DNA of 64,000 nt from Bacteroidota bacterium. Lineage in GTDB: Bacteria; Bacteroidota; Ignavibacteria; UBA10030. A program made the translations under genes and the position numbers. Location of the stretch: contig JAKAJH010000005.1 in NCBI GenBank assembly GCA_021813905.1, positions 1 through 64,000 on the forward strand, given 5' to 3'. Under the pieces are notes generated by a model. It made no database searches. It was not told the origin of the DNA and saw nothing but the letters and a program-made list of their open reading frames with translations. Shown here piece after piece: positions 1 to 64,000 of the stretch (positions within the stretch are counted from its first letter, which is position 1; each line of letters begins with the position of its first letter).

Positions 1-58
1 GATTTCTTGTTCCTTCTCTTCTTCCTTGAATCTTGACCCCTTGGAATTTGGATTTTCC

Positions 59-1231
59 TCAGGCTGTTGCCTCAGCCGCTGCAATCCGCCGGAACCGAAG
101 CGCAAAGTACACGCCCAGCAGCAGAAGGGCCGACGAGAGCAGATACGGGAGGAGATGATTCAACTCGTAGAGCGATCCCGACAGCACCGGCGCCACCACC
201 ATGTAGGCCGACATCAGCGCCGACAGGATGCCGATCGTCTCTCCCTTCTTCGCCGGATCCGTGGCCGCCGACGCCTGACTGGTGATCACCACCCGCAGGA
301 CCGCCTGTCCCGTGCCCAGACACAACAGTCCCACAAAGAACAGCGGCAAAAGCTCCGCCGCGATGAAGAGCAGTCCGGCCGCCAGGACGACAAGCATGAT
401 CACTTCCAGCGCGGGCTCGGAATAGCGCGCCAGCCAGAACTTCTTCAGCAGAAATCCCTGATTCATGATCACCACGATCCCCACGACGGAGAACGCCAGT
501 CCGGTGTGATACGCGCTGAATCCGAACGTGTCCCGCACGAACAGCGCGAACACCGACTGCGCGGTCACAAACGCAAATGCAAAGAACGACCAGGTCATAT
601 AGAGCGGTCGCAACCGATGATTCTGCGCCGCCCGCGCCAGCGGTGCCAGCGGATTGAAGCTCATCGGCCGGTGCGTGTCCCGCTTGTGGTGCGTCTCCGG
701 CAGCAGGAAGAACGCGACGACCGCGTTCGTGGCAGCCATTCCTCCCGCAATCCAGAATGGAAAACTGTGCGAGACCTTGCTGAGGAATCCTCCCAGAACA
801 GGCCCCAGCAGGAATCCGACGCCGAACGCCGCACCCACCAGGCCCAGATTCGACGCCCGCTCTTTCTCATCCTTCGCGATGTCCACCATGTAGCTCTGCG
901 CCGTGGAGAAGTTGCCCGCGGCGGAGCCGTCGATGATCCGGCCCAGAAAGAGCAGCCAGAGCGAGTGCGCGCTCGCGAACACCATCCAGCCGATGGCGGT
1001 GCTCGTAATGCTCAGGATCATCACGGGCCGGCGGCCAATGCGATCAGAGAGCGCTCCCAGCAGCGGCGAACTCAAAAATGAGAAGAACGAATAGGTCGCG
1101 AATACCAGGGTGATGACAAGCGGAGAGGCGCCGAATTCGGAGACGTAGAACGGAAGGATCGGAATGACGATGCCGAATCCGATCACATCCACAAGCACCG
1201 CGGACAGCACTATGATCTTTTCTTTGCTCAT
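59..1231 (-). CDS. MFS drug-efflux transporter (TetA-like)
   Basis: This is a 390-residue inner-membrane protein of the major facilitator superfamily, probably a proton-coupled exporter of small hydrophobic molecules. About twelve hydrophobic segments are visible. The cytoplasmic loop after helix 2 carries the family signature GALSDRIGRRPVM near residues 58-70. The first helix has the IGFGIVIPILPFY pattern typical of TetA/Bcr-type exporters. An AAAGAG stretch precedes the ATG. The gene is 73 bp downstream of the anmK-like gene on the same strand, so they may be cotranscribed, but no functional link is obvious. The substrate cannot be read from the sequence. Confidence 0.85.
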   Translation of the reverse strand: MSKEKIIVLSAVLVDVIGFGIVIPILPFYVSEFGASPLVITLVFATYSFFSFLSSPLLGALSDRIGRRPVMILSITSTAIGWMVFASAHSLWLLFLGRIIDGSAAGNFSTAQSYMVDIAKDEKERASNLGLVGAAFGVGFLLGPVLGGFLSKVSHSFPFWIAGGMAATNAVVAFFLLPETHHKRDTHRPMSFNPLAPLARAAQNHRLRPLYMTWSFFAFAFVTAQSVFALFVRDTFGFSAYHTGLAFSVVGIVVIMNQGFLLKKFWLARYSEPALEVIMLVVLAAGLLFIAAELLPLFFVGLLCLGTGQAVLRVVITSQASAATDPAKKGETIGILSALMSAYMVVAPVLSGSLYELNHLLPYLLSSALLLLGVYFALRFRRIAAAEATA

Positions 1232-1304
1232 GATCTCTTTGCGGGAGATGAAGCGTCGAGAGTATCACAACACCGGCTCGACGCGGCGCGTTCCGGCGGA
1301 ATGT

Positions 1305-2489
1305 TCAGGCGACCGGAGCGATTGTGCCGAGGATAACCGGACGCGACGCGCCGGTGGCGCCGGGAACGTTGGACGGTCTTCCGCTGATCGTTTCGTTGGC
1401 GAGGACCGCGAAGAGCACCGCCTCCTTCGCGTCTGAAGAGAACCCGAGTTCTTCCATGGGAAGCACCGGCACCGGATGAAAGTGCGTCGCCAGCCGGCGC
1501 ATGAGGTAACGGTTGTGCACGCCCCCGCCGCTGACGAACAGCTCGTCGATGCGCACCTGCCGACGAACGAACCGGACGTACTGATCATACACCGACAGCG
1601 CCGTGAATTCCGTGGCGGTCGCCACGACGTCTTCCGACGACAGATGACCCGACTGGCGGATGATCGCGTCGAGGTACATCCGTCCGAACTCCTCCCGCCC
1701 CGTCGACTTCGGCGGTCGCTTCTGCAGGAAGGGATGCGCCATCATCCAGCGGAGCAGTCCGGAGTCGATCCGGCCCCGCGCGGCGGCACGCCCGCCGGGA
1801 TCGAACGGCAGCCGGTAGAGCCGCTGCATCAGTCCGTCGATCACCATGTTGGCCGGACCGGTGTCGAAGGCGCGGACATCGGCGAGCGCCGCACGTTTCG
1901 GCAGCGCGGTGAGGTTCGCGATGCCCCCAAGGTTCAGAAGCATCCGGTTGCGGCGCGGAGAACGGAACAGCAGATAGTCGAGATACGGCACCAACGGCGC
2001 TCCCTGGCCCCCGGCCGCAACGTCGGCCGTACGGAAATCCCCGACCACGGGAATGCCGGTCTGCACGGCGATCATCGAGGGGCTGCCGATCTGCAGCGTG
2101 GAGCGGAGCTGCATGCCGAAGAACTTTTCCGGCTCCGGGAGGTGATGGATGGTCTGTCCGTGCGAGCCGATCAGGTCGATGCGGCTCAGCGGGACGCGAG
2201 CTTTGCGTGCGACCCGGCGAACGGCGTCGGCGAAGCAAACAGCCACCGCGGCATTGAGCCGGCAGACCATGTCCACGGACGAGGAGCCCGGCAGTGAGTT
2301 CGCGAGCAGCGCCGATTTCATGCCGATCGGATACGGTACCGTGACGAACGCCAGCTGGCGCACCTGCGTCCGGATGCCGCTCCCCGTGATGCGGACCAGG
2401 ACGGCATCCACGCCGTCCGCGGACGTGCCGGAGAGCAATCCGACCGCCAGTTTTGTCCGCTTCCGTTTCAGCTCATCGATTGAAGGCAT
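1305..2489 (-). CDS. anmK: Anhydro-N-acetylmuramic acid kinase
   Basis: This cytoplasmic kinase opens 1,6-anhydro-N-acetylmuramic acid and phosphorylates it to MurNAc-6-phosphate, allowing recycled cell-wall sugar to be reused. The product is 394 residues. The ATP-binding signature LSGTSADGVDAV lies at residues 19-30, and the sugar-site motifs (DLIGSHGQTIHH, GDFRTADVAAGGQGAPL, NLGGIANLT, DTGPANMVID) follow in the expected order. I chose the ATG at 2489 because AAAGGA lies 5 bp upstream. An upstream in-frame extension would run into the divergent nfo remnant. Family assignment is secure from the motif order. Confidence 0.92.
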   Translation of the reverse strand: MPSIDELKRKRTKLAVGLLSGTSADGVDAVLVRITGSGIRTQVRQLAFVTVPYPIGMKSALLANSLPGSSSVDMVCRLNAAVAVCFADAVRRVARKARVPLSRIDLIGSHGQTIHHLPEPEKFFGMQLRSTLQIGSPSMIAVQTGIPVVGDFRTADVAAGGQGAPLVPYLDYLLFRSPRRNRMLLNLGGIANLTALPKRAALADVRAFDTGPANMVIDGLMQRLYRLPFDPGGRAAARGRIDSGLLRWMMAHPFLQKRPPKSTGREEFGRMYLDAIIRQSGHLSSEDVVATATEFTALSVYDQYVRFVRRQVRIDELFVSGGGVHNRYLMRRLATHFHPVPVLPMEELGFSSDAKEAVLFAVLANETISGRPSNVPGATGASRPVILGTIAPVA

Positions 2490-2559
2490 GATCCTTTGCG
2501 CCGCCGGATGTTCCTGGCGACATTCGCACAATGGCACACACACCGCACGATCCTCCCCC

Positions 2560-2831
2560 TCTCCCGTCCGGCTGCGGGCCGGCGCCCACATGTCCATTGC
2601 CGGCGGCATGCATACCGCGGTGGAACGCGCGGCCCGGATCGGCTGCAGATGCGGGTGTTTGTGAAGAACAACAACCAGCGGCGCGGAAAACCGTTGGCAG
2701 ACGAGGACGTTTCAACGTACAAAGACCTCCGGGCGAAAGCAAGGATCGCCCCTGTTGTCGCCCATGGCACCCGCCTGATCAATCTCTTCCCGATTGATGA
2801 CGCCATCTTGGAGCTATCGCGGGAGATGTCC
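2560..2831 (+). pseudogene. nfo: Endonuclease IV (nfo) 5' remnant, frameshifted and truncated
   Basis: The plus strand encodes GAHMSIAGGMHTAVERAARIGC from about 2581, which matches the N-terminus of the AP endonuclease Nfo. About 2640 the frame shifts, and the next frame continues with MRVFVKNNNQRRGKPL and then APVVAHGTRLINLFPIDDAI, the next conserved Nfo blocks. Similarity stops near 2830, so roughly the last two thirds of the protein, including most zinc ligands, are missing. No start codon is visible in frame just upstream. This is a decaying base-excision-repair gene, divergent from anmK. A sequencing error could explain the frameshift but not the missing C-terminal part. Confidence 0.75.
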
Positions 2832-3618
2832 GGCACGAGATGGAATGCTGCGCGCGAGCTGAGGCACGGGGGCATTTGGGTGAGTGAGTGGGTGGAGAGA
2901 TGCGGGGCCGGGAAGCGGACTCGCGTATTCGCAGAGCGGTCTGGAATATCCGGGAAGACATCTTGCGCCGGTCGTTGGACGACTGAAACGGTCCGGAAGC
3001 CGTCTTGCACCTGCGCAGAGCGGGCCGGAAGCTCCGGGAAGGCATCCTGCGAAGTCGGTTAGGCGATTGAATACGCCGGGGAGCTGTCGTGACGGCCGGA
3101 ACAGCCGTCCGGCAACGGCGGGAAGAAATCCTGCATGCGCGGACAGCGGACCGGCTCCGTTGGGAGGTTTTCCGGCGGCAGTGCGAAGCGATCTGAGGCC
3201 GTCTGGAGGTTTATTGAATCGGTTTTTGCCCGTGTTCGTGCTGCGGGAAGCAATGGCGGACGGTCGGGAGGGCGGACGGATTCGACCGGAAGCGGCGCGG
3301 GACGCTCACACGCGTCGCTGATCGGGAAATGAGCGCCGCGCGTCCGGATTGGACCGCCGGTCGTCTGTCCCGAAGCGACGTGGGGAATTTTCGAACCGGG
3401 CTGAGCGGGAATCGAGCGCCGTGCGTCCGGATTGGACCGCCGACCGTCCGTCCCGAAGCGACGTGGGGAATTTTTGAACCGGGCTGAGCGGGAATATTAC
3501 GATGCTCGCGCGGGAGGGACGGGCGCGCGACGAACCTGGACGGACCTTCAGGGGTTCGCGCGGCGGGTGGCCGACGGTGTGGGGCATTGCCATTGCGCAG
3601 CGTGGATCTTTGTGAACC
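2832..3618. other. Gene-free, repeat-bearing spacer
   Basis: No convincing gene is present in these roughly 790 bases between the nfo remnant and the DUF4350-like gene. The sequence is GC-rich with long open frames that lack any recognisable domain or good ribosome site. It holds two diverged copies of an approximately 80-bp unit (about 2917-2995 and 2998-3078, sharing GCAGAGCGG, CCGGGAAG and CGATTGAA-like blocks) and an 83-bp tandem duplication listed separately. Confidence 0.6.
3331..3495. repeat. Two-copy 83-bp tandem repeat
   Basis: Two adjacent copies begin with GAGCGCCG at 3331 and 3414. Both contain CGTCCGGATTGGACCGCCG, then CCCGAAGCGACGTGGGGAAT, and end GGGCTGAGCGGGAAT. They differ at only a few positions, so the duplication is recent. 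No function is evident. Confidence 0.85.
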
Positions 3619-4548
3619 TCAGAGCAATCCACTCAGCCAATGCGCGACATTGAGCAGGAACTGTGCGTTCTGCGGAGCCAGGCGGCTGTTCATCCCCGCA
3701 CGTCGATGGCCGGGTTCCGCGATCTGCGCGGAGAACATGGCGGCCTCACCAAACACGGCAACCCTGCCTTTGCCAAAACGGACCACGCCTCCCTGCAGCA
3801 TTCCTGAAGCTGAGATGCGCGGCGTCAAAGGGGAGAATTGCCACGCGACCTGCGGGAGAAGCAGATCGACATTGCGGCCCAGTGTCATCAATGCTTCTCC
3901 CGGACCGTCGAACCGGAATGCCTGGCCCGTGAATGCGACGACCGAGTCGATGTGCTCCGATGGATTCCTGCCGCGCGTGACGGGATGATCGGCCAACGAG
4001 CCGTCTGAACGGGTGAAATGCATCAGACCCTCTTCCGTTCCCGCATCCAGCGCAAATCCGTTTGACAGGAGAATGCCGAACTGCACCGCGAGCGATTCAG
4101 CGGCGCCGGCGAAGGGCATGTGATCCGCGATCAGCCACAGACTGCCGCCATCGTTCACCCACTCCCGGACCGTCGCGATCTCTGCGGAATCAAACGCGGA
4201 GGCGGTCGGCAGGATTTCCGCGTCCTGAGTTCCCCCGGGGAGCGCATTGGCAATGACCAGGATCTGTGCCCGTTCAAGGTCGGTCCGGACAAATCGTGTC
4301 CGCTGCGGAGCGACGACGTATCCGTCCTTTTGCAGCAGGCGTGCGAACGGAAGATAACGCCCTTCCATCGTGTGAAAGTTGTTGTGTGCTTCATCGATGA
4401 GCACGGCGGGACCCGTTCCGTGTCGAAAGGCCGGGGAGCTGACATTCGGGGTGAAGAGAGTGTCTGAATACTGTTGCGCGATCGACGGCGAAGAGAAGAG
4501 CACGCCAAAGATTATCATGAATGTTGAGAATGACGCGGTGCGAGTCAT
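3619..4548 (-). CDS. Secreted DUF4350-like protein
   Basis: This is a 309-residue exported protein. It starts with a signal peptide (MTRTASFSTFMIIFGVLF, cleavage probably after SIA near residue 24). The mature part resembles DUF4350/GATase1-like proteins: VLIDEAHNNFHT near the N-terminus, then ILVIANALP, REWVNDGGSLWLIADHMPF, and a late FGKGRVAVFGEAAMFSAQ block. That fold is shared with class I glutamine amidotransferases, but I see no catalytic Cys-His pair, so a binding or structural role is as likely as catalysis. The start was placed at 4548 because the signal peptide follows directly. It stands alone between repeat-rich spacers. Confidence 0.65.
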   Translation of the reverse strand: MTRTASFSTFMIIFGVLFSSPSIAQQYSDTLFTPNVSSPAFRHGTGPAVLIDEAHNNFHTMEGRYLPFARLLQKDGYVVAPQRTRFVRTDLERAQILVIANALPGGTQDAEILPTASAFDSAEIATVREWVNDGGSLWLIADHMPFAGAAESLAVQFGILLSNGFALDAGTEEGLMHFTRSDGSLADHPVTRGRNPSEHIDSVVAFTGQAFRFDGPGEALMTLGRNVDLLLPQVAWQFSPLTPRISASGMLQGGVVRFGKGRVAVFGEAAMFSAQIAEPGHRRAGMNSRLAPQNAQFLLNVAHWLSGLL

Positions 4549-5099
4549 GGGATTTGCCTTGATCCTTGTGGAAGCAATAGCATTGCGCCTGAACGTCTCG
4601 CGGCGGACGCCGACGACATCATATCCCCGATCCGAACCATGGCGCACCATATTTCGGTCGGTTTCCCCGATGCGCTGGCGATGCCGGCTTTCATCGTCCG
4701 CCCCTGGATGTTGGGATCCTCCGGTGGCAGGCATGATCATATTCATGATACGGAGAACCGGCGGGAAGTTGCGCGTGGTGTGGCGTATTGCGATAGCTTG
4801 TCTGGACGTTCACGACCTTGACCCAGCCGTTCCCATAGCAGCGGAACGTGCGGTGAGCTCTACGGTAACCGCCGCTCTTCAAGAGTCCCGCGAGTCGATA
4901 GGCGATGACGTTGTCGATGAAGTCCCGGAAACATGGAATCCGTACCGGGTTTGGTTCTCCCGGCGCGCCCTCGAGTTGTCCTTGGATGTCCCCTGTGGCT
5001 TCAAACGCAGTCTCATCGCTCAAAGATTGCGCGGCCCCGTGCGAAGAGCAATCGGTTGTTCAATTAAAGACTTCCCAAGCCTGTTCAGGAGTCTTCCGC
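4549..5099. other. Gene-free spacer left of the cassette array
   Basis: No gene can be supported here. A 110-residue minus-strand open frame (4691-5023) has no ribosome site or recognisable motif, and overlapping plus-strand frames look equally random. This is the boundary between the ordinary chromosome and the cassette array. Confidence 0.5.
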
Positions 5100-5198
5100 A
5101 GTTTTCCGTTGCATGTGGCTTGCGCACAGAGGACGAGTCGGCGCGCCACATGTTTATGGGGGGCCGGTTCCGGGAGGCTTTGGGGGTTGCCGTTTGCT
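5100..5198 (-). other. Possible degraded attC at the left end of the array
   Basis: The arms CATGTGGC (5112) and GCCACATG (5145) form a stem, and GTTTGCT at 5192 resembles a core site beside the stop of the first cassette gene. The outer core box on the other side is not clear, so this is a weak call. Confidence 0.28.
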
Positions 5199-5220
5199 AG
5201 CTGCAGTAAACCGTCACGGC

Positions 5221-5796
5221 TTACTTGGCAACTTGCGTGTCGATTACTTGTCTCATTAGAACGAACGCAAATTTGACTCCCTCAGCTTCCGTTAAAATGT
5301 CCTTGAGGAAGACCTGAGTGTCGTCTGCATAAGTTCTGGGGAAGGTGATACTGAGATACGTCATTCGCTTTTTGTCAGCTTCCCAGAACCGATATTTGAC
5401 CGGATCCTTACCAGTGTAGGATCGGAGGAAGTTGTCGATAGACTTTCCTTCAGAGCACCAGTTGATGATCGACTTGTTAACCCAAACCTGTTCCCAGCTG
5501 TCGAAGAATGGAAAGTGCAAAACAACGTTTCTGATGAATCGGAATAGATCTCCGGCAATCTCAGCCTCCATTGGAGGTCTGGACTTCTTCAGCTCCTCAA
5601 GAACACACTTGATAGGCTCATAGTGAAGGAGCTCAGAATAGATTGCGAATCCATCCTTGGCACGCGAGAAGCGATACCAGCCGTCCCGTTGCCAGAAACT
5701 GTCGCTCATGACTTTCTCGAAGATGTCGTAGAAGCGATTGTACGCGAGGTTGAGGAAGCCAAGCTCAGCCATATTTGGTCTGAGGTCAGAGGACAT
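5221..5796 (-). CDS. HEPN-motif cassette protein
   Basis: This 191-residue soluble protein has no secure family name. It contains RNVVLH at residues 89-94 inside a helix-rich stretch (LFRFIRNVVLHFPFF), matching the RNxxxH signature of HEPN domains. Many HEPN proteins are metal-independent ribonucleases acting in toxin-antitoxin, abortive infection or CRISPR systems. An aromatic-rich N-terminus and a charged C-terminus are seen, but no second domain. It is the leftmost cassette gene. The ribosome site is weak, as is common for cassette genes. The HEPN reading rests on motif and helical context only, so it remains inference. Confidence 0.6.
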   Translation of the reverse strand: MSSDLRPNMAELGFLNLAYNRFYDIFEKVMSDSFWQRDGWYRFSRAKDGFAIYSELLHYEPIKCVLEELKKSRPPMEAEIAGDLFRFIRNVVLHFPFFDSWEQVWVNKSIINWCSEGKSIDNFLRSYTGKDPVKYRFWEADKKRMTYLSITFPRTYADDTQVFLKDILTEAEGVKFAFVLMRQVIDTQVAK

Positions 5797-5821
5797 GTGA
5801 ATATCTGCCCGGTTCGTTGCG

Positions 5822-5868
5822 GCTAACGTTCGGGCGGTCGTGCCCGCCCACCGATAGAGCCTGAATCC
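5822..5868 (-). other. Short degenerate attC-like site
   Basis: The 72-bp space between two cassette genes contains GGCTAAC at 5821-5827 followed by the small stem CGGGCGG-TCGTG-CCCGCCC. The second core box is not recognisable. Its position at the 3' end of the methyltransferase gene fits an eroded attC. Confidence 0.32.
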
Positions 5869-6390
5869 TCAGAACCAAGTCGTCAGTCTATACTGTTCGT
5901 AAGCTTCGCCAAACTGAAGTCGAAGCCTTGTTTCCTCCAAGTGTCTCCACCACAGAACGCTCGCAACGCCGAGGACGCCGATCCCCAGGCTGACCAGTGC
6001 ACTGTGGAATAAGCTCCACCCAAGAAGCCAGCCGATGAACCCGAGATACATCGGATGCCTGATCTTCTTGAACAATCCAGACGTTACCAGATGATTGATG
6101 TTCTCGACTCCTCTGAGCTGAATCAACGCTCCGACTGCGAGGATTACACCACCGATGAACATACCGAAGCCGAGCCATCGCACAAGTCGTGGCAACTCAA
6201 ACTGATGTACCTCCGCAGCGCACAGACCGAACCATGTCAGCCAGAGCGTAAGCATGACCGTCAGAATGACGGCATAGGCGGGCTTGCTCTCGGGATTGAT
6301 TTTGTGAGTCTCTTTGAGGATTTCGTATCCGCCTCGAATAGCGAGACAAGCCACAAACACTCCCACCAAGAGTGAGTAATCGATGTTCAT
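5869..6390 (-). CDS. Membrane isoprenylcysteine-methyltransferase-like protein
   Basis: This is a 173-residue integral membrane protein with about five hydrophobic segments. The C-terminal half contains TSGLFKKIRHPMYLGF and EETRLRLQFGEAYEQY, the conserved pattern of the ICMT/PEMT/NnrU group of small membrane S-adenosylmethionine-dependent methyltransferases. The paired RHP and E-E residues bind cofactor in that group. The real substrate in bacteria is usually unknown and may be a lipid or quinone-like molecule. GGAGGAA lies 8 bp before the ATG. It is carried as an integron-type cassette, so neighbours give no pathway information. Confidence 0.75.
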   Translation of the reverse strand: MNIDYSLLVGVFVACLAIRGGYEILKETHKINPESKPAYAVILTVMLTLWLTWFGLCAAEVHQFELPRLVRWLGFGMFIGGVILAVGALIQLRGVENINHLVTSGLFKKIRHPMYLGFIGWLLGWSLFHSALVSLGIGVLGVASVLWWRHLEETRLRLQFGEAYEQYRLTTWF

Positions 6391-6427
6391 CGAGAAGTTC
6401 CTCCAATCTCAGCTGGGCGGGCATGCC

Positions 6428-6667
6428 GCTTAACGTTTAGCCAAAACGCCGTTGCGAAGCGCCAGCATCAAACTGATAAACGATTGGTCTGGCGCTGAGC
6501 AATGGAGCGCTTGCCCGCCGTGCTCCACCTTGTGGCGGGAGCACTTTACAACTGGCAAAACCTTGTATCGACACCGCCTATCCGGTGTGCGAGTTTACCC
6601 GCCGTGCTTCACCTTTTGGCGGGCGATACTGGTATCAGAACCCTATCCGACGGCGTTTGGGTTCAGG
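6428..6667 (-). other. Long attC-like site
   Basis: The site runs from GCTTAAC (6428) to GTTCAGG (6661). Its ends pair: CCAAAACGCCGT on the left matches the reverse complement of ACGGCGTTTGGG on the right with one mismatch. It carries the shared blocks CCGTTGCGA and GAGCAATGGAGCG and a partial internal duplication of the CCCGCCGTGCT..CACCTT segment. It overlaps the last codons of the ORF6N gene. Confidence 0.6.
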
Positions 6668-7140
6668 TTCCATCATTAGTTGCCGAATGGCGTCGAAGAC
6701 GACCTTGAATTGAGCGTCGTACCTCTTCTCCATCACCAAGAGCTTTCGGGCCAGATCATCATGTGATGCAAGCAGCTTTCGCAACCGAACGAATGTTCGC
6801 ATGATTTCAATGTTCACGCGCACAGCGCGTTTGCTCCTCAGGACGCTCGAAAGCATGGCCACGCCTTCCTCACTGAACGCATATGGCGTCGCCCTTCGTA
6901 GTCCACCCCATCTTGAAGTCACAATCTGTGATTTCAAGTTTCGGAATTCCTCTGACGACAGTTGGAACATGAACTCCTCAGGGAACCGATCAAGATTCCG
7001 CTTGACCGCTTGCACGAGTACGCGTGGAGCCACCTGGTAGAGGTGGCAAGGTCCATGCTTAGCATGACCTTCTCCCCTCGCAGAAGGTAGATGCAGCGTT
7101 CTATCCTCTCTCTCGGAATGATTGTTTGAGGCTTCTTCAT
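6635..7140 (-). pseudogene. ORF6N-domain gene with a frameshift
   Basis: The first frame (ATG at 7140) gives [20 protein letters not shown] and then [11 protein letters not shown], the opening of an ORF6N DNA-binding domain. Near 7041-7044 the expected continuation jumps to another frame: [36 protein letters not shown] and [19 protein letters not shown]. This is an otherwise intact ORF6N domain followed by a coiled C-terminal tail. One missing base in the codon after DLA (GCC-AC-CTC) explains it. ORF6N proteins are common in phages and mobile elements and are thought to bind DNA. As it stands the gene would make a truncated product, unless the base is a sequencing error. Confidence 0.75.
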
Positions 7141-7196
7141 CAGCCACCGTCAGAACACGATCCGAAGACTGCGAATGACGACTTCAGCGCCGGTTG

Positions 7197-7399
7197 CGCG
7201 CAATGTTCCGGCAAACCGCCGTTGCGAGCTGTCGCTACGACTCTCTCCGTCTTGCGGCGACGAGCAATGGAGCGTTTACCCGCCAGTTCTGTGGCGGCAG
7301 CACTTTACATCCAGCCAATCATTGTTTCACCTTCATCTATCCAGCGTGCGCCTGTCCGCCATCTTTGTGGCGGAAGCGCCGGTTTGCCGTTTGTTAGGC
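7197..7399 (-). other. Long attC-like site
   Basis: The right end is a consensus GTTAGGC (7393-7399). The left core box is degenerate (GCGCAATG near 7198). The inner arms pair over ten bases: CGGCAAACCG on the left against CGGTTTGCCG on the right. The CCGTTGCGA and GAGCAATGGAGCG blocks are present. Confidence 0.7.
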
Positions 7400-7475
7400 G
7401 CAGGCACAGTTCAATATTGATCGCGTTTTGCGGCACAAAACAAATATCGGCAAAGTGATCTCCTGCATTCTGGCC
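7400..7475. other. Gene-less mini-cassette
   Basis: Only 76 bp separate two attC-like sites of different families. There is no open frame, hairpin or promoter I can defend. It may be a cassette whose gene was lost, or a fusion scar between two sites. Confidence 0.4.
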
Positions 7476-7584
7476 GCCTAACGGGATCGCGCATAACCTG
7501 CAGCCTGTGGCGGCCGAAGATAAGATAGATCCGTTCCTCTTCAAGCGGCCGCCACGGGCTGTGAGCTTCATGCGCTGGTTAGGC
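7476..7584 (-). other. Classical attC recombination site
   Basis: This is the clearest site of the array. It has GCCTAAC at 7476-7482 and GTTAGGC at 7578-7584, a complementary inner pair GCGCAT (left) and ATGCGC (right), and a long central stem built from CAGCCTGTGGCGGCCG and CGGCCGCCACGGGCTG. Length (109 bp), box spacing and two-part stem match integron attC architecture. Its last bases include the stop codon of the adjacent membrane-protein gene. Confidence 0.85.
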
Positions 7585-8118
7585 GGCACCGTCTTCCTCG
7601 GACAGGTCACGAGGAGGCCTCCTGGCGGCAAACCCATGCCAAGTCCTGAGTCGCCTGTACTCCAGCCAGGTGAGCCCGATGACGAAGACGTCCAGGATTG
7701 ACAATACTAAGAGCTCTGGTGCGCCAGTGTGTGAGTAACGGTACAGCTGATAGACGAGGAAGAGAAGAAACGCCAGGATCGCTGTGGGATATGCCCAGCG
7801 CCGCCTCAGTAGCAACGCTGCGACTAACGTGAGTTTGACGATGCCATGCCAGAGGAGGTAGGTGGCGGCGAATGCCTGCGCCGCTCCTGAGAGATGCTGG
7901 GTGCTATTTCGGAGGTAGGTGGCCAAGAGGTCGCGAGGATCTTCGCTCAGCTCGTGCTCGGTCAACGCGCGAATGACGTTGTGAATCTGCATTGGGTTGA
8001 GAAAGGACAGGAGCACGCCACCGAGTATCTCTAGGGCACCGTCAACACCCTTGGTGACGACGCTGATGTCGAAGAGGATGTGTGCGATGCGGCCTCTGCG
8101 CATGCCTGGTATGGTCAT
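7579..8118 (-). CDS. DUF2127-family membrane protein
   Basis: This 179-residue membrane protein has four hydrophobic segments and a short charged C-terminal tail. The opening (HILFDISVVTKGVDGALEILGG) and the later LLWHGIVKLTLVAALLLRRRWAYP block are characteristic of DUF2127 proteins, whose function is unknown. The gene begins only 10 bp after a GTTAGGC box (8128-8134 on the other strand), as expected for an integron cassette. Its stop codon overlaps the attC core. A later ATG at 8103 is a possible alternative start. Confidence 0.75.
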   Translation of the reverse strand: MTIPGMRRGRIAHILFDISVVTKGVDGALEILGGVLLSFLNPMQIHNVIRALTEHELSEDPRDLLATYLRNSTQHLSGAAQAFAATYLLWHGIVKLTLVAALLLRRRWAYPTAILAFLLFLVYQLYRYSHTGAPELLVLSILDVFVIGLTWLEYRRLRTWHGFAARRPPRDLSEEDGAA

Positions 8119-8127
8119 CCTGGTGCC

Positions 8128-8221
8128 GCCTAACTATTGTTCATATGGTTTCCAGATAAGATCGCTCTTTGTGTTGAATAAATGTGCCGCAAACGCCTTA
8201 TCAAAATGACACTTTGCTTGC
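8128..8221. other. Cassette boundary box and short gene-less stretch
   Basis: GCCTAAC at 8128-8134 is a consensus core box just ahead of the DUF2127 start. The following 87 bp to the next long attC contain no gene. This resembles the 76-bp gene-less stretch at 7400. Confidence 0.45.
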
Positions 8222-8444
8222 GCATAAAGTTTAGGCAACGCGCCGTTGCGAGCCTGCCTGCGGCAGGCCGCCGCTACGACTCACTCCGTTTTGCGGCGGC
8301 GAGCAATGGAGCGCTTGCCCGCCGTGCTTCACCTTGTGGTGGGAGCACTTTACATCCAGCCAATCATTGTTTCACCTTCACCTATCCAGCGTGCGCCTGT
8401 CCGCCATCTTTTTGGCGGAAGCGCCGGCTTGCCGGTTGTTAGGC
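8222..8444 (-). other. Long attC-like site
   Basis: The right end is a consensus GTTAGGC (8438-8444) and the left is a degenerate GCATAAA (8222). Inner arms GGCAACGCGCC and the complement of GCCGGCTTGCC pair imperfectly. The shared blocks CCGTTGCGA, GAGCAATGGAGCG and ACTTTACATCCAGCCAATCA are near-identical to the site at 7197. Confidence 0.66.
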
Positions 8445-8460
8445 GTTCGTATGCGGCATG

Positions 8461-9177
8461 TCATTTACAATGCGACGCATTGGCGCGTTGCTTGTATTCA
8501 ACAATCAGCGATGTTTCCTGTCGCGCGAACATGAGCATATCGAAGTTTGAGTCAAACTGAGCGATCCACGTCCGGACAAATTCGAACGGGTACCATGAGT
8601 CAACGGGCGTATCGACCTTGTAGGCCTTTGAATATCCCAAGTGCGCAATGTCGTTGCGGGCAGTCGATAGGATATTGAAAGCCTCCCAGCAATCGCGAGG
8701 TTGAAAGTTGCACTTGTCGGTCGTGAACATCTGGATCTCGAAGAAAGGAAGATGTATGTCAAGCAGATCAGAGTAGTGTTTCTTGATCTCCTGAAGGCTG
8801 CGAAACGACAATCGGTCCAGGAGCGCCTGCAATAATTCTGGAGAACTCTGGGAATAACGGAACGCTAGGTACTCCTTGAATTTCTCGGTCAGGTACATCT
8901 CCGCAGCTGTGTAAGTCGCCAGGACGATTTGCTCTCCGACACGTCGAAAGAGGCCGGTGGATTTGAGCATGGCTATTTCATGCGGACGATACATGCCCCC
9001 GTCGACCGTGAATCCACTTATTCGGTTGTCCGTGAGGATAATGTCGATGAGATCGGTAGGAACCTGCGTCTTCCGCTCCCGCGCCAGAAGTTGGAGACTG
9101 TAGAGGTCGGCGGACTTAACCAAGGTCATTATGCCGACCTCGAGGTTACGGAAGACGTCGATGGCTTTGGTCGTCAC
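8461..9177 (-). CDS. HEPN-motif cassette protein
   Basis: This 238-residue, probably cytoplasmic, helical protein has no secure family name. Its C-terminal half carries RNDIAH at residues 174-179 (in ILSTARNDIAHLGYSK), a clean RNxxxH motif of the HEPN superfamily. The helical segment containing EIKKHYSDLLDIHLPFF precedes it, as in other HEPN nucleases. The N-terminal 90 residues (DIILTDNRISGFTVDGGMYR) look like a small winged or adaptor region. The frame opens at a GTG (9177); an ATG at 9129 with GAGGT upstream is an equally plausible start. The nuclease role is inferred from the motif. Confidence 0.6.
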   Translation of the reverse strand: MTTKAIDVFRNLEVGIMTLVKSADLYSLQLLARERKTQVPTDLIDIILTDNRISGFTVDGGMYRPHEIAMLKSTGLFRRVGEQIVLATYTAAEMYLTEKFKEYLAFRYSQSSPELLQALLDRLSFRSLQEIKKHYSDLLDIHLPFFEIQMFTTDKCNFQPRDCWEAFNILSTARNDIAHLGYSKAYKVDTPVDSWYPFEFVRTWIAQFDSNFDMLMFARQETSLIVEYKQRANASHCK

Positions 9178-9217
9178 GATCGTTTAGCCTACTTCTCAAA
9201 GTGGCAGCGCACCTGCC

Positions 9218-9257
9218 CCATAACATTTCGCCGCCTGTGCGGTGCCGTTTGTTATGC
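9218..9257 (-). other. Short attC-like inverted repeat
   Basis: CCATAAC (9218) and GTTATGC (9251) bracket a 40-bp inverted repeat containing CGCCGCC-TGTGC-GGTGCCG. It is shorter than typical attC sites but sits in the right place, at the 3' side of the lipoprotein cassette. Confidence 0.4.
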
Positions 9258-9331
9258 GTTCGTTGTTTTGCGACATATCGTCGCGAATGATCGAAAGTTA
9301 CTCCCGGCTACTGTTTCTTAGTAACTGGTCG

Positions 9332-9787
9332 CTAATTCTGTTTAAGAAGTTCCTCGTCCTGATCGGTTAGCCTTCCCTGTTTGAATCGCAAGCTTGGCGA
9401 GTCCAACACCTTAAAAGTGATTTCCTGATTGGTCGCGGCGATGACTTGGATCGTCGTCTTCCTGAATTTAAGAGTCTTTGTTTCGCTCAGATCGTATTGC
9501 AGCTCTTGCGAAAACGCAGGCCTAGCATAGTCGTTCGAGTACTCTCTGTATACAACCTTGATGACACTGCCAGCTTTGCCGGAATAAATGAGCTCGCTCT
9601 TAGTGCTGGCGCGAACGGTCTTGTACACATTGTTTCGGAATTCCACTGTTGTTTCTAGCATCGGGCTTCCGATGGATGTAGTCAACTCGGCGTCCTTCTC
9701 ATAATTGCGCATCAAATAGTAGCTGTTGTCAAGTCCACAACTTGTGAATGACAAACAAAGGAGAATTGGTAACATAAACCTGGCCAT
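9332..9787 (-). CDS. Small cassette lipoprotein of unknown function
   Basis: This 151-residue protein begins with a lipoprotein signal peptide (MARFMLPILLCLSFTSC), giving a lipid-anchored mature protein from Cys17. The rest is mainly beta-strand-forming (TTVEFRNNVYKTVRAS, GSVIKVVYREYSNDY, KTLKFRKTTIQVIAA) with no named domain. The start was set at 9787 because AGGAGG lies 6 bp before the ATG; an upstream extension would place the signal peptide internally. It is one of the array genes and has no functional partner nearby. Confidence 0.7.
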   Translation of the reverse strand: MARFMLPILLCLSFTSCGLDNSYYLMRNYEKDAELTTSIGSPMLETTVEFRNNVYKTVRASTKSELIYSGKAGSVIKVVYREYSNDYARPAFSQELQYDLSETKTLKFRKTTIQVIAATNQEITFKVLDSPSLRFKQGRLTDQDEELLKQN

Positions 9788-9885
9788 CTTCGCCTCCTGC
9801 TCAGGTGAACGAGTAATCATCAAAAGTGCCGCTTTCAGATTCTGACATTCGATGTTGAGTTGCAGTACTGAAGCAAAACAATGAC

Positions 9886-10045
9886 GCATAGCGTTTCGCC
9901 GGCTACACAGTGCCGTTTGTGGCATATTCACATCTCACATCAACGCCCCTCCACAAACCGCATTGAGTGAGTCTTTTCATTGAGCCCATCTAAGTTCTAT
10001 GATCGCCTTTGCAACAAACGAACGTCGTAGTGCGGCGTGTTATGC
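9886..10045 (-). other. attC-like site
   Basis: The ends GCATAGC (9887) and GTTATGC (10039) are complementary apart from one base, with partially complementary inner arms (CGCCGGCTACA against TAGTGCGGCG). The site lies between two cassette genes at the expected 3' side of the second HEPN-type gene. Confidence 0.45.
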
Positions 10046-10084
10046 GCCCGTGGACGCCCGCAACGTGAGAGATCTCGTGAATGA

Positions 10085-10765
10085 TCATTTCTTCGGTGAA
10101 GTCAAATTGAGAAACTCAGTAACCAGTGGTGAAGGGTCGGTCGAGTTGATCAGGTCACGAATTTGGTCGATCGCTTGTTGAAGCTCAAGTGCCTCTTGCG
10201 AAGACCGGTCATCCCTATGTTCAAGTTCTCGCTGTGCTTCACGTGCGAGTCGTTGTAGTTCATGCATGCGTGCTGCAATGATATCAGTTGGAAGCCACCC
10301 TATCGAATTGTTGAGAATGCTCCTGAGTTCATCCCTTTCCTCTGAAGTCCCTCTGAATTTGTCGGGCCACTGCCAAAGATATCGTTCGAACTCAAAGTGC
10401 AAAGCCGCCGCCCAAAGCATGCTCTCGGAATAACGTGTGGTAAAGGCGGTCATTCGCTGGTCATACATTTCTTCCTGGAAATGGAAGACTGCATTTCTGT
10501 ATCGACGGAGGGCTGCGCAGTATTCATCATAACCTTTGATGAGAGCATCTATCGTTGGGTCAGTGAAACCCAATTTGCGCCAGCCCTCGAGGACGCTGTA
10601 TAGAGAACCGACCCATCTAGCGGAGTGAGCAAGCATGAGACTCTCGGAACGAGCATTTGTTTGATCGATTGTGTCTGAGCTGACCGACGACATTGCTTCG
10701 TACGCTACATGAGCCCAATGAACATACCGTCCCCAAGATATGAATGACTCAATGGTGGTGTCCAT
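10085..10765 (-). CDS. HEPN-motif cassette protein
   Basis: This 226-residue soluble, strongly helical protein contains RNAVFH at residues 90-95 (in ALRRYRNAVFHFQEEMYD), the third RNxxxH motif in this array. The C-terminal third is a likely coiled coil (MHELQRLAREAQRELEHRDD). No family name is recognised. HEPN proteins with this motif include ribonuclease toxins and abortive-infection effectors, which would suit a cassette array. There is no recognisable antitoxin beside it, so either the cassette carries a self-limited protein or the role is different. Confidence 0.58.
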   Translation of the reverse strand: MDTTIESFISWGRYVHWAHVAYEAMSSVSSDTIDQTNARSESLMLAHSARWVGSLYSVLEGWRKLGFTDPTIDALIKGYDEYCAALRRYRNAVFHFQEEMYDQRMTAFTTRYSESMLWAAALHFEFERYLWQWPDKFRGTSEERDELRSILNNSIGWLPTDIIAARMHELQRLAREAQRELEHRDDRSSQEALELQQAIDQIRDLINSTDPSPLVTEFLNLTSPKK

Positions 10766-10812
10766 GTCGAGCTCTATGGGTCAGGTGTTTGCTCGTTGCG
10801 GGCGGCTATGGC

Positions 10813-10881
10813 GCCTAACGTTTCGCGAAGGAGGTTAGCACGCAACATGCTAGCCTGCACTGATTTCAGTCGATGTCGACC
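10813..10881 (-). other. Degenerate attC-like site
   Basis: GCCTAAC at 10813 is a consensus box. GTTAGCA at 10834 and TGCTAGC at 10849 form a small stem. The remainder up to the NYN stop codon is not obviously symmetrical. Confidence 0.38.
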
Positions 10882-11502
10882 TCATATCCACTCAGGTGGC
10901 CGCGTCAAAGTGAAACCGTCAGCCTTTTGCACCTTCTCGGGAAACACACTCTTTGCAATGCTCGCCCTTCCGATCTGCAAGTAGGCATGTGCCAAGTGCT
11001 GTAGTTGAACCGAATGTCGTTGAGGCGGAAACGCAACAACCACTCGCTTGTTGGGGAATAGATCCTTGATTGCCCGCAGCGGAGCAGACAAATCACTGTC
11101 CGCGGAGATGAGAAGCGCAATATCGAACAGGTCTTGATACGCGTCCGACATCATCTCGACTGCGATATTCACATCCGTCATCTTCTCGCTTGGCACCCAT
11201 ACTTTGTGGCCGCATTTTCTGCATCGCTGGAGATTTGATTGAAAATGGCCATAGTAGATCTTGAGGTCGCTGAGTGTCTCCAAAGCCTCAATAAACGTAG
11301 ATTGACGTTTTTCTTTGTCGGGAGGGTATGAGACCCGGCTTGTGAAGTACTTTGTGAACACCAAATCCTGGCCCGGTGCAAGTATGTTCCGGGCCAGTGA
11401 CTGCAGGTTTAGCCAGTAGAATCTTTTCAACTTCGCAGATTTGAGACCGAAGTAAAGATTGAACCCGTCAATGTACGCTACCACTCGCAGGTTGATGTCC
11501 AT
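10882..11502 (-). CDS. NYN-domain (PIN-like) ribonuclease
   Basis: This 206-residue protein is a NYN domain, a PIN-like metal-dependent RNase fold. Acidic active-site positions are visible: D12 in VAYIDGFNLY, D110 in KMTDVNIAVEMM, and D135/D137 in LLISADSDLSAPL. Residues 94-97 form a CRKC pair that could be half of a zinc site inserted before the second motif. Related LabA/DUF88 proteins cleave structured RNA or act in defence and regulation. It is a separate cassette on the minus strand. Ribosome site is weak. The family call is strong; the cellular target is unknown. Confidence 0.85.
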   Translation of the reverse strand: MDINLRVVAYIDGFNLYFGLKSAKLKRFYWLNLQSLARNILAPGQDLVFTKYFTSRVSYPPDKEKRQSTFIEALETLSDLKIYYGHFQSNLQRCRKCGHKVWVPSEKMTDVNIAVEMMSDAYQDLFDIALLISADSDLSAPLRAIKDLFPNKRVVVAFPPQRHSVQLQHLAHAYLQIGRASIAKSVFPEKVQKADGFTLTRPPEWI

Positions 11503-11555
11503 CGAACTTGACTTTCAATTCAGGGACTGCTACATTGTTCACGTTGGTTTACAGC

Positions 11556-11616
11556 ACCAGCGTGAGTAGCGCTGGTCCGACGGCCTTCGGAGAGATCCGG
11601 AGGCCGTTTCTTTTTA
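11556..11616 (+). ncRNA. Plus-strand double hairpin ending in a terminator
   Basis: On the plus strand, ACCAGCG...CGCTGGT (11556-11576) is followed at once by ACGGCCTTCGG...CCGGAGGCCGT (11580-11607) and TTTCTTTTT. This is an intrinsic terminator pointing against all cassette genes. It may end a short antisense or free-standing RNA, or act as a bidirectional barrier. No promoter was identified. Confidence 0.5.
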
Positions 11617-11638
11617 TGCCTGTGTGCCAACCTCTTTC

Positions 11639-11880
11639 GCATAACGTCTGAGCAGACCGCCGTTGCGAACCGCCCGTAACAAAATGAGATCCAATGGCTC
11701 GGGCGGTGAGCAATGGAGCGAGCTCTATTACGGCTGGCGTGTATTTTTGGATTTCGATATCTGATTGTTGATTCGTACCACCTTTGCTTCAGACGGACTA
11801 GAATGTTGCAGGCATGGTTCTAGACTTGCACGCACGCCAGCCGTTTAGAAGGAGTGAGCGCCGGCCTGCGATTGTTAGTT
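11639..11880 (-). other. Long attC-like site
   Basis: The boundaries are GCATAAC (11639) and GTTAGTT (11874). Inner arms GCAGACCGCC and the complement of GCCGGCCTGC pair imperfectly. It includes CCGTTGCGA, an ACCGCCCG/CGGGCGGT stem and GAGCAATGGAGCG. Confidence 0.65.
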
Positions 11881-11907
11881 ACCGTTTTGCCACGAACAGG
11901 ACCAGGT

Positions 11908-12540
11908 CTAAAGCTTGTTGAGTATCTGCGCTTTCTTGGCTTCGAATTCTAGCTCCGTAATCAAGCCCTGCGTTCTCAAGTTTGTGAGTTGTCTAAGCGT
12001 ATCTTCCACTGTGCCTCCGGTTGGGGCGGTCTGGACGGCTGAACTCGAATGGAGCACAGACTCTTTCTGTTGCAGGACAGATTGGACAAATTGTGCCAGC
12101 TGACCTTCAGGCATCCGGATTACGTCGATAGACATTTCGTCGTTTCGAGATCGGACAATCAACAATCGACGAAAGAAGAAGAGAACAACAATTGCAATCC
12201 AGACTATGATACCAAGCAAACTGAATATGGACATCACAGCCTGATTCTGGACAATGAGCATGCCTATCACTCCGACGAAAAAGGTAGCAGCGAAAGCGAG
12301 GAGACCAAGGAAGAAAGCGTAGAGTCCATTGAATCGCCTTTCTTGATAGATGGAGTCGAGGTCACGGAGGTCGAATGTCTTTTGACCATGAGAAACCATC
12401 AGCTTCTGGTACGCGTGAAGGCGCTTATTAGTGAGAGTAATGGTGAATCTGCGCCAGAACAAGAATCCCTTGCCTGCGAGGTCTTGAGTGACCTGTTTGA
12501 GAATTTTTTCATCTGGGGATAATGTGATTTCGTATGGCAT
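11908..12540 (-). CDS. PH-like/SHOCT-domain membrane protein
   Basis: This 210-residue protein has an N-terminal PH-like region (about residues 1-70, with RRFTITLTNKRLHAY), two adjacent membrane helices (about residues 75-130) and a C-terminal SHOCT segment (LRQLTNLRTQGLITELEFEAKKAQIL). SHOCT modules are short helical pairs thought to mediate oligomerisation; the overall role is unknown. The start at 12540 is supported by GGAGG 7 bp upstream, and the frame extension further upstream would run into the neighbouring attC. It forms one cassette with the long attC-like site to its left. Confidence 0.78.
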   Translation of the reverse strand: MPYEITLSPDEKILKQVTQDLAGKGFLFWRRFTITLTNKRLHAYQKLMVSHGQKTFDLRDLDSIYQERRFNGLYAFFLGLLAFAATFFVGVIGMLIVQNQAVMSIFSLLGIIVWIAIVVLFFFRRLLIVRSRNDEMSIDVIRMPEGQLAQFVQSVLQQKESVLHSSSAVQTAPTGGTVEDTLRQLTNLRTQGLITELEFEAKKAQILNKL

Positions 12541-12569
12541 ACGTGTGCCTCCATGGGTGGCAAAATGGC

Positions 12570-12729
12570 AACTAACGTCTAGCAGCAAGCTGCCGTTGCG
12601 AACCGCCACAATGGAACTGACCGATAGGCTGTGGCGGTGAGCAATGGAGCGAGCACTTTAGTCAACAGCCAATGCTAGTTTTGTCTTTGCCTTTGCAGGG
12701 TGCGAGCGTCAGCTTGCTGCTTGTTAGCT
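12570..12729 (-). other. Long attC-like site
   Basis: The core boxes are AACTAAC (12570) and GTTAGCT (12723). The inner arms contain a perfect 12-bp match, AGCAGCAAGCTG on the left against CAGCTTGCTGCT on the right. A second stem (ACCGCCAC with GTGGCGGT) and the GAGCAATGGAGCG block follow. It is the best-paired member of the long family. Confidence 0.78.
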
Positions 12730-12757
12730 GCCGTTTGCGTCTTCTGCTTGCTGGAGA

Positions 12758-13204
12758 CTAGCGCCGGTGCAATTCCCATCTTGTTGGGATGGTCCTGCCC
12801 CCAGAGTAGGCCCTTTCATGCCCGGATGCTTTCAAAATCCCGTCCTCAAAGGAGTAGGCAACGGTCTCAAGACCACAGCCGGGCCATGAGACTTCAATCG
12901 TTGAAGCAGATCGAACTTTGACGGTTCCTATGTTCTTTTCGTATCCGCAACTGGAGGATGTGGCGGTCAGTTTGTCGAAGTCGACAGTGAGGGTATGATC
13001 AGCCCACCTCCCAACCGAAGGATCATTCGTAGAGAGAGTACCTGACCAGACCCCAGAGAGTCGGTCCGATGAATATGTGATCTTCTCAATCTCCGACAGG
13101 TCGTAGGAGACAGTTCTTCCATGCTTGAGGTGTATTATCATCGATTGAGATTGCGCAGTAGAAACAAAAACGATGGTGATAAAGATGAGGCATGAGATCT
13201 TCAT
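12758..13204 (-). CDS. Small secreted cassette protein, unknown family
   Basis: This 148-residue protein starts with a signal peptide (MKISCLIFITIVFVSTAQSQ) and is predicted periplasmic or extracellular. The mature part has SYDLSEIEKITYSS, then a beta-rich segment with WSGTLSTNDPSVGRW and TVKVRSASTIEVSWPGCGLE; two cysteines could form a disulfide. No family is recognised. GAGAGG lies 9 bp upstream of the ATG at 13204. It is the rightmost cassette, with an AGCTAAC box at 13256-13262 marking its outer boundary. Confidence 0.65.
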   Translation of the reverse strand: MKISCLIFITIVFVSTAQSQSMIIHLKHGRTVSYDLSEIEKITYSSDRLSGVWSGTLSTNDPSVGRWADHTLTVDFDKLTATSSSCGYEKNIGTVKVRSASTIEVSWPGCGLETVAYSFEDGILKASGHERAYSGGRTIPTRWELHRR

Positions 13205-13262
13205 TAGGATACCCTCTCTAGATGGTTGGTTTGAGATCATTGAGACGCAAATGGCAGCTAAC

Positions 13263-13529
13263 TACTGGAAAAACGCATTGCGTTATTCTTCGTTATCTCT
13301 TTGAGTCGTCGACAGCGGGGAGATCCCACACCATCCCCTCAAACGCACAACGGCCCTCCCGGAATGCATCACCATCCCAGGAGAGCCGTCTTCACGAAAT
13401 CGCTACGATGTTTCCCCAACCCGCGACCCCCGTCGTGGTAACTGTGCCAGGTCATCCCCTTTACAAATGGCTCCTGATACGGTACTCAATCCGGGAGAAT
13501 CTTGCAACTCGGGGAAAGGGGGAAAACGA
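13263..13529. other. Spacer right of the cassette array
   Basis: No gene is seen. A partial inverted repeat (ACGGCCCTCCCGG ... CAGGAGAGCCGT, about 13350-13392) is present without a U-tract. No attI, cassette promoter or integrase gene is recognisable where the integron platform would be expected. Confidence 0.5.
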
Positions 13530-13600
13530 GCTTACGGGGGTAAGAGCGTACGAGGGTACGGGGGTACGAGGGTACGTGTGTACGTGGGTGGGTGAGTGGG
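13530..13600. repeat. GTACG tandem tract
   Basis: Short repeats of the type GTACGAGG/GTACGGGG run head to tail here. The same tract type occurs at 43094, 47605, 47797 and 48907. It abuts a different minisatellite on its right side. Confidence 0.8.
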
Positions 13601-13785
13601 AAATCGGGAAATTTGGGAATCGGATGATCGGGAAACTGGCAAATCGGCGAATCGGATGATCGGAAAATTGGAAAATCGGCGAATTGGATGATCGGGAAAT
13701 TGCAAACTCGGCGAATCGGGTGAATGGGGAATTGGGGAATTGGGGAATCGGGTGATTGGGAAACTGGCAAACCGGCCAATCACGT
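13601..13785. repeat. Degenerate minisatellite, left copy
   Basis: Imperfect units built from GGGAAATTGG, CGGCGAATCGG and GTGATCGGG repeat through this stretch in the same orientation as the block at 15217-15535. The reading frames across it stay open only because the repeat lacks stop codons; they are not genes. Confidence 0.85.
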
Positions 13786-14940
13786 GGACTCCCCTTTCAA
13801 CGGCAAAAACCCCTCCTGGTCCAGCACCTGGATAATCCCACGAATCAGATAGTTATTGTCGAATCTGAGCACGTACCTGCGTGCGTTGTCTTCAACCGGA
13901 CCAAGCATCTTGTTGTCGATGAGGCGCTTGATGTTTCTTGAAACCTCAACCGCATGTTTGCCGGGAAAGAGATCCTTGATGTCGGCGGCCATGATGACTT
14001 GCTTCTCCACGGCGCGCTTCAGAATCGCCCATTCGATCCCGGTGATGAGCTTGCGCTCGAACGCGATTGCCAACGCGGGCAGCAGGATCTTCGATTTGAG
14101 AAAGTCATACGCAAGAAGGCGATCGATCTTTTCGATTTCGGCTTTCAATCCTCGCAGCACGTAGCGACACCATGTGAGCACACCATCATCGGTTCCTTTG
14201 TCGGCTTCGGAGAGAAGGTCATAGTACACATTGCGATCACCACAGAAGACGGCGGTGGGATTCAGGATCCTCCCCTGCTCCACGTGGAATCCCTGCTTCA
14301 CAAGCATGGCGTAGGTGAAGAGGCGCACCGTGCGGCCATTGCCATTGGTGAAGGGGTGAACCCAGACAAACCGGTGATGAGCGATTGCGGTCTTGAGAAG
14401 GTCATATTTCGGTGGGTCATCACGCTCGATAAAGTCAAAGAGCTGGTCCATATACTCCTGAACCTGAATTGGTTCAGGTGGCACGTGGCTGGAACGCGCG
14501 ATCCTCACCAGTCCCGTGCGGTACGCGCCCGGCGTTGCATCTCCCTCGCCATCCGGGGGCGGTCTCAGACCATCGACGGTGAGCTTGTGAAGTTCGCTCA
14601 CGAAGGGCCCGTCAATGTTGCGATCCCTCACATGCTGGTCAATGAACTCCATTGCCCGTTCCATGTTCTGGATCTCGCGGATGTCCGGCTTCTCCGACGA
14701 CGTGCCTTCGAGCTTGGTCTCGATGTACTCTGCAATCGTCGTTCGGTTTCCTTCGATCCGGGCGGAACCGATGCTTTCCAGCGTATGAAAGATGTGCTTG
14801 AGCTGGAAGAATATGAGCGGGTGTGTTGTGCCCGAGAGCCGCCGCGTGCGCAGAGCGTCGAGGTTCAGGATGAGATCGGTCAGCTCGTCGCCGAATGCAG
14901 GCTCTACCAATCGCAGGTCAAAATGATTGAAACCCGGCAT
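13780..14940 (-). CDS. Fic-family AMPylase
   Basis: This 386-residue protein transfers AMP (or a related group) to hydroxyl side chains of target proteins. The Fic active-site loop HPFTNGNGRTVR is intact at residues 195-206, including the catalytic His195 and Arg203. The inhibitory helix motif SARIEGN at residues 59-65 fits class II Fic proteins, whose own N-terminus blocks ATP binding. The C-terminal 100 residues look like a winged-helix domain (GKHAVEVSRNIKRLIDNKML). GAGAGATC precedes the ATG. The gene lies alone between two direct blocks of the same minisatellite, next to the cassette array. Targets are unknown. Confidence 0.92.
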   Translation of the reverse strand: MPGFNHFDLRLVEPAFGDELTDLILNLDALRTRRLSGTTHPLIFFQLKHIFHTLESIGSARIEGNRTTIAEYIETKLEGTSSEKPDIREIQNMERAMEFIDQHVRDRNIDGPFVSELHKLTVDGLRPPPDGEGDATPGAYRTGLVRIARSSHVPPEPIQVQEYMDQLFDFIERDDPPKYDLLKTAIAHHRFVWVHPFTNGNGRTVRLFTYAMLVKQGFHVEQGRILNPTAVFCGDRNVYYDLLSEADKGTDDGVLTWCRYVLRGLKAEIEKIDRLLAYDFLKSKILLPALAIAFERKLITGIEWAILKRAVEKQVIMAADIKDLFPGKHAVEVSRNIKRLIDNKMLGPVEDNARRYVLRFDNNYLIRGIIQVLDQEGFLPLKGEST

Positions 14941-15216
14941 GATCTCTCGGGGACCGCGTTAAGAATTAACAAATGTGGATATTACAATTAACAGAGTCAG
15001 ACCAAACATACGCTTTTTCGGCGAAAAGGTGAACTTCCGAATATCGCACATTTAGCAGCTCGGTCGATCAGATGAAACGCTTGACAGGCAGGCATTTTCA
15101 GGACTTGCCGGATCGGCGGGACCATTCCTGCCATCCGATTCCCCAATGGATACGAATCGCTCATGAGAGCAACGTGAAGCAAGCGAGGGGAAATGGGGGA
15201 AACGAGGGTGGGGGGA
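14941..15216. other. Spacer between Fic gene and right minisatellite
   Basis: No gene is supported here. The segment is AT-richer just upstream of the Fic start (about 14955-15000) and probably holds its promoter, but I cannot assign boxes confidently. Confidence 0.4.
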
Positions 15217-15535
15217 ATCGGGAAATCGGGAAATTGGGTGATTGGGAAATTGACAAACCGGCAAATCGACGAATCGGGTGATCGGGAAATTGGAAAATCG
15301 GCGAATCGGGTGATCGGGAAGTTGGCGAATCGGCGAATCGGGTGATTGGGAAATTGACAAACCGGCGAATCGGGTGATGGGGAGATGGGGGAATTGGGGA
15401 ATTGGGGAATCGGGTGATTGGGAAACCAGGGAATCGACGAATCGGATGATCGGGAAATTGGCAACCCGGCGAATCGGGTGATCGGGAAGTTGGCGAATCG
15501 GGTGATCGGGAAATTGAGGATCGAGGAAGCGAGGC
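15217..15535. repeat. Degenerate minisatellite, right copy
   Basis: About 320 bp of imperfect units such as GGCGAATCGGGTGATCGGG and AAATTGACAAACCGG are arranged in tandem, with occasional GGGGAATT octamer runs. It is the same family and orientation as the block left of the Fic gene. Confidence 0.87.
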
Positions 15536-15586
15536 GATTCTTGACATCCAGTGCCAATCGGAGTACTTTGCAGGCGGAGAGACGAG

Positions 15587-16636
15587 GTGACAGAAACGCT
15601 CAAGGATATCCTCGCCGCACAGACCCGCGAGGGTGAGCTGTACCAGCGAATGCCGAAGGACCGGGTGACCTGCGTCGCCTGCGGCCACCGGTGCCGCATC
15701 CCCCCGGATCGCGAAGGCATCTGCCGCATCCGATTCAACCGGAACGGCGTGCTAATGGTACCCGCGGGGTATGTCAACGGCATTGCGCTGGATCCGATCG
15801 AGAAGAAGCCGTTCTTCCATGCCTGGCCCGGCTCGGCCGCACTCAGTTTCGGCATGCTCGGATGCGATTACCATTGCCCCTACTGCCAGAACTGGATCAC
15901 GTCGCAGGCGCTGCGTGATCCCGAGGCCGTCTCGTCCATCGAGCCGGTGGATCCGGAAGGGTTCATCCGTATCGCGAAGCGCTCGGGCGCCCGCGTGGTG
16001 ACGAGCACCTACAACGAGCCGCTGATCACCAGCGAATGGGCGGTCGAGATCTTCCGGCTCGCAAAGCCCGCGGGACTGGCGACCTCGTACGTCTCCAACG
16101 GCAACGCCACGCCGGAAGTGCTCGACTATCTGCAGCCCTGGATCGATCTGTACAAGGTCGATCTCAAGGGATTTCACCAGAAGACCTACGCACAGATGGG
16201 CGGAGTCCTGAAGACCGTCCTCGATACGATCACGTCGCTTCATCAGCGCGGCATCTGGGTCGAGGTCGTCACGCTCGTGGTGCCCGGCCTGAACGATTCG
16301 GACGCCGAGCTGACCGACATCGCGCGGTTCCTCGTGTCCGTGTCTCCCGACATCCCGTGGCACGTGACGGCGTTCCATCAGGACTACCGGATGACCGGGC
16401 CGGACCACACGCCGGTCCGCACGCTGATCCGGGCCGCGGAGATCGGCTACGCCGCCGGCCTGCACTACGTGTACACCGGCAACCGTCCGGGCGAGACGAG
16501 AAACTACGAGAACACGTATTGCCATTCCTGCGGAACGCTTCTCATCGAACGGCGCGGATTCCACGTGCTGGGCAATCGCCTGCAAAACGGACTGTGCCCG
16601 GCCTGTCACACCGCGATCCCCGGCCGATGGAACTGA
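15587..16636 (+). CDS. amrS: AmmeMemoRadiSam-system radical SAM enzyme
   Basis: This 349-residue cytoplasmic radical S-adenosylmethionine enzyme carries the [4Fe-4S] motif CDYHCPYC near residue 90. An N-terminal zinc-ribbon-like segment (CVACGHRCRIP) and a C-terminal one (CHSCG...CPACH) are present. The order and motifs match the AmrS family (related to pyruvate formate-lyase activators), which elsewhere sits beside MEMO and AMMECR1 genes. Neither partner is adjacent here, and the reaction is not settled. I chose the GTG at 15587 because GGAGA lies 6 bp upstream; a further ATG at 15551 falls next to the minisatellite. Confidence 0.88.
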   Translation: MTETLKDILAAQTREGELYQRMPKDRVTCVACGHRCRIPPDREGICRIRFNRNGVLMVPAGYVNGIALDPIEKKPFFHAWPGSAALSFGMLGCDYHCPYCQNWITSQALRDPEAVSSIEPVDPEGFIRIAKRSGARVVTSTYNEPLITSEWAVEIFRLAKPAGLATSYVSNGNATPEVLDYLQPWIDLYKVDLKGFHQKTYAQMGGVLKTVLDTITSLHQRGIWVEVVTLVVPGLNDSDAELTDIARFLVSVSPDIPWHVTAFHQDYRMTGPDHTPVRTLIRAAEIGYAAGLHYVYTGNRPGETRNYENTYCHSCGTLLIERRGFHVLGNRLQNGLCPACHTAIPGRWN

Positions 16637-16716
16637 CGGCATCACCGCGAAGCGGACGGACAGTCGCTTCCGTGACCGCATGGAACGTTTCCAGAGCACT
16701 GCACCCGGAGAACCGC

Positions 16717-17136
16717 ATGGTCAAACATAACCACCTGGCGATCGGCGTCATTGTCGTGGGCCACCAGACGGTGGGCGCGGCATGGTACTCCACGTTCCTC
16801 TTCGGCAGCCCGTGGGTGCATGCCCAGGGAAAGCAGATGCAGGACCTGCATCCGACCGCGCTGCCGTTCATCCTCGCGGTGATCGCCTCGATCCTGCTCT
16901 GCTACGTCCTGTCGTGGTTCGTTCAAACGATCAAGGTCTCGACGTTCAAGGGGGGCGTGGGCCTGGGCTCGGTGCTCTGGCTCGGCCTCGGCCTGCCGGC
17001 CATCATTCTGCACGACGGATTTCTCGACATTCACTGGCAAATCATGGCCATCGACGCGCTGCATACACTCGCGCTGTCCGCCGTGACCGGCGGAGTTCTC
17101 GCCGTATGGCGACGCACGCCGGAGGCGTCCGCATGA
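16717..17136 (+). CDS. DUF1761 membrane protein
   Basis: This 139-residue inner-membrane protein has four hydrophobic helices. GAAWYSTFLFG and FKGGVGLGSVLWLG are conserved DUF1761 features; the function of the family is unknown. GGAG precedes the ATG at 16717 by 7 bp. Its TGA overlaps the ATG of the next gene (ATGA), indicating translational coupling with the SRPBCC protein. Confidence 0.8.
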   Translation: MVKHNHLAIGVIVVGHQTVGAAWYSTFLFGSPWVHAQGKQMQDLHPTALPFILAVIASILLCYVLSWFVQTIKVSTFKGGVGLGSVLWLGLGLPAIILHDGFLDIHWQIMAIDALHTLALSAVTGGVLAVWRRTPEASA

Positions 17137-17573
17137 CCGCATCGCGGACGAAACGCTCCTCCCCCGCCGGCGGTTTTGCCTTTACGGTTGACCGGGTCCT
17201 GCCGGCAGCGCCGGAGGTACTCTTCGCGACCCTGACCGAGGCGCGCCGCATCGCGGCGTGGAGCAGACATGCCGGCACCGTGCCGGCCGTGATCGGCGGA
17301 ACCATGGAGATGTTCGACGGCTGGGTGAAGGGTGTCGTGCTGGCGTACGCACCCGGATCGCACGCAGCGTTCACGTGGCTTCCCAACGACTGGCCGGCGG
17401 GATCGCAGGCCTCCATCGTGACGTACCGCCTCACCCGTGTTCCGGGTGGCACCCGGCTTTCGATCCATCAGAGCGGCTTTCCGGATTCCGTCCGCAGCAC
17501 GAGTCACCGCACCGGTTGGGCGCAGTTCGTGCTCGACCCCCTGGCGGAATATCTCTCCACACACCATTCCTGA
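17133..17573 (+). CDS. SRPBCC/AHSA1-domain protein
   Basis: This 146-residue soluble protein has the Bet v 1-like (SRPBCC) fold, a helix-grip barrel with a deep hydrophobic pocket. Typical blocks are VDRVLPAAPEVLFATLTEARRIAAW at the start, TYRLTRVPGGTRLSIHQSGF in the middle and a C-terminal helix (GWAQFVLDPLAEYLSTH). AHSA1-type members bind lipids or small molecules, or assist protein folding; the ligand is unknown. It overlaps the DUF1761 gene and is followed after 9 bp by a lipoprotein gene, so all three form one operon. Confidence 0.82.
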   Translation: MTASRTKRSSPAGGFAFTVDRVLPAAPEVLFATLTEARRIAAWSRHAGTVPAVIGGTMEMFDGWVKGVVLAYAPGSHAAFTWLPNDWPAGSQASIVTYRLTRVPGGTRLSIHQSGFPDSVRSTSHRTGWAQFVLDPLAEYLSTHHS

Positions 17574-17582
17574 GGATCCCGT

Positions 17583-18389
17583 ATGACTGTTCTGCGCACG
17601 ATTGCCGGTTCTGCCCTGATCGCCGTTCTCACCTTTCTCCTCGCCGGCTGCGGCGGCAGCGCGACAGTCGAAAAGACGACCAGCGCAGCGCCGGTGCTTT
17701 CGTCGTCGCTCCGCCTGGCAACGCTGAACTTTGCGGGCTTCAAGCGACGGCTGGAGAAGAAGGATGTCGCCGCCCTGGCGAAAGTGCTCAAGCGCGAGCA
17801 GATCGACGTGGTGGCCGTGCACGGCATCACCCGGTATCCCGACGTCGCAACGCGCGTCGATTTCGTCAGGGAGCTTTCCGCGCAGACCGACATGCGCAAT
17901 GTTTTCGGCGAGATGGTCAACAATTCCGGACGGCAGACGGGAAACGCGATCTTCAGCTCGTATCCGATCCTCTCGCATCACAATCAGTCGTTCGACGCCG
18001 TGAAGTCGGCCGTGTATGAAGCGGCACTGGCGGCCACGGTCGATGAGGGAAGCGGCTCGGTGGTCGTCGTGAGTGCGGAATTCCCCGACCGTTCGACGAA
18101 AGACGACGACGCCCGCTGCGCGAAGATCATCGCCGGACTCAATCCGGATGCAGGCCGATCGGCCATGGTCGTCACCGGAAATCTGCCGGACGAGGCGGCA
18201 CGAACGCAGGCCGGATTTTCCGACGCCACGGCATTGCTGCCCGGCAAGCATCCGGCGGACGTGTCCGTCTGGTATGCGGGCAGCGAACTGTTCAGGCCCG
18301 TCGCCGCGCGAGTCGTCCCGACCGATATGGGTCCGCTTCTGATCACGCAGTTCGGTCTGTACCGGACACCGTCGTCGACATCGCCCTGA
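17583..18389 (+). CDS. EEP-fold lipoprotein, probably catalytically inactive
   Basis: This 268-residue lipoprotein (lipobox LLAGC near residue 21) resembles the endonuclease/exonuclease/phosphatase superfamily: LRLATLNFAGF, DVVAVHGITRYP, TGNAIFSSYPI, VVVVSAEF and MVVTGNLPDEA occur in the usual order. The active-site residues are replaced: the Glu of the usual Q-E pair is absent (VAVHGI), the GDFN motif reads GNLP, and the terminal SDH position reads TQF. It is therefore likely a binding or structural pseudoenzyme at the cell envelope. GAGGA overlapping the upstream stop serves as ribosome site. It is the third gene of a short operon. Confidence 0.65.
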   Translation: MTVLRTIAGSALIAVLTFLLAGCGGSATVEKTTSAAPVLSSSLRLATLNFAGFKRRLEKKDVAALAKVLKREQIDVVAVHGITRYPDVATRVDFVRELSAQTDMRNVFGEMVNNSGRQTGNAIFSSYPILSHHNQSFDAVKSAVYEAALAATVDEGSGSVVVVSAEFPDRSTKDDDARCAKIIAGLNPDAGRSAMVVTGNLPDEAARTQAGFSDATALLPGKHPADVSVWYAGSELFRPVAARVVPTDMGPLLITQFGLYRTPSSTSP

Positions 18390-18510
18390 TCACGCGGACG
18401 ATGCGTCGCGCATCCGACACACGCCGCGGAGCGGGCCGCCGGGGCTGCCGATCCATTCGCCCGTCCGATCAGGGTCATTCCGTCTTCCCTCTCTCCACTC
18501 GGAGCACATC

Positions 18511-20172
18511 ATGAAACTCACCGCCGTTCGCGTCACGCTTGTCGGAATTCTGTGCGTGCTCATGTTTCTCCTCGGCATGGTCGTCGAAGGTTTTCACGGG
18601 AACGGCGACGTCCGGGGCGCGGAGCATCTCATCGGGCTCTCGTTCACCGCGGCGGAACGCGACTCGATGCGGAGCGGCCTTGCGGATCAGCGCACCAGCT
18701 ATGAGAACATCCGGAAGGTTCCTCTCGCCAACAGCGTCGTTCCCTCGCTGCAGTTCGATCCGCGGCCGGACGGATTCAGGCCTCCGACGAACACCCGGTT
18801 TGTCACGAGTCCCCCGGCGCACATCCGGCGGCCAAAGGACCTGAACGATCTCGCCTTCGCATCGGTGGGAGAACTGGCCGAGCTGATCCGCACGCGGCAG
18901 GTGACCTCCGTCGAGCTGACGCGGATGTATCTCGACCGCCTGAAGAAGTACGGGCCGAAATTGGAGTGCGTGGTTACATTGACCGAGGATCTCGCGCTGA
19001 AGCAGGCCCGCCGCGCCGACCAAGACCTTGCCCGCGGGATCTACCGGGGACCGCTGCACGGAATTCCGTACGGGATCAAGGATCTCTTCGCCGTGCGGGG
19101 ATACAAGACGACGTGGGGCGCGATGCCGTACAAGGATCAGGTGATCGATGAGAATGCGACCGTCGTTCAGCGGCTGGAGGCGGCGGGCGCAGTGCTGGTG
19201 GCCAAGACCACGCTCGGCGCGCTGGCGATGGGCGATGTCTGGTTCGGAGGGAAGACACGCAATCCGTGGAAGGTGTCGCAAGGCTCGAGCGGTTCATCCG
19301 CGGGATCGGCCGCGGCGACAGCCGCCGGCCTGGTCGGATTCGCCATCGGCACGGAAACGTGGGGCTCGATCGTTTCGCCGGCGACGCGGTGCGGCGCGAC
19401 CGGCCTGCGTCCGACGTACGGCCGTGTCAGCCGCGCCGGTGCGATGGCGCTCAGCTGGTCGATGGACAAGGTCGGACCGATCTGTCGCACGGCGGAAGAC
19501 TGCGCGCTCGTGCTCCGTGCGATCTACGGTCCCGACGGAAAGGATCCGAGTGTTGCCAACATCCCCTTCAGCTATACGCCGGCGGCGGATTTGAAGCGGC
19601 TTCGCATCGGCTACGTGAAATCCGAATTCGACAGCGTCAGGGAGGACAAGGCTAACAGCGACGCCGTGCTGGCGACGCTCCGGTCGCTTGGCGCGACCCT
19701 GATCCCCATTGAACTCCCGAACCGCTATCCGGTGCAGGACCTCTCCATCATCCTCAACGCCGAAGCGGGCGCGGCTTTCGACGATCTCACCCGCAGCGGA
19801 CGGGACGATCTTCTCGTCCGGCAGGACAAGGATGCGTGGCCCAATCTGTTTCGTCTGTCGCGTTTCATCCCGGCCGTCGAATACGTCCAGGCAAACCGCA
19901 TCCGGCAGTTGCTGATCCGGGACATGCAGTCGCTTATGGACACGATCGATGTGTACGTCGCTCCGCCGTTCGAGGGGGACAATCTCCTCCTCACGAACCT
20001 GACGGGGCATCCGTGTGTTGTCCTGCCCGACGGCTTCAGCAAGGACGGCACGCCGACAAGCATCACGCTCATGGGGCGATTGTACGATGAAGGGACGGTG
20101 CTGGCCGTGGCCCGGCTGTATCAGAACGCGACGGGATTTCACCGGAAGCACCCCGACGTGAGCCGTTTCTGA
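18511..20172 (+). CDS. Amidase-signature hydrolase, membrane-anchored
   Basis: This 553-residue amidase has an N-terminal hydrophobic anchor or signal (residues 1-28). The Ser-Ser-Lys catalytic system is visible: the lysine in YGIKDLF and the glycine/serine-rich SSGSSAGSAAATAAG, followed by GTETWGSIVSPA. It therefore hydrolyses an amide bond, probably outside the cytoplasm. It could be a peptide amidase or a detoxifying amidase; GatA of tRNA transamidation is unlikely because of the exported N-terminus and absence of gatB/C. GGAG lies 6 bp before the ATG. It follows the EEP-like lipoprotein after 120 bp. Confidence 0.88.
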   Translation: MKLTAVRVTLVGILCVLMFLLGMVVEGFHGNGDVRGAEHLIGLSFTAAERDSMRSGLADQRTSYENIRKVPLANSVVPSLQFDPRPDGFRPPTNTRFVTSPPAHIRRPKDLNDLAFASVGELAELIRTRQVTSVELTRMYLDRLKKYGPKLECVVTLTEDLALKQARRADQDLARGIYRGPLHGIPYGIKDLFAVRGYKTTWGAMPYKDQVIDENATVVQRLEAAGAVLVAKTTLGALAMGDVWFGGKTRNPWKVSQGSSGSSAGSAAATAAGLVGFAIGTETWGSIVSPATRCGATGLRPTYGRVSRAGAMALSWSMDKVGPICRTAEDCALVLRAIYGPDGKDPSVANIPFSYTPAADLKRLRIGYVKSEFDSVREDKANSDAVLATLRSLGATLIPIELPNRYPVQDLSIILNAEAGAAFDDLTRSGRDDLLVRQDKDAWPNLFRLSRFIPAVEYVQANRIRQLLIRDMQSLMDTIDVYVAPPFEGDNLLLTNLTGHPCVVLPDGFSKDGTPTSITLMGRLYDEGTVLAVARLYQNATGFHRKHPDVSRF

Positions 20173-20259
20173 AGCGCTCCCGCCCTGCGCACCGGGGCGG
20201 TGTGACAACAGGGAAAAACATCGGTATATTGCACGGGCACACCGGGGAGGGTGTTCCGC

Positions 20260-21408
20260 ATGGCAGAAAAGAAGATCGATCCGCTTGCGATCCAGAAAGA
20301 GCAGATCGCCCGATTGCTGCGCAGTGCGGATGAGTTCGCCCGTGACAACCGCTTCGACGACGCCATCCTTGAGCTTGAACGCGTTCTCCGCATCGATGCC
20401 AGGCACAGCTACGCCCGTTCGTTCCTCGAGCGTGTCCGCTACATGCAGAAGAAGGCGGACCAGAGCTGGCGGCAGCAGACTGAAGAGGCCGAGCTGTCGC
20501 TGGACCAGCGCATGAACGTCATCTCCCGCCATCTTGCGTCCGCGGAAGCGTACATGGCGGTGAGGAATTACAAGCAGGCGCTGGCGGTCATCGCCGAGAT
20601 CTACCGCATCGATTCCACCAACTACTACGCCCGCGCATTCTCCGAGCGGATCGAAGCCGCCATGCAACAGGAGCAGGGCGCCGCACAGGCGGAGCAGGCG
20701 CAGAAGCCGCTTCCCCGCGGAAGCCTGATGATGTACCGCGAGCTGCTCAAGGAGGTGTGGTTCGACGGGAAGGTGACGCCGGAGGAAGCGGAGGAGCTTG
20801 CGCGCGTTCGGGAGGCGTACACGATCACGCCGGAGGAGCACGAGCAGCTTGAACGGGAAGTCCGCGTCGACGCGTACTATGAAGCGCTGTGCATCGCGTG
20901 GCGGGACAACGTACTGACCGATGCGGAACGGAGTGCGTTGCAGACCATGCGGGAGAAGTACGGCATCTCGGCGGAGGAGCTCGCAACGGCGGAAGCGCGA
21001 TTCGAGTCCTCCAAGCGCGCGCTGAAGACGAAGGGAACCGTCCTGATCGTGGATGGGGATCAGAACACGCTGGTGTTCCTGTCCAAGCGGCTGAAGAGCC
21101 GGGGCTACGACAGCGAGATCGCCTCCTCCCCCGACAAGGCCCTGCAGCTGCTCGCCGGCCAGACGCCCGATCTCATCCTCACCGATGTTTCGTTCCCGGG
21201 ACAGTCGATCGACGGATTTGAATTCCTCGAGCGCATCCGGCAGCAGCCGGCGCTGAAGCGCGTTCCGTTCTTCTGCATGACGACCAGCCGTGATCCGAAA
21301 GTGGTCCGCGCAGGACTCCGGCTCGGCATCGACTTCCTGCTCGCCAAGCCGGTTGATATCGAGACGCTGATCGCGGCGCTGGAAGGCCGTTTGCGCCGCC
21401 TGCCGTAG
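20260..21408 (+). CDS. TPR/TerB-like protein fused to a response-regulator receiver domain
   Basis: This 382-residue protein carries a receiver domain at its C-terminus rather than the usual N-terminus. The first ~150 residues are tetratricopeptide-like helices (DDAILELERVLRIDARHSYA, YKQALAVIAEIYRIDSTNYY). The middle has TerB/tellurite-resistance-like helices (ELLKEVWFDGKVTPEEAEEL). The last ~120 residues contain the phosphoacceptor Asp in LILTDVSFPG, Thr in MTTSRD and Lys in LLAKPVD. GGGAGG lies 9 bp upstream of the ATG at 20260. No histidine kinase is adjacent, so input is unknown. Confidence 0.82.
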   Translation: MAEKKIDPLAIQKEQIARLLRSADEFARDNRFDDAILELERVLRIDARHSYARSFLERVRYMQKKADQSWRQQTEEAELSLDQRMNVISRHLASAEAYMAVRNYKQALAVIAEIYRIDSTNYYARAFSERIEAAMQQEQGAAQAEQAQKPLPRGSLMMYRELLKEVWFDGKVTPEEAEELARVREAYTITPEEHEQLEREVRVDAYYEALCIAWRDNVLTDAERSALQTMREKYGISAEELATAEARFESSKRALKTKGTVLIVDGDQNTLVFLSKRLKSRGYDSEIASSPDKALQLLAGQTPDLILTDVSFPGQSIDGFEFLERIRQQPALKRVPFFCMTTSRDPKVVRAGLRLGIDFLLAKPVDIETLIAALEGRLRRLP

Positions 21409-21420
21409 TGCGGTCCGCCG

Positions 21421-22530
21421 TCAGAACGCTTCGCCGGCCGTGATATACAGGCCCGACGAGTTATTCCCCCACCCCATATCCAGTCGAATATTCAGCCGCT
21501 CCTGCGGATTGAACGCGAAGCGCACTCCGAGACCGCCGGCGAACCAGAGCCCCGGCAACGAGATCTCTCCGGGCCGCCGCGCGACTTCTCCGACTCCCGC
21601 GAACGCCGCCGCCCCGAAGCGCCCGATGATCGGCACACGGTACTCCGCCTGGAGCACTGCGACGTCGTTGTCCCGGTAGCGGCCTTCGTAGTAGCCGCGC
21701 AGATTGTTCGATCCGCCCAGCCGCGCCAGCTCGCGGAACGGCGCCGTTCCGTCGATGAGCACCCCGATGAACTGCAGCGCCAGCACCTGCTCCTCCGTCA
21801 ACGGCACATACTGGCGGGCGTCAAGCTTGACCTTGGTGAAGACATTCGTACCTCCAAGCATGCGGCCAAAGGAGACGACGGACGCGGTGGTGAAATTGCC
21901 GGTAGTCGGAGCAAAGATGTTCTCGCGCGTATCCCAGGAGGCCTGGATTCCCGCGCCCGACACCGTGCTTTCGAAGCTGCCTGGCACTGTGCCGCCGTCC
22001 AGCATTCCGCCCGACACCCGGTCGACGATCGACGATCGCTCCCATCGGATGACGATCCCCGCCCTGGCACCGTCCGCCACCTGCCGCATCGCCGACAGAT
22101 CGATGCCGACACGCTTCACGGTGTACGCTTCCTCCTGCGACGCGGCGGTGACGTTGCCGATGCCGTAGAATTTGGACGGATAGCGCTCGCCGAGAACCGA
22201 CGTTTCGATGCGATAGAGCCCGTGCGCGGGATACAACTCGCCGCCCAGCTGAAGGGTGAACTGCTTCTCCTGCGTGTAGATCGCCAGCAGCGAGACGGTC
22301 GACGGCCGCGCGGTTCGGTCCGCCTCATCGTCCCGGTAGAAGTAGAGGAGACTAGCGCCGCCGGCAAGACGGGTCTCGGGTGTGTAGAAGAGAATCGGGA
22401 GCGGCAGAAGACGCGCGCCGGTACTGCCGCTCGAATCGGCGGGAGATTGGGCCCGTGCCGATCCGGTCAGAAAGCAACAGGCAAGCATCAGCAGTGCGGG
22501 ATGAAGATTATTGCGGATCGATCGCGTCAT
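21421..22530 (-). CDS. Omp85/BamA-TamA-type outer-membrane barrel
   Basis: This 369-residue outer-membrane protein starts with a signal peptide (ALLMLACCFLTGSARA). Amphipathic strands run throughout, and LRGYYEGRYRDNDVAVLQAEYR contains the LRGY element of the Omp85 superfamily. There are no POTRA repeats; the protein is barrel-only, like the surface-antigen-like or patatin-associated members. It ends in an aromatic residue (GEAF), which suits BAM-dependent insertion. A specific cargo cannot be inferred. Confidence 0.75.
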   Translation of the reverse strand: MTRSIRNNLHPALLMLACCFLTGSARAQSPADSSGSTGARLLPLPILFYTPETRLAGGASLLYFYRDDEADRTARPSTVSLLAIYTQEKQFTLQLGGELYPAHGLYRIETSVLGERYPSKFYGIGNVTAASQEEAYTVKRVGIDLSAMRQVADGARAGIVIRWERSSIVDRVSGGMLDGGTVPGSFESTVSGAGIQASWDTRENIFAPTTGNFTTASVVSFGRMLGGTNVFTKVKLDARQYVPLTEEQVLALQFIGVLIDGTAPFRELARLGGSNNLRGYYEGRYRDNDVAVLQAEYRVPIIGRFGAAAFAGVGEVARRPGEISLPGLWFAGGLGVRFAFNPQERLNIRLDMGWGNNSSGLYITAGEAF

Positions 22531-22571
22531 ATCTTCAGGAATGGTCGGGCAACCCGTGCAGCGTGACGGAA

Positions 22572-22603
22572 CAAAAAGAACGGCAGGCCGGTGAGCCTGC
22601 CGC
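22572..22603 (-). terminator. Intrinsic terminator
   Basis: On the minus strand GGCAGGC-TCACCG-GCCTGCC is followed by GTTCTTTTTGT. It lies just downstream of the outer-membrane protein gene at 22629. Confidence 0.8.
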
Positions 22604-22628
22604 CCGGGTGATTGTCAGATTCCGGCGG

Positions 22629-23249
22629 TCAGAACTTGCCGAACTTCAGCGTGAGCAATGCCGACGGTCCGCTGAGGTCGGCGTTGCTGGTCAGCGGAGC
22701 CGGATGTCCCAGGATGTCGGTGGGCGCATCGACCCCGGTCACGATCCGGTACGATGCACCGGCACTGATGCGGAAGAAGTGCGTGACGTTCAGATTGATG
22801 CTCACGCCCGGCTCCGCGACGAAGAATCCGTCCATATCCCGGTGACTGGTCGCCATCACGTCCTCCCGATACGCCACGCCTCCGCCGCCCAGGAGCAACC
22901 GGACCGAGCCGTGAATGAGATCATTCGGGTTGACGTAGTATTCCATTTCCAGTCCGCCGTATCCCACATCCAGATCCTTTTCGCCCAGGAGCCCGGGCGT
23001 CTTGGCGGCATTCCGGGTCACAAGTCCGTATCCCGCGCCGCCGATCATGAACACATGATTGATGATCCAGCCGCCGCGTCCGCCGACCAGTACAGCAGTC
23101 TCACCGTTGATCTTCGTGATCCGGAGGGACGGACCGCCGAATCCGCCGCTTTCCACGGGCCCGCTCACGAGCGTTTCTTCTTCCTGCGCAGTCAGCGGCA
23201 GGACGGTGAACAACGACAGCATCAGCAGCGTCGCAACGATCGGTTTCAT
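22629..23249 (-). CDS. Outer-membrane beta-barrel protein
   Basis: This 206-residue exported protein has a signal peptide (MKPIVATLLMLSLFTVLPLTAQ) and alternating hydrophobic strands (GGLEMEYYVNPNDLIHGSVRLLLGGGG, HFFRISAGASYRIV) ending in LLTLKFGKF, a typical outer-membrane C-terminus. It looks like a small porin-like or OmpW-like barrel but I cannot name the family. The ATG at 23249 directly begins the signal peptide. An intrinsic terminator follows the stop. Confidence 0.72.
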   Translation of the reverse strand: MKPIVATLLMLSLFTVLPLTAQEEETLVSGPVESGGFGGPSLRITKINGETAVLVGGRGGWIINHVFMIGGAGYGLVTRNAAKTPGLLGEKDLDVGYGGLEMEYYVNPNDLIHGSVRLLLGGGGVAYREDVMATSHRDMDGFFVAEPGVSINLNVTHFFRISAGASYRIVTGVDAPTDILGHPAPLTSNADLSGPSALLTLKFGKF

Positions 23250-23320
23250 GGTGATTGCTCCCTTGGTCTTCGATGCGTTCCGGTATACGGACGCGTCAGA
23301 GAGGCTGTTGCAAAGTCCGG

Positions 23321-23659
23321 TCAGAGCCTGCGATCCTTCCAGTTCCACCAGAGCAGTAATTCCGGTTTCGGCTGCGCGGTCGAGGCGTAGTACACCGCAC
23401 AGCGAAAGACATACAGCAGACAGCGATCCACCGGCTTTCCCTGCCGGCGACACTCGCGATCGTAGAGGCGCTCCGGATCCTTTCCGCGCAGATCCGCCAC
23501 CGACCGGATCCCGAGGTTCATCAGATCCCGCGCGATGCTCGGACCGACGCCGGGAATCGTTTGCAGTGTCCGCAGGACCGAGCGCTCGTCGCCGGTGGAT
23601 CCGGCTCTGCTGCGCCGCGGTGATCTGTACCTGACCCGGGTTTGCTCGTTCCGTCGCAT
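23321..23659 (-). CDS. Cdd1-type helix-hairpin-helix protein
   Basis: This 112-residue protein contains a helix-hairpin-helix motif (LQTIPGVGPSIARDLMNLGI, about residues 32-51) followed by LRGKDPERLYDRECRRQG and the C-terminal WWNWKD. That is the arrangement of the Cdd1 (pathogenicity locus) family. HhH modules usually contact DNA backbone; the family role is not established. It lies 8 bp after a membrane-anchored gene on the same strand and is probably cotranscribed. Confidence 0.82.
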   Translation of the reverse strand: MRRNEQTRVRYRSPRRSRAGSTGDERSVLRTLQTIPGVGPSIARDLMNLGIRSVADLRGKDPERLYDRECRRQGKPVDRCLLYVFRCAVYYASTAQPKPELLLWWNWKDRRL

Positions 23660-23667
23660 GCTTCGCG

Positions 23668-24846
23668 TCAGCGTCTTCCCGGCGATACGCGCGATGCTTC
23701 TGCCTGGTGCTCCTGCAGGATCGTCCGGACCAGCGGATAGTAATAGTTCCAGTAGAAGACGCGGCGGTCCGTTTCATCGCTCCGTTCCACCAACTGGTCC
23801 CGGAGCCAGACCATTCCCTTGAAGTGCGCCCAGAACGTGTTGAGAATCGGCGCGTCGGCGAAATCGCCCGCGAAGTAATAGAACCGGTACCGTTCGCGCT
23901 GTTCCACCACCGCCGGAAAGATCCGCGGGATGCCATTGGCATGCAGCACCGAGTCGCCACTGGCCGTCGGAGTAAGGATATAGTAGGAAATCACGGTGTG
24001 CGCGGAGTCGGCCAGCGTCACGTCGAACCAGTAGGGATATCCGATGGAGCCCGGGATGCCGAAGTGCCGCTGGTCGTGGTCGGTCGTTTCGACAGACGGC
24101 ATCGGACGTGAAAGGTCGTGTGGATACCGAAGGATCGCGACGCGGCCGGATTGATGGACGAAGACGACTCCCGGACCGTGGTACCGCCATCGCCCCTGCT
24201 GCTTCACCACGGCATGCACGAGCCAGGGCGGAAGTTCGTCATTGCCGGTCGTATCGAGCTGTTCAACGTACCGCCCGGTCCAGCCTGTCCAGTGAAGACC
24301 GAAATCCCGCTCGGCAGCCGATCGAACGGAGTCGGTGGTTGGATCGGCGAAGAAATTGAACTCGGCGATGATCAGCTTTCCTTGCCGCTTCATCGCTTCG
24401 AGAAAGAGCAGATCCTTCCGCTGGAGTCCGCCGTACAGGAGACCGCGGCCGCCCTGCCCCACGGAAGGATGTTCCGCAGCCCAATCCTGCCGCTCGACGC
24501 CGTACGTGTCCGTGTAGTACGTCATGTCATACCGGCCGCTGAGACTGTCGATCCGTTCATCCGGCACACGCTCCGGACCGCGAATGGCATAGGCGCCATC
24601 CGCCAGCGGAATAAATCCGGCATGATCCTGCTCCACGCTATACGCCAGGCCGTCCGGCTTCAGATAGCGTTCATAGGTCAGAAGCCAGTTGAACGCCCGG
24701 TGTTCCCGGCCTTCAGACGTCAGCGACGTCTTGTCGACGATCAATACCCGCAGCGGATGGACCGGAGACAGGAGCCAGACGATCCACGAGACGATCGGGA
24801 CAAGAAGAAGGAGGATGAAGATGGAACGGAGAACTTTGCGAACCAT
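23668..24846 (-). CDS. Membrane-anchored hypothetical protein
   Basis: This 392-residue protein has one N-terminal membrane helix (SIFILLLLVPIVSWIVWLL) and a large extracytoplasmic part. Recognisable segments include VLIVDKTSLTSEGREHRAFNWLL, GKLIIAEFNFFADPTTDSVR and RYRFYYFAGDFADAP. I do not recognise the family with certainty; it recalls predicted periplasmic proteins with a Rossmann-like start. It is followed by the Cdd1-type gene and preceded after 30 bp by a small membrane protein gene, forming one transcription unit. Confidence 0.65.
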   Translation of the reverse strand: MVRKVLRSIFILLLLVPIVSWIVWLLSPVHPLRVLIVDKTSLTSEGREHRAFNWLLTYERYLKPDGLAYSVEQDHAGFIPLADGAYAIRGPERVPDERIDSLSGRYDMTYYTDTYGVERQDWAAEHPSVGQGGRGLLYGGLQRKDLLFLEAMKRQGKLIIAEFNFFADPTTDSVRSAAERDFGLHWTGWTGRYVEQLDTTGNDELPPWLVHAVVKQQGRWRYHGPGVVFVHQSGRVAILRYPHDLSRPMPSVETTDHDQRHFGIPGSIGYPYWFDVTLADSAHTVISYYILTPTASGDSVLHANGIPRIFPAVVEQRERYRFYYFAGDFADAPILNTFWAHFKGMVWLRDQLVERSDETDRRVFYWNYYYPLVRTILQEHQAEASRVSPGRR

Positions 24847-24876
24847 GGCAGGTCCGGGCGCTGACCCGCTCGGCCG

Positions 24877-25326
24877 TCAGTCGGCATCCGGCGGCGTGGG
24901 TGCACCGCCGGCCGGCGGCTGCATCAGCCGGACGATCCGGAAGGCGAAGTAGCTCCCGAGCACCGACAGCGCGATCAGCAGCATGTAGGAGACTTCATAC
25001 ACCCCCCGCCACGAACCGGGATCCTCGGGCGGCGGAAAGGGCTGGTGCGTCCGGAAGAAGCGGGTGACGACCAGAAAGACCAGTCCGGCCGGCAATGATC
25101 CCATCAGCAGGATGCCTCCGCCCCGACGGAATGACGTCGTCAGCAGCACGAGGCCGAAGAGCGGCCACACCAGATAGACCCCCAGCGTGGACAACTGCAC
25201 GGACTGTGACCAGATCAGATCGAGCCTGCCGTGTGCGACCTCCTGGATGGCGAACAGGAGTGCATACAGGATCACGACGACGGCAATGCGGCGCACGGCC
25301 GCGCGAAACGCTTCACTGGATTCCAC
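24877..25326 (-). CDS. Small multi-pass membrane protein
   Basis: This protein of about 149 residues has four predicted membrane helices (VVILYALLFAIQE, LGVYLVWPLFGLVLL, ILLMGSLPAGLVFLVV, SYMLLIALSVLGSYFAF) and a proline-rich C-terminal tail. No family is recognised. The start is uncertain: a GTG at 25332 is too close to the GAGGAGA site, so the GTG at 25326 is preferred. Confidence 0.6.
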   Translation of the reverse strand: MESSEAFRAAVRRIAVVVILYALLFAIQEVAHGRLDLIWSQSVQLSTLGVYLVWPLFGLVLLTTSFRRGGGILLMGSLPAGLVFLVVTRFFRTHQPFPPPEDPGSWRGVYEVSYMLLIALSVLGSYFAFRIVRLMQPPAGGAPTPPDAD

Positions 25327-25359
25327 CGGCACTCTCCTCGGTCCCGAAATCGCGCTGAA

Positions 25360-26523
25360 CTACGGTTTGATCTCGGGCGGCTGCGCGTCCGGCAGCGCCC
25401 GCCGCGACCGCACGAATCGGTTGAGCAGCGACTGCTCGAAGAGCGGCGATGCGGGATCGAAACTGCTGATGCGGACACGCCCCGAGCTGTGAATGAATTC
25501 ACGGTTGTGCAGATAAATGCCGACATGGGTAATGCGCTCCGGCCGGGTGCCGTCGGCTTTCTGGCCGAAGAAGAGCAGGTCGCCGGTGCGGAGGTTCGCG
25601 AAATCCTTGCCGGGATTCACATCCATTCCCTGTGCCGCCTGCTGGCTGGCATCGCGGCTCAGCTCCATGCCGTTCAGGCGGTACACGGTCTTGACGAATC
25701 CGGAGCAGTCCATGCCTTTGCACGACGTGCCGCCCCAGAGGTACGGGACCCCCACGAACATCTTCGCGGTCTTCTCGATCGCCGCGCCGGTGAGCGTACG
25801 CGACTGCCGCCACGCGTCGTACTCCTGCACAAGGGAAGATTCCAGGTATCCTGCGCGACCGTCGGCAAGTTCCACCGCGGTCCAGCCGTCCTGCGCTCCG
25901 GTCGTCTTCAGCAGGCATCCGGCCACGACATCGCAGACCGGCTGGCCGGACTTCTCCGCTGTCTGACGCACGACGCCGTAGTAGTCGGTCACGATGACCT
26001 TCTTCGCCGCGGCCCACGTATCGACGCCGACCCGTGTCGTCGGTTGCAGCGACATCCGATCAAGCCAGCCCAGGTATTTATCCGACATTTGTACATAGTA
26101 GTATCCGTGCACCGGCTTGCGCAGCAGCTTGACCACGCTTCCCATGAGCACCTGCGTCGTCAGCTCTTCAGACTCGCCCGGTTTGGCGCGAACGTTTCCG
26201 ACGCTGAGCGTCACGATGCCGTACACCTTGTCTCCCAGCGCTGTATCGGGCAGCACGCGAATGCTGTCGGTGACCACCGTACCGGTCTTACGGACCGCAT
26301 CGACGACGGCGGTGCGGGCCTCCGGATTGTCCACCTCGCCCTTCAGCACGACGCCGGACGCACGGTTCTCGGCTTTCACTTCGAACACCGCTACCCGACG
26401 ATCGGGGGCGAACCGGTTCTTGACCGACGTGATCGCATCATTGACCGCTGTTTCCTGGGCTTGCATAAGGGATCCGATAAGCAGTCCGCCGGTGACTGCG
26501 GTGAAAAGGCGTCGCACATTCAT
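25360..26523 (-). CDS. Secreted NlpC/P60 cell-wall peptidase with SH3 domains
   Basis: This 387-residue exported protein has a short signal peptide, a BON-like domain (about residues 28-95, with LKGEVDNPEARTAVVDAVRK), one or two SH3b-like segments (GNVRAKPGESEEL, YLGWLDRMSLQP) and a C-terminal NlpC/P60 (C40) domain. The catalytic Cys is in MDCSGFV, and histidines are in ITHVGIYL and FIHSSG. Such enzymes cut peptide stems of peptidoglycan. The BON plus SH3 arrangement suggests envelope attachment. The gene stands 33 bp from the small membrane protein on the same strand. Confidence 0.88.
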   Translation of the reverse strand: MNVRRLFTAVTGGLLIGSLMQAQETAVNDAITSVKNRFAPDRRVAVFEVKAENRASGVVLKGEVDNPEARTAVVDAVRKTGTVVTDSIRVLPDTALGDKVYGIVTLSVGNVRAKPGESEELTTQVLMGSVVKLLRKPVHGYYYVQMSDKYLGWLDRMSLQPTTRVGVDTWAAAKKVIVTDYYGVVRQTAEKSGQPVCDVVAGCLLKTTGAQDGWTAVELADGRAGYLESSLVQEYDAWRQSRTLTGAAIEKTAKMFVGVPYLWGGTSCKGMDCSGFVKTVYRLNGMELSRDASQQAAQGMDVNPGKDFANLRTGDLLFFGQKADGTRPERITHVGIYLHNREFIHSSGRVRISSFDPASPLFEQSLLNRFVRSRRALPDAQPPEIKP

Positions 26524-26598
26524 AGAAGGCCTGAGTGATTGAATTTGGAAAGCGTCAGAAGAACGACCCGTGAAATATAGAGCTATTCCCCGTACCCG

Positions 26599-27252
26599 TC
26601 AACTGTGTTCCAGGGATGCCGTCAGCCAGGCGGACAGGTCGCGGAGACTTTCGTCGCTGATGGTGTGAGGGATGGGATATTCGCGATACTGCACACGTGC
26701 GCCCGCTGCTTCCAGCCGTTGCCGACTCTGCCGGGCGCGTTCGACCGGGACGATCGGATCCAGACTGCCATGCGCCAGAAAGAACGCCGTTGTCGCCGCC
26801 GCTGCCGACCAGTCATAATGCAGCGTCGTTGAATCGGGAAGAAAGCCGCTGTGCGCCACGACGCCGCGGACCCGCCCCGGCGACGCCAGCGCCGTCGCGA
26901 GAGCCAGCATGGCGCCCATGCTGAAGCCGAGCAGATAGATGCGGCCCGCATCCGCAGGATGGCGCGCGCACAGATCGTCCAGCGTGCCGGTGAGTCGCGC
27001 CGCGGCAAGCGCGAACTGCTCGTCATTCAGCATCATGCGCTCGTCCAGATCACACCAGGTGTATCCGCCGAACGCGAACGGCAACGGAGCCCGCACGCCG
27101 GCGATGAGAAAGCGCGGATCGAGCGCCGGGACCAGGCCCAGCAGATCCTGCTCATCGCTTCCCCGCCCGTGCAAAAGGACCAGAAGCGGGTGCGGTTGCG
27201 GAAGTGCCGAGCTCAGCGGCGCGAGGCGGACGAAGAGCGGTTCAGGGGGCAT
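26599..27252 (-). CDS. Alpha/beta-hydrolase carboxylesterase
   Basis: This 217-residue enzyme is of the phospholipase/carboxylesterase (YpfH-like) family. The nucleophile elbow GFSMGAM, an Asp in HGSLDPIVPV and a His in IPHTISDES supply the triad. LLVLLHGRGSDEQDLLGLVP forms the oxyanion-hole region. The start at 27252 gives a usual family length. A longer frame to 27402 adds residues with no counterpart. Substrate unknown; small esters are likely. Confidence 0.85.
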   Translation of the reverse strand: MPPEPLFVRLAPLSSALPQPHPLLVLLHGRGSDEQDLLGLVPALDPRFLIAGVRAPLPFAFGGYTWCDLDERMMLNDEQFALAAARLTGTLDDLCARHPADAGRIYLLGFSMGAMLALATALASPGRVRGVVAHSGFLPDSTTLHYDWSAAAATTAFFLAHGSLDPIVPVERARQSRQRLEAAGARVQYREYPIPHTISDESLRDLSAWLTASLEHS

Positions 27253-27368
27253 AGGCGCGGTCCATACTGGTAATCTCTCCGCGGTGGCACGGGTCGCGGA
27301 ACCGTCCGCCGGCTCGGACCGTTCATCCCACAGGCACCCAACCACCGGCAATCCGGAGGACATCGAAA

Positions 27369-27563
27369 ATGTACAGCACGCCACGAGGAATCGCAAGTGC
27401 ACACCGCCGATACGCTGTCGCCGCGCTGATCGTCATTGCCCTGACAGCAACGGACGGATGCAAGCAGAGTCCGACGGAACCGGCCGCCGTCGGTGACACG
27501 ATTCGCATCATCGGCTCCGGCTTCGGCCGGTCGGATCAGTTGCCCGTGCAGTGGCGGTCGTAG
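27369..27563 (+). CDS. Short lipoprotein-like gene, possibly truncated
   Basis: A 64-residue frame begins with a twin-arginine-poor signal (RRYAVAALIVIALTATDGC) and lipobox TDGC, then KQSPTEPAAVGDTIRIIGSGFG. GGAGG lies 9 bp before the ATG. The mature part is short, and its 3' end overlaps the end of the convergent bacilliredoxin gene. It may be the head of a degraded IPT/TIG-like lipoprotein gene rather than a complete gene. Confidence 0.4.
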   Translation: MYSTPRGIASAHRRYAVAALIVIALTATDGCKQSPTEPAAVGDTIRIIGSGFGRSDQLPVQWRS

Positions 27564-27958
27564 GCGTCCGTCAGCTCCCGCGCGACCTGTTCGACGGAAT
27601 GGTCCTTGATCTGCGACCGGTGGATCATCGTGACGAGCTTGCCGTCTTTCATCAGCGCGAATGACGGCGACGACGGGGGCTGACCGGGGAAGTATTGCCG
27701 GACCCGGGCGGTCGCCTCGCGGTCGGTGGTGGCAAAAACGGTCACGAGTTTGTCGGGCTTGTTCGGGTGATGGAGGGACTCACGCAGTGCCGGACGCGCC
27801 GTGCCGCTGGCGCACCCGCAGGTCGAGTTCACGACCACCAGCATGGTCCCTTTGGCGTGCGGAATGACCGCATCGACATCGGCCGGCGTGCGCAGTTCCT
27901 GTGCGCCGAGCTGAATGATGTCGTTCTTCATCTGCTGAACCAGATCTTCGAACTTCAC
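27536..27958 (-). CDS. BrxA/BrxB-family bacilliredoxin
   Basis: This 140-residue thioredoxin-fold protein has the CGC active site in STCGCASGTARP, the hallmark of bacilliredoxins (YphP/YqiW). These remove bacillithiol mixed disulfides, or act as disulfide isomerases, in the cytoplasm. I chose the GTG at 27958 because GGAGG lies 6 bp upstream; the family N-terminus (KFEDLVQQMKNDI) follows directly. Its 3' end overlaps a convergent small frame by 28 bp. Confidence 0.88.
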   Translation of the reverse strand: MKFEDLVQQMKNDIIQLGAQELRTPADVDAVIPHAKGTMLVVVNSTCGCASGTARPALRESLHHPNKPDKLVTVFATTDREATARVRQYFPGQPPSSPSFALMKDGKLVTMIHRSQIKDHSVEQVARELTDAYDRHCTGN

Positions 27959-28006
27959 GGGATCCTCCTCTTCACAACTGGCTCTCAGCACTGAAAACGA
28001 GACGCG

Positions 28007-28273
28007 TCAGGATTTTGTTCCCCGCCGGTCGGGCGGGTGGAATCCGCGGTAGGTATCGTAGCGGGAATCGTAGAACAGCAGCTGGAACGTGCTGTCGCGC
28101 ATCGTGCCGCCGGACGGATACAGATAGAAGACGGCGATGCGGGCCGTGGTGCGCGAAGACGGACGGTTCAGGTCGTCGGCGTAGAATTTCAGGACGTAGT
28201 AGCCGTTGCGGAATTCCGCCGTCTCCAGCTGGGCAAGGACGTTCTCGTGCGAGAAGATGTGGGGGTCGTTCAT
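28007..28273 (-). CDS. Small hypothetical protein
   Basis: This 88-residue protein has the segments GYYVLKFYADDLNRPSSRTTARIAVFYLYPSGG and STFQLLFYDSRYDTYRGFHP. No family is recognised. It starts 16 bp after the stop of the Cpn10-like gene, so the two are likely cotranscribed; no good ribosome site is seen. Confidence 0.5.
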   Translation of the reverse strand: MNDPHIFSHENVLAQLETAEFRNGYYVLKFYADDLNRPSSRTTARIAVFYLYPSGGTMRDSTFQLLFYDSRYDTYRGFHPPDRRGTKS

Positions 28274-28289
28274 CGACGGCGAACGGGTG

Positions 28290-28685
28290 TTACTGTTCCT
28301 TCAGCAGATCGGTGATGGCGCCGCTGGGCCGCAGGATCATGAGGATCGACGAGTGCGGGACGATCAGATACCTCTCGCCGTCGTATTCCACCTCAATGCC
28401 GGCATCGCGCATGAAGATCGCGTAGTCGCCCTCCTCCGCCTGCAGGGGCAGGTATTTGACGGGCTCGCGCGGCGTGGTGGACCATGATTCCTGATCCATG
28501 TACTGCGGGTTCGGCACGGCGTATCCCGGCCCCACCCGGATCACGTACCCGCTTTGCACCTTGTCCTTTTCCTTCACTCCCGGCGGCAGGTACAGCCCGT
28601 GGGTCGTGCGATCCGCGTCCTTGTCGGGTGCGATCAGCACTTTATCCCCCACCAGAATGATCTTCTTCCGGGAATTCAGATCCAT
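28290..28685 (-). CDS. Cpn10 (GroES)-family co-chaperonin
   Basis: This 131-residue protein has the Cpn10 barrel order: ILVGDKVLIAPD at the N-terminus, a mobile-loop region (THGLYLPPGVKEKDKV), VIRVGPGYAVPN, EGDYAIFMRDAGIEVEYDG and RYLIVPHSSILMIL. It is longer than classical GroES (about 97 residues) owing to an insertion in the middle (QYMDQESWSTTPREP). No groEL is adjacent, so it is probably a second, specialised Cpn10 paralogue. AGGAG lies about 10 bp upstream of the ATG. Confidence 0.82.
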   Translation of the reverse strand: MDLNSRKKIILVGDKVLIAPDKDADRTTHGLYLPPGVKEKDKVQSGYVIRVGPGYAVPNPQYMDQESWSTTPREPVKYLPLQAEEGDYAIFMRDAGIEVEYDGERYLIVPHSSILMILRPSGAITDLLKEQ

Positions 28686-28814
28686 CGTCAGCGCTCCTCG
28701 TCCTCGCATGCAAGATAGAGACATTTGCCGTGCGGTGCAACGCGAACGCATCCGCGCGTTGACGGTGCCGAGCTTTTTCCCTATGTTATCGCACACTGTT
28801 GAAAGGATCCCTCG

Positions 28815-29726
28815 ATGCGCCGCGTCGTTTGCTCGCTGTTCGCCCTTTCCCTTCTTGCGCTGCCGTTGAGCGCTCAACGTCATGATCCGGATCTGCAGGC
28901 GGGTCTGGATTCGCTTGCGGCGGGGTTTCACGGCTCGGCCGGCATCTTTGTGCAGCATCTGAAACGTGATGTCGTTGCATCCGTCAACGCCGATTCTCTG
29001 TTCCCGACCGCAAGCATGATCAAGGTCCCGATCATGCTGACGCTCTTCGACCGCATTGCGCGCGGCGAGCTGAAGTACGACGAGACGATGGTCTTTCGCG
29101 ACTCGCTCCGCTATGACGACGGGATCGTCGGCAGTTTCCGCGACAGCACGCGCATCCCGGTCAGCGAGCTCGTGACGCTCATGATCTGTTTCAGCGACAA
29201 TACCGCGGCCCTCTGGCTGCAGCAGCTGGCGGGAACCGGCACGCGCATCAACGAGTGGCTGGAGACGAACGGCTTTCATCAGACGCGGATGAACTCCCGC
29301 ACGCCGGGACGGCAGGCGATCTGGGAAGTGTACGGCTGGGGGATGACGACGCCGCGGGAAATGGCGACACTGCTGACACGGATCAACGAAGGGACCGCCG
29401 TTTCACCCGCCGCGGGCCAGGAGATGCAACGCGTGCTGGGCACGATCTATTGGCGGGACGAAGCGCTCTCCCAAATCCCTCCCTGGGTCTCGACGATGTC
29501 CAAGCAGGGAGCGGTGGATGAATCGCGCTCCGAGGTGGTGCTGGTGCATGCGCCGTCGGGGGATTACGTCTTCAGCGTGATCACCGCGCATCAGCAGGAC
29601 ACGAGCTGGACGCCCGGAAACGAGGGATACCGGCTGATCCGGGGTGTTTCGCGCTACCTGTGGCAGACGTTCGAGCCGTCGGCCCCGTGGTCACCGGTCC
29701 CTGATCAGGGGATGTGGCTGAAGTGA
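28815..29726 (+). CDS. Class A beta-lactamase-like serine hydrolase
   Basis: This 303-residue exported protein has the three motifs of class A serine beta-lactamases: S67-M-I-K70, S127-D-N and a K-x-G element (MSKQGAVDE). A signal peptide covers residues 1-20. The omega-loop glutamate is not obvious, so it may be a slow beta-lactamase or a penicillin-binding or D-Ala-D-Ala-type hydrolase. AAAGGA is 7 bp upstream of the ATG. It stands alone, divergent from the Cpn10 operon. Confidence 0.85.
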   Translation: MRRVVCSLFALSLLALPLSAQRHDPDLQAGLDSLAAGFHGSAGIFVQHLKRDVVASVNADSLFPTASMIKVPIMLTLFDRIARGELKYDETMVFRDSLRYDDGIVGSFRDSTRIPVSELVTLMICFSDNTAALWLQQLAGTGTRINEWLETNGFHQTRMNSRTPGRQAIWEVYGWGMTTPREMATLLTRINEGTAVSPAAGQEMQRVLGTIYWRDEALSQIPPWVSTMSKQGAVDESRSEVVLVHAPSGDYVFSVITAHQQDTSWTPGNEGYRLIRGVSRYLWQTFEPSAPWSPVPDQGMWLK

Positions 29727-29989
29727 TGCGGCAGAGGGGACGGATCCTGCATTTGAGGGGCAATTCAAAATTTGAGATGAGAAGGGCAAAAGGGAGTATC
29801 ATGAGCGAAACCCTCACTCTTCTCATCTTTCCCTTCTCTCGTCTTGAATGAACAGTCCGCGGACGAAGAAACGTCACTTCCTCGGGGAACAGTTCAAACA
29901 TCAATATGAAAGAGTCAACGGGGGTCGTTCCGGGAGACTCTCTCCCATGATTGACTGTTCCTTTTTCATTTCGACTATTGAACTGTTTC
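29727..29989. other. Intergenic spacer
   Basis: No gene is seen in this stretch between two converging genes. The sequence contains partly complementary stretches (GAGATGAGAAGGG at about 29773 with CCCTTCTCTCGTC at about 29830) that could fold into a loose hairpin. Confidence 0.4.
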
Positions 29990-32900
29990 CTATCTTCCTT
30001 CCACCGCCTTGAAGGGATACTTCGGAGGCGGAGGAGTCTCGACCGGCTTCAGCTTGATCTGTTGCTGCAGATAGTCGATCGCCGCGTCCAGCTGAGCATC
30101 CGATCCGCCGTACGTCGCATGCGGCAGATTGTCCACAATGATGTCGGGATCGACGCCGTGGCCTTCGATGAGCCACTGTCCGTCCGGACCGTAGACGCCG
30201 GTTTCCGCCGCTGAGGCGATTCCGCGGTCCACCAGGAAATTGCTGAAGGACAGCCAGATCTCGCCGCCCCATGTGCGCGTACCGATCACCTTTCCGAGGC
30301 CCAGCCGTTTGAATCCTTCCGTGAAGGCCTCGCCGTCCGACGCCGTGAACGCATCGCACAGCACCACCACGTGGCCGCGGAAGGCGTACTGCATGTTCCA
30401 GGTCGGATGGCCGACGCGTCCCTTCCAGTAGAACCACGCTTTGCGCAGCAGTTTCTCGAGGATCCAGCTGTCGATGTTCCCGCCGCGGTTGTGGCGCACA
30501 TCCACGATCAGTCCCTGCCGGTTGAAGACCGGATAGAAATTCTCCACCCACGACGTGTAGTCGCCGCCGCCCATTGCGCGCAGGTGTACATAGCCGATCT
30601 CGCCCTTGCCTTTCGACTCCACCTCCATCCGCCGCGAATACTCCCAGTCGTCGTAGCGCAGGTTCCGTGCCGTGCCGGCGCTGATCGGCTTCACGATCAC
30701 TTCCGACGAGGCGGATGCACCCGATCGTCGCACCTTCAGCAGCACCTGCTCGTTCGTCTGATTGCGCAGGAGCAGATCGGCGGACGGGACGGAAAGCGTG
30801 GGTGTGCCGTTGATCGCTTCGATCACGTCTCCGTCGTGCAGGTTAATGCCCGGCCGCGCCAACGGGGAGCGTTCGTCGATGTTGTCGGGTTCGGACCGGT
30901 AGATGTGCACGATCCGGTAGCCGCCGGCCTTCTCATCGCGGGCAAGCATGGCTCCCAGCGAAGCGAGCTCGATCGGATCCTGGCCGCGGCGAACATCCCC
31001 GCCGACCACGAAGGTGTGCAGGGCGGAGAGTTCGCTCACCACATCCGCGATGAGGTCGTTCAGCTCATCCCGATCCGTCACCCGATCGACCAGCGGAAGG
31101 TGCCGGTTCAGGATCTCTTTATAGTCCACGCCGTGGAGGTGCGGATCGTAGAAGTAGTCGCGCTCCAACCGCCACGCTTCCTTGAACATCTGACGCCACT
31201 CAATGCGCGGGTCGACGGTGAACTTCCACGCGCTCAGGTTGACTTTTGCTCCGCCAAGGTCGGACGGCGCCGAGGCCCCGGCGTCGAAGACGTAGAAGTC
31301 CTGGCCTTTCTGGACCATCAGTTTCTTTCCATCCGGTGTCAGGCGGTACGTCCGCACATCCTCCATCACCGTTTTGGTTGTGATCTCCTTGTTCTTGATC
31401 TCGAGCGCGCCGAGCTTGACTTTCGAATCCGTCCCGACGGGCCGTTCGAGCCAGAAGAGGTACTTCTCGTTCATGGTCAGAGCGCGATAGTTGCCCGCAG
31501 CCACCGGCACTTCATACACGCGCTCCCCGATGCGGTTGAGATCGATCGTCACGCTGACCGACTTGTTCTCGTTCTTCTTCTCCTTGTCCTCCCCTTTTCC
31601 TTTTTCCTTTTCACTCTTTCCCTGCTTTTCCGCCATCAGTTCATCATTCGGCGCGAACGGGAAGCGCAGATCGGGCGTCAGCGCCATCGCGTAGATCTTC
31701 GTCGTCCGGTCGAAGAACGGCTCCGGCTGACGGGCTCCCCACGGTGAGCTAACGAGCGATTCGAACTGCCGGTCCGACAAAAAGTACATCCACTTCCCGT
31801 CCGGGCTCCAGACGGGGTTGTCGCTGTCGACCCGATCGTCCGTGACGTATGTATTCGTGTTGTCCTTGATGCTGTAGATCGCGATGCGGGAGAAGTCGTT
31901 GGCAACTCCGATGCTGTACGCGAGCCACTTGCTGTCCGGGGACCAGGCGAGGTTGTCCGGCGGACCCGATTCGGATGTCGCCACCAGCACGGCTTTGCCC
32001 GTCGCGACATTGTGGATCCAGAGTTTGTTGTTCTTGTCGTTCGAGGCGATCCAGGCGCCGTCCGGGGACGGAATGCCGTCGTAGCGGAAGATCGTGCCGT
32101 CTTTGCTGATTTGCGACGCCGACCCGATGCCGTTCGCGGGGATCTTCCAGAATTCCAGCTCGCCGCTTTCGTCGGACAGCGTCAGCAGTGATTTTCCGTC
32201 GGGCATGAATTGCGCGTTCCGGTAGCGCACGTTGTCGTCCGAGGTCGCGCGCACAAAGCGCCCCTGCTGTGCCGGCGCCACGAATACCTGCCCGCGGGCG
32301 GTCAGCACGATCCGGTCGCCGTCGGGCGACACGTTCACCGACGTGAGATAGTCCATCGGCTTCGTCACCCACTTCTCACGCATCTGGTCGAAGTCGGACG
32401 AGAGCGTGATCGGCACGAGTTTGTCGGTGGATGCTGCGATGTCATACACGTGGATGTCCGCACCGATCTGGTACGCAATGCGCCCATTGTCGAGCGACGG
32501 GGATTTGACGTCGAAGCCTTTGTGGAACGTCAGCTGGCGGAGGTCCTTGCCCTGCGGATCCATGGACCAGAGATTCATGGTGCTGTCGCGATCGGTCACA
32601 AAGTAGATGCGGCCGTTCCACCACATCGGATTCTTGCTTGTGCCCGGGAAGTCGGCGGTCAGCGGCACCGCTTCCGGCGCACCGGTGTCGTACATCCAGA
32701 TGTTCTGCGCGGTGCCTCCCTGGTAGCGTTTCGTGTGACTTCCCTGGAACGGATAGCGCGTGAAGCACAACTGCTTTTGCGAGGGATCATAGCTGCCGTC
32801 GCTGGCCTGACTGAGCGGAATGAGTTCGGAGGAATTCGTGGACAGATTGAAGGTCGCGAGCTGTGCGTCCGGAAGCGTCGAATAGTGCCCGGTCGCGTAG

Positions 32901-33259
32901 AGGATTCGTCCGTCCGGTGTCCATCCGACCACCGTGGTGTTCTCACCTTCGAACGTGCGGCGGACCGGGAGGCCGCCGTCGGACGGCATGGTGTACACCT
33001 CCCGCGGGCCTTCGTACGATGCGGAGAACGCGATCGTTTTTCCGTCCGGAGATATCGCGGCATTCGATTCCACGCCGGGAGCCGACGTCAACCGACGCGC
33101 CACGCCCCCCTGGGCGTTGACGATCCACAGATCGCCTTCCGCCGTGAAGACGATCCGGTCACCGTGGATTGCCGGAAAGCGATAGTAGCCGGGCTCCGCG
33201 GCCAGAATGGTGCCGGTGATGAGCAAGAGCAGCGACGCGACAACGCGGATGGACTTCAT
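29990..33259 (-). CDS. Tricorn-type S41 protease
   Basis: This 1089-residue exported protease has a signal peptide (VVASLLLLITGTILAAEP). The first ~560 residues form WD40/beta-propeller-like repeats (GDLWIVNAQGG, SPDGKTIAFSAS, WSPDGKWMYFLSD). A lysine/glutamate-rich linker (about 545-575, GKSEKEKGKGEDKEKKNENK) comes before a PDZ domain and the S41 catalytic domain. Active-site regions ELSALHTFVVGGD (His) and LCDAFTASDGEAF (Ser) and a late IEGHGVDPDI are visible. It probably degrades oligopeptides in the periplasm. AAGGAG precedes the ATG by 7 bp. Confidence 0.93.
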   Translation of the reverse strand: MKSIRVVASLLLLITGTILAAEPGYYRFPAIHGDRIVFTAEGDLWIVNAQGGVARRLTSAPGVESNAAISPDGKTIAFSASYEGPREVYTMPSDGGLPVRRTFEGENTTVVGWTPDGRILYATGHYSTLPDAQLATFNLSTNSSELIPLSQASDGSYDPSQKQLCFTRYPFQGSHTKRYQGGTAQNIWMYDTGAPEAVPLTADFPGTSKNPMWWNGRIYFVTDRDSTMNLWSMDPQGKDLRQLTFHKGFDVKSPSLDNGRIAYQIGADIHVYDIAASTDKLVPITLSSDFDQMREKWVTKPMDYLTSVNVSPDGDRIVLTARGQVFVAPAQQGRFVRATSDDNVRYRNAQFMPDGKSLLTLSDESGELEFWKIPANGIGSASQISKDGTIFRYDGIPSPDGAWIASNDKNNKLWIHNVATGKAVLVATSESGPPDNLAWSPDSKWLAYSIGVANDFSRIAIYSIKDNTNTYVTDDRVDSDNPVWSPDGKWMYFLSDRQFESLVSSPWGARQPEPFFDRTTKIYAMALTPDLRFPFAPNDELMAEKQGKSEKEKGKGEDKEKKNENKSVSVTIDLNRIGERVYEVPVAAGNYRALTMNEKYLFWLERPVGTDSKVKLGALEIKNKEITTKTVMEDVRTYRLTPDGKKLMVQKGQDFYVFDAGASAPSDLGGAKVNLSAWKFTVDPRIEWRQMFKEAWRLERDYFYDPHLHGVDYKEILNRHLPLVDRVTDRDELNDLIADVVSELSALHTFVVGGDVRRGQDPIELASLGAMLARDEKAGGYRIVHIYRSEPDNIDERSPLARPGINLHDGDVIEAINGTPTLSVPSADLLLRNQTNEQVLLKVRRSGASASSEVIVKPISAGTARNLRYDDWEYSRRMEVESKGKGEIGYVHLRAMGGGDYTSWVENFYPVFNRQGLIVDVRHNRGGNIDSWILEKLLRKAWFYWKGRVGHPTWNMQYAFRGHVVVLCDAFTASDGEAFTEGFKRLGLGKVIGTRTWGGEIWLSFSNFLVDRGIASAAETGVYGPDGQWLIEGHGVDPDIIVDNLPHATYGGSDAQLDAAIDYLQQQIKLKPVETPPPPKYPFKAVEGR

Positions 33260-33319
33260 GCGGATCTCCTTGGGCGCAATAGATGGGAGACAAGGTAGTA
33301 AGACGAGGGGCGAAGGGCA

Positions 33320-33400
33320 ACTGCGGTGAAGTTCGAGGGACCAAATCCGACATCCGAAGGAATTGCGAAAGTCGAAGCACGAAACATACGATTCAGATGC
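33320..33400. repeat. Dispersed CGAAGCACGAA-type repeat
   Basis: Segment with GGGACCAAATCCGA and GTCGAAGCACGAAAC, related to those at 34693-34752 and 35070-35125 (the last in reverse orientation). It lies in the spacer upstream of the tricorn gene. Confidence 0.55.
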
Positions 33401-33431
33401 GTTCTCCGTTTCGGATGTCGAGTCTATTCTC

Positions 33432-34622
33432 TTACGCGATCTTCGCGATCTCCGTCGCCAGCGTGACCACCGTGATCTCGGACCGTGCCCCGACGCGGAC
33501 GGGCGGACCCCAGTAGCCGGTTCCCTTGCTTACATAGATCCACGTGCCACGGTGGTTGTGCAAACCGCGAATGTACGGCTGTCCCAGTGTTGCCAGGAGG
33601 TTCCACGGAATGAACTGCCCGCCATGCGTGTGACCGGTGAGCATCACGTCCACGCCGAGGTCCGCGGTCTGCTCGAGCGTGCGCGGCTGGTGCGCCAACA
33701 GAATGCGCGGCATGTTGCCCGGAGCTCCCTCGAGCGCCTTTGCGGGATCGGAGCGGTGACTCGGGAGGAACTGTCCGCCCGTATAGTCGGTGACGCCGGC
33801 AAGGACGAATGCGTCGTCTCCGCGCTCGATCAGAACATGTTCGTTGAGCAGCACCGCGTACCCGAGCCGCCGAGCCTCCTCGACCCATTGTTCCACGCCG
33901 GAGTAATATTCATGATTCCCCGTCACAAAGAACTTTCCATGCGGAGCGTCGAGTTGTCCGAGCGGCTCGACATCGTTGCGCAGTTGCGCGACCGATCCAT
34001 CCACCATGTCGCCCGTGAACGCGATCAGATCGGCCTGGAGGCCTTTTGCTTCATCCACCACCGACTCGATCCAGTCACGGTGGATCGTCAACCCTGCATG
34101 CACGTCGGTGATTTGTACGATGCGAAATCCGTCGAATGCCGCGGGCAGATTCCGCACCGGGAGCGTCATGCGGACAACGTCCGGCCGCTTGCGCGCTTCA
34201 TAAACGCCGTAGCCGGTCAGCGCGCCCGCCGCGCCCATCACGCCCAAATTCGCCGCCTGTATCAGAAATCGGCGGCGCGCCGGATCCGCGGGCGGATCAG
34301 CGGCCGGCCGGACACGCACCGGAAGGCGTTTCATCAGTCCGAATCCAAGCGCGAGTACATCCCGCACAACCAGCAGTGTTACGGTCAGCGACAGGAATCC
34401 GAGCGCAATAAAGGCGACCCACGCGAGCGGGATTGTCCACGCGCCCCCGCGTCGGATGAGCACCATTGCGACAATGGGGAGTATCATCACCAGCGCCAAG
34501 GTGATTCGGGCGGCGATCCGGCCAACCTTTGGCAGTTGAAACGGTGTGATCAGCCGCCGGCTGACGTAGAAAATCCCGCCGCCGAGAAGGACGAGAGCGA
34601 TCAATGGCCAGAGAAAAGTCAT
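33432..34622 (-). CDS. Membrane metallophosphoesterase (YkuE-like)
   Basis: This 396-residue protein has four N-terminal membrane helices (about residues 1-95), a Tat-like RRRFLIQAAN segment and then a calcineurin-type metallophosphoesterase domain. Metal-binding motifs ITDVHAG, FTGDMVDG, GNHEYYSG and GHTHGGQF are intact and in order. The family cleaves phosphoesters such as UDP-diacylglucosamine or nucleotides at the membrane surface; the substrate is unknown. The ATG at 34622 is preferred to one at 34634. Confidence 0.9.
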   Translation of the reverse strand: MTFLWPLIALVLLGGGIFYVSRRLITPFQLPKVGRIAARITLALVMILPIVAMVLIRRGGAWTIPLAWVAFIALGFLSLTVTLLVVRDVLALGFGLMKRLPVRVRPAADPPADPARRRFLIQAANLGVMGAAGALTGYGVYEARKRPDVVRMTLPVRNLPAAFDGFRIVQITDVHAGLTIHRDWIESVVDEAKGLQADLIAFTGDMVDGSVAQLRNDVEPLGQLDAPHGKFFVTGNHEYYSGVEQWVEEARRLGYAVLLNEHVLIERGDDAFVLAGVTDYTGGQFLPSHRSDPAKALEGAPGNMPRILLAHQPRTLEQTADLGVDVMLTGHTHGGQFIPWNLLATLGQPYIRGLHNHRGTWIYVSKGTGYWGPPVRVGARSEITVVTLATEIAKIA

Positions 34623-34692
34623 ACGCTGTTCCAATACGATTGCACAGGGAGATCGGGCATCAGCGCTCCGATTTCATCTTCGCTCGCCTGAC

Positions 34693-34752
34693 GCAATGGA
34701 ATGAGAAATCCGAAGGACCAAATCCGAAACTCGAACGAATCTCGAGGCACGA
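34693..34752. repeat. Dispersed CGAGGCACGAA-type repeat
   Basis: Contains GAAGGACCAAATCCGAAACT and CTCGAGGCACGAATTCCC. It directly follows the RAYT remnant and is related to the copies at 33320 and 35070. Confidence 0.6.
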
Positions 34753-34779
34753 ATTCCCAAACAGGCGCATCAATTGTCC

Positions 34780-34915
34780 CTCCGCGTGCGCGCTTCGTAT
34801 TTCGATCTTCTTCGGCAAGACCGGGATAAGAGAACCGGGGAAGCCAGCCCACGACGGTACACGTGATAAAATACCATGATCCATCCTCGACGAATCGGTA
34901 TCGATCTCGAGCCAT
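34780..34915 (-). pseudogene. RAYT (REP-associated tyrosine) transposase 5' fragment
   Basis: The minus strand encodes MARDRYRFVEDGSWYFIT followed by CTVVGWLPRFSYP, the start of a Y1/RAYT-type transposase. The catalytic HxH and tyrosine regions that should follow are missing; the frame runs instead into a dispersed palindromic repeat. RAYT enzymes process REP-like hairpins, so this may be a relic of the system that spread such repeats in this genome. Confidence 0.68.
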
Positions 34916-35136
34916 GTCGTTCCCCCTTCTGCGGACATGTGGAACAGTGAACGCTCCCAAACGGAGTTTGGGAGCGAGATTACACGGTGACCATGGTAGC
35001 AGATTCGATTCAGAGATGCAACGGGGGGAACTTCGAATGACGGAAGAACCAATCTACCGGGCACTGCGTCCTTTAATTTCGATTTTCGCGCTTCCTTCGT
35101 GCTTCGAAATTCGAACTTCGAATTTCCTCCCCGGCC
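34916..35136. other. Spacer with a dispersed repeat
   Basis: No gene is seen. From 35070 to 35125 it contains TTCGTGCTTCGAAATTCGAA, an inverted form of the repeats at 33320 and 34693. Confidence 0.5.
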
Positions 35137-36039
35137 TTACTTGCGCAAAAACGTTCCTTTCTCGAGCTCATCGAACGCCTGCCGCAGCTGTTCCGGCGTG
35201 TTCATTACGATCGGTCCGTACCATGCCACCGGTTCTTTCAGCGGCTGGCCGGAGACCAGGAGAAACCGGATGCCTTCCTCGCCCGCCTGCACCGTCACTT
35301 CGTCGCCGCTGTCAAACAGGATGAGCGACCGGTTGTCCGCCTCCGGAGAATTGTAGATCGTCGCGCCATCCATCTGCTCGGTCGCCACCGGTCGCGGACC
35401 CGAGGCATTCGAGAAGCGTCCCGAACCCGCGAAAACGTACGCAAAGGCATGCCGGGTGGTCTCTACCGCCAGTGCTTTCTTCTTGTGCGGCGGAACGGAG
35501 ACGTCCAGATATATCGGATCGGCGGCAATGCCGTCCACCGGGCCGCGCGTCCCCCGGAAGTTGCCGCACACAATCCGCACGCTCGTGCCGTCATCATCCG
35601 TCACCACCGGAACGTCCTTCGCCTTCACTTCCTGGTACCGCGGATCGGTCATCTTGAGAGACGCGGGAAGGTTCGCCCAGAGCTGAAAGCCGTGCATCTT
35701 CCCCTGCGCGTCGCCCTTCGGCATTTCCTGATGGATGATGCCGCTTCCCGCCGTCATCCATTGCACGTCGCCGGCGGAAATGACACCGCTGTTGCCGATG
35801 CTGTCGCCGTGCGCCACCTCTCCCGCCAGCACGTACGTGATCGTTTCGATTCCGCGGTGCGGATGCCAGGGAAATCCGGCCAGGTAGTCCGCCGGAACAT
35901 CATTCCGAAAGTCGTCGAGCAACAGGAACGGATCAAAGTCGGACGTATTCCCGAAGCCGAACGCCCGGCGCAGATGCACGCCGGCCCCCTCGAGCGTGGG
36001 CTTTGCCTGAATGATAGACTTCACGGGACGGAGAGACAT
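35137..36039 (-). CDS. Pirin-family cupin protein
   Basis: This 300-residue bicupin has the pirin N-terminal core (DPFLLLDDFRNDVPADYLAGFPWHPHRGIETITYVL, where the HPHRG histidines and a later Glu bind metal) and a C-terminal half (GPIVMNTPEQLRQAFDELEKGTF). Members can act as quercetinases or redox-linked regulators. AAAGGA lies 6 bp before the ATG. It stands alone. Confidence 0.92.
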   Translation of the reverse strand: MSLRPVKSIIQAKPTLEGAGVHLRRAFGFGNTSDFDPFLLLDDFRNDVPADYLAGFPWHPHRGIETITYVLAGEVAHGDSIGNSGVISAGDVQWMTAGSGIIHQEMPKGDAQGKMHGFQLWANLPASLKMTDPRYQEVKAKDVPVVTDDDGTSVRIVCGNFRGTRGPVDGIAADPIYLDVSVPPHKKKALAVETTRHAFAYVFAGSGRFSNASGPRPVATEQMDGATIYNSPEADNRSLILFDSGDEVTVQAGEEGIRFLLVSGQPLKEPVAWYGPIVMNTPEQLRQAFDELEKGTFLRK

Positions 36040-36594
36040 GGCGATTCCTTTGGGGTTCTTCCGGAATGTTCCTTGCCAGCCGTCGCCTGGTTCGGGACGG
36101 TTGGAGACCGGTTCTCATTCTTTAACGCCGGAACACTGCCGCGGGTTCTCAACAGTACGCAGGCGTCAAAATCAGGCGAGAATCGGCCCGTTTGTGAGCA
36201 GGAGGACCCCTGCGTCGCAGGCAACGGCCGGCCGATGGGCACAGCGCGCCCGGGCTGAGGAATCAGTGTTCCGCCTGATTAATTTGAGTTTTTCCTTTTT
36301 CATTTTACATTGCGTTCGCTTCCCGGTCAACGCCCCATCCCCCGGACTTGCCGAGGTGCACGACAGACATTCGATCACACCGGGATGCCGCAGGTTTCAG
36401 TACCAAGCAAGCCTTTTCGTTCCTGCAGTACCACATCGTGATTTCATTGGTCGCGCGTGCCGACAGCGGCACGACGAATCGACGGGTGGACATGTGAATC
36501 ACGAGCCATTGATCCTGACGATCCGACCGGAGACCTCCCCGCTCCGGCGTTCCGCTCCCGCCCCTCACCACATACTTTCCATCAGGAGGATATC
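36040..36594. other. Intergenic region between pirin and an outer-membrane protein gene
   Basis: No gene is supported in 555 bp. Divergent promoters for the two flanking genes are expected. An AT-rich block at 36270-36310 (GATTAATTTGAG and CCTTTTTCATTTTAC) is the likely promoter area, but boxes cannot be fixed. Confidence 0.45.
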
Positions 36595-37176
36595 ATGACT
36601 ATCACACGCGGTTTCCTGGCCGTCGTGCTCCTCGTGGCCCTCGTCTGTTCCATCTCCCCCGGCCAGACCACAAACATCATGTCGCGAACGGGCGATTTCA
36701 GCATCACCGGCGCCGTATGGCTCAGCGGCGATGTGTATCTCAAGTACTACGATGTCGACATCACGAAGAACACAGGATTTCTGCTGCGGGCGTTCTACGA
36801 TTATTACGTCGTCGAGAAACTGTCGGTCGGTCTGTATGGCAACCTGGCGCCCACATCGTGGGAGGGCGGGGATCAGACGGCAACGATCTACGAGATCGGG
36901 TTCAGCATCAAGCCGCGGTTTCCGGTGGCCGACGGTGCGGTGGCGATCAAGCCGGGGTTGAACGTCGGGTACCGGACCATCTCGTCCGACTTCGAGCAGG
37001 CAAGCAAGGTCAATGCAATGGGGCTGAATGCCAGCGTCGAGATTCAGTTCTCGCCCTCCGGTGTCATCCTGCCGTACATGGAGATCGGCTTTCTGGCGCA
37101 GCCGGTCGGCGGCAACAAGTACACTGATGTGACATTCCCGCCGATTTTCTATTTCGGCGCGGGTGTATCGTTCTGA
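36595..37176 (+). CDS. Outer-membrane beta-barrel protein
   Basis: This 193-residue exported protein has a signal peptide (GFLAVVLLVALVCSISPGQ) and amphipathic strands (YLKYYDVDITKNTGFLLRAFYDYYVV, YEIGFSIKPRFPVADG) ending in IFYFGAGVSF, typical of OmpA/OmpW-like small barrels (outer membrane protein beta-barrel domain). AGGAGGA is 6 bp upstream of the ATG. No peptidoglycan-binding domain is fused. Confidence 0.78.
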   Translation: MTITRGFLAVVLLVALVCSISPGQTTNIMSRTGDFSITGAVWLSGDVYLKYYDVDITKNTGFLLRAFYDYYVVEKLSVGLYGNLAPTSWEGGDQTATIYEIGFSIKPRFPVADGAVAIKPGLNVGYRTISSDFEQASKVNAMGLNASVEIQFSPSGVILPYMEIGFLAQPVGGNKYTDVTFPPIFYFGAGVSF

Positions 37177-37304
37177 CGCAGTTTGCGTTTCTGCCTTCTG
37201 CGTGCTGGTAATCCGTGCGCCGGGTACGGGAAGATATGAGACCTTACCCACGACTATTGTTCCTCTGTCGCCGCGTCCGGCCTGTACCAGTACCGCATTC
37301 AAGA

Positions 37305-37407
37305 AGGAGGTTTCGTCCAAGCGAAGAAACTCCTGATCATGAAGCAGGCGGTACCCTGTGTGGGATGCACGAAGGCCCGGTGTTTGAGTGACCGGGGCTT
37401 TTTGTTC
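37305..37407 (+). ncRNA. Candidate small RNA with terminator
   Basis: The plus strand has a hairpin AGGAGGTTTCG-TCCAAG-CGAAGAAACTCCT (37305-37334), about 40 bases that may fold further, and then a terminator hairpin GCCCGGT-GTTTGAGTG-ACCGGGGC followed by TTTTTG (37374-37404). The element lies 130 bp beyond the outer-membrane protein gene. It could be a leaderless small RNA or a 3' untranslated structure; no named RNA family is recognised. Confidence 0.4.
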
Positions 37408-37547
37408 GAGCAGTCTCCGGTCCGCAGCCGCGGCGGGAAGCGTACGACGCGGCATCAGGAAGGCGGTACGGAAGATCCGACAATTCGTCGACGCTTGTCA
37501 GTTTGGGGAGATTGTGATTTGCCCCCTTGCGGTTCGGATTGTCTCCC

Positions 37548-38546
37548 CTACGGTCTCACATACGTATACACTTCCCCCCTGAACGTCAGCGCCCACCCGT
37601 GCGATGCATCGACCATGGAAAGATCGATCATGTGGTATGTGGGAGTCTCACACTCGTATTCCCAGTTGCTGCCTCCGTCGGTCGTGCGCATGATCCCTCG
37701 TCCGGCCGCCGCCCAGCCGAGCGACCGGTTCGCGAACCAGATGGCGTTGACCTGAGCATCGGGCGTCGGCAGACAGCCCCACGTGCTTCCCGCATCCGCG
37801 GTGTACGGCATGGCTGCCAGCGGATCCATGGTGCTGCTCATGGACATGTCCGTGGCGATCCAGCCGGTCGATTGATCAGAGAAGAAGATGTCGCGAGGCA
37901 TCCCGATGTGAGCGCTTCCGCAGTCGAGTCCGCGAAGATCCGTCGACGCCCAGTGGGCGCCGCCATCCAGCGTGTGAAGCACGCTTCCGCCAACGGAGAG
38001 GGCCCATCCTTCCGACGCATCAAGGAACTGCATCGCCCCGATCGCGAAGTTCGTGCCCGTCGCCTGCTCGATCCACGTCTGACCGCCGTCCTGCGTGTGC
38101 AGGATGCCGCCCATGTTGTCGCCGATCCACCCGGACAACTCATCCGCAAAGAACAGGCAAAGAAATCCCCGCAGTGAGTCGCCTGCCGGATACTGCCATG
38201 CCCAGGAGAATCCCCCGTCCCTTGTCATGCCGATCGTGTTCCTGCCGCATGCCCATCCGTTATGGATACCTCTGAACCGAACGCTCCAAAGCGAAGCGGT
38301 GGTGCCGGATTGCTGCGTTTCCCACGACGTCCCGCCGTTGCTTGTGTGAAGAATTGTGCCCGAGTCGCCCACGATCCAACCGTTCCCGGCGTCAACGAAT
38401 TGGATCGCATGGTAGAATCGTGTCGAGTCGGCGGCTCGCGAAAACACCCAGGTTCCGGGCGTTTGCCATTCCGGCTCGCCGGTGTGTTCGCAGGAGAATA
38501 CGAGGACCAGGAACGGCAGGAATATGATCGCGGTCGGGATCTTCAT
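37548..38546 (-). CDS. YCF48/BNR-repeat lipoprotein
   Basis: This 332-residue lipoprotein (MKIPTAIIFLPFLVLVFSC, lipid on Cys19) is built of repeated blades such as GNGWIVGDSGTILHTSNGGTSW and ELSGWIGDNMGGILHTQDGGQTW. These are typical of YCF48/photosynthesis-system-II-assembly-like beta-propellers, which in non-phototrophs are envelope proteins of unknown ligand. GGGAGG lies 6 bp before the ATG. It stands downstream of the sulfotransferase-like gene on the same strand after 108 bp. Confidence 0.85.
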   Translation of the reverse strand: MKIPTAIIFLPFLVLVFSCEHTGEPEWQTPGTWVFSRAADSTRFYHAIQFVDAGNGWIVGDSGTILHTSNGGTSWETQQSGTTASLWSVRFRGIHNGWACGRNTIGMTRDGGFSWAWQYPAGDSLRGFLCLFFADELSGWIGDNMGGILHTQDGGQTWIEQATGTNFAIGAMQFLDASEGWALSVGGSVLHTLDGGAHWASTDLRGLDCGSAHIGMPRDIFFSDQSTGWIATDMSMSSTMDPLAAMPYTADAGSTWGCLPTPDAQVNAIWFANRSLGWAAAGRGIMRTTDGGSNWEYECETPTYHMIDLSMVDASHGWALTFRGEVYTYVRP

Positions 38547-38654
38547 AACGTGCCTCCCATCGTTCGGCACCCGCCCCATCACACGCGTTCCACCGCTCGC
38601 GGTCCGGAAGAATCGAAACGCCGGAACTGTCACATCATTCTGCCGGAGCAACCT

Positions 38655-40391
38655 CTAATCGAACGAGACGTGATACGCCCGATAAACGAGATAGCCTGCG
38701 TACGTGTCAGGATCACGGTCGCTGATCCTGATTTCCAGGAGTCTCTCCGCCGGCAGGTCCGACGTCGTTTCATCGATGACCGCGGAGCTTTTCACGCTGC
38801 GGTTTCGGTACTGACCGAGCTGCGGGCCCTGCTCGATCCATCGGACCACCCGGCCCTGAAGATCCCGCGCCAGCGCGCCGAAGCAGATCAGCCGGTTCCC
38901 GTTGGAAAGGTACCGCGCACTTCCGACGATCGGCGTGAACCGTTGGCTCCCGAATTTCTTTCCGTACTCCCAGGTTTGCCGCACCGTCATGCCGCGATCG
39001 TCGATCTCATATTCCACCGCCCGGGAATAGCTGGAATCCGCCGGGAGCGGACGCTCGTAACTGCGCATGTTCCCGTTGTCGTACACCAGGATCCGCCGCG
39101 GGTCTTTCGGAGAGTGCATCGGCGCATGCTGTCCCCATTGCCACTGGAACGGCTCGCCGACCGGCCGCAGCAACAGCCGCCGGAACGGCTCCTTCCAGTG
39201 TTCGTGATTGCCCAGGATCCAGCGGATATGCAGAGAGTCGAGGGTGAGCTTGACGACGGCGCTCTGATTGCGCGCGGAGACCACGATGGTACTGTCGCGC
39301 CCGTCGAAGTACAGCGCGTTCGCATGAAGCCAGTCCGGCTCATGAATGTGCCGCGGCATCATCGGTCGGTTCGCATCCAGGATCTCCTTGAACCGGATCT
39401 CGCGCTCGATCGCGTGCGACTTCTTCCCCATCTCAATGATCAGATCCTCGTCGGAGTCGAGCGTGCTGGCCAGCGCCAGGAGGTTTCCGTTCGGCAGGAA
39501 GATGAAATCGTGATGAATGGAATAGCCGGCAGCGCGCCAGGAGGTCACCTCCCGCCCGAAGAGATCGATCTCCGCGAGCGCATTGTGATTCACCATCGTC
39601 CGGGGAAGCCACTCGGCCATCCGCGCGGGAAGACTCCGCACGGGATTCTTCCGCTGTTCATTCATCACGGACGGAATGTAGGTGTTCGGCATCTCCCAGT
39701 AGAGATCGCGATACAGGAATTGCCAGCCGGTCTTCGCGTACGCGTACACGATGCACTGGTTGTACGCCTCCTGGAGCCGCTCAAGGGGGCTGGAGCGCTG
39801 GACCACGAGGTTTCCGTTCGGCAGGATCTTGCCGAGGAACCAGTGGTCTCCCATGTACACCCAGCGGATCTTTCCAAAGTGATCCGCCACGAGAAACATT
39901 CCCTTTTCCGTTGATCCGCCGTATTCCCGGTTCAGCAGGAGCAGATACATGCCGGGCGCCAGCGGCTTGCTGCCGATTCGATCGGCCTGCAGCGACAGGT
40001 GCCGGTACTGGCGGGGAAGCGGCCTCGTCGTGATCCGGAGGGAATCCACCGTCGATCGACCGTCACGCGTCGTGAGCCGAAGGATGACCGTGTTCCGAAA
40101 ATCCGGATAGAGCCCAAGGAGGGGAATATCATGATCCGTCCGGAAGTCCTCAACGGTTTTGGAGAGGTCCTCCCCATCCTGACCGAGGATGGTAACGGTC
40201 ACCTGCGATGGAACATCCGTGTTGAAATGCGCGATCGCCGCGAGGGGAGATTCGGGGAATCGCTCCACGGTGAGATTCTTGAGATCTCCTCCGCGGAGGA
40301 GGACATCGTCGGCCGAACCGCGACTTCGGCATCCGGCGGCGGCCAGCAGTGCGGTCACAAGGATCAGTGCAATCTTTGCGGAAGCGGTCAT
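38655..40391 (-). CDS. Arylsulfotransferase (ASST)-like lipoprotein
   Basis: This 578-residue lipoprotein (lipobox LAAAGC, start at 40391 with GGAG upstream) carries an arylsulfate sulfotransferase-type propeller. HHDFIFLPNGNLLAL, DWLHANALYF, SARNQSAVVKL and ILGNHEHWKEPF are the conserved stretches; histidines in them correspond to the AssT catalytic region. AssT enzymes move sulfate between phenolic compounds in the periplasm; here a function in aromatic sulfate exchange is plausible but not proved. Confidence 0.82.
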   Translation of the reverse strand: MTASAKIALILVTALLAAAGCRSRGSADDVLLRGGDLKNLTVERFPESPLAAIAHFNTDVPSQVTVTILGQDGEDLSKTVEDFRTDHDIPLLGLYPDFRNTVILRLTTRDGRSTVDSLRITTRPLPRQYRHLSLQADRIGSKPLAPGMYLLLLNREYGGSTEKGMFLVADHFGKIRWVYMGDHWFLGKILPNGNLVVQRSSPLERLQEAYNQCIVYAYAKTGWQFLYRDLYWEMPNTYIPSVMNEQRKNPVRSLPARMAEWLPRTMVNHNALAEIDLFGREVTSWRAAGYSIHHDFIFLPNGNLLALASTLDSDEDLIIEMGKKSHAIEREIRFKEILDANRPMMPRHIHEPDWLHANALYFDGRDSTIVVSARNQSAVVKLTLDSLHIRWILGNHEHWKEPFRRLLLRPVGEPFQWQWGQHAPMHSPKDPRRILVYDNGNMRSYERPLPADSSYSRAVEYEIDDRGMTVRQTWEYGKKFGSQRFTPIVGSARYLSNGNRLICFGALARDLQGRVVRWIEQGPQLGQYRNRSVKSSAVIDETTSDLPAERLLEIRISDRDPDTYAGYLVYRAYHVSFD

Positions 40392-40521
40392 GCGTTCTCC
40401 GGTTTGAGACCGGTCACTCCGGCCGTGCGGGGATTTTACCGTTGCAAGCGACAGACGCCATGATTCGTACTCAGGATCGCATCCTTCCGATGACCCCACC
40501 CAAGAGGAGTCGCAGAGATCG

Positions 40522-40965
40522 CTAAGGAATATTGGCTTCAACAAGCTGCGCCAGCAGCGTCAGCGATTCCTGCCAGCCCAGATAGCATCCATCCAACGGA
40601 ATGGCTTCGGGGATCCCTTCCTGCGTAATGCTCACGTCCGTGCCCACCGCGACCTTCTTCAACACGACGGTGGTCTTCATGATCCCCGGCAGGTTCGGGT
40701 CGTCGAACGTATCGGTGTTGACGATGCGCTCGTTCGGCACCAGCTCGACGTAGGTGCCGCCGAAGGTGTGGCTTTGGCCCGTGCCGAAGTTCGTGAACGT
40801 CATGCGATATGATCCCCCGACGCGGGCATCACTGTGAAGCACCCGTCCCGTGAAGCCGTGCGGCGGCAGCCATTTGCCCATCGCATCCGCATCGAGAAAA
40901 GCCCGATAGACCCGCTCCGGCGTGGTCCTCAGCACCCGATGCAGCTTCACCGTATTTCCGCTCAT
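40522..40965 (-). CDS. SRPBCC/AHSA1-domain protein
   Basis: This 147-residue soluble protein has the AHSA1/SRPBCC fold: KLHRVLRTTPERVYRAFLDADAMGKWLPP at the N-terminus, GGSYRMTFTNFGTGQSHTFGGTYVE in the middle, and ESLTLLAQLVEANIP at the end. GGAGG lies 8 bp upstream of the ATG. It is distinct in sequence from the SRPBCC protein at 17133. Ligand unknown. Confidence 0.87.
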   Translation of the reverse strand: MSGNTVKLHRVLRTTPERVYRAFLDADAMGKWLPPHGFTGRVLHSDARVGGSYRMTFTNFGTGQSHTFGGTYVELVPNERIVNTDTFDDPNLPGIMKTTVVLKKVAVGTDVSITQEGIPEAIPLDGCYLGWQESLTLLAQLVEANIP

Positions 40966-41090
40966 GTTCCGTCCCTCCTGCCCTGGTGACGTGTGGATGT
41001 GAGATGAGCGCTGCGAGCGCCGTGTCGCCGGTGCGTGCGTCGCCCTTCCGGAGACAACGCTGCGTACGGGTCCACGCGTTCCACGATTTC

Positions 41091-41603
41091 TCAAAAAGTC
41101 GCTTTGTACGTGATGTTGATGTCCAGACGGGTGAGAGAATCCTGAACAACCGTGACCGGGAGCAGGAAGCCCAGGCCGTCCCCGCCGTTGGCGTAGAACA
41201 GGGAATCCTCCACGACGAAGAAGCTGTACCGGCCCGGGGCGAGCGGGATCTGGAAGAATCCGGCGCTGTTCGAGGCCGTGGTTCCGATCCGTTGGGTGAG
41301 GATTCTCCGATAGAACGCCGAGTAATTCACTTGTTCCACCGAATCAAACCGTGTCGGCGTGTGGACCACGAGCGTTCGCTGCACGGGAGTGATCGTTCCC
41401 CGCGGTGGCGCCGGGGGCACGACCGGCATGAAGTCGCCCTCCCAGAAGTACACCCTGCCGTAAACGCCCTGCTGAATAGTAGGGATCGTGTCGGTGCCGG
41501 TCGGTGGTGGAAGCGTTTCGGTGACCTTGTCGCAACCCGAAAGCGCGAGCATTGCGATGGCGGCAACGGCGGTCGATGGAATGATCCGAGCAAACGGGTT
41601 CAT
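41091..41603 (-). CDS. Small lipoprotein, unknown family
   Basis: This 170-residue lipoprotein (AAIAMLALSGC lipobox) has a proline- and threonine-rich stretch (LPPPTGTDTIPTIQQG) and a beta-rich domain ending in DSLTRLDINITYKATF. SAGFFQIPLAPGRYSFFV resembles a carboxypeptidase regulatory-like fold. No specific role is inferred. Confidence 0.7.
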   Translation of the reverse strand: MNPFARIIPSTAVAAIAMLALSGCDKVTETLPPPTGTDTIPTIQQGVYGRVYFWEGDFMPVVPPAPPRGTITPVQRTLVVHTPTRFDSVEQVNYSAFYRRILTQRIGTTASNSAGFFQIPLAPGRYSFFVVEDSLFYANGGDGLGFLLPVTVVQDSLTRLDINITYKATF

Positions 41604-41833
41604 AGGACTGCCCCCGGAGAAATGTCCGACACTGCAGGCACTTTGGGAGGATGTGTGAACGATCCATCCCCAGACATCAGAAATCTAGCATATCCCGCCG
41701 GGAAACACAAGGTGCGGGCGTTGGCGGGTGCGAATGGAGATCGAAACGGTGCGGGGTGGATTTGCGCATCATGCGCGCAAACGCGGGTCGCGTGCGCGTT
41801 TCGAAAGAACCGGGGGCACCTCGGGGCGGCTTC

Positions 41834-42646
41834 TTACGCCGGCTTCTTCGCGTAAACCGTGATCGAGTAGATCCCGACCTTGCGTCGTTTGTATTCGCGG
41901 AGCTCTTCGAGCGAGATGTGCTTGAGAAGGATCTCGTTGGGGATGTCGATCTCCCGCTCTTTCTGGATCGTACCATCGGCGAACCCTGCCTCCGCGATCG
42001 TGCGCAGGTACTCGTCGATCTGCTGGGCACCGGCAATGCAGCCGGCGTAGAGCGCGGCGCTGGTCCGGACGTTCTCCGGGAGCTCTCCCCGCAGGACGAT
42101 ATCGGAGATGCTGAAATGACCGCCCGGCTTCAGAATGCGGAATGTTTCGGCGAAGGCTCGCTTCTTGTTTGGTACGAGGTTCATCACGCAGTTGCTGACC
42201 ACCACGTCGACCGTTCCGGTTTCGACCGGCATCTCCTCGATGTCGCCGAGCCGGAACTCGACGTTCGCGAATCCGAGCTTTGCCGCGTTCGCGCGTGCTT
42301 TCCCGATCATCGCCTCCGTCATGTCGATGCCGATGACCTTCCCGGTCTCTCCGACGATTGACCGGGCCACGAACGCGTCATTTCCTGCGCCGGAGCCGAG
42401 GTCCACGACGGTGTTGCCGGATTTGATCTGCGCGAACTCCGTCGGCAATCCGCAGCCAAGTCCCAGATCGGCGTCCGCCACATACCCGTTCAGCTTCGTG
42501 TAGTCTTCCGCCATCACGGAGAACTCGACGGAAGAGCAGCAATCCGTTCCGCCGCAGCAGGACGATTGGTTCTGCTGTTTTGACTGACCGGCGATAGCGC
42601 CGTACTTCTCTTTCACCATTTCCTTGACTTCGGAATCGGTCGGCAT
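41834..42646 (-). CDS. arsM: Arsenite methyltransferase
   Basis: This 270-residue enzyme methylates trivalent arsenic with S-adenosylmethionine. The methyltransferase signature VVDLGSGAGNDAFVA and the conserved arsenic-binding cysteines (in LGLGCGLP, VSNCVMN and ALYAGCIAGA) are present; a cysteine-rich N-terminal stretch (SSCCGGTDCCSS) adds further metal ligands. AAGGAT precedes the ATG by 7 bp. The gene follows arsR by 42 bp, so methylation is switched on when arsenite releases ArsR. Confidence 0.93.
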   Translation of the reverse strand: MPTDSEVKEMVKEKYGAIAGQSKQQNQSSCCGGTDCCSSVEFSVMAEDYTKLNGYVADADLGLGCGLPTEFAQIKSGNTVVDLGSGAGNDAFVARSIVGETGKVIGIDMTEAMIGKARANAAKLGFANVEFRLGDIEEMPVETGTVDVVVSNCVMNLVPNKKRAFAETFRILKPGGHFSISDIVLRGELPENVRTSAALYAGCIAGAQQIDEYLRTIAEAGFADGTIQKEREIDIPNEILLKHISLEELREYKRRKVGIYSITVYAKKPA

Positions 42647-42688
42647 GGCGGTATCCTTCGGATGTCGTGCGTGTTTCAGAAGATGTGG

Positions 42689-43009
42689 TCAGCAGCACTT
42701 TTGGATGGTTGTAAGGAAGCCGGACATCATTTCCCTCGCTTCTGTCCATCCTTTCTCATCGATGCAGTAGCAGACACTCGTCCCCTCGATCTCCCCATTG
42801 ATCAATCCCGCATTCTTCAGCGCGCGGAGATGTTGCGACACCGTCGCCTGCGACAGCGGCAGCACGTCGACAATGTCACCGCATACGCACGCGTTGGTCT
42901 TGGCAAGATATTCGAGGATCGCGACGCGGGCGGGGTGGCCGAGCGCTTTGGCGACGGCCGCCAGGCGATTTTGCTTCGTGCTGAACTGATCTGTTTTCGT
43001 AAGGCCCAT
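42689..43009 (-). CDS. arsR: ArsR/SmtB-family metal-responsive repressor
   Basis: This 106-residue winged-helix regulator has ALGHPARVAILEYLAK, the metal-sensing ACVCGD pair in the recognition region and SQATVSQHLRALKNAG as DNA-recognition helix. It binds the operator just upstream of its own start (43017-43034) and is released by As(III) or Sb(III). It is followed by arsM on the same strand, forming a minimal arsenic resistance unit. A C-terminal KCC may give an additional thiol pair. Confidence 0.93.
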   Translation of the reverse strand: MGLTKTDQFSTKQNRLAAVAKALGHPARVAILEYLAKTNACVCGDIVDVLPLSQATVSQHLRALKNAGLINGEIEGTSVCYCIDEKGWTEAREMMSGFLTTIQKCC

Positions 43010-43016
43010 ACTTGTA

Positions 43017-43034
43017 TATCGTAATATTACGATA
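43017..43034 (-). promoter_or_regulatory. ArsR operator
   Basis: TATCGTAATATTACGATA is a perfect 18-bp palindrome lying 8 bp upstream of the arsR ATG. The AT-rich spacing and position are those of ArsR-family operators overlapping the promoter. Autoregulation is inferred. Confidence 0.8.
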
Positions 43035-43093
43035 AATGTTTCGGAGGGGCAAGTGGGAATTTCTGGCAGTTGCGGGCACCTCGGGCGTCATCA

Positions 43094-43140
43094 GGGGGGT
43101 ACGAGCGTACGTGGGTACGAGAGAGTGTGTGTACTTGGTA
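43094..43140. repeat. GTACG tandem tract
   Basis: GGGTACGAGCGTACGTGGGTACGAGAG is another copy of the dispersed GTACG family, located between arsR and tRNA-Pro. Confidence 0.7.
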
Positions 43141-43220
43141 AGTCTGAGGGCGGCAGGTTGGATGTTGAGGTTGGCTGGGATGTCTGCGGGATGGTGTCCG
43201 CCTGCGCTGCGCTCTGGCGA

Positions 43221-43293
43221 GACTCTCAAAACGACGATGGAGTTAGCTTCGCCACGCCTCACGTGGCTCGCTAACTCCAGTCGTTTTGGAGTC
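43221..43293. repeat. Long inverted repeat at the tRNA 3' end
   Basis: GACTC..AAAACGAC...GGAGTTAGC pairs with GCTAACTCC...CGTTTTGGAGTC, and inside this GCCACG pairs with CGTGGC. The roughly 73-bp stem-loop touches the 3' end of tRNA-Pro. No U-tract follows, so it is more like a REP or mobile palindrome than a terminator. Confidence 0.75.
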
Positions 43294-43365
43294 GGGACGG
43301 CGGGATTTGAACCCGCGACCCCTTGCACCCCAAGCAAGTGCGCTACCGGGCTGCGCTACGTCCCG
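43292..43365 (-). tRNA. tRNA-Pro (anticodon GGG)
   Basis: On the minus strand the 7-bp acceptor stem CGGGACG/CGTCCCG, D-arm (GCGC AGCCCGGTA GCGC), anticodon arm CTTGC-TTGGGGT-GCAAG with GGG anticodon, and T-arm GCGGG-TTCAAAT-CCCGC are all present. CCA is not encoded. A long inverted repeat begins at its 3' end. Confidence 0.96.
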
Positions 43366-43480
43366 AAAGACAGGTAAAAAGTATAAATGAAAAATCAAAA
43401 AGGAAAATGGAATCTGCCCGTTCCTTGATTCAAGATACGCAAATTCGGGTGCGGGCGCAACCGCACGAACCCGGCGCATG

Positions 43481-43687
43481 TCAGCGGATCCCCCGCTTCT
43501 TCTTCTCGATCAATACTTGCGCATCGACGGGTGTGGAGCAGATGGGACACACGTAGCGGCGCGTAGTCTCGTTGTAGTCCGGCTCGTGCACCTGCTTACA
43601 GTTCGGGCAACGAACCGTGATCGGTCTTTCTTCTTTCCGTGCGATGGCGCAATCCTCCGTGTTCTTCCCCAATATACCGAATTCCAT
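43481..43687 (-). CDS. Small zinc-ribbon protein
   Basis: This 68-residue protein contains two CxxC pairs (VRCPNCKQ and YVCPICST) and a basic tail (EKKKRGIR), forming a zinc ribbon probably binding nucleic acid or acting as a protein-interaction tag. GGAAG lies 6 bp before the ATG. It is divergent from the T9SS-exported enzyme at 43757. Confidence 0.75.
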   Translation of the reverse strand: MEFGILGKNTEDCAIARKEERPITVRCPNCKQVHEPDYNETTRRYVCPICSTPVDAQVLIEKKKRGIR

Positions 43688-43756
43688 CTTGTTCTTCCGC
43701 GCCGTATATTGATTCGCACCCGATCGTCTTTCTTACTCACCAAAAGGTTGTCATCC

Positions 43757-45577
43757 GTGTTCCGTCCCGGCCACTTCGCTCGTTCATTCCTGTTCTGCCT
43801 GACCCTCGTCTCCCCATCAATTAACGCACAGTCATACACCGTCCGCTCCCCTTATCTGCTCGATCCGGATCTTGCCATCGGCTATGTCGATTCGTGCGCC
43901 CGACTGTGGATCCATGCAGCCGACACCATTCAGGGTGGATTCTTCACCAACGTGAACCGCCAGGGCTACGCCCTGACCGCGTGGGGTACGAACAAGGATG
44001 TGCTGAGCCAGAGCCGCGACGCGTACGGATTCACGCGGGCGTTCATGCTCACCGGCAACGAAACCTACCTGACGATGGCCCGCCACGCGCTGACTTTTCA
44101 GTACGCACACGGCTGGGATACGCTCGACGGCGGATGGCTGAACAACCTGGACATCAGCGGGACTCCAACGAATCCCAACGGAACCAAGACGGCGTTCTAC
44201 CAGCATTATGCCCTCCTCGGCCCCGCCGCGTCATTCGAGGCGACACGCGACACGACCGACTGGTTCTGGCTCATGCGCGGCTACGCCAGTAACGAGGCCC
44301 ATCTGTGGGATACGCGTCCGGACGACATCGGCTACTACGATATGTCGAACCGGGACTGGACCGCCCGCACCAACAAGAGCTTCAACGCCACCGTCGATGC
44401 GGTGACCACCACGCTCGTGCCGCTTTATCTGCTCACCGGCGATTCGACGTACGCCACGCGCCTCCGCGAACTCGCCTCCGACATGCGTGACGTCATCCTG
44501 CCGACGATGTACTCGCACGCGATCGGATTCGTGGAGATGTACGATTCCAATTGGGGCTGGACCGATGCGACGGGCGGAGATCAGTACCACAACCGCACGA
44601 TCATGGGACATGTGCTGAAGACCGCGTGGTGCTTCGGGCGCATCAACCAGCTGCTTCCCGATCCCACCTACATCCCCGCGGCGGAGAGCCTCATCACCAA
44701 CGTCTGGCAGAAAGGATACGACCATGTGTATGGCGGTCCGTACAAGGATTACGACCGCACGAACGGCACCATGTTCATGTACGGTCAGGATACCGCCAAG
44801 GCGTGGTGGCAGATGGAGCAGGCCGTCGTGGCGGGACTGATGCTCCACCGGCTGACCGGCCGGTCTGAATATCTTCAGATGGCGGACGAGACACTGCAGT
44901 TCTACATGAAGCATTTCGTCGACCATACATACGGTGACGTGTATTCCGACGTCGCCCACGATGGGGCCGGCTGGCTGTGGAATGACGCGAAAGGAAACAG
45001 CGGCAAAGCGGCGTATCATTCCATCGAAACGGGTTACTATGTCTATCTCTACGGCAAGCTGCTCCTGCGCGGAGAGCCCGCAACGCTGCACTATATGATC
45101 GCCCCATCCACCGCGGCACGCGATATCCCGCTGAATCCGATTGAGCTTCCGTCATCCGCGTACCGCATCACGTCTGTGCAGCTTAACGGCGCGAGCTTCG
45201 CCGACTACGACGGTACCGGCCGGACACTTCACCTGAATGCGGGTGCGGGTGGACATTTCATCGTCACGTTCGCACCGACCGTGACCTCCGTGGTTACGCA
45301 CAACGACCGACCGACGGAATTCGGCCTGGCACAGAACTATCCGAATCCGTTCAATCCATCGACTACGATTCAGTACGCGCTCCCACGCCGGTCACATGTC
45401 ACCCTTGCGGTGTTCAACACACTTGGCCAGAAGGTCGCCGAGCTGGTGAACGAGGAGAAGAGTGCCGGATCTTATGAAGTCAGATTCGACGCCGGCGAAC
45501 TGGCTTCGGGTATGTATCTGTGTCGGCTGCAGGCGGGGAGTCTTGTGCAGACAAGGAAATTGCTGTTGGTACGATAA
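43757..45577 (+). CDS. T9SS-exported AGE-family (alpha/alpha)6-barrel protein
   Basis: This 606-residue protein has a signal peptide (FARSFLFCLTLVSPSINAQ), then a large helical domain like N-acylglucosamine 2-epimerases (FMLTGNETYLTMARHALTF, GHVLKTAWCFGRI, KAWWQMEQAVVAGLMLHRL, SIETGYYVYLYGKLLLR), and a C-terminal type A sorting domain (AQNYPNPFNPSTTIQ ... LVQTRKLLLVR). It is therefore secreted or surface-bound and probably acts on sugar. The start is a GTG at 43757 with AAAGG about 10 bp upstream. A longer frame to 43478 overlaps the divergent zinc-ribbon gene. Confidence 0.82.
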   Translation: MFRPGHFARSFLFCLTLVSPSINAQSYTVRSPYLLDPDLAIGYVDSCARLWIHAADTIQGGFFTNVNRQGYALTAWGTNKDVLSQSRDAYGFTRAFMLTGNETYLTMARHALTFQYAHGWDTLDGGWLNNLDISGTPTNPNGTKTAFYQHYALLGPAASFEATRDTTDWFWLMRGYASNEAHLWDTRPDDIGYYDMSNRDWTARTNKSFNATVDAVTTTLVPLYLLTGDSTYATRLRELASDMRDVILPTMYSHAIGFVEMYDSNWGWTDATGGDQYHNRTIMGHVLKTAWCFGRINQLLPDPTYIPAAESLITNVWQKGYDHVYGGPYKDYDRTNGTMFMYGQDTAKAWWQMEQAVVAGLMLHRLTGRSEYLQMADETLQFYMKHFVDHTYGDVYSDVAHDGAGWLWNDAKGNSGKAAYHSIETGYYVYLYGKLLLRGEPATLHYMIAPSTAARDIPLNPIELPSSAYRITSVQLNGASFADYDGTGRTLHLNAGAGGHFIVTFAPTVTSVVTHNDRPTEFGLAQNYPNPFNPSTTIQYALPRRSHVTLAVFNTLGQKVAELVNEEKSAGSYEVRFDAGELASGMYLCRLQAGSLVQTRKLLLVR

Positions 45578-45603
45578 TGTCAGCGTTACCGCCCGCTTAC
45601 TCT

Positions 45604-45641
45604 GAGCCCTGGACATTCATCATCCGGGGCTCGTTCATTTT
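45604..45641 (+). terminator. Likely intrinsic terminator
   Basis: GAGCCCTGG...CCGGGGCTC followed by GTTCATTTTC lies just after the AGE-like gene. The U-tract is short. Confidence 0.5.
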
Positions 45642-45781
45642 CGCATCAGATTGATATTCCGTACGAATTGCATTACCATCTTCACGAGCGTACAGATATG
45701 TCCGGGGGTGGTTGCGGCTGTCGTGGACGCGGGATGTGGATGGTGTCGCTCGATGCTCCCCTGGAAAGGAAGCGTGGTCGT

Positions 45782-47794
45782 ATGAGCCTTCGAATATTCA
45801 CTGCATTCTGCTTTTCTGCTCTTGTCACTTCAGTGCTTCACTCGCAACCAACACTTCAAACACCCTCCTCGAGTGTCCCGCGCTGGGAGGTCTACGAGAT
45901 GACGGTCGTGGACAGCGCAAAGTATGCAAATCCATTTTGGGATGTCCGTATTGATGCACAGTTTACGGGGCCCAACCTGGTTCAACACACAGTCCACGGT
46001 TTCTTCTACGATTCCACGCTTTGGAAAGTGCGGTTTGCCCCCGACGCGGAGGGATCATGGGGGTTCTCACTGAAAGTGATCCGTCCAAAGGATACGACGA
46101 CATTCTCCGGAACGTTCACGTGCGGCCCCCCCGCGAGTCACGGTTTTCTCCACATCGATCCTTCCAACGCTCACATGTTCTCTTTCACGGATGGGACACT
46201 GTTCATGCCGCACGGCAACGTCGGCCACACACCCGCGGTGACGGCTGCCCTGCTCGGGATCCCGACCGGGACAAACCAGGTGCCCGCGATGTGGGATTCC
46301 CTCCAATCAGATGGAGTGAATACCTACCGGATCACGATGTTCGAACAGAACGCGTTCCAGGATTCGCTTTCGTGGAACACGGACGAGGGCCTCGCAAACC
46401 TCGTCTACCAGACACCCGCGCTGGATCAGTACAATCTCCGTGTCGGAAAGCTGATGGATCGATGGCTCGCCCAGGCGGCGCAGCACGATATCAACATCTA
46501 CCTTTGCATGTTCACTCTGTTCGATATCCCGGCGTACCCGTTCACATCATCGCCCTGGGCGCAATCGAACGGCGGTCCATTTGCCACGGTGGATGCCCCG
46601 TATAGCACCACGACCGGCGTGGGGGCCGATCTCCTCCGAAAATACTACACGTATGTCACAGACCGTTGGGGGGCGTACCGAAACCTCTTCGCGTGGGAAT
46701 ACAACAATGAGTACGGCGTTCGGTGTTCGTCGGGATATATTGCCATGCTGGACAGCGTGATCCGCGCCAACGATCCGTACGGTCATCCCCACTCGGTTTC
46801 GTTCTGGAATGCATCATGGAGCAATACGAGCGCCGTCAACGGTCTCCCCGGAATCAACATCACAGACTCTCATCTCTATGCGAACAACGAGTGGACGGAA
46901 TTCAACATCGATTCGGCGGCAAATACCCAGGCCGTGTACCGCTACTCGACGTATGCGAAACCGGTGTTGTTTGGAGAATTTGGGAGCGGTCCGGGATTGT
47001 ATACGCCCGGGTGGGTTGTCTTCCAAAGGATTGGATACTGGGCCGCGTTCGTCGGCGGAGGATACCCCGTCTTCTGGCTCTCGGGGGACAACAATGCTTC
47101 CGGCTGGGATTTCAATCGGCAGACAATCCGATTTGTGAGGACGGTCAAGAATGTGGAGAACCGTCTCTCTGCCCCCCTGAGTCTTCATCCGTCGAACAGC
47201 GCCGGTTCGATCGACCACCCGGCCGCCGTACGGTGTTATGTCATGACGGGTGATTCCGATCTGGTTGTGTACCTCCAGCATTTTACAAGGCATGATACCG
47301 TGATCACCGGCGTCCACGTCACGCTGACAATCCCGGCTCCGGGGTCGAACGTGTGGTCGGCGGCGTGGCTCGATCCATCGACAGGAGATTCACTCGCGGG
47401 ATCTGCCGGAGTAACCTCGAATGGTCAGATCACGCTCCTGGCGCCGAATTTCGCTGTCGATGCATTGCTCGATCTGAAGTTCTCGGCCGCACCGGCAGGA
47501 GTCATCGCCGACAGCGCAGTTGTGCCTTCAGCGTGGGAACTTGCCCAGAACTATCCAAATCCGTTCAATCCGGTAACGACGATCCGGTTCGCCGTGCCGA
47601 CGAACGAGCGTACGAGGGTACGGGTGTATGATGTGATGGGACGCGAGGTCCGGACACTCTTCGATGGACCCGCGGAGCACGGACGAACATACGAGGTCCC
47701 GTTCGACGCGTCGGGCCTGGCCAGTGGCATCTACTTCTGCCGGCTGGAGGCGGGATCGCTGGTGCAGACGAGGAAGATGGCTTTGCTACGGTAG
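45782..47794 (+). CDS. T9SS-exported DUF5060-type glycoside hydrolase
   Basis: This 670-residue protein starts with a signal peptide (LRIFTAFCFSALVTSVLHSQ). The N-terminal DUF5060-like beta-sandwich spans about residues 25-110 (NPFWDVRIDAQFTGPN, KVRFAPDAEGSWGFSLKV). A TIM-barrel hydrolase domain follows, with WEYNNEYG giving the likely acid Glu. The C-terminal sorting domain (AQNYPNPFNPVTTIRF, LVQTRKMALLR) is that of T9SS cargo. A GTACG tract at 47605-47627 encodes part of the sorting domain. It likely cleaves plant or algal polysaccharide. It follows the AGE-like protein with the same export signal. Confidence 0.85.
   Translation: MSLRIFTAFCFSALVTSVLHSQPTLQTPSSSVPRWEVYEMTVVDSAKYANPFWDVRIDAQFTGPNLVQHTVHGFFYDSTLWKVRFAPDAEGSWGFSLKVIRPKDTTTFSGTFTCGPPASHGFLHIDPSNAHMFSFTDGTLFMPHGNVGHTPAVTAALLGIPTGTNQVPAMWDSLQSDGVNTYRITMFEQNAFQDSLSWNTDEGLANLVYQTPALDQYNLRVGKLMDRWLAQAAQHDINIYLCMFTLFDIPAYPFTSSPWAQSNGGPFATVDAPYSTTTGVGADLLRKYYTYVTDRWGAYRNLFAWEYNNEYGVRCSSGYIAMLDSVIRANDPYGHPHSVSFWNASWSNTSAVNGLPGINITDSHLYANNEWTEFNIDSAANTQAVYRYSTYAKPVLFGEFGSGPGLYTPGWVVFQRIGYWAAFVGGGYPVFWLSGDNNASGWDFNRQTIRFVRTVKNVENRLSAPLSLHPSNSAGSIDHPAAVRCYVMTGDSDLVVYLQHFTRHDTVITGVHVTLTIPAPGSNVWSAAWLDPSTGDSLAGSAGVTSNGQITLLAPNFAVDALLDLKFSAAPAGVIADSAVVPSAWELAQNYPNPFNPVTTIRFAVPTNERTRVRVYDVMGREVRTLFDGPAEHGRTYEVPFDASGLASGIYFCRLEAGSLVQTRKMALLR
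47605..47627. repeat. GTACG tract inside a coding region
   Basis: GAGCGTACGAGGGTACGGGT falls within the sorting domain coding sequence (encoding ERTRVRV) without breaking the frame. Confidence 0.55.
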
Positions 47795-47796
47795 GT

Positions 47797-47845
47797 TCGG
47801 TGGGTACGTGTGTCCGAGCGTACGATGGTACGAGGGTACATCAGG
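47797..47845. repeat. GTACG tandem tract
   Basis: GGTGGGTACGTGTG, GAGCGTACGATGG and TACGAGGGTACATC repeat here between two convergent genes. Confidence 0.7.
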
Positions 47846-49001
47846 GGGCGGGGGTATGAAAGCTCAGGCCCAGGGGAAGCATGGAGAGCGTGAAGCCAGC
47901 CGTGTATCCTCCGCCGCCTGTGACGGTCAGAAACAATCCCGGTGAGGCGCCGCCACACTCAATGATTCCGGGATAGACGTTCACGCGTAAACGCTGGTTG
48001 TACGCCTCGGAGTAGACGACCGATCCGAGCAGGGAATTCCTCCGATCATAATAGACACCGGCCATCATACCGGTGTTGATTGTGTTGGACGGAACACCGT
48101 TCTGCCAGGGAAGTGACCGAACGCCCGTGGAGGCCTGACCGACACCGAGCGAGATCGCATCCTGCGCTCCCCGCCGGAACGACAGCCCGCCGATCACAAA
48201 ATTCCCGAAATGCACAAAGAGACTCGTCGAGCGCGATTCCGTCAGCGCATATTTCATCACGAAATTCTGTCCCGCATTGCGGAATGCCAGCGGCGCAAAC
48301 GAGATCGCCGCGGGCTGCGACCAGTCGTTGAGGCTCAAGGTGCTTGAGAAGTACTCCGCAACGCCGTCGAAGCTGAACAGCACGATGCCCAGCGGCTGAA
48401 AGATCAGCAGGTCGGGAATGCAGTCCTCATTCGGATAGATGTTCACCCCGTTCTCGACCACCTCGTTGAAATACTCCGCCGCCATCGATGTGACCGCGCC
48501 GAACACCGCCGGCACCGGATAGCCGTGCGCGTCATACCATTCCGTCAGCTTGCGTGAGACCATCCCGCCGCCGAGAACATGCAGCCCGTAGTTCGGCACC
48601 CACTGGAGTTCCTCCATCTTCAGGCTGCCCGGGAACACCTCCTGCCGCAGGAACCGGTTCCACCCGAAATCACTGATCACCGGCAGCGGCGACGTGATGC
48701 TGCGCCAGACACTGGTCGATCCGTTCCGCCACGGGATGTCGCCAAAGGCGCTCGAGCGCTCGAGCTGCTGAAAGGAATCGCATCCGCCGTTCACAATCAC
48801 CGAGATCGGATTGAAGAGGGATTCAGAGCCGTACGGATCGCCGTGGTAGAAGTAGCGGGGACGCTCCTGGCAGAGCAGAACGAGAGGAACCAGGGTAAAG
48901 AGGAACGCGCGTACGAGGGTACGGGGGTACGAGGGTACGGGCGTACGTGGGTGCGCCGGTACGTGGGCACGAAAGATCGGGAATCGCAGGGCGACGCTCA
49001 T
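47841..49001 (-). CDS. Secreted hypothetical protein with a repeat-derived N-terminal insert
   Basis: This 386-residue protein of unknown family probably ends up in the outer membrane or periplasm. It has strands such as VMKYALTESRSTSLFVHFGNFVIGG and a glycine-rich end (LTVTGGGGYTAGFTLSM). GGAG 5 bp before the ATG supports the start. Between that start and the signal-peptide core (LFTLVPLVLLCQ) lie about 22 residues (HPRTPVPSYPRTLVRA and neighbours) encoded by a GTACG tandem tract, as if the repeat had entered or expanded inside the gene. DUF3943 is one possible family but I am not certain. Confidence 0.6.
   Translation of the reverse strand: MSVALRFPIFRAHVPAHPRTPVPSYPRTLVRAFLFTLVPLVLLCQERPRYFYHGDPYGSESLFNPISVIVNGGCDSFQQLERSSAFGDIPWRNGSTSVWRSITSPLPVISDFGWNRFLRQEVFPGSLKMEELQWVPNYGLHVLGGGMVSRKLTEWYDAHGYPVPAVFGAVTSMAAEYFNEVVENGVNIYPNEDCIPDLLIFQPLGIVLFSFDGVAEYFSSTLSLNDWSQPAAISFAPLAFRNAGQNFVMKYALTESRSTSLFVHFGNFVIGGLSFRRGAQDAISLGVGQASTGVRSLPWQNGVPSNTINTGMMAGVYYDRRNSLLGSVVYSEAYNQRLRVNVYPGIIECGGASPGLFLTVTGGGGYTAGFTLSMLPLGLSFHTPAP
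48907..48971. repeat. GTACG tandem tract within a gene
   Basis: GCGTACGAGGGTACGGGG and following copies run through the 5' end of the gene that starts at 49001. It is the longest GTACG tract in the second half of the window. Confidence 0.75.
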
Positions 49002-49010
49002 TGTGCTCCC

Positions 49011-50027
49011 CTACACCTTCTTCGATCCGACCACGAGCGTTGCGCCGAAGGGCGTCGGCGTGATTCCCACGCGCGCGAGTCCCGCCTCGTGCATCCAGCC
49101 GCGCACTTCATCCAGCGTATATGTGTCCCCTTCCGCCGTGCCGACGAGCATGTTCAGCGCGAACAGCGCTCCCGCCAACGGTTCGGTCCGATCCTTGTTC
49201 ATGACGTGGTCCAGGATCACCACACGACCGCCGGGATTCAGCGCGTCAGCCGCTTTTCGGATGAGCTGCCGGTTCGCCGCAGTGCCGTTACTGTGGATGA
49301 TGGCCGAGAGAAACACGAGATCATATCCCTTCCCCAATGTATCGGCCGTGTAATCGCCCGCCATGGTCGTCACGCGATCCGTGAGTCCCTCCTGCGCCAC
49401 GTACTGCTGCGTCAGCGGAACGACGTTCGGAAGGTCGAAGACGGTCGAGGTCAATTGCTTCTTCCGCCGCGCGAATGACATCGCGAACGCCCCGGATCCG
49501 CCGCCAACGTCCAGCATGCGTGTCACGCCGCGCAGATCAATCAGCCCGGCGATGACGGGCGCCTGCTGACGGGCCCGCATGTGCATCGCGGCGATAAAGT
49601 ACTCCAGCCAATCCGGTCCACGATCGTTCGTCGGTCTCCGCCGTGCGACCGACGTTCCCGCCCGCACTGCCTCCGTCAGCGTGCTCCAGGTGTCCCACAG
49701 TCCGAGCGAATGTCCGATCCCCGCCAGATACCCCGGCTTTCCGCGAACGAGAGAGCGCGCTGTGAGCGGCGTATTGCGGAACGAGGTTCCGCGCTTCCTC
49801 AGAAACCCCATGGCGCACAGAGCGTTCAGCAGCCGGTCGGTGGCGCGGACGTTGGCGTGGATCAGTTCGGCGATCTCCACGGACGTTCCCGCGCCTCCGG
49901 CGATAGCCGAGAAGACATCCATCTCGAACGCGGTGAGCAGCACGCGCGCCGGTCGGAATGCATAGATGGTGTCGAGAATGGCGGCAGGACTCCCGGTTTT
50001 CGGGGATGACCGACGGGATCTTTTCAT
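49011..50027 (-). CDS. O-methyltransferase (COMT-like)
   Basis: This 338-residue enzyme has an N-terminal winged-helix dimerisation domain (AEIADLIHAN-type segment: VEIAELIHANVRATDRLLNAL) and a SAM-binding domain with MLDVGGGSGAFAMSFA, DLPNVVPL and GGRVVILDHVMNKD. It is of the plant-COMT/ubiE-like class that methylates hydroxyl groups of small molecules. Its ATG overlaps the stop of the AlaX-like gene by 4 bp, so the two are translationally coupled. The physical link with a tRNA-editing protein is unusual, and the substrate is unknown. Confidence 0.86.
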   Translation of the reverse strand: MKRSRRSSPKTGSPAAILDTIYAFRPARVLLTAFEMDVFSAIAGGAGTSVEIAELIHANVRATDRLLNALCAMGFLRKRGTSFRNTPLTARSLVRGKPGYLAGIGHSLGLWDTWSTLTEAVRAGTSVARRRPTNDRGPDWLEYFIAAMHMRARQQAPVIAGLIDLRGVTRMLDVGGGSGAFAMSFARRKKQLTSTVFDLPNVVPLTQQYVAQEGLTDRVTTMAGDYTADTLGKGYDLVFLSAIIHSNGTAANRQLIRKAADALNPGGRVVILDHVMNKDRTEPLAGALFALNMLVGTAEGDTYTLDEVRGWMHEAGLARVGITPTPFGATLVVGSKKV

Positions 50028-50506
50028 GACGCCGCGCCTTTCTCCCCCGGCGAATCGCCAATGCGGAACCGGATCCGCAGCAGTCCGTTCTGTCGATCGG
50101 TCGAAATGATGCGGAATGATCCGATCGTGCCGCTGGAGGCGGCATGTTCTCCGCTGCACGGGCACGCGTCGTAATCTCCCACGGTCACAATCCGGACCGT
50201 TTCCCCGGCGTCCGCGGGCAGGCGGGTCAGGTCGATCTCCTGCGCGGCTTCGGCGCGAGGCTTCAGCACGGCACGGATCGGCAAATCGGCCCGGATGACC
50301 TCATTGACGCGCTGTTCGATCTCTGCGATCTCGGCCGGCGTCAGGTCCCGGTCGATCCGGTAGTCGCACTTTGATTTCTTCGGTTCGATGTGCGCGCTGA
50401 CGGCCCGTCCGCAGTTGAACATCCGCACCATCGTCTGGTTGAGGATGTGCTCGGCGGAGTGCATCCGCGGATCGTAGCGCTTGGCGTTGGGTGTGTACTC
50501 GTTCAT
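50024..50506 (-). CDS. AlaX-like trans-editing protein
   Basis: This 160-residue protein resembles the editing domain of alanyl-tRNA synthetase (AlaX). The zinc ligands are visible in RMHSAEHILNQTM (HxxxH) and ACPCSGEHAASSG (Cys and His). AlaX proteins hydrolyse mischarged Ser- or Gly-tRNA(Ala). GGAG lies 7 bp before the ATG. It is followed with a 4-bp overlap by a methyltransferase gene. Confidence 0.87.
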   Translation of the reverse strand: MNEYTPNAKRYDPRMHSAEHILNQTMVRMFNCGRAVSAHIEPKKSKCDYRIDRDLTPAEIAEIEQRVNEVIRADLPIRAVLKPRAEAAQEIDLTRLPADAGETVRIVTVGDYDACPCSGEHAASSGTIGSFRIISTDRQNGLLRIRFRIGDSPGEKGAAS

Positions 50507-50740
50507 GCAGCGATCTCCGGAGCCGGCGTTCCTCCAGCCGCGCTCCGGACTATGATACCGGTTTTCCGCCGCGGATTCAATCCGACGATGACCCGCTCGA
50601 CGTGCCGGATTCGTCGGCGCGCAGATCGTCGAGCGTCTGCCCGATGCGTCGGTACAATTCCCGGCGATCATTGGATGCCGATGGAGGGAGGAGTGTTCCA
50701 GCCGAACCGGGAAATCGTGCGGCGCCGGTCCGCGGTCGCG

Positions 50741-51538
50741 TCAGTGCGTACCGGTCGCGAGGCGCTGCAGCATCCGTTCAGCGTCGTCACGCTGCAGCTG
50801 CTCGCGCTGGCAGGTGGGCGGGATGGTGAGGACTATCTGCAGTTCGGCCTTCGCGTCGTCCATCCTGCCCGTGGCCCGATAGACCCACGAGAGTTCGAAA
50901 TGGGCGTACGGATTGTCCGGGTCCAGCACGAGGGCCCGTCGAAGATGCTGCTCGGCTTCTTCATAGGTCCCGCCAAGATTCTTTCCGAGAATGCCGTTGA
51001 CGATCGTCCGCTCGAACCATCCGAGGCGTGCCACGCCGCGATAGTAGACCCCGAGGATGACATGCGCCATGGCGAACGAGGAATCGATGGCAAGCGCCCG
51101 TTCGGCGTTCGCCCGGACGTCGTGGCTCAACTCGAGCTTTTCGCCCAGCGATTTGAAGGGGACAAGACTGCCGTGACAGAGGGCGAGATAGAACCAGGTT
51201 TCCGCGCTGTCCGGATACTGCGAACGGAGACGCTCCGCGTATGCGATCGCGCTGCGATAGTACGACTCGGCGTCGGGGGATTTACGCAGGAGCAGGCGGC
51301 CCATGTCGTTGTTCACGCGCGATAGCCGGACCAGCACCGCGTAGTCGGTCGGCGCGAGCTTCTCCGCCTCGAGATACGCCTGCAGCGCCCCGGCATTGTT
51401 CATCGACCGGAACAGCCGGTCGCCGCGGTTGAGAAGGATGGCCACAGAACTGTTCCCGCTCTCTGCGGCGCGGGCGAGCGAGCCGGCAAAGAGCAGGCCG
51501 GTGATGAGCACAACGATGCGCATTCGACGGAACTTCAT
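50741..51538 (-). CDS. Periplasmic TPR protein
   Basis: This 265-residue exported protein has a signal peptide (IVVLITGLLFAGSLARA) and several tetratricopeptide-like helices (GALQAYLEAEKLAPTDYAVLVRLSRVN, AEQHLRRALVLDPDNPYAHFELS, RMDDAKAELQIVL). TPR proteins act as scaffolds; the partner is unknown. A GGAGG-rich leader precedes the ATG. Confidence 0.82.
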   Translation of the reverse strand: MKFRRMRIVVLITGLLFAGSLARAAESGNSSVAILLNRGDRLFRSMNNAGALQAYLEAEKLAPTDYAVLVRLSRVNNDMGRLLLRKSPDAESYYRSAIAYAERLRSQYPDSAETWFYLALCHGSLVPFKSLGEKLELSHDVRANAERALAIDSSFAMAHVILGVYYRGVARLGWFERTIVNGILGKNLGGTYEEAEQHLRRALVLDPDNPYAHFELSWVYRATGRMDDAKAELQIVLTIPPTCQREQLQRDDAERMLQRLATGTH

Positions 51539-51604
51539 CGCGGGAGCCTCCTCCCGGAACGTACGTCAAAGTCCGCTGAAGCTCAACGGGGAAGCGTATC
51601 GCTC

Positions 51605-52438
51605 CTAGCGGAGCACGATGTGCACTGAATCGGCGGTCAGCGCGGCGAAGTATCCGAGCGAGCCGTTGGAGAGATTGGTGTTCGGATTTGCGGGGGCGAG
51701 CGCGGTGGGGCTCCGGTCGAACGAAAGAATGTTCCGGAGCGTCGAGTAGTATTCGTAGGTCGCCCGGTCGACCGAGAACAGCGCAACGGTCAGGGTGTCG
51801 CCCGGATCAATGTTCCGACTGGCGCGGATCTGGTAGGTTGCCTCGTTGCCGTTCAGCAGCTTGTCTGAGACGAGCAGATAGCGCTGCCCCGTGATCGAAT
51901 CCGGCGGCATCATGTTCGTATGGACGATGACGCGGTAGTAATTCTCCTGCGTCGGCGGGTCTTTGAACTTCACGAAGATGTTATAGCCCCGGTCCCCGTC
52001 GGGGGCCCGCAGGACGGTGGTGTACACCGAATCGATCCGGATCTTCTGCGGCATGACGGAGGTGCCGTCGTACTCCTTCCCTTCCGCCACGACGGAAAGC
52101 TGATACGTCCGTCCCTCCACGCCGCTCAGGCGGGAAGAGACATATTTCCCGGGTGCCGCCTCGCGCAGCGTATCGATCGTTCCGGCGTTATCGCGCAGCA
52201 CCACGGTGGCGCCCGACACGGTCGGGAAGACCAGCGACGGCTCGAAGTAGCTGCCGGTCTTCGTGATCGACACCGTGTACGGGCCGGGCCCGTCCGTCAC
52301 CACGCCCTCGATGACGATGTGCGGATCCGCTTTGTTCAGGTCGATCGATACCACGCGCTGGCAGGCGCCAAGGCCGAGGGTCAGCAGGATCACGGCCGCC
52401 GGCAGGATCCATCGTTGCGGGAGCATTGTTGAGTTCAT
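51605..52438 (-). CDS. DUF4249 lipoprotein
   Basis: This 277-residue lipoprotein (lipobox LGLGAC) has the DUF4249 pattern: IVIEGVVTDGPGPYTVSITKTGSYF, ATVVLRDNAGTIDTLREAAPGKY, GRTYQLSVVAEGKEYDGTSVMP, and a long C-terminal domain. In Bacteroidota such proteins are encoded directly after TonB receptors and are thought to sit on the receptor's outer side. The ATG is 6 bp after the receptor's stop, so they are translated together. Confidence 0.9.
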   Translation of the reverse strand: MNSTMLPQRWILPAAVILLTLGLGACQRVVSIDLNKADPHIVIEGVVTDGPGPYTVSITKTGSYFEPSLVFPTVSGATVVLRDNAGTIDTLREAAPGKYVSSRLSGVEGRTYQLSVVAEGKEYDGTSVMPQKIRIDSVYTTVLRAPDGDRGYNIFVKFKDPPTQENYYRVIVHTNMMPPDSITGQRYLLVSDKLLNGNEATYQIRASRNIDPGDTLTVALFSVDRATYEYYSTLRNILSFDRSPTALAPANPNTNLSNGSLGYFAALTADSVHIVLR

Positions 52439-52444
52439 GACGCG

Positions 52445-54769
52445 TCAGAAGTTGAAGTTGTACGTGAGTGACGGAATGATCGGAAAGAGCGTGAACTGCA
52501 CCGCTTCCGTTTTCTGCGGATCGTTCCGGTTCTGGCGGAACGAGATCGCATACGCGTTCGCGCGGTTGTACGCGTTATACAGCGAGAAGTTGAGATTTGA
52601 GCGCGTGCTGAAATTGTACGTCACCGACAGATCCAGCCGGTGATAGGCCGGCATCCGATAGCCGTTGCGCTCCGTGTAGTACGGCACGAGGCGCCCGTCC
52701 ACCCAGTAATTGCCGCTCGGGAAGGTCACCGCATTGCCGGTGTTGTAGACCCACGTCGCGCCGAAGTTCCACGTCGGGCTGAAGTCGTACATCACCACCA
52801 GCGAGATGTCGTGTGTCCGGTCCTGTCGCGCCGGGAAAGCGTTGCCGTTGTTCACCTCCGCGAACTGCTCCTGCGTCTTCGAGAGCGTGTAACCCAGCCA
52901 GCCATGTACCGGGCCGGCATTCTTGCGCACCAGCAGTTCGACGCCGTAGCTCCATCCTTTTCCGTATTGCAGCTGCGACTCGACATCCGGATTCAGCTGC
53001 AAATCGGCGCCGTTCTTGTAGTCGATGAGGTCGCTCATGCTCTTGTAGTAGACCTCTACCGACGTCTCATAGGCGTCATCCGCGAAGTTCCGGTAGTAGC
53101 CGGTCGAGTACTGGTCAGCGTGCTGCGGCGGCACATTGTTGCTGCTCGGGACCCACAGGTCGCTCGGATTCGTGGTCGTAGAGTTGGACAGAAGATGCAG
53201 GTACTGCGCCGTGCGCGTGTACGCGGCCTTGATCGAGCTGTTCTCGTCCAGCAGGAACGTGCCCGCGATGCGCGGCTCGAGACTCGCGTATGTCCGGATC
53301 GGCGACCCGGAGCCGTAGTACTGCGTGCTCACAAGATCGCCCGTTGCATCGTACGTGCGCGCCGTACCGGGGCCGAGCAGCGTGAACGACGATGCCCGGA
53401 GGCCGTAGTCCACTTTGAGTGTCGGGAGGATCTGCAGCTCGTGCGAGATGTACGCGGCGCTCTCGAGTGCGTACCGGTGCTCCAGCGTCAGATCGTTCGC
53501 CTGGCTCGTCGGTCCGGACGTGACCGCTCCCGGACGGAACGTATGGTAGATGGCGTTGGCGCCGAACTTGACCGTGCTGCGTGGAGACGGAAAGTACTCG
53601 AAGTCCAGCTTCGCGTTGAGATCCTGGATACCCGATGTGATCTCATACTGGCTGGTCCCTGCTCCCACCGTGTTCGTGTACCGATAATCGCTGAAGATGA
53701 GCGACGTATTGGCGAAAAGCTGGTCACCGAAGAGATGGTTCCACCGCAGCGTCGCGGTAGCGTTGCCCCAGTCGAACCCGAACAAATCCGGATAATTGAA
53801 GTTGTCCCGCCCGAAGTAACCCGAGAGAAAGACGCGGTCGTGATCGCCCAGCCGGTAGCTCGCCTTGGCGTTGAGATCATAGAAATACAGGCTGGCCCGG
53901 TTGATGGTCGTGTCGCTGGAGAGTTTCAGGAACAGGTCGGCGTACGTGCGCCGGCCCGAGATGAGGAATGATCCGCGGTCCTTGACGATCGGCCCTTCCA
54001 GCGTCAGCCGCGATGCGAGCAGTCCGATGCCGCCTGTGCCGCCGAATTCCTTCTCGTTCCCGTCGTTCGTCCGAATATCCAGCACGGAGGAGAGACGCCC
54101 GCCGTATTCCGCCGGGATGTCGCCCGTCATGACGCTTACGTCCTTGATCGCGTCCGAATTGAAGACCGAGAGGAATCCCAGCAGATGCGAGGAATTGTAG
54201 ACCGGCGCTTCGTCCAGAAGGATGAGGTTCTGATCGATGTTCCCTCCGCGTGCGTAGTAGCCGGTGTTCCCCTCGCCCGCCGATTCGATGCCGGGCAGAA
54301 GCTGGATGGTTTTGAGAATGTCCCGTTCCCCCAGCAGCACCGGCACGGACTTCACCTCGCTGATCGCCAGCTTTTTCACTCCCATGTCGGTGGAGGTGAC
54401 GTTCGTCCTGAGCCGTTCGCCCGACACGACTACCTCGCTCACCCGGATCGGTTCGGGAGAAAGCGCTAAGTCGAAATGCCGGTTCTCGGTGAGACGAACG
54501 GTGTCCACGGTCGGGTGGAAACCCAGATACTGGGCAACGACGGTGTACGTGCTCTCCGGCAGCGTCAGGGAGAAGAATCCGTACGCGTTCGTCAGCGTGC
54601 CCACGGACCGCAGTTCCTGTACCACCACCGTGGCGCCGATGAGCGCTTCGCCCGTCTCGGCATTCTTCACCGTACCGCTGATGGTGAACGTGCGTTGCGA
54701 ACGCGCCGGTGCCGGCAGCAGCAGCGCGACCAGCAGCGCCGCGGGCAACCAACGCGTCTGTCCCGGCAT
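52445..54769 (-). CDS. TonB-dependent receptor with carboxypeptidase-like N-terminal domain
   Basis: This receptor of about 774 residues has a signal peptide (WLPAALLVALLLPAPARSQ), a CarboxypepD_reg-like domain (TISGTVKNAETGEALIGATVVVQE), a plug (PVLLGERDILKTIQLLPGIE, GGNIDQNLILLDEAPVYN) and a 22-strand barrel ending in SLTYNFNF. GAGGAG 8 bp before the ATG at 54769 supports that start over an upstream one. It imports a substrate through the outer membrane, together with the DUF4249 lipoprotein. The substrate is unknown. Confidence 0.93.
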   Translation of the reverse strand: MPGQTRWLPAALLVALLLPAPARSQRTFTISGTVKNAETGEALIGATVVVQELRSVGTLTNAYGFFSLTLPESTYTVVAQYLGFHPTVDTVRLTENRHFDLALSPEPIRVSEVVVSGERLRTNVTSTDMGVKKLAISEVKSVPVLLGERDILKTIQLLPGIESAGEGNTGYYARGGNIDQNLILLDEAPVYNSSHLLGFLSVFNSDAIKDVSVMTGDIPAEYGGRLSSVLDIRTNDGNEKEFGGTGGIGLLASRLTLEGPIVKDRGSFLISGRRTYADLFLKLSSDTTINRASLYFYDLNAKASYRLGDHDRVFLSGYFGRDNFNYPDLFGFDWGNATATLRWNHLFGDQLFANTSLIFSDYRYTNTVGAGTSQYEITSGIQDLNAKLDFEYFPSPRSTVKFGANAIYHTFRPGAVTSGPTSQANDLTLEHRYALESAAYISHELQILPTLKVDYGLRASSFTLLGPGTARTYDATGDLVSTQYYGSGSPIRTYASLEPRIAGTFLLDENSSIKAAYTRTAQYLHLLSNSTTTNPSDLWVPSSNNVPPQHADQYSTGYYRNFADDAYETSVEVYYKSMSDLIDYKNGADLQLNPDVESQLQYGKGWSYGVELLVRKNAGPVHGWLGYTLSKTQEQFAEVNNGNAFPARQDRTHDISLVVMYDFSPTWNFGATWVYNTGNAVTFPSGNYWVDGRLVPYYTERNGYRMPAYHRLDLSVTYNFSTRSNLNFSLYNAYNRANAYAISFRQNRNDPQKTEAVQFTLFPIIPSLTYNFNF

Positions 54770-55478
54770 GTGTACGCTCCTCATACGCGGATCACGAGCT
54801 CATCGTTCGTCAGTGTGGTCTGGTGCATGGCGAGGGGACTCGGGGCGCGGGTCCCGCGGTCACCTGTCCGCTGGTGCTGAAGCGCGAGCCGTGACAGGAA
54901 CGGACGAATTCGCCGCCGCTGAAATCGGAGACGAGACATCCCTGGTGCGTGCGGATCCCGGGTCAAGCCCGGCGAAGAGCGGCAGCGTCCCGGCCATCGT
55001 CAGCACTGCGATGAGCATCGGGAGACCGATCCGCGTGAACGGCTGTTGAAGCGTGAATGGACCCGTCATTCCTATCCCTTCTGCGACTGTAAACTGTGAA
55101 AACAACCGACGGCAGACCGCGACTCCGGCACTGAAGCGGCGGACGATCAGCAATAACGACGAACCACGATGTCGGTGTCAATCGCAAAGGATAGGGTCCT
55201 GTCGGGGGATGAACAGCGGCGCGGGTGTGCACCAGCGGAGAAATGTATCGCACGGCACTCCCCGCCGTCCGGCAGTGATTTGCCGCGAGGAGCCTGCACA
55301 GGGTCGATGACATGGACAGATCTTCATTTTGAATTTGTAACATACCGCCTCCGGAACCGGTTCCCGCGCGGTCCGCATGCCTGCCATGCCGACTCCTGGC
55401 GGATCGGCGCGTGTGGCGATTTTCAGCAATCAGGGGTCGATTGACTGGAACGGCAGGAAGGGCTTTCCGCACGGAGAA
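54770..55478. other. Intergenic region upstream of the TonB receptor
   Basis: Apart from a possible small secreted protein at 54860-55069, nothing convincing is seen in about 700 bp. Regulatory DNA for the receptor pair is expected here. Confidence 0.4.
54860..55069 (-). CDS. Possible small secreted protein
   Basis: A 69-residue frame begins MTGPFTLQQPFTRIGLP, followed by a hydrophobic stretch (MLIAVLTMAGTLPLFAG) like a signal peptide and then a serine/alanine-rich tail (SSPISAAANSSVPVTARASA). AGGGATAGGA precedes the ATG. No family is known; it could be spurious. Confidence 0.35.
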   Translation of the reverse strand: MTGPFTLQQPFTRIGLPMLIAVLTMAGTLPLFAGLDPGSARTRDVSSPISAAANSSVPVTARASAPADR

Positions 55479-57053
55479 TCAGAAATCCAGCACGCCGGCC
55501 AGCAGGTGGCCGAACAGATAGATCACGGCGACCGTCGCGAACCATCCGATGACCTCCAGCACCAGGCCGGATCGCACCATCTGGCGCACGGTGACATAGC
55601 CGGTGCCGTGCACGAGTGCGTTCGGCGGTGTCGCCACCGGGAGCATGAATGCCATCGATGCGGCGACGGCGGCTCCGACCGCAAGCGTCACCGGCTGTCC
55701 GCCGGTGGAGCGTGCAAGAGCGATGATGATCGGCACCATCATGGTGGTCACCGCGGTATTCGACGTCACCTCCGTCAACAGTCCCATGAACACCACAACC
55801 GCAAACAGAAGGACCATCGTGGACGGGGCACTCATGGCACCGATAAGCGACGCGGCGATCCACGATGCCACGCCTGTGCGGAACATCGCATCCGACAACG
55901 CGATGCCGCCGCCGAAGAGCAGCAGCGTTCCCCAATCCACGAAGCGTGTGTCTTCCCACGACAGTACGAAGCGCCCGGCGCGCCAGTCGACCGGAAGCAG
56001 GAACAGCAGCACCCCCGCCGCCAGACCGATGTAGTACTCGTCCACCCATGACAGACGCACCGCAAGAGCGTGCGGAACGATGTGCTCCCAAAACGGATTG
56101 CTGATCCAGAGCAACGCTGCCGTCAGGAACACGCCGACCGTCATCCATTCTCCCCGGGTCATCGGTCCCAGCGACGCGCGCTCGCGCAGAAATCCGTCCC
56201 GGATCTCCGGCCCGGCCGACACCACGTCCGATGGATTCGTCAGTCGCAGCACCATCCACGCGAGAGGAACGAACAGAATAACGTACGGCACGCCGATCGA
56301 CATCCAGTCAAGGAAGCTGATGCCGCGAAACGACGGATCGCCCGCGAAGGCATCGTTCAGGATTCCGAGCGCAATGCCGTTCGGCGGAGTTCCAATGATC
56401 GTGCCGACACCTCCGATCGACGCCGCCCAGGCGATTCCCAGCATGATGTTGGTGCCGAAGCCGGAGGACCCCGGTTCGAGTTTCATCGACCGCAGCACGC
56501 CGAGTCCCAGCGGCAGCATCATGGCGGTGCACGCCGTGTTGGAGATCCACATGGACAAGAAAGCCGTTACCGCCATCATGGCCAGGAGAATGCGGGAGGG
56601 ACTTTGTGCCAGCCGGCCGCGGGTGAGGAGCCAAAGAGTGATCCGCCGGTCGAGGCGCCACTTCTGCATCGCCGCCGCCAGCAAGAATCCGCCGAGGAAG
56701 AGATAGATGACCGGATTGGCATACGGGAGGAGCGCGTTCTTCAGGGTGAACGCGTACGACGATCCGCCATTCGCGCCCGTCACCTGAAAGAGCGGAAGAA
56801 CGACCGCCGGGAGCAGCGCGGTCACCGGCAACGGGACCGCATCCGAAATCCACCACACCACCATCCAGACGAGGAGCGCCAGCACGACGGTCATCGAGAA
56901 AGCGACTCCGGCGACGTCCATCGCTGAAGGCCCTGCGCCGAGCCGGGCCTGCGCCGCCGCGAGAAGCGAGGGAATCGGCGGCAACAACACGATCAGCGCG
57001 AAGAGCGCCGGTCCGACGGGAAGAGAGATGCGCCGCAGAAGCGAGGGAGGCAT
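55479..57053 (-). CDS. DASS/SLC13-family anion transporter
   Basis: This 524-residue inner-membrane transporter carries the family signatures SNTACTAMMLPLG and TSNTAVTTMMVPI in the two inverted halves, each in a hairpin-helix that binds sodium and substrate. About eleven membrane helices are visible. DASS members take up dicarboxylates, citrate or sulfate with sodium. No neighbouring gene narrows the substrate. Confidence 0.92.
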   Translation of the reverse strand: MPPSLLRRISLPVGPALFALIVLLPPIPSLLAAAQARLGAGPSAMDVAGVAFSMTVVLALLVWMVVWWISDAVPLPVTALLPAVVLPLFQVTGANGGSSYAFTLKNALLPYANPVIYLFLGGFLLAAAMQKWRLDRRITLWLLTRGRLAQSPSRILLAMMAVTAFLSMWISNTACTAMMLPLGLGVLRSMKLEPGSSGFGTNIMLGIAWAASIGGVGTIIGTPPNGIALGILNDAFAGDPSFRGISFLDWMSIGVPYVILFVPLAWMVLRLTNPSDVVSAGPEIRDGFLRERASLGPMTRGEWMTVGVFLTAALLWISNPFWEHIVPHALAVRLSWVDEYYIGLAAGVLLFLLPVDWRAGRFVLSWEDTRFVDWGTLLLFGGGIALSDAMFRTGVASWIAASLIGAMSAPSTMVLLFAVVVFMGLLTEVTSNTAVTTMMVPIIIALARSTGGQPVTLAVGAAVAASMAFMLPVATPPNALVHGTGYVTVRQMVRSGLVLEVIGWFATVAVIYLFGHLLAGVLDF

Positions 57054-57163
57054 GGCTTAAACGTATGAAACGGGAGCGATAAACTCAAAGGAAACCTCGA
57101 CACCTTCATTGCGCTTGCCGTATCTCCTTTGCACATTGTTCCGCCGGAGAAGGAGCCGTGACC

Positions 57164-57751
57164 ATGCCGCATTCCCGCACCATTGTCCGTTGCACCTGGG
57201 CCGGAAGCGATCCGCTGATGGTTCGCTACCACGACCGCGAGTGGGGCGTGCCGGTCCACAACGATCGCACGCTGTTCGAGTTTCTGCTGCTCGAGGGTGC
57301 GCAGGCGGGACTCAGCTGGAGCACGATCCTGCGGAAGCGGGAGGACTACCGGAAGGCGTTCGACGGATTCGATCCGGAGCGCATTGCGCGCTACTCGGCC
57401 CGGACGGTGGAACGCCTGCTGAAGGATGAAGGGATCGTCCGGAACCGGTTGAAGATCGCGTCGGCGGTGAGCAATGCGCAGGCGTTTCTGGCCGTGCAGA
57501 AGGAATTTGGATCGTTCGACGCATACATCTGGCGATTCGTCGGAGGGAAAGCGTCGCGGAATCGTCGGTGCACGCTGCGGGACGTTCCCGCCCGGACGCC
57601 GGAGTCGGATGCGATGAGCAAGGATCTGAAGCGAAGGGGATTTCGGTTCGTCGGATCGACGATCTGCTATGCCTTCATGCAGGCGGTAGGGATGGCGAAT
57701 GATCACACCGCGGATTGTTTTCGGTATCGGCGTGTGATGAAGGCGCGGTGA
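57164..57751 (+). CDS. tag: DNA-3-methyladenine glycosylase I
   Basis: This 195-residue base-excision-repair enzyme removes 3-methyladenine from DNA. Its signature blocks RYHDREWGVPVHNDRTLFE, LLEGAQAGLSWSTILRKRE (with the catalytic Glu), FRFVGSTICYAFMQAVG and NDHTADC (zinc ligands) match Tag. The ATG at 57164 has AGGAG 8 bp upstream. It diverges from the anion transporter gene. Confidence 0.95.
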   Translation: MPHSRTIVRCTWAGSDPLMVRYHDREWGVPVHNDRTLFEFLLLEGAQAGLSWSTILRKREDYRKAFDGFDPERIARYSARTVERLLKDEGIVRNRLKIASAVSNAQAFLAVQKEFGSFDAYIWRFVGGKASRNRRCTLRDVPARTPESDAMSKDLKRRGFRFVGSTICYAFMQAVGMANDHTADCFRYRRVMKAR

Positions 57752-57831
57752 TCCGGACAATTTCTTCCTCCCGATGGCATTTCTGCTCTGCGCGTATGAT
57801 ATTGAAGGGATTTTCAATCTACTCATCTGAC

Positions 57832-60474
57832 ATGCTTTTCCGACGCGTAATTCTCATTCTCTCCGTTCTTGCGATTGTACCGCCATGCGTCACTGCGCAA
57901 GCGCTCGGATCCCTCACCATCCTGACCACCACTCCCTCCACCGTCACCGTCGCGGTCGACACCGACATCGTTGTCTTCCGCGCCTGCTCGGACCATGCTG
58001 TGATGGTGAACTTCCGCCCCGGCGGGATCAAGGATCCCGACACGCTGGTGGTGGGACCGACCACGTGGCCGGAGGTCACCGCTTCCATCGATACGTCGGG
58101 CGATCCGATCCGCATTCAAACGTCCGGCTTTCGACTCGAGATCGACCGCACGCCGTTTCGCATCCACTTTCGCCGGAGCGACGGATCGTTGCTCTGCGAG
58201 GAACCGGCCGGCGGCGGGATCACGCCCAATATTATTTCCTTTTCAACCACCGGCGGGACGTTTTACGGCGTACATAACCGGAGTCAGGGAGTGCTCTCGG
58301 CCGGAACGGGCGGACCCGTATTCGCCGGGAAGCAGGGACAGGCCGGCGGACCTTTTGCCTGGACCACGGCTGGATGGGGATTTCTTGCCGACGCCGACGG
58401 AGGGAACATCACGATCGGCGCGTCGACATTCACGTTCGATCGTCCTTCCAACCCGTTGAAGCGCGACATCGAGTTCTTCCTCATCGCCGGAACACCGCGG
58501 GAGATCATGCGCGGCCTGTGCGAGGTTTCCGGCATGCCGCCGCTTCCGCCACGGTGGGCACTCGGATTCATGAACACGGAATGGGGCATCGACCAGACGG
58601 AGTTGTTCAACGACATCCAGACGTACCGGAGCAAGTCCATTCCAATCGACGGCTACATCCTCGACTTCGACTGGATGGACTGGGGTGCGGACAATTACGG
58701 CGAATTCCGGTGGGGACCGAAATTCCCCGGCGGGCCGACGGGCGTGATCACCGACAGTCTCGCGCGTTGGGGCATGCACCTGATGGGCATCCGCAAGCCG
58801 CGCGTGCACGTGGCAACGACGCAGGGTGCGTACGCGCAGGGGCACAATTTCTTCCTGGGATACAGCACCGACTATTTCAGCAGGCAGCAGGTGGGATTGC
58901 TGAACTTCCATGATCCGGCCGTGCGGGAGTGGTACTGGTCCAGCTTCGCCGTGCGGAGCAATTCGTACGGGACCGGCATCACCGGCTACTGGAACGACGA
59001 GGCGGACGAGTACGGCGGCAGTCTGATGTTCCTGCAGATGCAGCGGGCGCAGTATGAAGGGCAGCGCGCTTTCAACGATCAGCGCGTCTGGTCCATCAAC
59101 CGGAATTTCTACACCGGCGCGCAGCGCTATGCGTACGGTCTGTGGTCGGGCGATATCGGCACCGGATTCAGCTCGATGGCGAATCAGCGGCTCTTCATGC
59201 TGTCGAGCGTGGCGCTCGGTGCCGCGTGGTGGAGCATGGATGTCGGCGGTTTTCACGGCACGCCGACGCCGGAGAACTATTACCGGTGGATCCAGTTCGG
59301 TGCGTTCGTGCCGGTGTTTCGCGTTCACGGAACCTTCAACGAAGAGCGAGAGCCCTGGTACTACGGCGCCGAAGCTGAGTCCCTGGCAACAACCGCGATC
59401 CGCCTCCGCTATCGTCTGCTTCCGTACATCTACGCGGCCGCGTGGGAGAATCACCTGACCGGACTTCCGATTGCGCGTCCGCTTGTGATGGATTATCCCG
59501 ACGACCCCGCGGTGGCCGAGATGTCCGCAGAGTGGTTGTTCGGACCCGATCTGCTCGTATCGCCGGTGGTCGCTTCCGGCGCGACGTCACAAAGCATCTA
59601 CCTGCCCGTGGGCACGTGGTACGAGTACCGGTCCGGCCGCCGTTTCGTCGGACCGACGTCCGTTGCGCTTCCCGTCACACCGTCGGATATTCCGATTTTC
59701 GTTCGCGCCGGCGCCATCCTTCCCCTTGCGCCGTCGATGCAATCCACGGCCGACTCCTGCCGGCTCGCGGAGTTCATCCTCGCCAGTTATCCGGATGGCG
59801 CAGGTTCGACCATCGTCCGCCTCGACGACGGGACAACGTATGCGTACGAACGCGGCGAAAGCGGTCAGATCGCGGTGACGCAAACGCGAAGCGACCGACA
59901 GGCAACCATCGCCGTGGGGGCGACGACGGGAATGTACCGGGAGAACTACCGGCGAACCGTCGCAGAGCTGGAATGGATCCCGGCGACTCCGGATTCTGTA
60001 GTGCTCGACGGTGTTCGCGTCTTCCGGCAGGAGCAGGCACCGGCCGGCGAATCGCAATCGCCCTTCTGGACGGCGGATACCATCTCCCACTCCTGTCGTG
60101 TGCAGTGGCTTTTCGACAATGCTGCGCACACGCTGTGTGTGTATTTTCCCGTGGTCCCGACGGCCACTCCGCGCGATCGGTCGGACATTCCGCGCGGATA
60201 CCGGCTGTACCCGAACTATCCCAATCCGTTCAATCCGTCGACGCGCATCGCGTTCGACGTGCCGGAACGCAGCCGCGTTCACTTGTGGGTAAGCGATCTG
60301 CTCGGACGCACGGTGGACGAACTGATTGAAGGAATCGTTGAAGCGGGCGTTCGAACTGTGGAATGGCGGCCTGACACGTCGACGGGAACATATTTTTGTC
60401 AGTTTCAGGCGCGCTCGGAAACCACGCCGGGGCGGGTATTTCGGGACATGCGCAAAATGGTCCTGGTGCGCTAA
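57832..60474 (+). CDS. T9SS-exported GH31 alpha-glycosidase
   Basis: This 880-residue secreted enzyme has a signal peptide (FRRVILILSVLAIVPPCVTAQ) and an N-terminal beta-sandwich. The GH31 barrel follows (SGMPPLPPRWALGFMNTEWG, GYILDFDWMDWGADNYG, GYWNDEADEYGG, LWSGDIGTGFSSM). The Asp in WNDEADE is the probable nucleophile and the Asp in GDIG the acid. A C-terminal type A sorting domain follows (LYPNYPNPFNPSTRI ... DMRKMVLVR). It likely cleaves alpha-glucosides or alpha-xylosides outside the cell. It is the third T9SS cargo in the window. Confidence 0.92.
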   Translation: MLFRRVILILSVLAIVPPCVTAQALGSLTILTTTPSTVTVAVDTDIVVFRACSDHAVMVNFRPGGIKDPDTLVVGPTTWPEVTASIDTSGDPIRIQTSGFRLEIDRTPFRIHFRRSDGSLLCEEPAGGGITPNIISFSTTGGTFYGVHNRSQGVLSAGTGGPVFAGKQGQAGGPFAWTTAGWGFLADADGGNITIGASTFTFDRPSNPLKRDIEFFLIAGTPREIMRGLCEVSGMPPLPPRWALGFMNTEWGIDQTELFNDIQTYRSKSIPIDGYILDFDWMDWGADNYGEFRWGPKFPGGPTGVITDSLARWGMHLMGIRKPRVHVATTQGAYAQGHNFFLGYSTDYFSRQQVGLLNFHDPAVREWYWSSFAVRSNSYGTGITGYWNDEADEYGGSLMFLQMQRAQYEGQRAFNDQRVWSINRNFYTGAQRYAYGLWSGDIGTGFSSMANQRLFMLSSVALGAAWWSMDVGGFHGTPTPENYYRWIQFGAFVPVFRVHGTFNEEREPWYYGAEAESLATTAIRLRYRLLPYIYAAAWENHLTGLPIARPLVMDYPDDPAVAEMSAEWLFGPDLLVSPVVASGATSQSIYLPVGTWYEYRSGRRFVGPTSVALPVTPSDIPIFVRAGAILPLAPSMQSTADSCRLAEFILASYPDGAGSTIVRLDDGTTYAYERGESGQIAVTQTRSDRQATIAVGATTGMYRENYRRTVAELEWIPATPDSVVLDGVRVFRQEQAPAGESQSPFWTADTISHSCRVQWLFDNAAHTLCVYFPVVPTATPRDRSDIPRGYRLYPNYPNPFNPSTRIAFDVPERSRVHLWVSDLLGRTVDELIEGIVEAGVRTVEWRPDTSTGTYFCQFQARSETTPGRVFRDMRKMVLVR

Positions 60475-60538
60475 CAGACCGTTATCCCAAATATTACCGG
60501 GATAACACGGCAGCCGCCGTGTATTGCGCTCACGAAAC

Positions 60539-60565
60539 GTGCGACGCACCTAAGGTGCGTGGCAC
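60539..60565. repeat. REP-like palindrome
   Basis: ACGCACCT-A-AGGTGCGT is a perfect hairpin flanked by GTGCG and GGCAC. It lies in the short spacer between the GH31 and M28 genes. Its form suggests a REP-type mobile palindrome. Confidence 0.65.
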
Positions 60566-60648
60566 CGCGGGGGGGATGCTCCTGCACTCAGGAAAGTCGA
60601 ACCGCACCCGATTTCACTAACAGTACCCCCATCATCAGGAGACTCTTC

Positions 60649-62211
60649 ATGCTCAATCGCATCGTCGTCACCCTCGGGTGTTGGCTGTTGCTGGCCCTCC
60701 GCGCAAGCGCGCAGACGCTTGCCGTGGACGATCCCGTCCTTCGCAATATCTGGCATGAGGCGATGGATTCTTCAAGGCTCGAATTGCTCGGCCACCAGCT
60801 GCTCGATGTCATTGGTCCACGTCTCACCGGCTCGCCGCAGATGGAACAGGCGCACGAGTGGGCTGTCCGCACGTACGCGGCGTGGGGGATTGAAGCGAAG
60901 AAGGAGCCCTGGGGTCGCTGGCGCCGCTGGGAACGCGGTATTACGCATGTCGACCTGCTGGAGCCGCGCGTCCGCTCGCTCGAAGCGACCATGCTCGCCT
61001 GGAGTCCCGCGACAAAGAAGAACGGCATAACTGCAGAACTCGTCATTCTCCCCGACGTCGACGATTCACTCGCCTTCCAGCGCTGGCTTCCGTCCGTGAA
61101 GGGGAAATTCGTGCTGATCTCCATGCCCCAACCGACCGGCCGGCCGGATAAGGACTGGGAAGAGTTCGCACTGAAGGATTCATTCGACAGTCTCAAAGCG
61201 CTTCGCAGCCGGACGACCGATGCGTGGGCCGCCCGCCTCCGCAAGACCGGCTTCAAGGCCGACACGCTTCCGGACATCCTGGAGCAGGCCGGCGCGGCCG
61301 GTACACTGACGAACCGCTGGTCCTTCGGCTGGGGAGTGGACAAAGTGTTCGGCACCACCGCGCACAAGACGCCGGTGATCGACGTCAGCCTCGAAGACTA
61401 CACGCTGCTCTACCGCCTGACCGAGTACGGCGACAAACCGTTGATCCGGGTGGTCACCGAATCGAAGACCGGGGACGAAGTCCCGACATTCAACACAGTG
61501 GCCACGATCCGCGGCACCGAGAAGCCGGACGAATACGTCATTCTCTCCGCGCATCTTGATTCGTGGGATGCCGGCTCCGGCGCGACAGACAACGGCACCG
61601 GAACCATCACCATGATGGAGGCGATGCGGATCCTGGAGAAGTACTATCCGCACCCGAAACGGACGATCATCGCCGGACACTGGGAAAGTGAAGAGCAGGG
61701 CCTGAACGGTTCGCGGGCGTTCGTGATCGATCACCCGGACATCGTGGCGAAGGCGCAGGCGGTCTTCAATCAGGACAACGGCACGGGGCGCGTGATCGGC
61801 ATCGGCGCGCAGGGGCTCATCCATGCCGGCGAATTCCTCGCCCGCTGGCTGACGGAAGTCCCGTCGGAGGTCACGAAGAACATCCGTCTTGACGTGCCCG
61901 GCATGCCGATGGGCGGCGGAAGCGACAACGCCTCCTTCACTGCGGCCGGGGCGCCCGGATTCGGTCTGTTTTCGAATACATGGGATTACTTCCTCTACAC
62001 CTGGCACACCAATCGCGACACGTACGACAAGCTGGTGTTCGACGATCTGAAGAACAATGCCGTGCTCGTGGCATCGCTTGCGTACCTGGCATCGGAGGAT
62101 CCGCAGTTCCTGCCGCGCGATCGCCGCGTGATGCCGGTCGATCTGAAGACCGGACAGCCGCGCCCGTGGCCGGAATTGCACGAGCCTAACCGGACCGGCG
62201 CACCCCACTGA
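60649..62211 (+). CDS. Secreted M28 zinc aminopeptidase/carboxypeptidase-like
   Basis: This 520-residue exported peptidase has a signal peptide (LGCWLLLALRASAQ). Zinc ligands of family M28 are visible: His and Asp in SAHLDSWDAGSGATDNGTG, Glu in WESEEQGLNGSRAF, Asp in NQDNGTGRV and His in YTWHTNRDTYDK. A PA-like insertion occupies the region before it. It removes single amino acids from peptides outside the cytoplasm. GGAG lies 7 bp before the ATG and a terminator follows the gene. Confidence 0.92.
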   Translation: MLNRIVVTLGCWLLLALRASAQTLAVDDPVLRNIWHEAMDSSRLELLGHQLLDVIGPRLTGSPQMEQAHEWAVRTYAAWGIEAKKEPWGRWRRWERGITHVDLLEPRVRSLEATMLAWSPATKKNGITAELVILPDVDDSLAFQRWLPSVKGKFVLISMPQPTGRPDKDWEEFALKDSFDSLKALRSRTTDAWAARLRKTGFKADTLPDILEQAGAAGTLTNRWSFGWGVDKVFGTTAHKTPVIDVSLEDYTLLYRLTEYGDKPLIRVVTESKTGDEVPTFNTVATIRGTEKPDEYVILSAHLDSWDAGSGATDNGTGTITMMEAMRILEKYYPHPKRTIIAGHWESEEQGLNGSRAFVIDHPDIVAKAQAVFNQDNGTGRVIGIGAQGLIHAGEFLARWLTEVPSEVTKNIRLDVPGMPMGGGSDNASFTAAGAPGFGLFSNTWDYFLYTWHTNRDTYDKLVFDDLKNNAVLVASLAYLASEDPQFLPRDRRVMPVDLKTGQPRPWPELHEPNRTGAPH

Positions 62212-62228
62212 CGTGTTCAAGGAAAAGA

Positions 62229-62261
62229 AGGGCGGATCTTCCACGGGTCCGCCCTCTTTTT
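62229..62261 (+). terminator. Intrinsic terminator
   Basis: AGGGCGGA-TCTTCCACGGG-TCCGCCCT followed by CTTTTTG lies 18 bp after the M28 stop codon. Confidence 0.88.
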
Positions 62262-62346
62262 GTGCCCGAAACCGTGCATCACACGCACGCTGAAACTCTG
62301 TCCCGACGCCGCGTGTTCTTCAATGCAGACACCATTCGGGACCACG

Positions 62347-63408
62347 ATGTCAACGCAACAGCAGGCTCTTCAGCGTTCTCCTCTTCACCGCTCAGACACA
62401 TCCGATCCACTGGAACACCGCAATCCGCCATCCATCTACTTTTGCGACGGCGATGACCGGAGCGAACCTCGTTCGCGTCACTCTCTTCCGCCGGAAACAA
62501 AGCTCGCGGTACGCGCACTCCACGTGCTCGACCCGCGCTGGAACTGGGTAATCGTTCTCTATTACACGCTCTGGCTGGTCAGTGCTTGGATTGCCGTCCA
62601 TTCCGGATCATTTCTCGTACGGTTGGCCATGGCGCTGACGGGGGGACTTGTGCTTTCCACGCTCTCCGTACTCGCGCATGAGGCATCCCACAATCTCTTC
62701 ACGCACCGTGCTTCCGTCGACCAGTGGTTCGGATTCTTTGCCGGCCTGCCGGTGCTGTTCTCGTCCGCCGGGTACCGCGTGATGCATCCGCTGCACCACA
62801 AGTATCTGCGCTCGGAGCGCGATCCGGACGACATCGAAAACATCACGCGTAACTCCCGTCTGCTCCGGGTCGTGTACATCTTCGTCTTCGTCGCTGCGGT
62901 CTATTTGTATCTCGTGACGGTGCCGGTCAACGGATACCGGAACGGGACCCGGGAAGAGCGCCGCGCGATCCTTCTTGAACTTGGGGGGATGGTGCTGGTC
63001 CTGGGGGCGGCATGGACGCTGCTGCCGGTGACGGTCCTGGTGGTCGGGTGGGTCCTGCCCCTGCTCGTCGCCGGACAGATCGCCAACATCCGGGGACTGG
63101 CCGAACACGGATTGACAGCCACCGGCAATGAGCTGATCAACGCGCGGACGGTGACCAGCACTCCCGTGCTCTCATTCCTGATGTGCAACATCAACTACCA
63201 CCTTGAACACCATCTGTATCCCGGCGTGCCGTGGTACAATCTCCCGCGTTTGCACGAACTTCTTCAGAGAGAGGAAGAGCGGGCCGGTGCATCCGTGTAT
63301 CGGGGGTACGGAGCGTTCCTGCGCGATGTGGCCCGCGTGCTCCTCCATGGCGTGACGCCGGGGCGCCGGCTGATCCCTGCGCACATCCGCGAACATGTTT
63401 GCGTCTGA
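62347..63408 (+). CDS. Membrane fatty acid desaturase
   Basis: This membrane enzyme of about 353 residues belongs to the fatty acid desaturase superfamily. Three histidine boxes bind the diiron centre: HEASH (HxxxH), HPLHH (HxxHH) and NYHLEHH. Four membrane helices are visible. It introduces a double bond into a lipid chain, or hydroxylates or ketolates a carotenoid. The start is uncertain: ATGs at 62323 and 62347 have no strong ribosome site. It is the only gene here between two others on the same strand. Confidence 0.88.
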   Translation: MSTQQQALQRSPLHRSDTSDPLEHRNPPSIYFCDGDDRSEPRSRHSLPPETKLAVRALHVLDPRWNWVIVLYYTLWLVSAWIAVHSGSFLVRLAMALTGGLVLSTLSVLAHEASHNLFTHRASVDQWFGFFAGLPVLFSSAGYRVMHPLHHKYLRSERDPDDIENITRNSRLLRVVYIFVFVAAVYLYLVTVPVNGYRNGTREERRAILLELGGMVLVLGAAWTLLPVTVLVVGWVLPLLVAGQIANIRGLAEHGLTATGNELINARTVTSTPVLSFLMCNINYHLEHHLYPGVPWYNLPRLHELLQREEERAGASVYRGYGAFLRDVARVLLHGVTPGRRLIPAHIREHVCV

Positions 63409-63471
63409 ATCCTGTATTCGCGATCATGCTCTCGTTCCCCTGAGGCGTTCACCGCAACCAAGGAGCGTGTC

Positions 63472-64000
63472 ATCGATCGTCTTCCCCGAATCCTTCTTGC
63501 CTGTCTGCTGCCGCTCCTGCCGGCACTGACGGCACAACCGGTCTGCACTCATCCGTACGATCTTGTCATCCGCAACGGCCGCGTCATCGACCCCGAGCGC
63601 CGGCTTGACAGCGTGCTCACGGTTGGCATTCGCGGAGGAACCATCACGGCACTCACGACCGACTCGCTTCAGGCTCTGCGGACCATCGACGCCCGCGGAC
63701 GTGTGGTTGCGCCGGGGTTTATCGATATCCTGTCGTATGATGCCGGCGAGATCGGCGCATGGAACAAGATCGCCGACGGTGTCACAACCAACCTCTCCAT
63801 GCACGGTGGCACGACCTCGCCCAAGGCCTGGTTCACCGACATGGCACGGCGACGCCTTCCGCTGAACTACGGCGCGTCGTTCTTTTACATGCTTGCCCGC
63901 ATGAAATTCATCGGCAACCGCTACGCGCACGCGTCGCCGGCGGTGATCGCAAACCTCACGACGATGGCGGAGACGGCGCTCAAGGAAGGGGCCCTCGGGA
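63472..64000 (+). CDS. N-acyl-D-amino-acid deacylase-like amidohydrolase, partial (runs off the end)
   Basis: In this frame the plus strand reads IDRLPRILLACLLPLLPALTAQ (a signal peptide), YDLVIRNGRVIDPERRLDSV, RVVAPGFIDILSYDAGEIG and NKIADGVTTNLSMHGGTTS, matching the opening of exported amidohydrolases of the D-aminoacylase group. The usual metal-binding HxH after FID is replaced by L-S-Y, as in the subgroup without that pair. AGGAG is 6 bp upstream of an ATC at 63472; no ATG, GTG or TTG lies in frame at a better position, so translation may begin at ATC. The 3' end is outside the window. Confidence 0.78.
   Translation, partial: MDRLPRILLACLLPLLPALTAQPVCTHPYDLVIRNGRVIDPERRLDSVLTVGIRGGTITALTTDSLQALRTIDARGRVVAPGFIDILSYDAGEIGAWNKIADGVTTNLSMHGGTTSPKAWFTDMARRRLPLNYGASFFYMLARMKFIGNRYAHASPAVIANLTTMAETALKEGALG

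Follow-up and report, generated by a model that had tools for sequence, protein, structure and literature searches.

Results

The window encodes an HEC-09 family nuclease-like protein

The window, by which we denote the whole stretch of 64,000 nucleotides of the Bacteroidota genome that was analysed, carries on the minus strand, at positions 10882..11502, a gene for a protein of 206 amino acids that is assigned to the NYN/HEC-09 nuclease-like proteins by Pfam, PADLOC, an alignment of homologues and an AlphaFold model. The product matches the Pfam family NYN (PF01936) with 42.9 bits (cut-off 24.2 bits, E 9e-11), and this is the sole NYN match in the 3.08-Mb source genome. With 288 bits (9e-87), residues 6-205 align to positions 3-202 of the 203 positions of the PADLOC HEC-09 profile, which makes the protein a full-length member of this family. 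HEC-09 is an Hma-embedded candidate defence family, and certain other HECs are experimentally supported (PMC12988326); in one Pseudomonas survey, HEC-09 correlated with phage susceptibility (PMC12447246), a point against the defence reading favoured below.

Among 60 NYN homologues, D12, N15, D110, D135 and D137 as well as the motif T109-D110-V111-N112 are either invariant or conserved to at least 90%, in agreement with a first-pass annotation of this DNA, according to which the domain retains its acidic metal-binding residues. The same annotation considered the CxxC pair to be an addition to the domain; however, C94 and C97 are invariant in the 60 homologues, so that CxxC is a family trait and nothing particular to the window protein. 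In the AlphaFold model (pLDDT 94.2), CxxC is found at a beta-turn that joins two strands. A Foldseek comparison of this model with solved structures yielded 2QIP, an NYN structure, as the only convincing relative; sirtuins and epimerases were dismissed as generic Rossmann-like matches with low TM-scores. The window protein is a putative metal-dependent endoribonuclease.

The gene belongs to a CALIN-like cassette array

The NYN gene is part of a cassette array on the minus strand (5819..13410), defined by an attC scan and genome comparison, that has attC-like sites and no integrase nearby. Within the window, attC-like sites cluster at 5.8-13.4 kb. Because a strict attC detector returned zero sites and its criteria were then loosened, the attC calls are approximate. 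The integron integrase of the genome resides on another contig (C6), beside an array with a different, uniform set of attC sites, and no DNA related to the best attC of the window was detected elsewhere in the source genome; taken together, these observations identify the window array as CALIN-like. In the stretch of C6 that was inspected (1-3022), the integrase is accompanied by its own uniform attC sites (CTAACGTGTGGGAGCTAAGCTGCGCGCGAGC..), and the contig stops inside that array.

The cassette with the NYN gene extends from about 10813 to 11645. It is closed by an R'-like core on the minus strand at 10813..10819 (GCCTAAC on the plus strand), with a poor attC partner half, and the R'-like core of the neighbouring cassette, also on the minus strand, is at 11639..11645 (GCATAAC on the plus strand). 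The R' core and the attC-like array support the original view of the NYN gene as a separate cassette, although the cassette's own attC is poor: its R' is clear, but a convincing R''/L'' half can hardly be recognised, whereas the attC sites of the neighbouring cassettes are good.

The neighbours were initially described as HEPN-type. Three proteins (8461-9177, 10085-10765 and 5221-5796) indeed contain the HEPN-like motif RN-xxx-H, in the forms RNDIAH, RNAVFH and RNVVLH, but this assignment is carried by the motif and sub-threshold scores, with no Pfam match over the cut-off (best 18.0 versus 28.4 bits). The ORF6N cassette that had been reported was recovered by Pfam (1.4e-22), and its protein (6635-7147) is further recognised as PADLOC candidate PDC-S05 (1.9e-40), with a PHROG anti-repressor as another match. 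The proposed count of four or five nucleic-acid-directed cassettes among ten is fair (NYN, ORF6N and the three RN-xxx-H proteins), and two of the ten are recognised by candidate-defence models of PADLOC, namely HEC-09 and PDC-S05. Integron arrays of Vibrio are documented as stores of defence genes (PMC12409362). Given this precedent, the two PADLOC candidates and the three RN-xxx-H proteins, it is plausible that the array stores defence genes, although ten cassettes are too few for proof or for an enrichment test. The window shares with the defence cassettes of Vibrio chromosomal integrons the maintenance of a defence-candidate gene as an integron cassette, but differs from these in the group of organisms, in the absence of an adjacent integrase and in the additional RNA gene, equipped with a promoter of its own, that the cassette contains. 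Adjoining the cassette array is a Fic-like gene (13780-14940) that is flanked by two arrays of degenerate repeats with an 8-nt phase (GGGAAATTGG..; 13552-13781 and 15166-15563).

A small structured RNA is encoded next to the NYN gene

The second component of the cassette, overlooked in the first-pass annotation, is a conserved RNA gene that is divergent from the NYN gene. The RNA, about 70 nt long and encoded on the plus strand at 11546..11616, lies within the NYN cassette, 23 bp from the junction at 11639..11645. It is preceded by a sigma-70-like promoter, TTGACT-17-TACATT, that was found by a promoter scan (11508..11536, plus strand), and consists of hairpin 1 (11556..11576, plus strand), ACCAGCGU-GAGUA-GCGCUGGU, with a loop of the class KAGYA that is supported by the fold and by covariation, and hairpin 2 followed by a T tract (11579..11616, plus strand), which together form an intrinsic terminator with a 13-bp stem. 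The fold z-score of this stretch is −6.9 relative to shuffles.

A covariance model, R1, was built from 69 aligned copies of the RNA (65 from NYN loci, the window copy and 3 relatives). It recognises the window RNA with 62.9 bits (E 4.8e-15), and has no other match in the window or elsewhere in the genome. The R1 consensus comprises a 5' AAC(A/C)NC tail, a hairpin with a KAGYA loop, a YYGAC linker and a GACGCC..GGCGUU terminator; the single-stranded 5' tail and the loop are conserved across the 69 copies. It shows two hairpins only, and no pseudoknot was recognised in this consensus. All 14 of the 14 base pairs change on both sides among the 69 copies. The covariation score is 0.627, compared to 0.228 in shuffled alignments and at most 0.17 when the partners are slid, and the fraction of paired cells is 92%, compared to 71% and 36-49%, respectively.

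No Rfam family (release 15) reached its gathering score for the R1 RNA in the window or at the other loci scanned. The idea of a known integron or defence sRNA in Rfam, such as sRNA-Xcc1, was abandoned for lack of a match, and BjrC68 and BASRCI414 were rejected because their scores were sub-threshold. BjrC68 (RF02353), a family of Bradyrhizobiaceae sRNAs, resembles R1 in having a hairpin and a UUUCUUUUU terminator, but the match of 25.4 bits is below the gathering score of 39.

The RNA and the NYN gene are linked across phyla

R1 matches 77 of 80 loci of NYN homologues, from Chloroflexota, Bacteroidota, Planctomycetota, Pseudomonadota, KSB1, Latescibacterota and others. Of the three loci without a match, L045 and L050 end at a contig edge, and L047 is a genuine exception, the only NYN gene of the close HEC-09 clade that was seen to lack the R1 RNA where upstream DNA was available. 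Because 65 of the 80 loci contributed to the model, the loci outside it are the fairer test and carry more weight. All nine intact close HEC-09 loci of the window's phylum that were outside the model (L110-116, L118 and L119; >270 bits) have the RNA, and a locus on a Thermus plasmid, likewise independent, is also matched. In five isolate genomes, the R1 RNA occurs at the NYN locus only. A promoter with a score of at least 9/12 precedes 52 of 79 homologous RNAs compared to 5.6% of shuffles. The NYN and RNA distances are correlated (Mantel r 0.43, p 2e-4) in a comparison uncorrected for species relatedness.

In the majority of the 80 loci, the RNA is upstream of the NYN gene and divergent from it. 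In eight, it is upstream and co-oriented (L029, L037, L041, L042, L052, L054, L057 and L058), and in two (L069 and L079), it is convergent at the 3' end of the NYN gene; three loci (L067, L083 and L096) contain two R1 copies. This variation in side and orientation argues for action of the RNA in trans, on the protein, rather than as a leader or an antisense RNA. In two genera, the NYN and RNA module is flanked by two copies of the start of one gene, a partial and a full one (L009 1340-2240; L011 1-2921), the gene being mqnE/radical-SAM-like by reading, as if an insertion had regenerated the 5' end of its target; no integrase was seen in the stretch examined.

The RNA is also found without the NYN gene

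Among 296 genomes of the phylum, there are 29 R1 copies: 9 beside an intact NYN gene, 9 beside a broken or truncated one and 11 without NYN. The RNA is highly conserved beside the dead NYN genes. A sample of 300 genomes from a Burkholderiales order yielded 10 R1 loci, 4 with NYN and 6 without it. Some of the NYN-less copies are divergent from DUF3800 genes that were confirmed by Pfam (L159 416-1374 and L167 94-824), and the neighbours of solitary copies include AbiEii, Abi_2, HsdR, a retron-like reverse transcriptase, tRNA and prophage-like genes, several of these identified by reading. In two loci (L310 and L313, around 1440-1570), a solitary R1 RNA was read immediately 3' of a tRNA-like gene, and in another (L307 261-3052), with a retron-like reverse transcriptase on one side and a helicase-like ORF on the other. 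One locus with both NYN and the RNA additionally contains an Rfam DUF3800-IX RNA (L034 4061-4122, 54 bits).

Phages carry copies of the RNA as well. A pattern search of IMG/VR produced 48 contigs, of which R1 confirmed 45, representing about 20 distinct RNAs; the other three (L263, L267 and L269) fail the covariance model and were discarded as chance matches, and one (L274, 33.5 bits) is doubtful given the size of the database. No NYN gene was detected by tblastn at the 48 viral pattern loci, and neither HEC-09 nor DUF3800 was found in any of 35 whole viral records, the viral records being mostly fragments. The flanking genes are those for terminase, portal, baseplate hub, tail sheath, DNA polymerase and ribonucleotide reductase, and in about 13 of 20 viral contigs, the RNA, by reading, begins no more than some 60 nt after a phage gene that runs in the same direction. 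In the complete genome of the cyanophage Dolichospermum phage Dfl-JY45, an R1 copy occupies an intergenic gap, and there is no NYN match. Where HEC-09 genes themselves are on viral contigs, the R1 RNA is present at 2 of 66 loci, with one further close homologue cut by the contig edge.

Distant HEC-09 branches have a different RNA

The RNAs of the distant HEC-09 branches are not recognised by R1; these branches are therefore linked to the close clade by layout and not by the covariance model. The distant genes are mostly accompanied by a different hairpin-terminator RNA that is located directly upstream, on the same strand: a sense terminator is present within 165 nt upstream in 24 of 29 of these genes compared to 27 of 299 control ORFs (p 1e-17). 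On a Klebsiella plasmid (L020), four tandem hairpins are followed by a terminator and then by the NYN gene. Small ColE1-like plasmids of Klebsiella (L020 850-1119) and E. coli (L019 180-414) have such tandem hairpin RNA units ahead of their HEC-09-like NYN genes, and the NYN protein has matches on 391 PLSDB plasmids, of which 207 are from Klebsiella.

Discussion

With a conserved RNA gene in the cassette, the mechanism to be expected is that of a pair of a protein and an RNA, and no longer that of an RNase acting alone. Combinations of a nuclease with an adjacent RNA are already known as a kind, in ToxIN, in AbiF and in the DUF3800 RNAs. ToxIN is a precedent, and type III toxin-antitoxin modules have the gene order RNA, terminator, toxin (PMC5086642). 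With these modules (ToxIN, CptIN and TenpIN), the present loci share the combination of an endoribonuclease-like protein and a small structured RNA encoded next to it, and the existence of phage-borne RNA copies, comparable to the pseudo-ToxI mimicry by which phage PhiTE escapes ToxIN (PMC3475682); the distant HEC-09 loci further share the order promoter, RNA, terminator, gene and, in some cases, the tandem RNA units. The window locus, however, differs in three defining features: the protein is NYN/PIN-like, and no relationship to ToxN, CptN or TenpN was seen (Pfam NYN only; structural relative 2QIP); the RNA is divergent, with its own promoter, instead of being upstream in the NYN operon; and it is present in a single copy, a single hairpin plus terminator without tandem repeats. 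Accordingly, we do not class it as a member of type III. In the AbiF-RCd22 pair of a Clostridioides difficile prophage, a nuclease-type abortive-infection protein is neutralised by an upstream ncRNA through direct binding (PMC12373285), but the protein there is of the HEPN type (Abi_2), whereas here it is NYN, and the RNAs differ. The DUF3800 RNA motifs of Rfam (DUF3800-I to -XI) likewise pair a small structured RNA with a neighbouring gene whose function is unknown; DUF3800-IX has another fold, in which a stem closes around inner hairpins. Neither Rfam nor the literature searched contained the NYN partner, the RNA family, the divergent form of this RNA in an integron cassette or the phage copies, and the search for an NYN protein with an RNA partner returned nothing relevant, preprints such as those in bioRxiv being outside its scope.

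The distribution of the RNA can be read in terms of a type III-like module of two components in one cassette, an NYN endoribonuclease and a divergent RNA of about 70 nt. We infer a scheme that would include nuclease activity, RNA binding, inhibition, a trigger and decoy action by phages. The RNA would bind the NYN protein as an antidote or inhibitor; a phage that disturbs the balance, by shutting off host transcription or through RNA decay, would free the nuclease, which would then cut RNA and abort the infection; and an RNA copy carried by a phage could neutralise the nuclease as a decoy. Loss of the antidote first would be lethal and loss of the toxin harmless, and a phage would profit from importing the antidote. 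The pattern, in which NYN seems to need the RNA, the RNA persists without NYN and phages carry the RNA, is the one that an antidote predicts. We consider it somewhat better than an even bet that the nuclease is held in check by the small RNA, with the phage copies acting as decoys. The broader proposition, that HEC-09 NYN proteins inhibited by this new RNA constitute a widespread anti-phage system, one that travels on plasmids, in chromosomal loci and as integron cassettes and that phages counter with stand-alone decoy RNAs, often at the 3' ends of their own operons, is tentative, its chances being in our judgement slightly short of even.

Several features would also fit an RNA that serves as an activating cofactor or guide, such that NYN works only as a ribonucleoprotein and the phage copies compete for the protein: the one-way linkage is strict, the RNA and NYN co-diverge, the orientation of the RNA gene is free, and the single-stranded 5' tail and the loop are conserved. 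A variable guide segment is, however, not seen in the RNA, its high conservation beside dead NYN genes would be unexpected for a cofactor, and the co-oriented order of RNA, terminator and gene is that of an antidote, all of which makes this reading unlikely. The strongest argument against an antidote dedicated to NYN is the presence of solitary RNA copies beside DUF3800 and elsewhere; with the RNA next to DUF3800, tRNA and other defence genes lacking NYN, the NYN protein may not be its sole partner, and this RNA class may serve two effectors, NYN and DUF3800. Taken further, the copies beside DUF3800, AbiEii, Abi_2, HsdR and the retron-like reverse transcriptase and 3' of tRNA genes could indicate a broader regulatory sRNA, or a mobile RNA cassette of defence islands, for which NYN is one of several companions and DUF3800 another. 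We regard this as improbable to much the same degree as a cofactor, considering that the NYN gene of the close HEC-09 clade is almost never without the RNA, that the two co-diverge and that the RNA is confined to the NYN locus in the five isolate genomes.

Control in cis, as in type I systems, by antisense or transcriptional interference with the NYN mRNA or promoter and without protein binding, is suggested by the geometry of the window, where only 6 bp separate the NYN start codon from the RNA promoter, which is directed away from it, and where an NYN message begun farther upstream would overlap the RNA. Yet the divergent, co-oriented and convergent arrangements of the RNA among the loci speak against such control, and the distant phage copies would be without a cis target; we judge it very improbable indeed. 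Hardly better placed is the version of the first-pass annotation, a stand-alone NYN RNase among defence-like cassettes with the RNA incidental: the domain is intact, the array includes HEC-09 and PDC-S05 according to PADLOC, and Vibrio integrons do hold defence genes (PMC12409362), but the RNA is kept with the gene across phyla and its structure covaries.

An RNA that restrains the nuclease thus remains our preferred reading. The PADLOC model of HEC-09 consists of the protein only, and no description of an RNA partner was found in the papers searched. The present results provide this family with a likely missing component, and laboratory tests with the protein alone may fail or mislead. They also reveal a covarying RNA family outside Rfam that is a companion of one nuclease clade across many phyla and is carried by phages without NYN, and show that an integron cassette can combine a gene for a protein with one for a divergent RNA under a promoter of its own. 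If the RNA is indeed an antidote, the logic of protein-RNA toxin-antitoxin modules would extend to NYN nucleases, and the phage copies would supply many natural examples of RNA mimicry.
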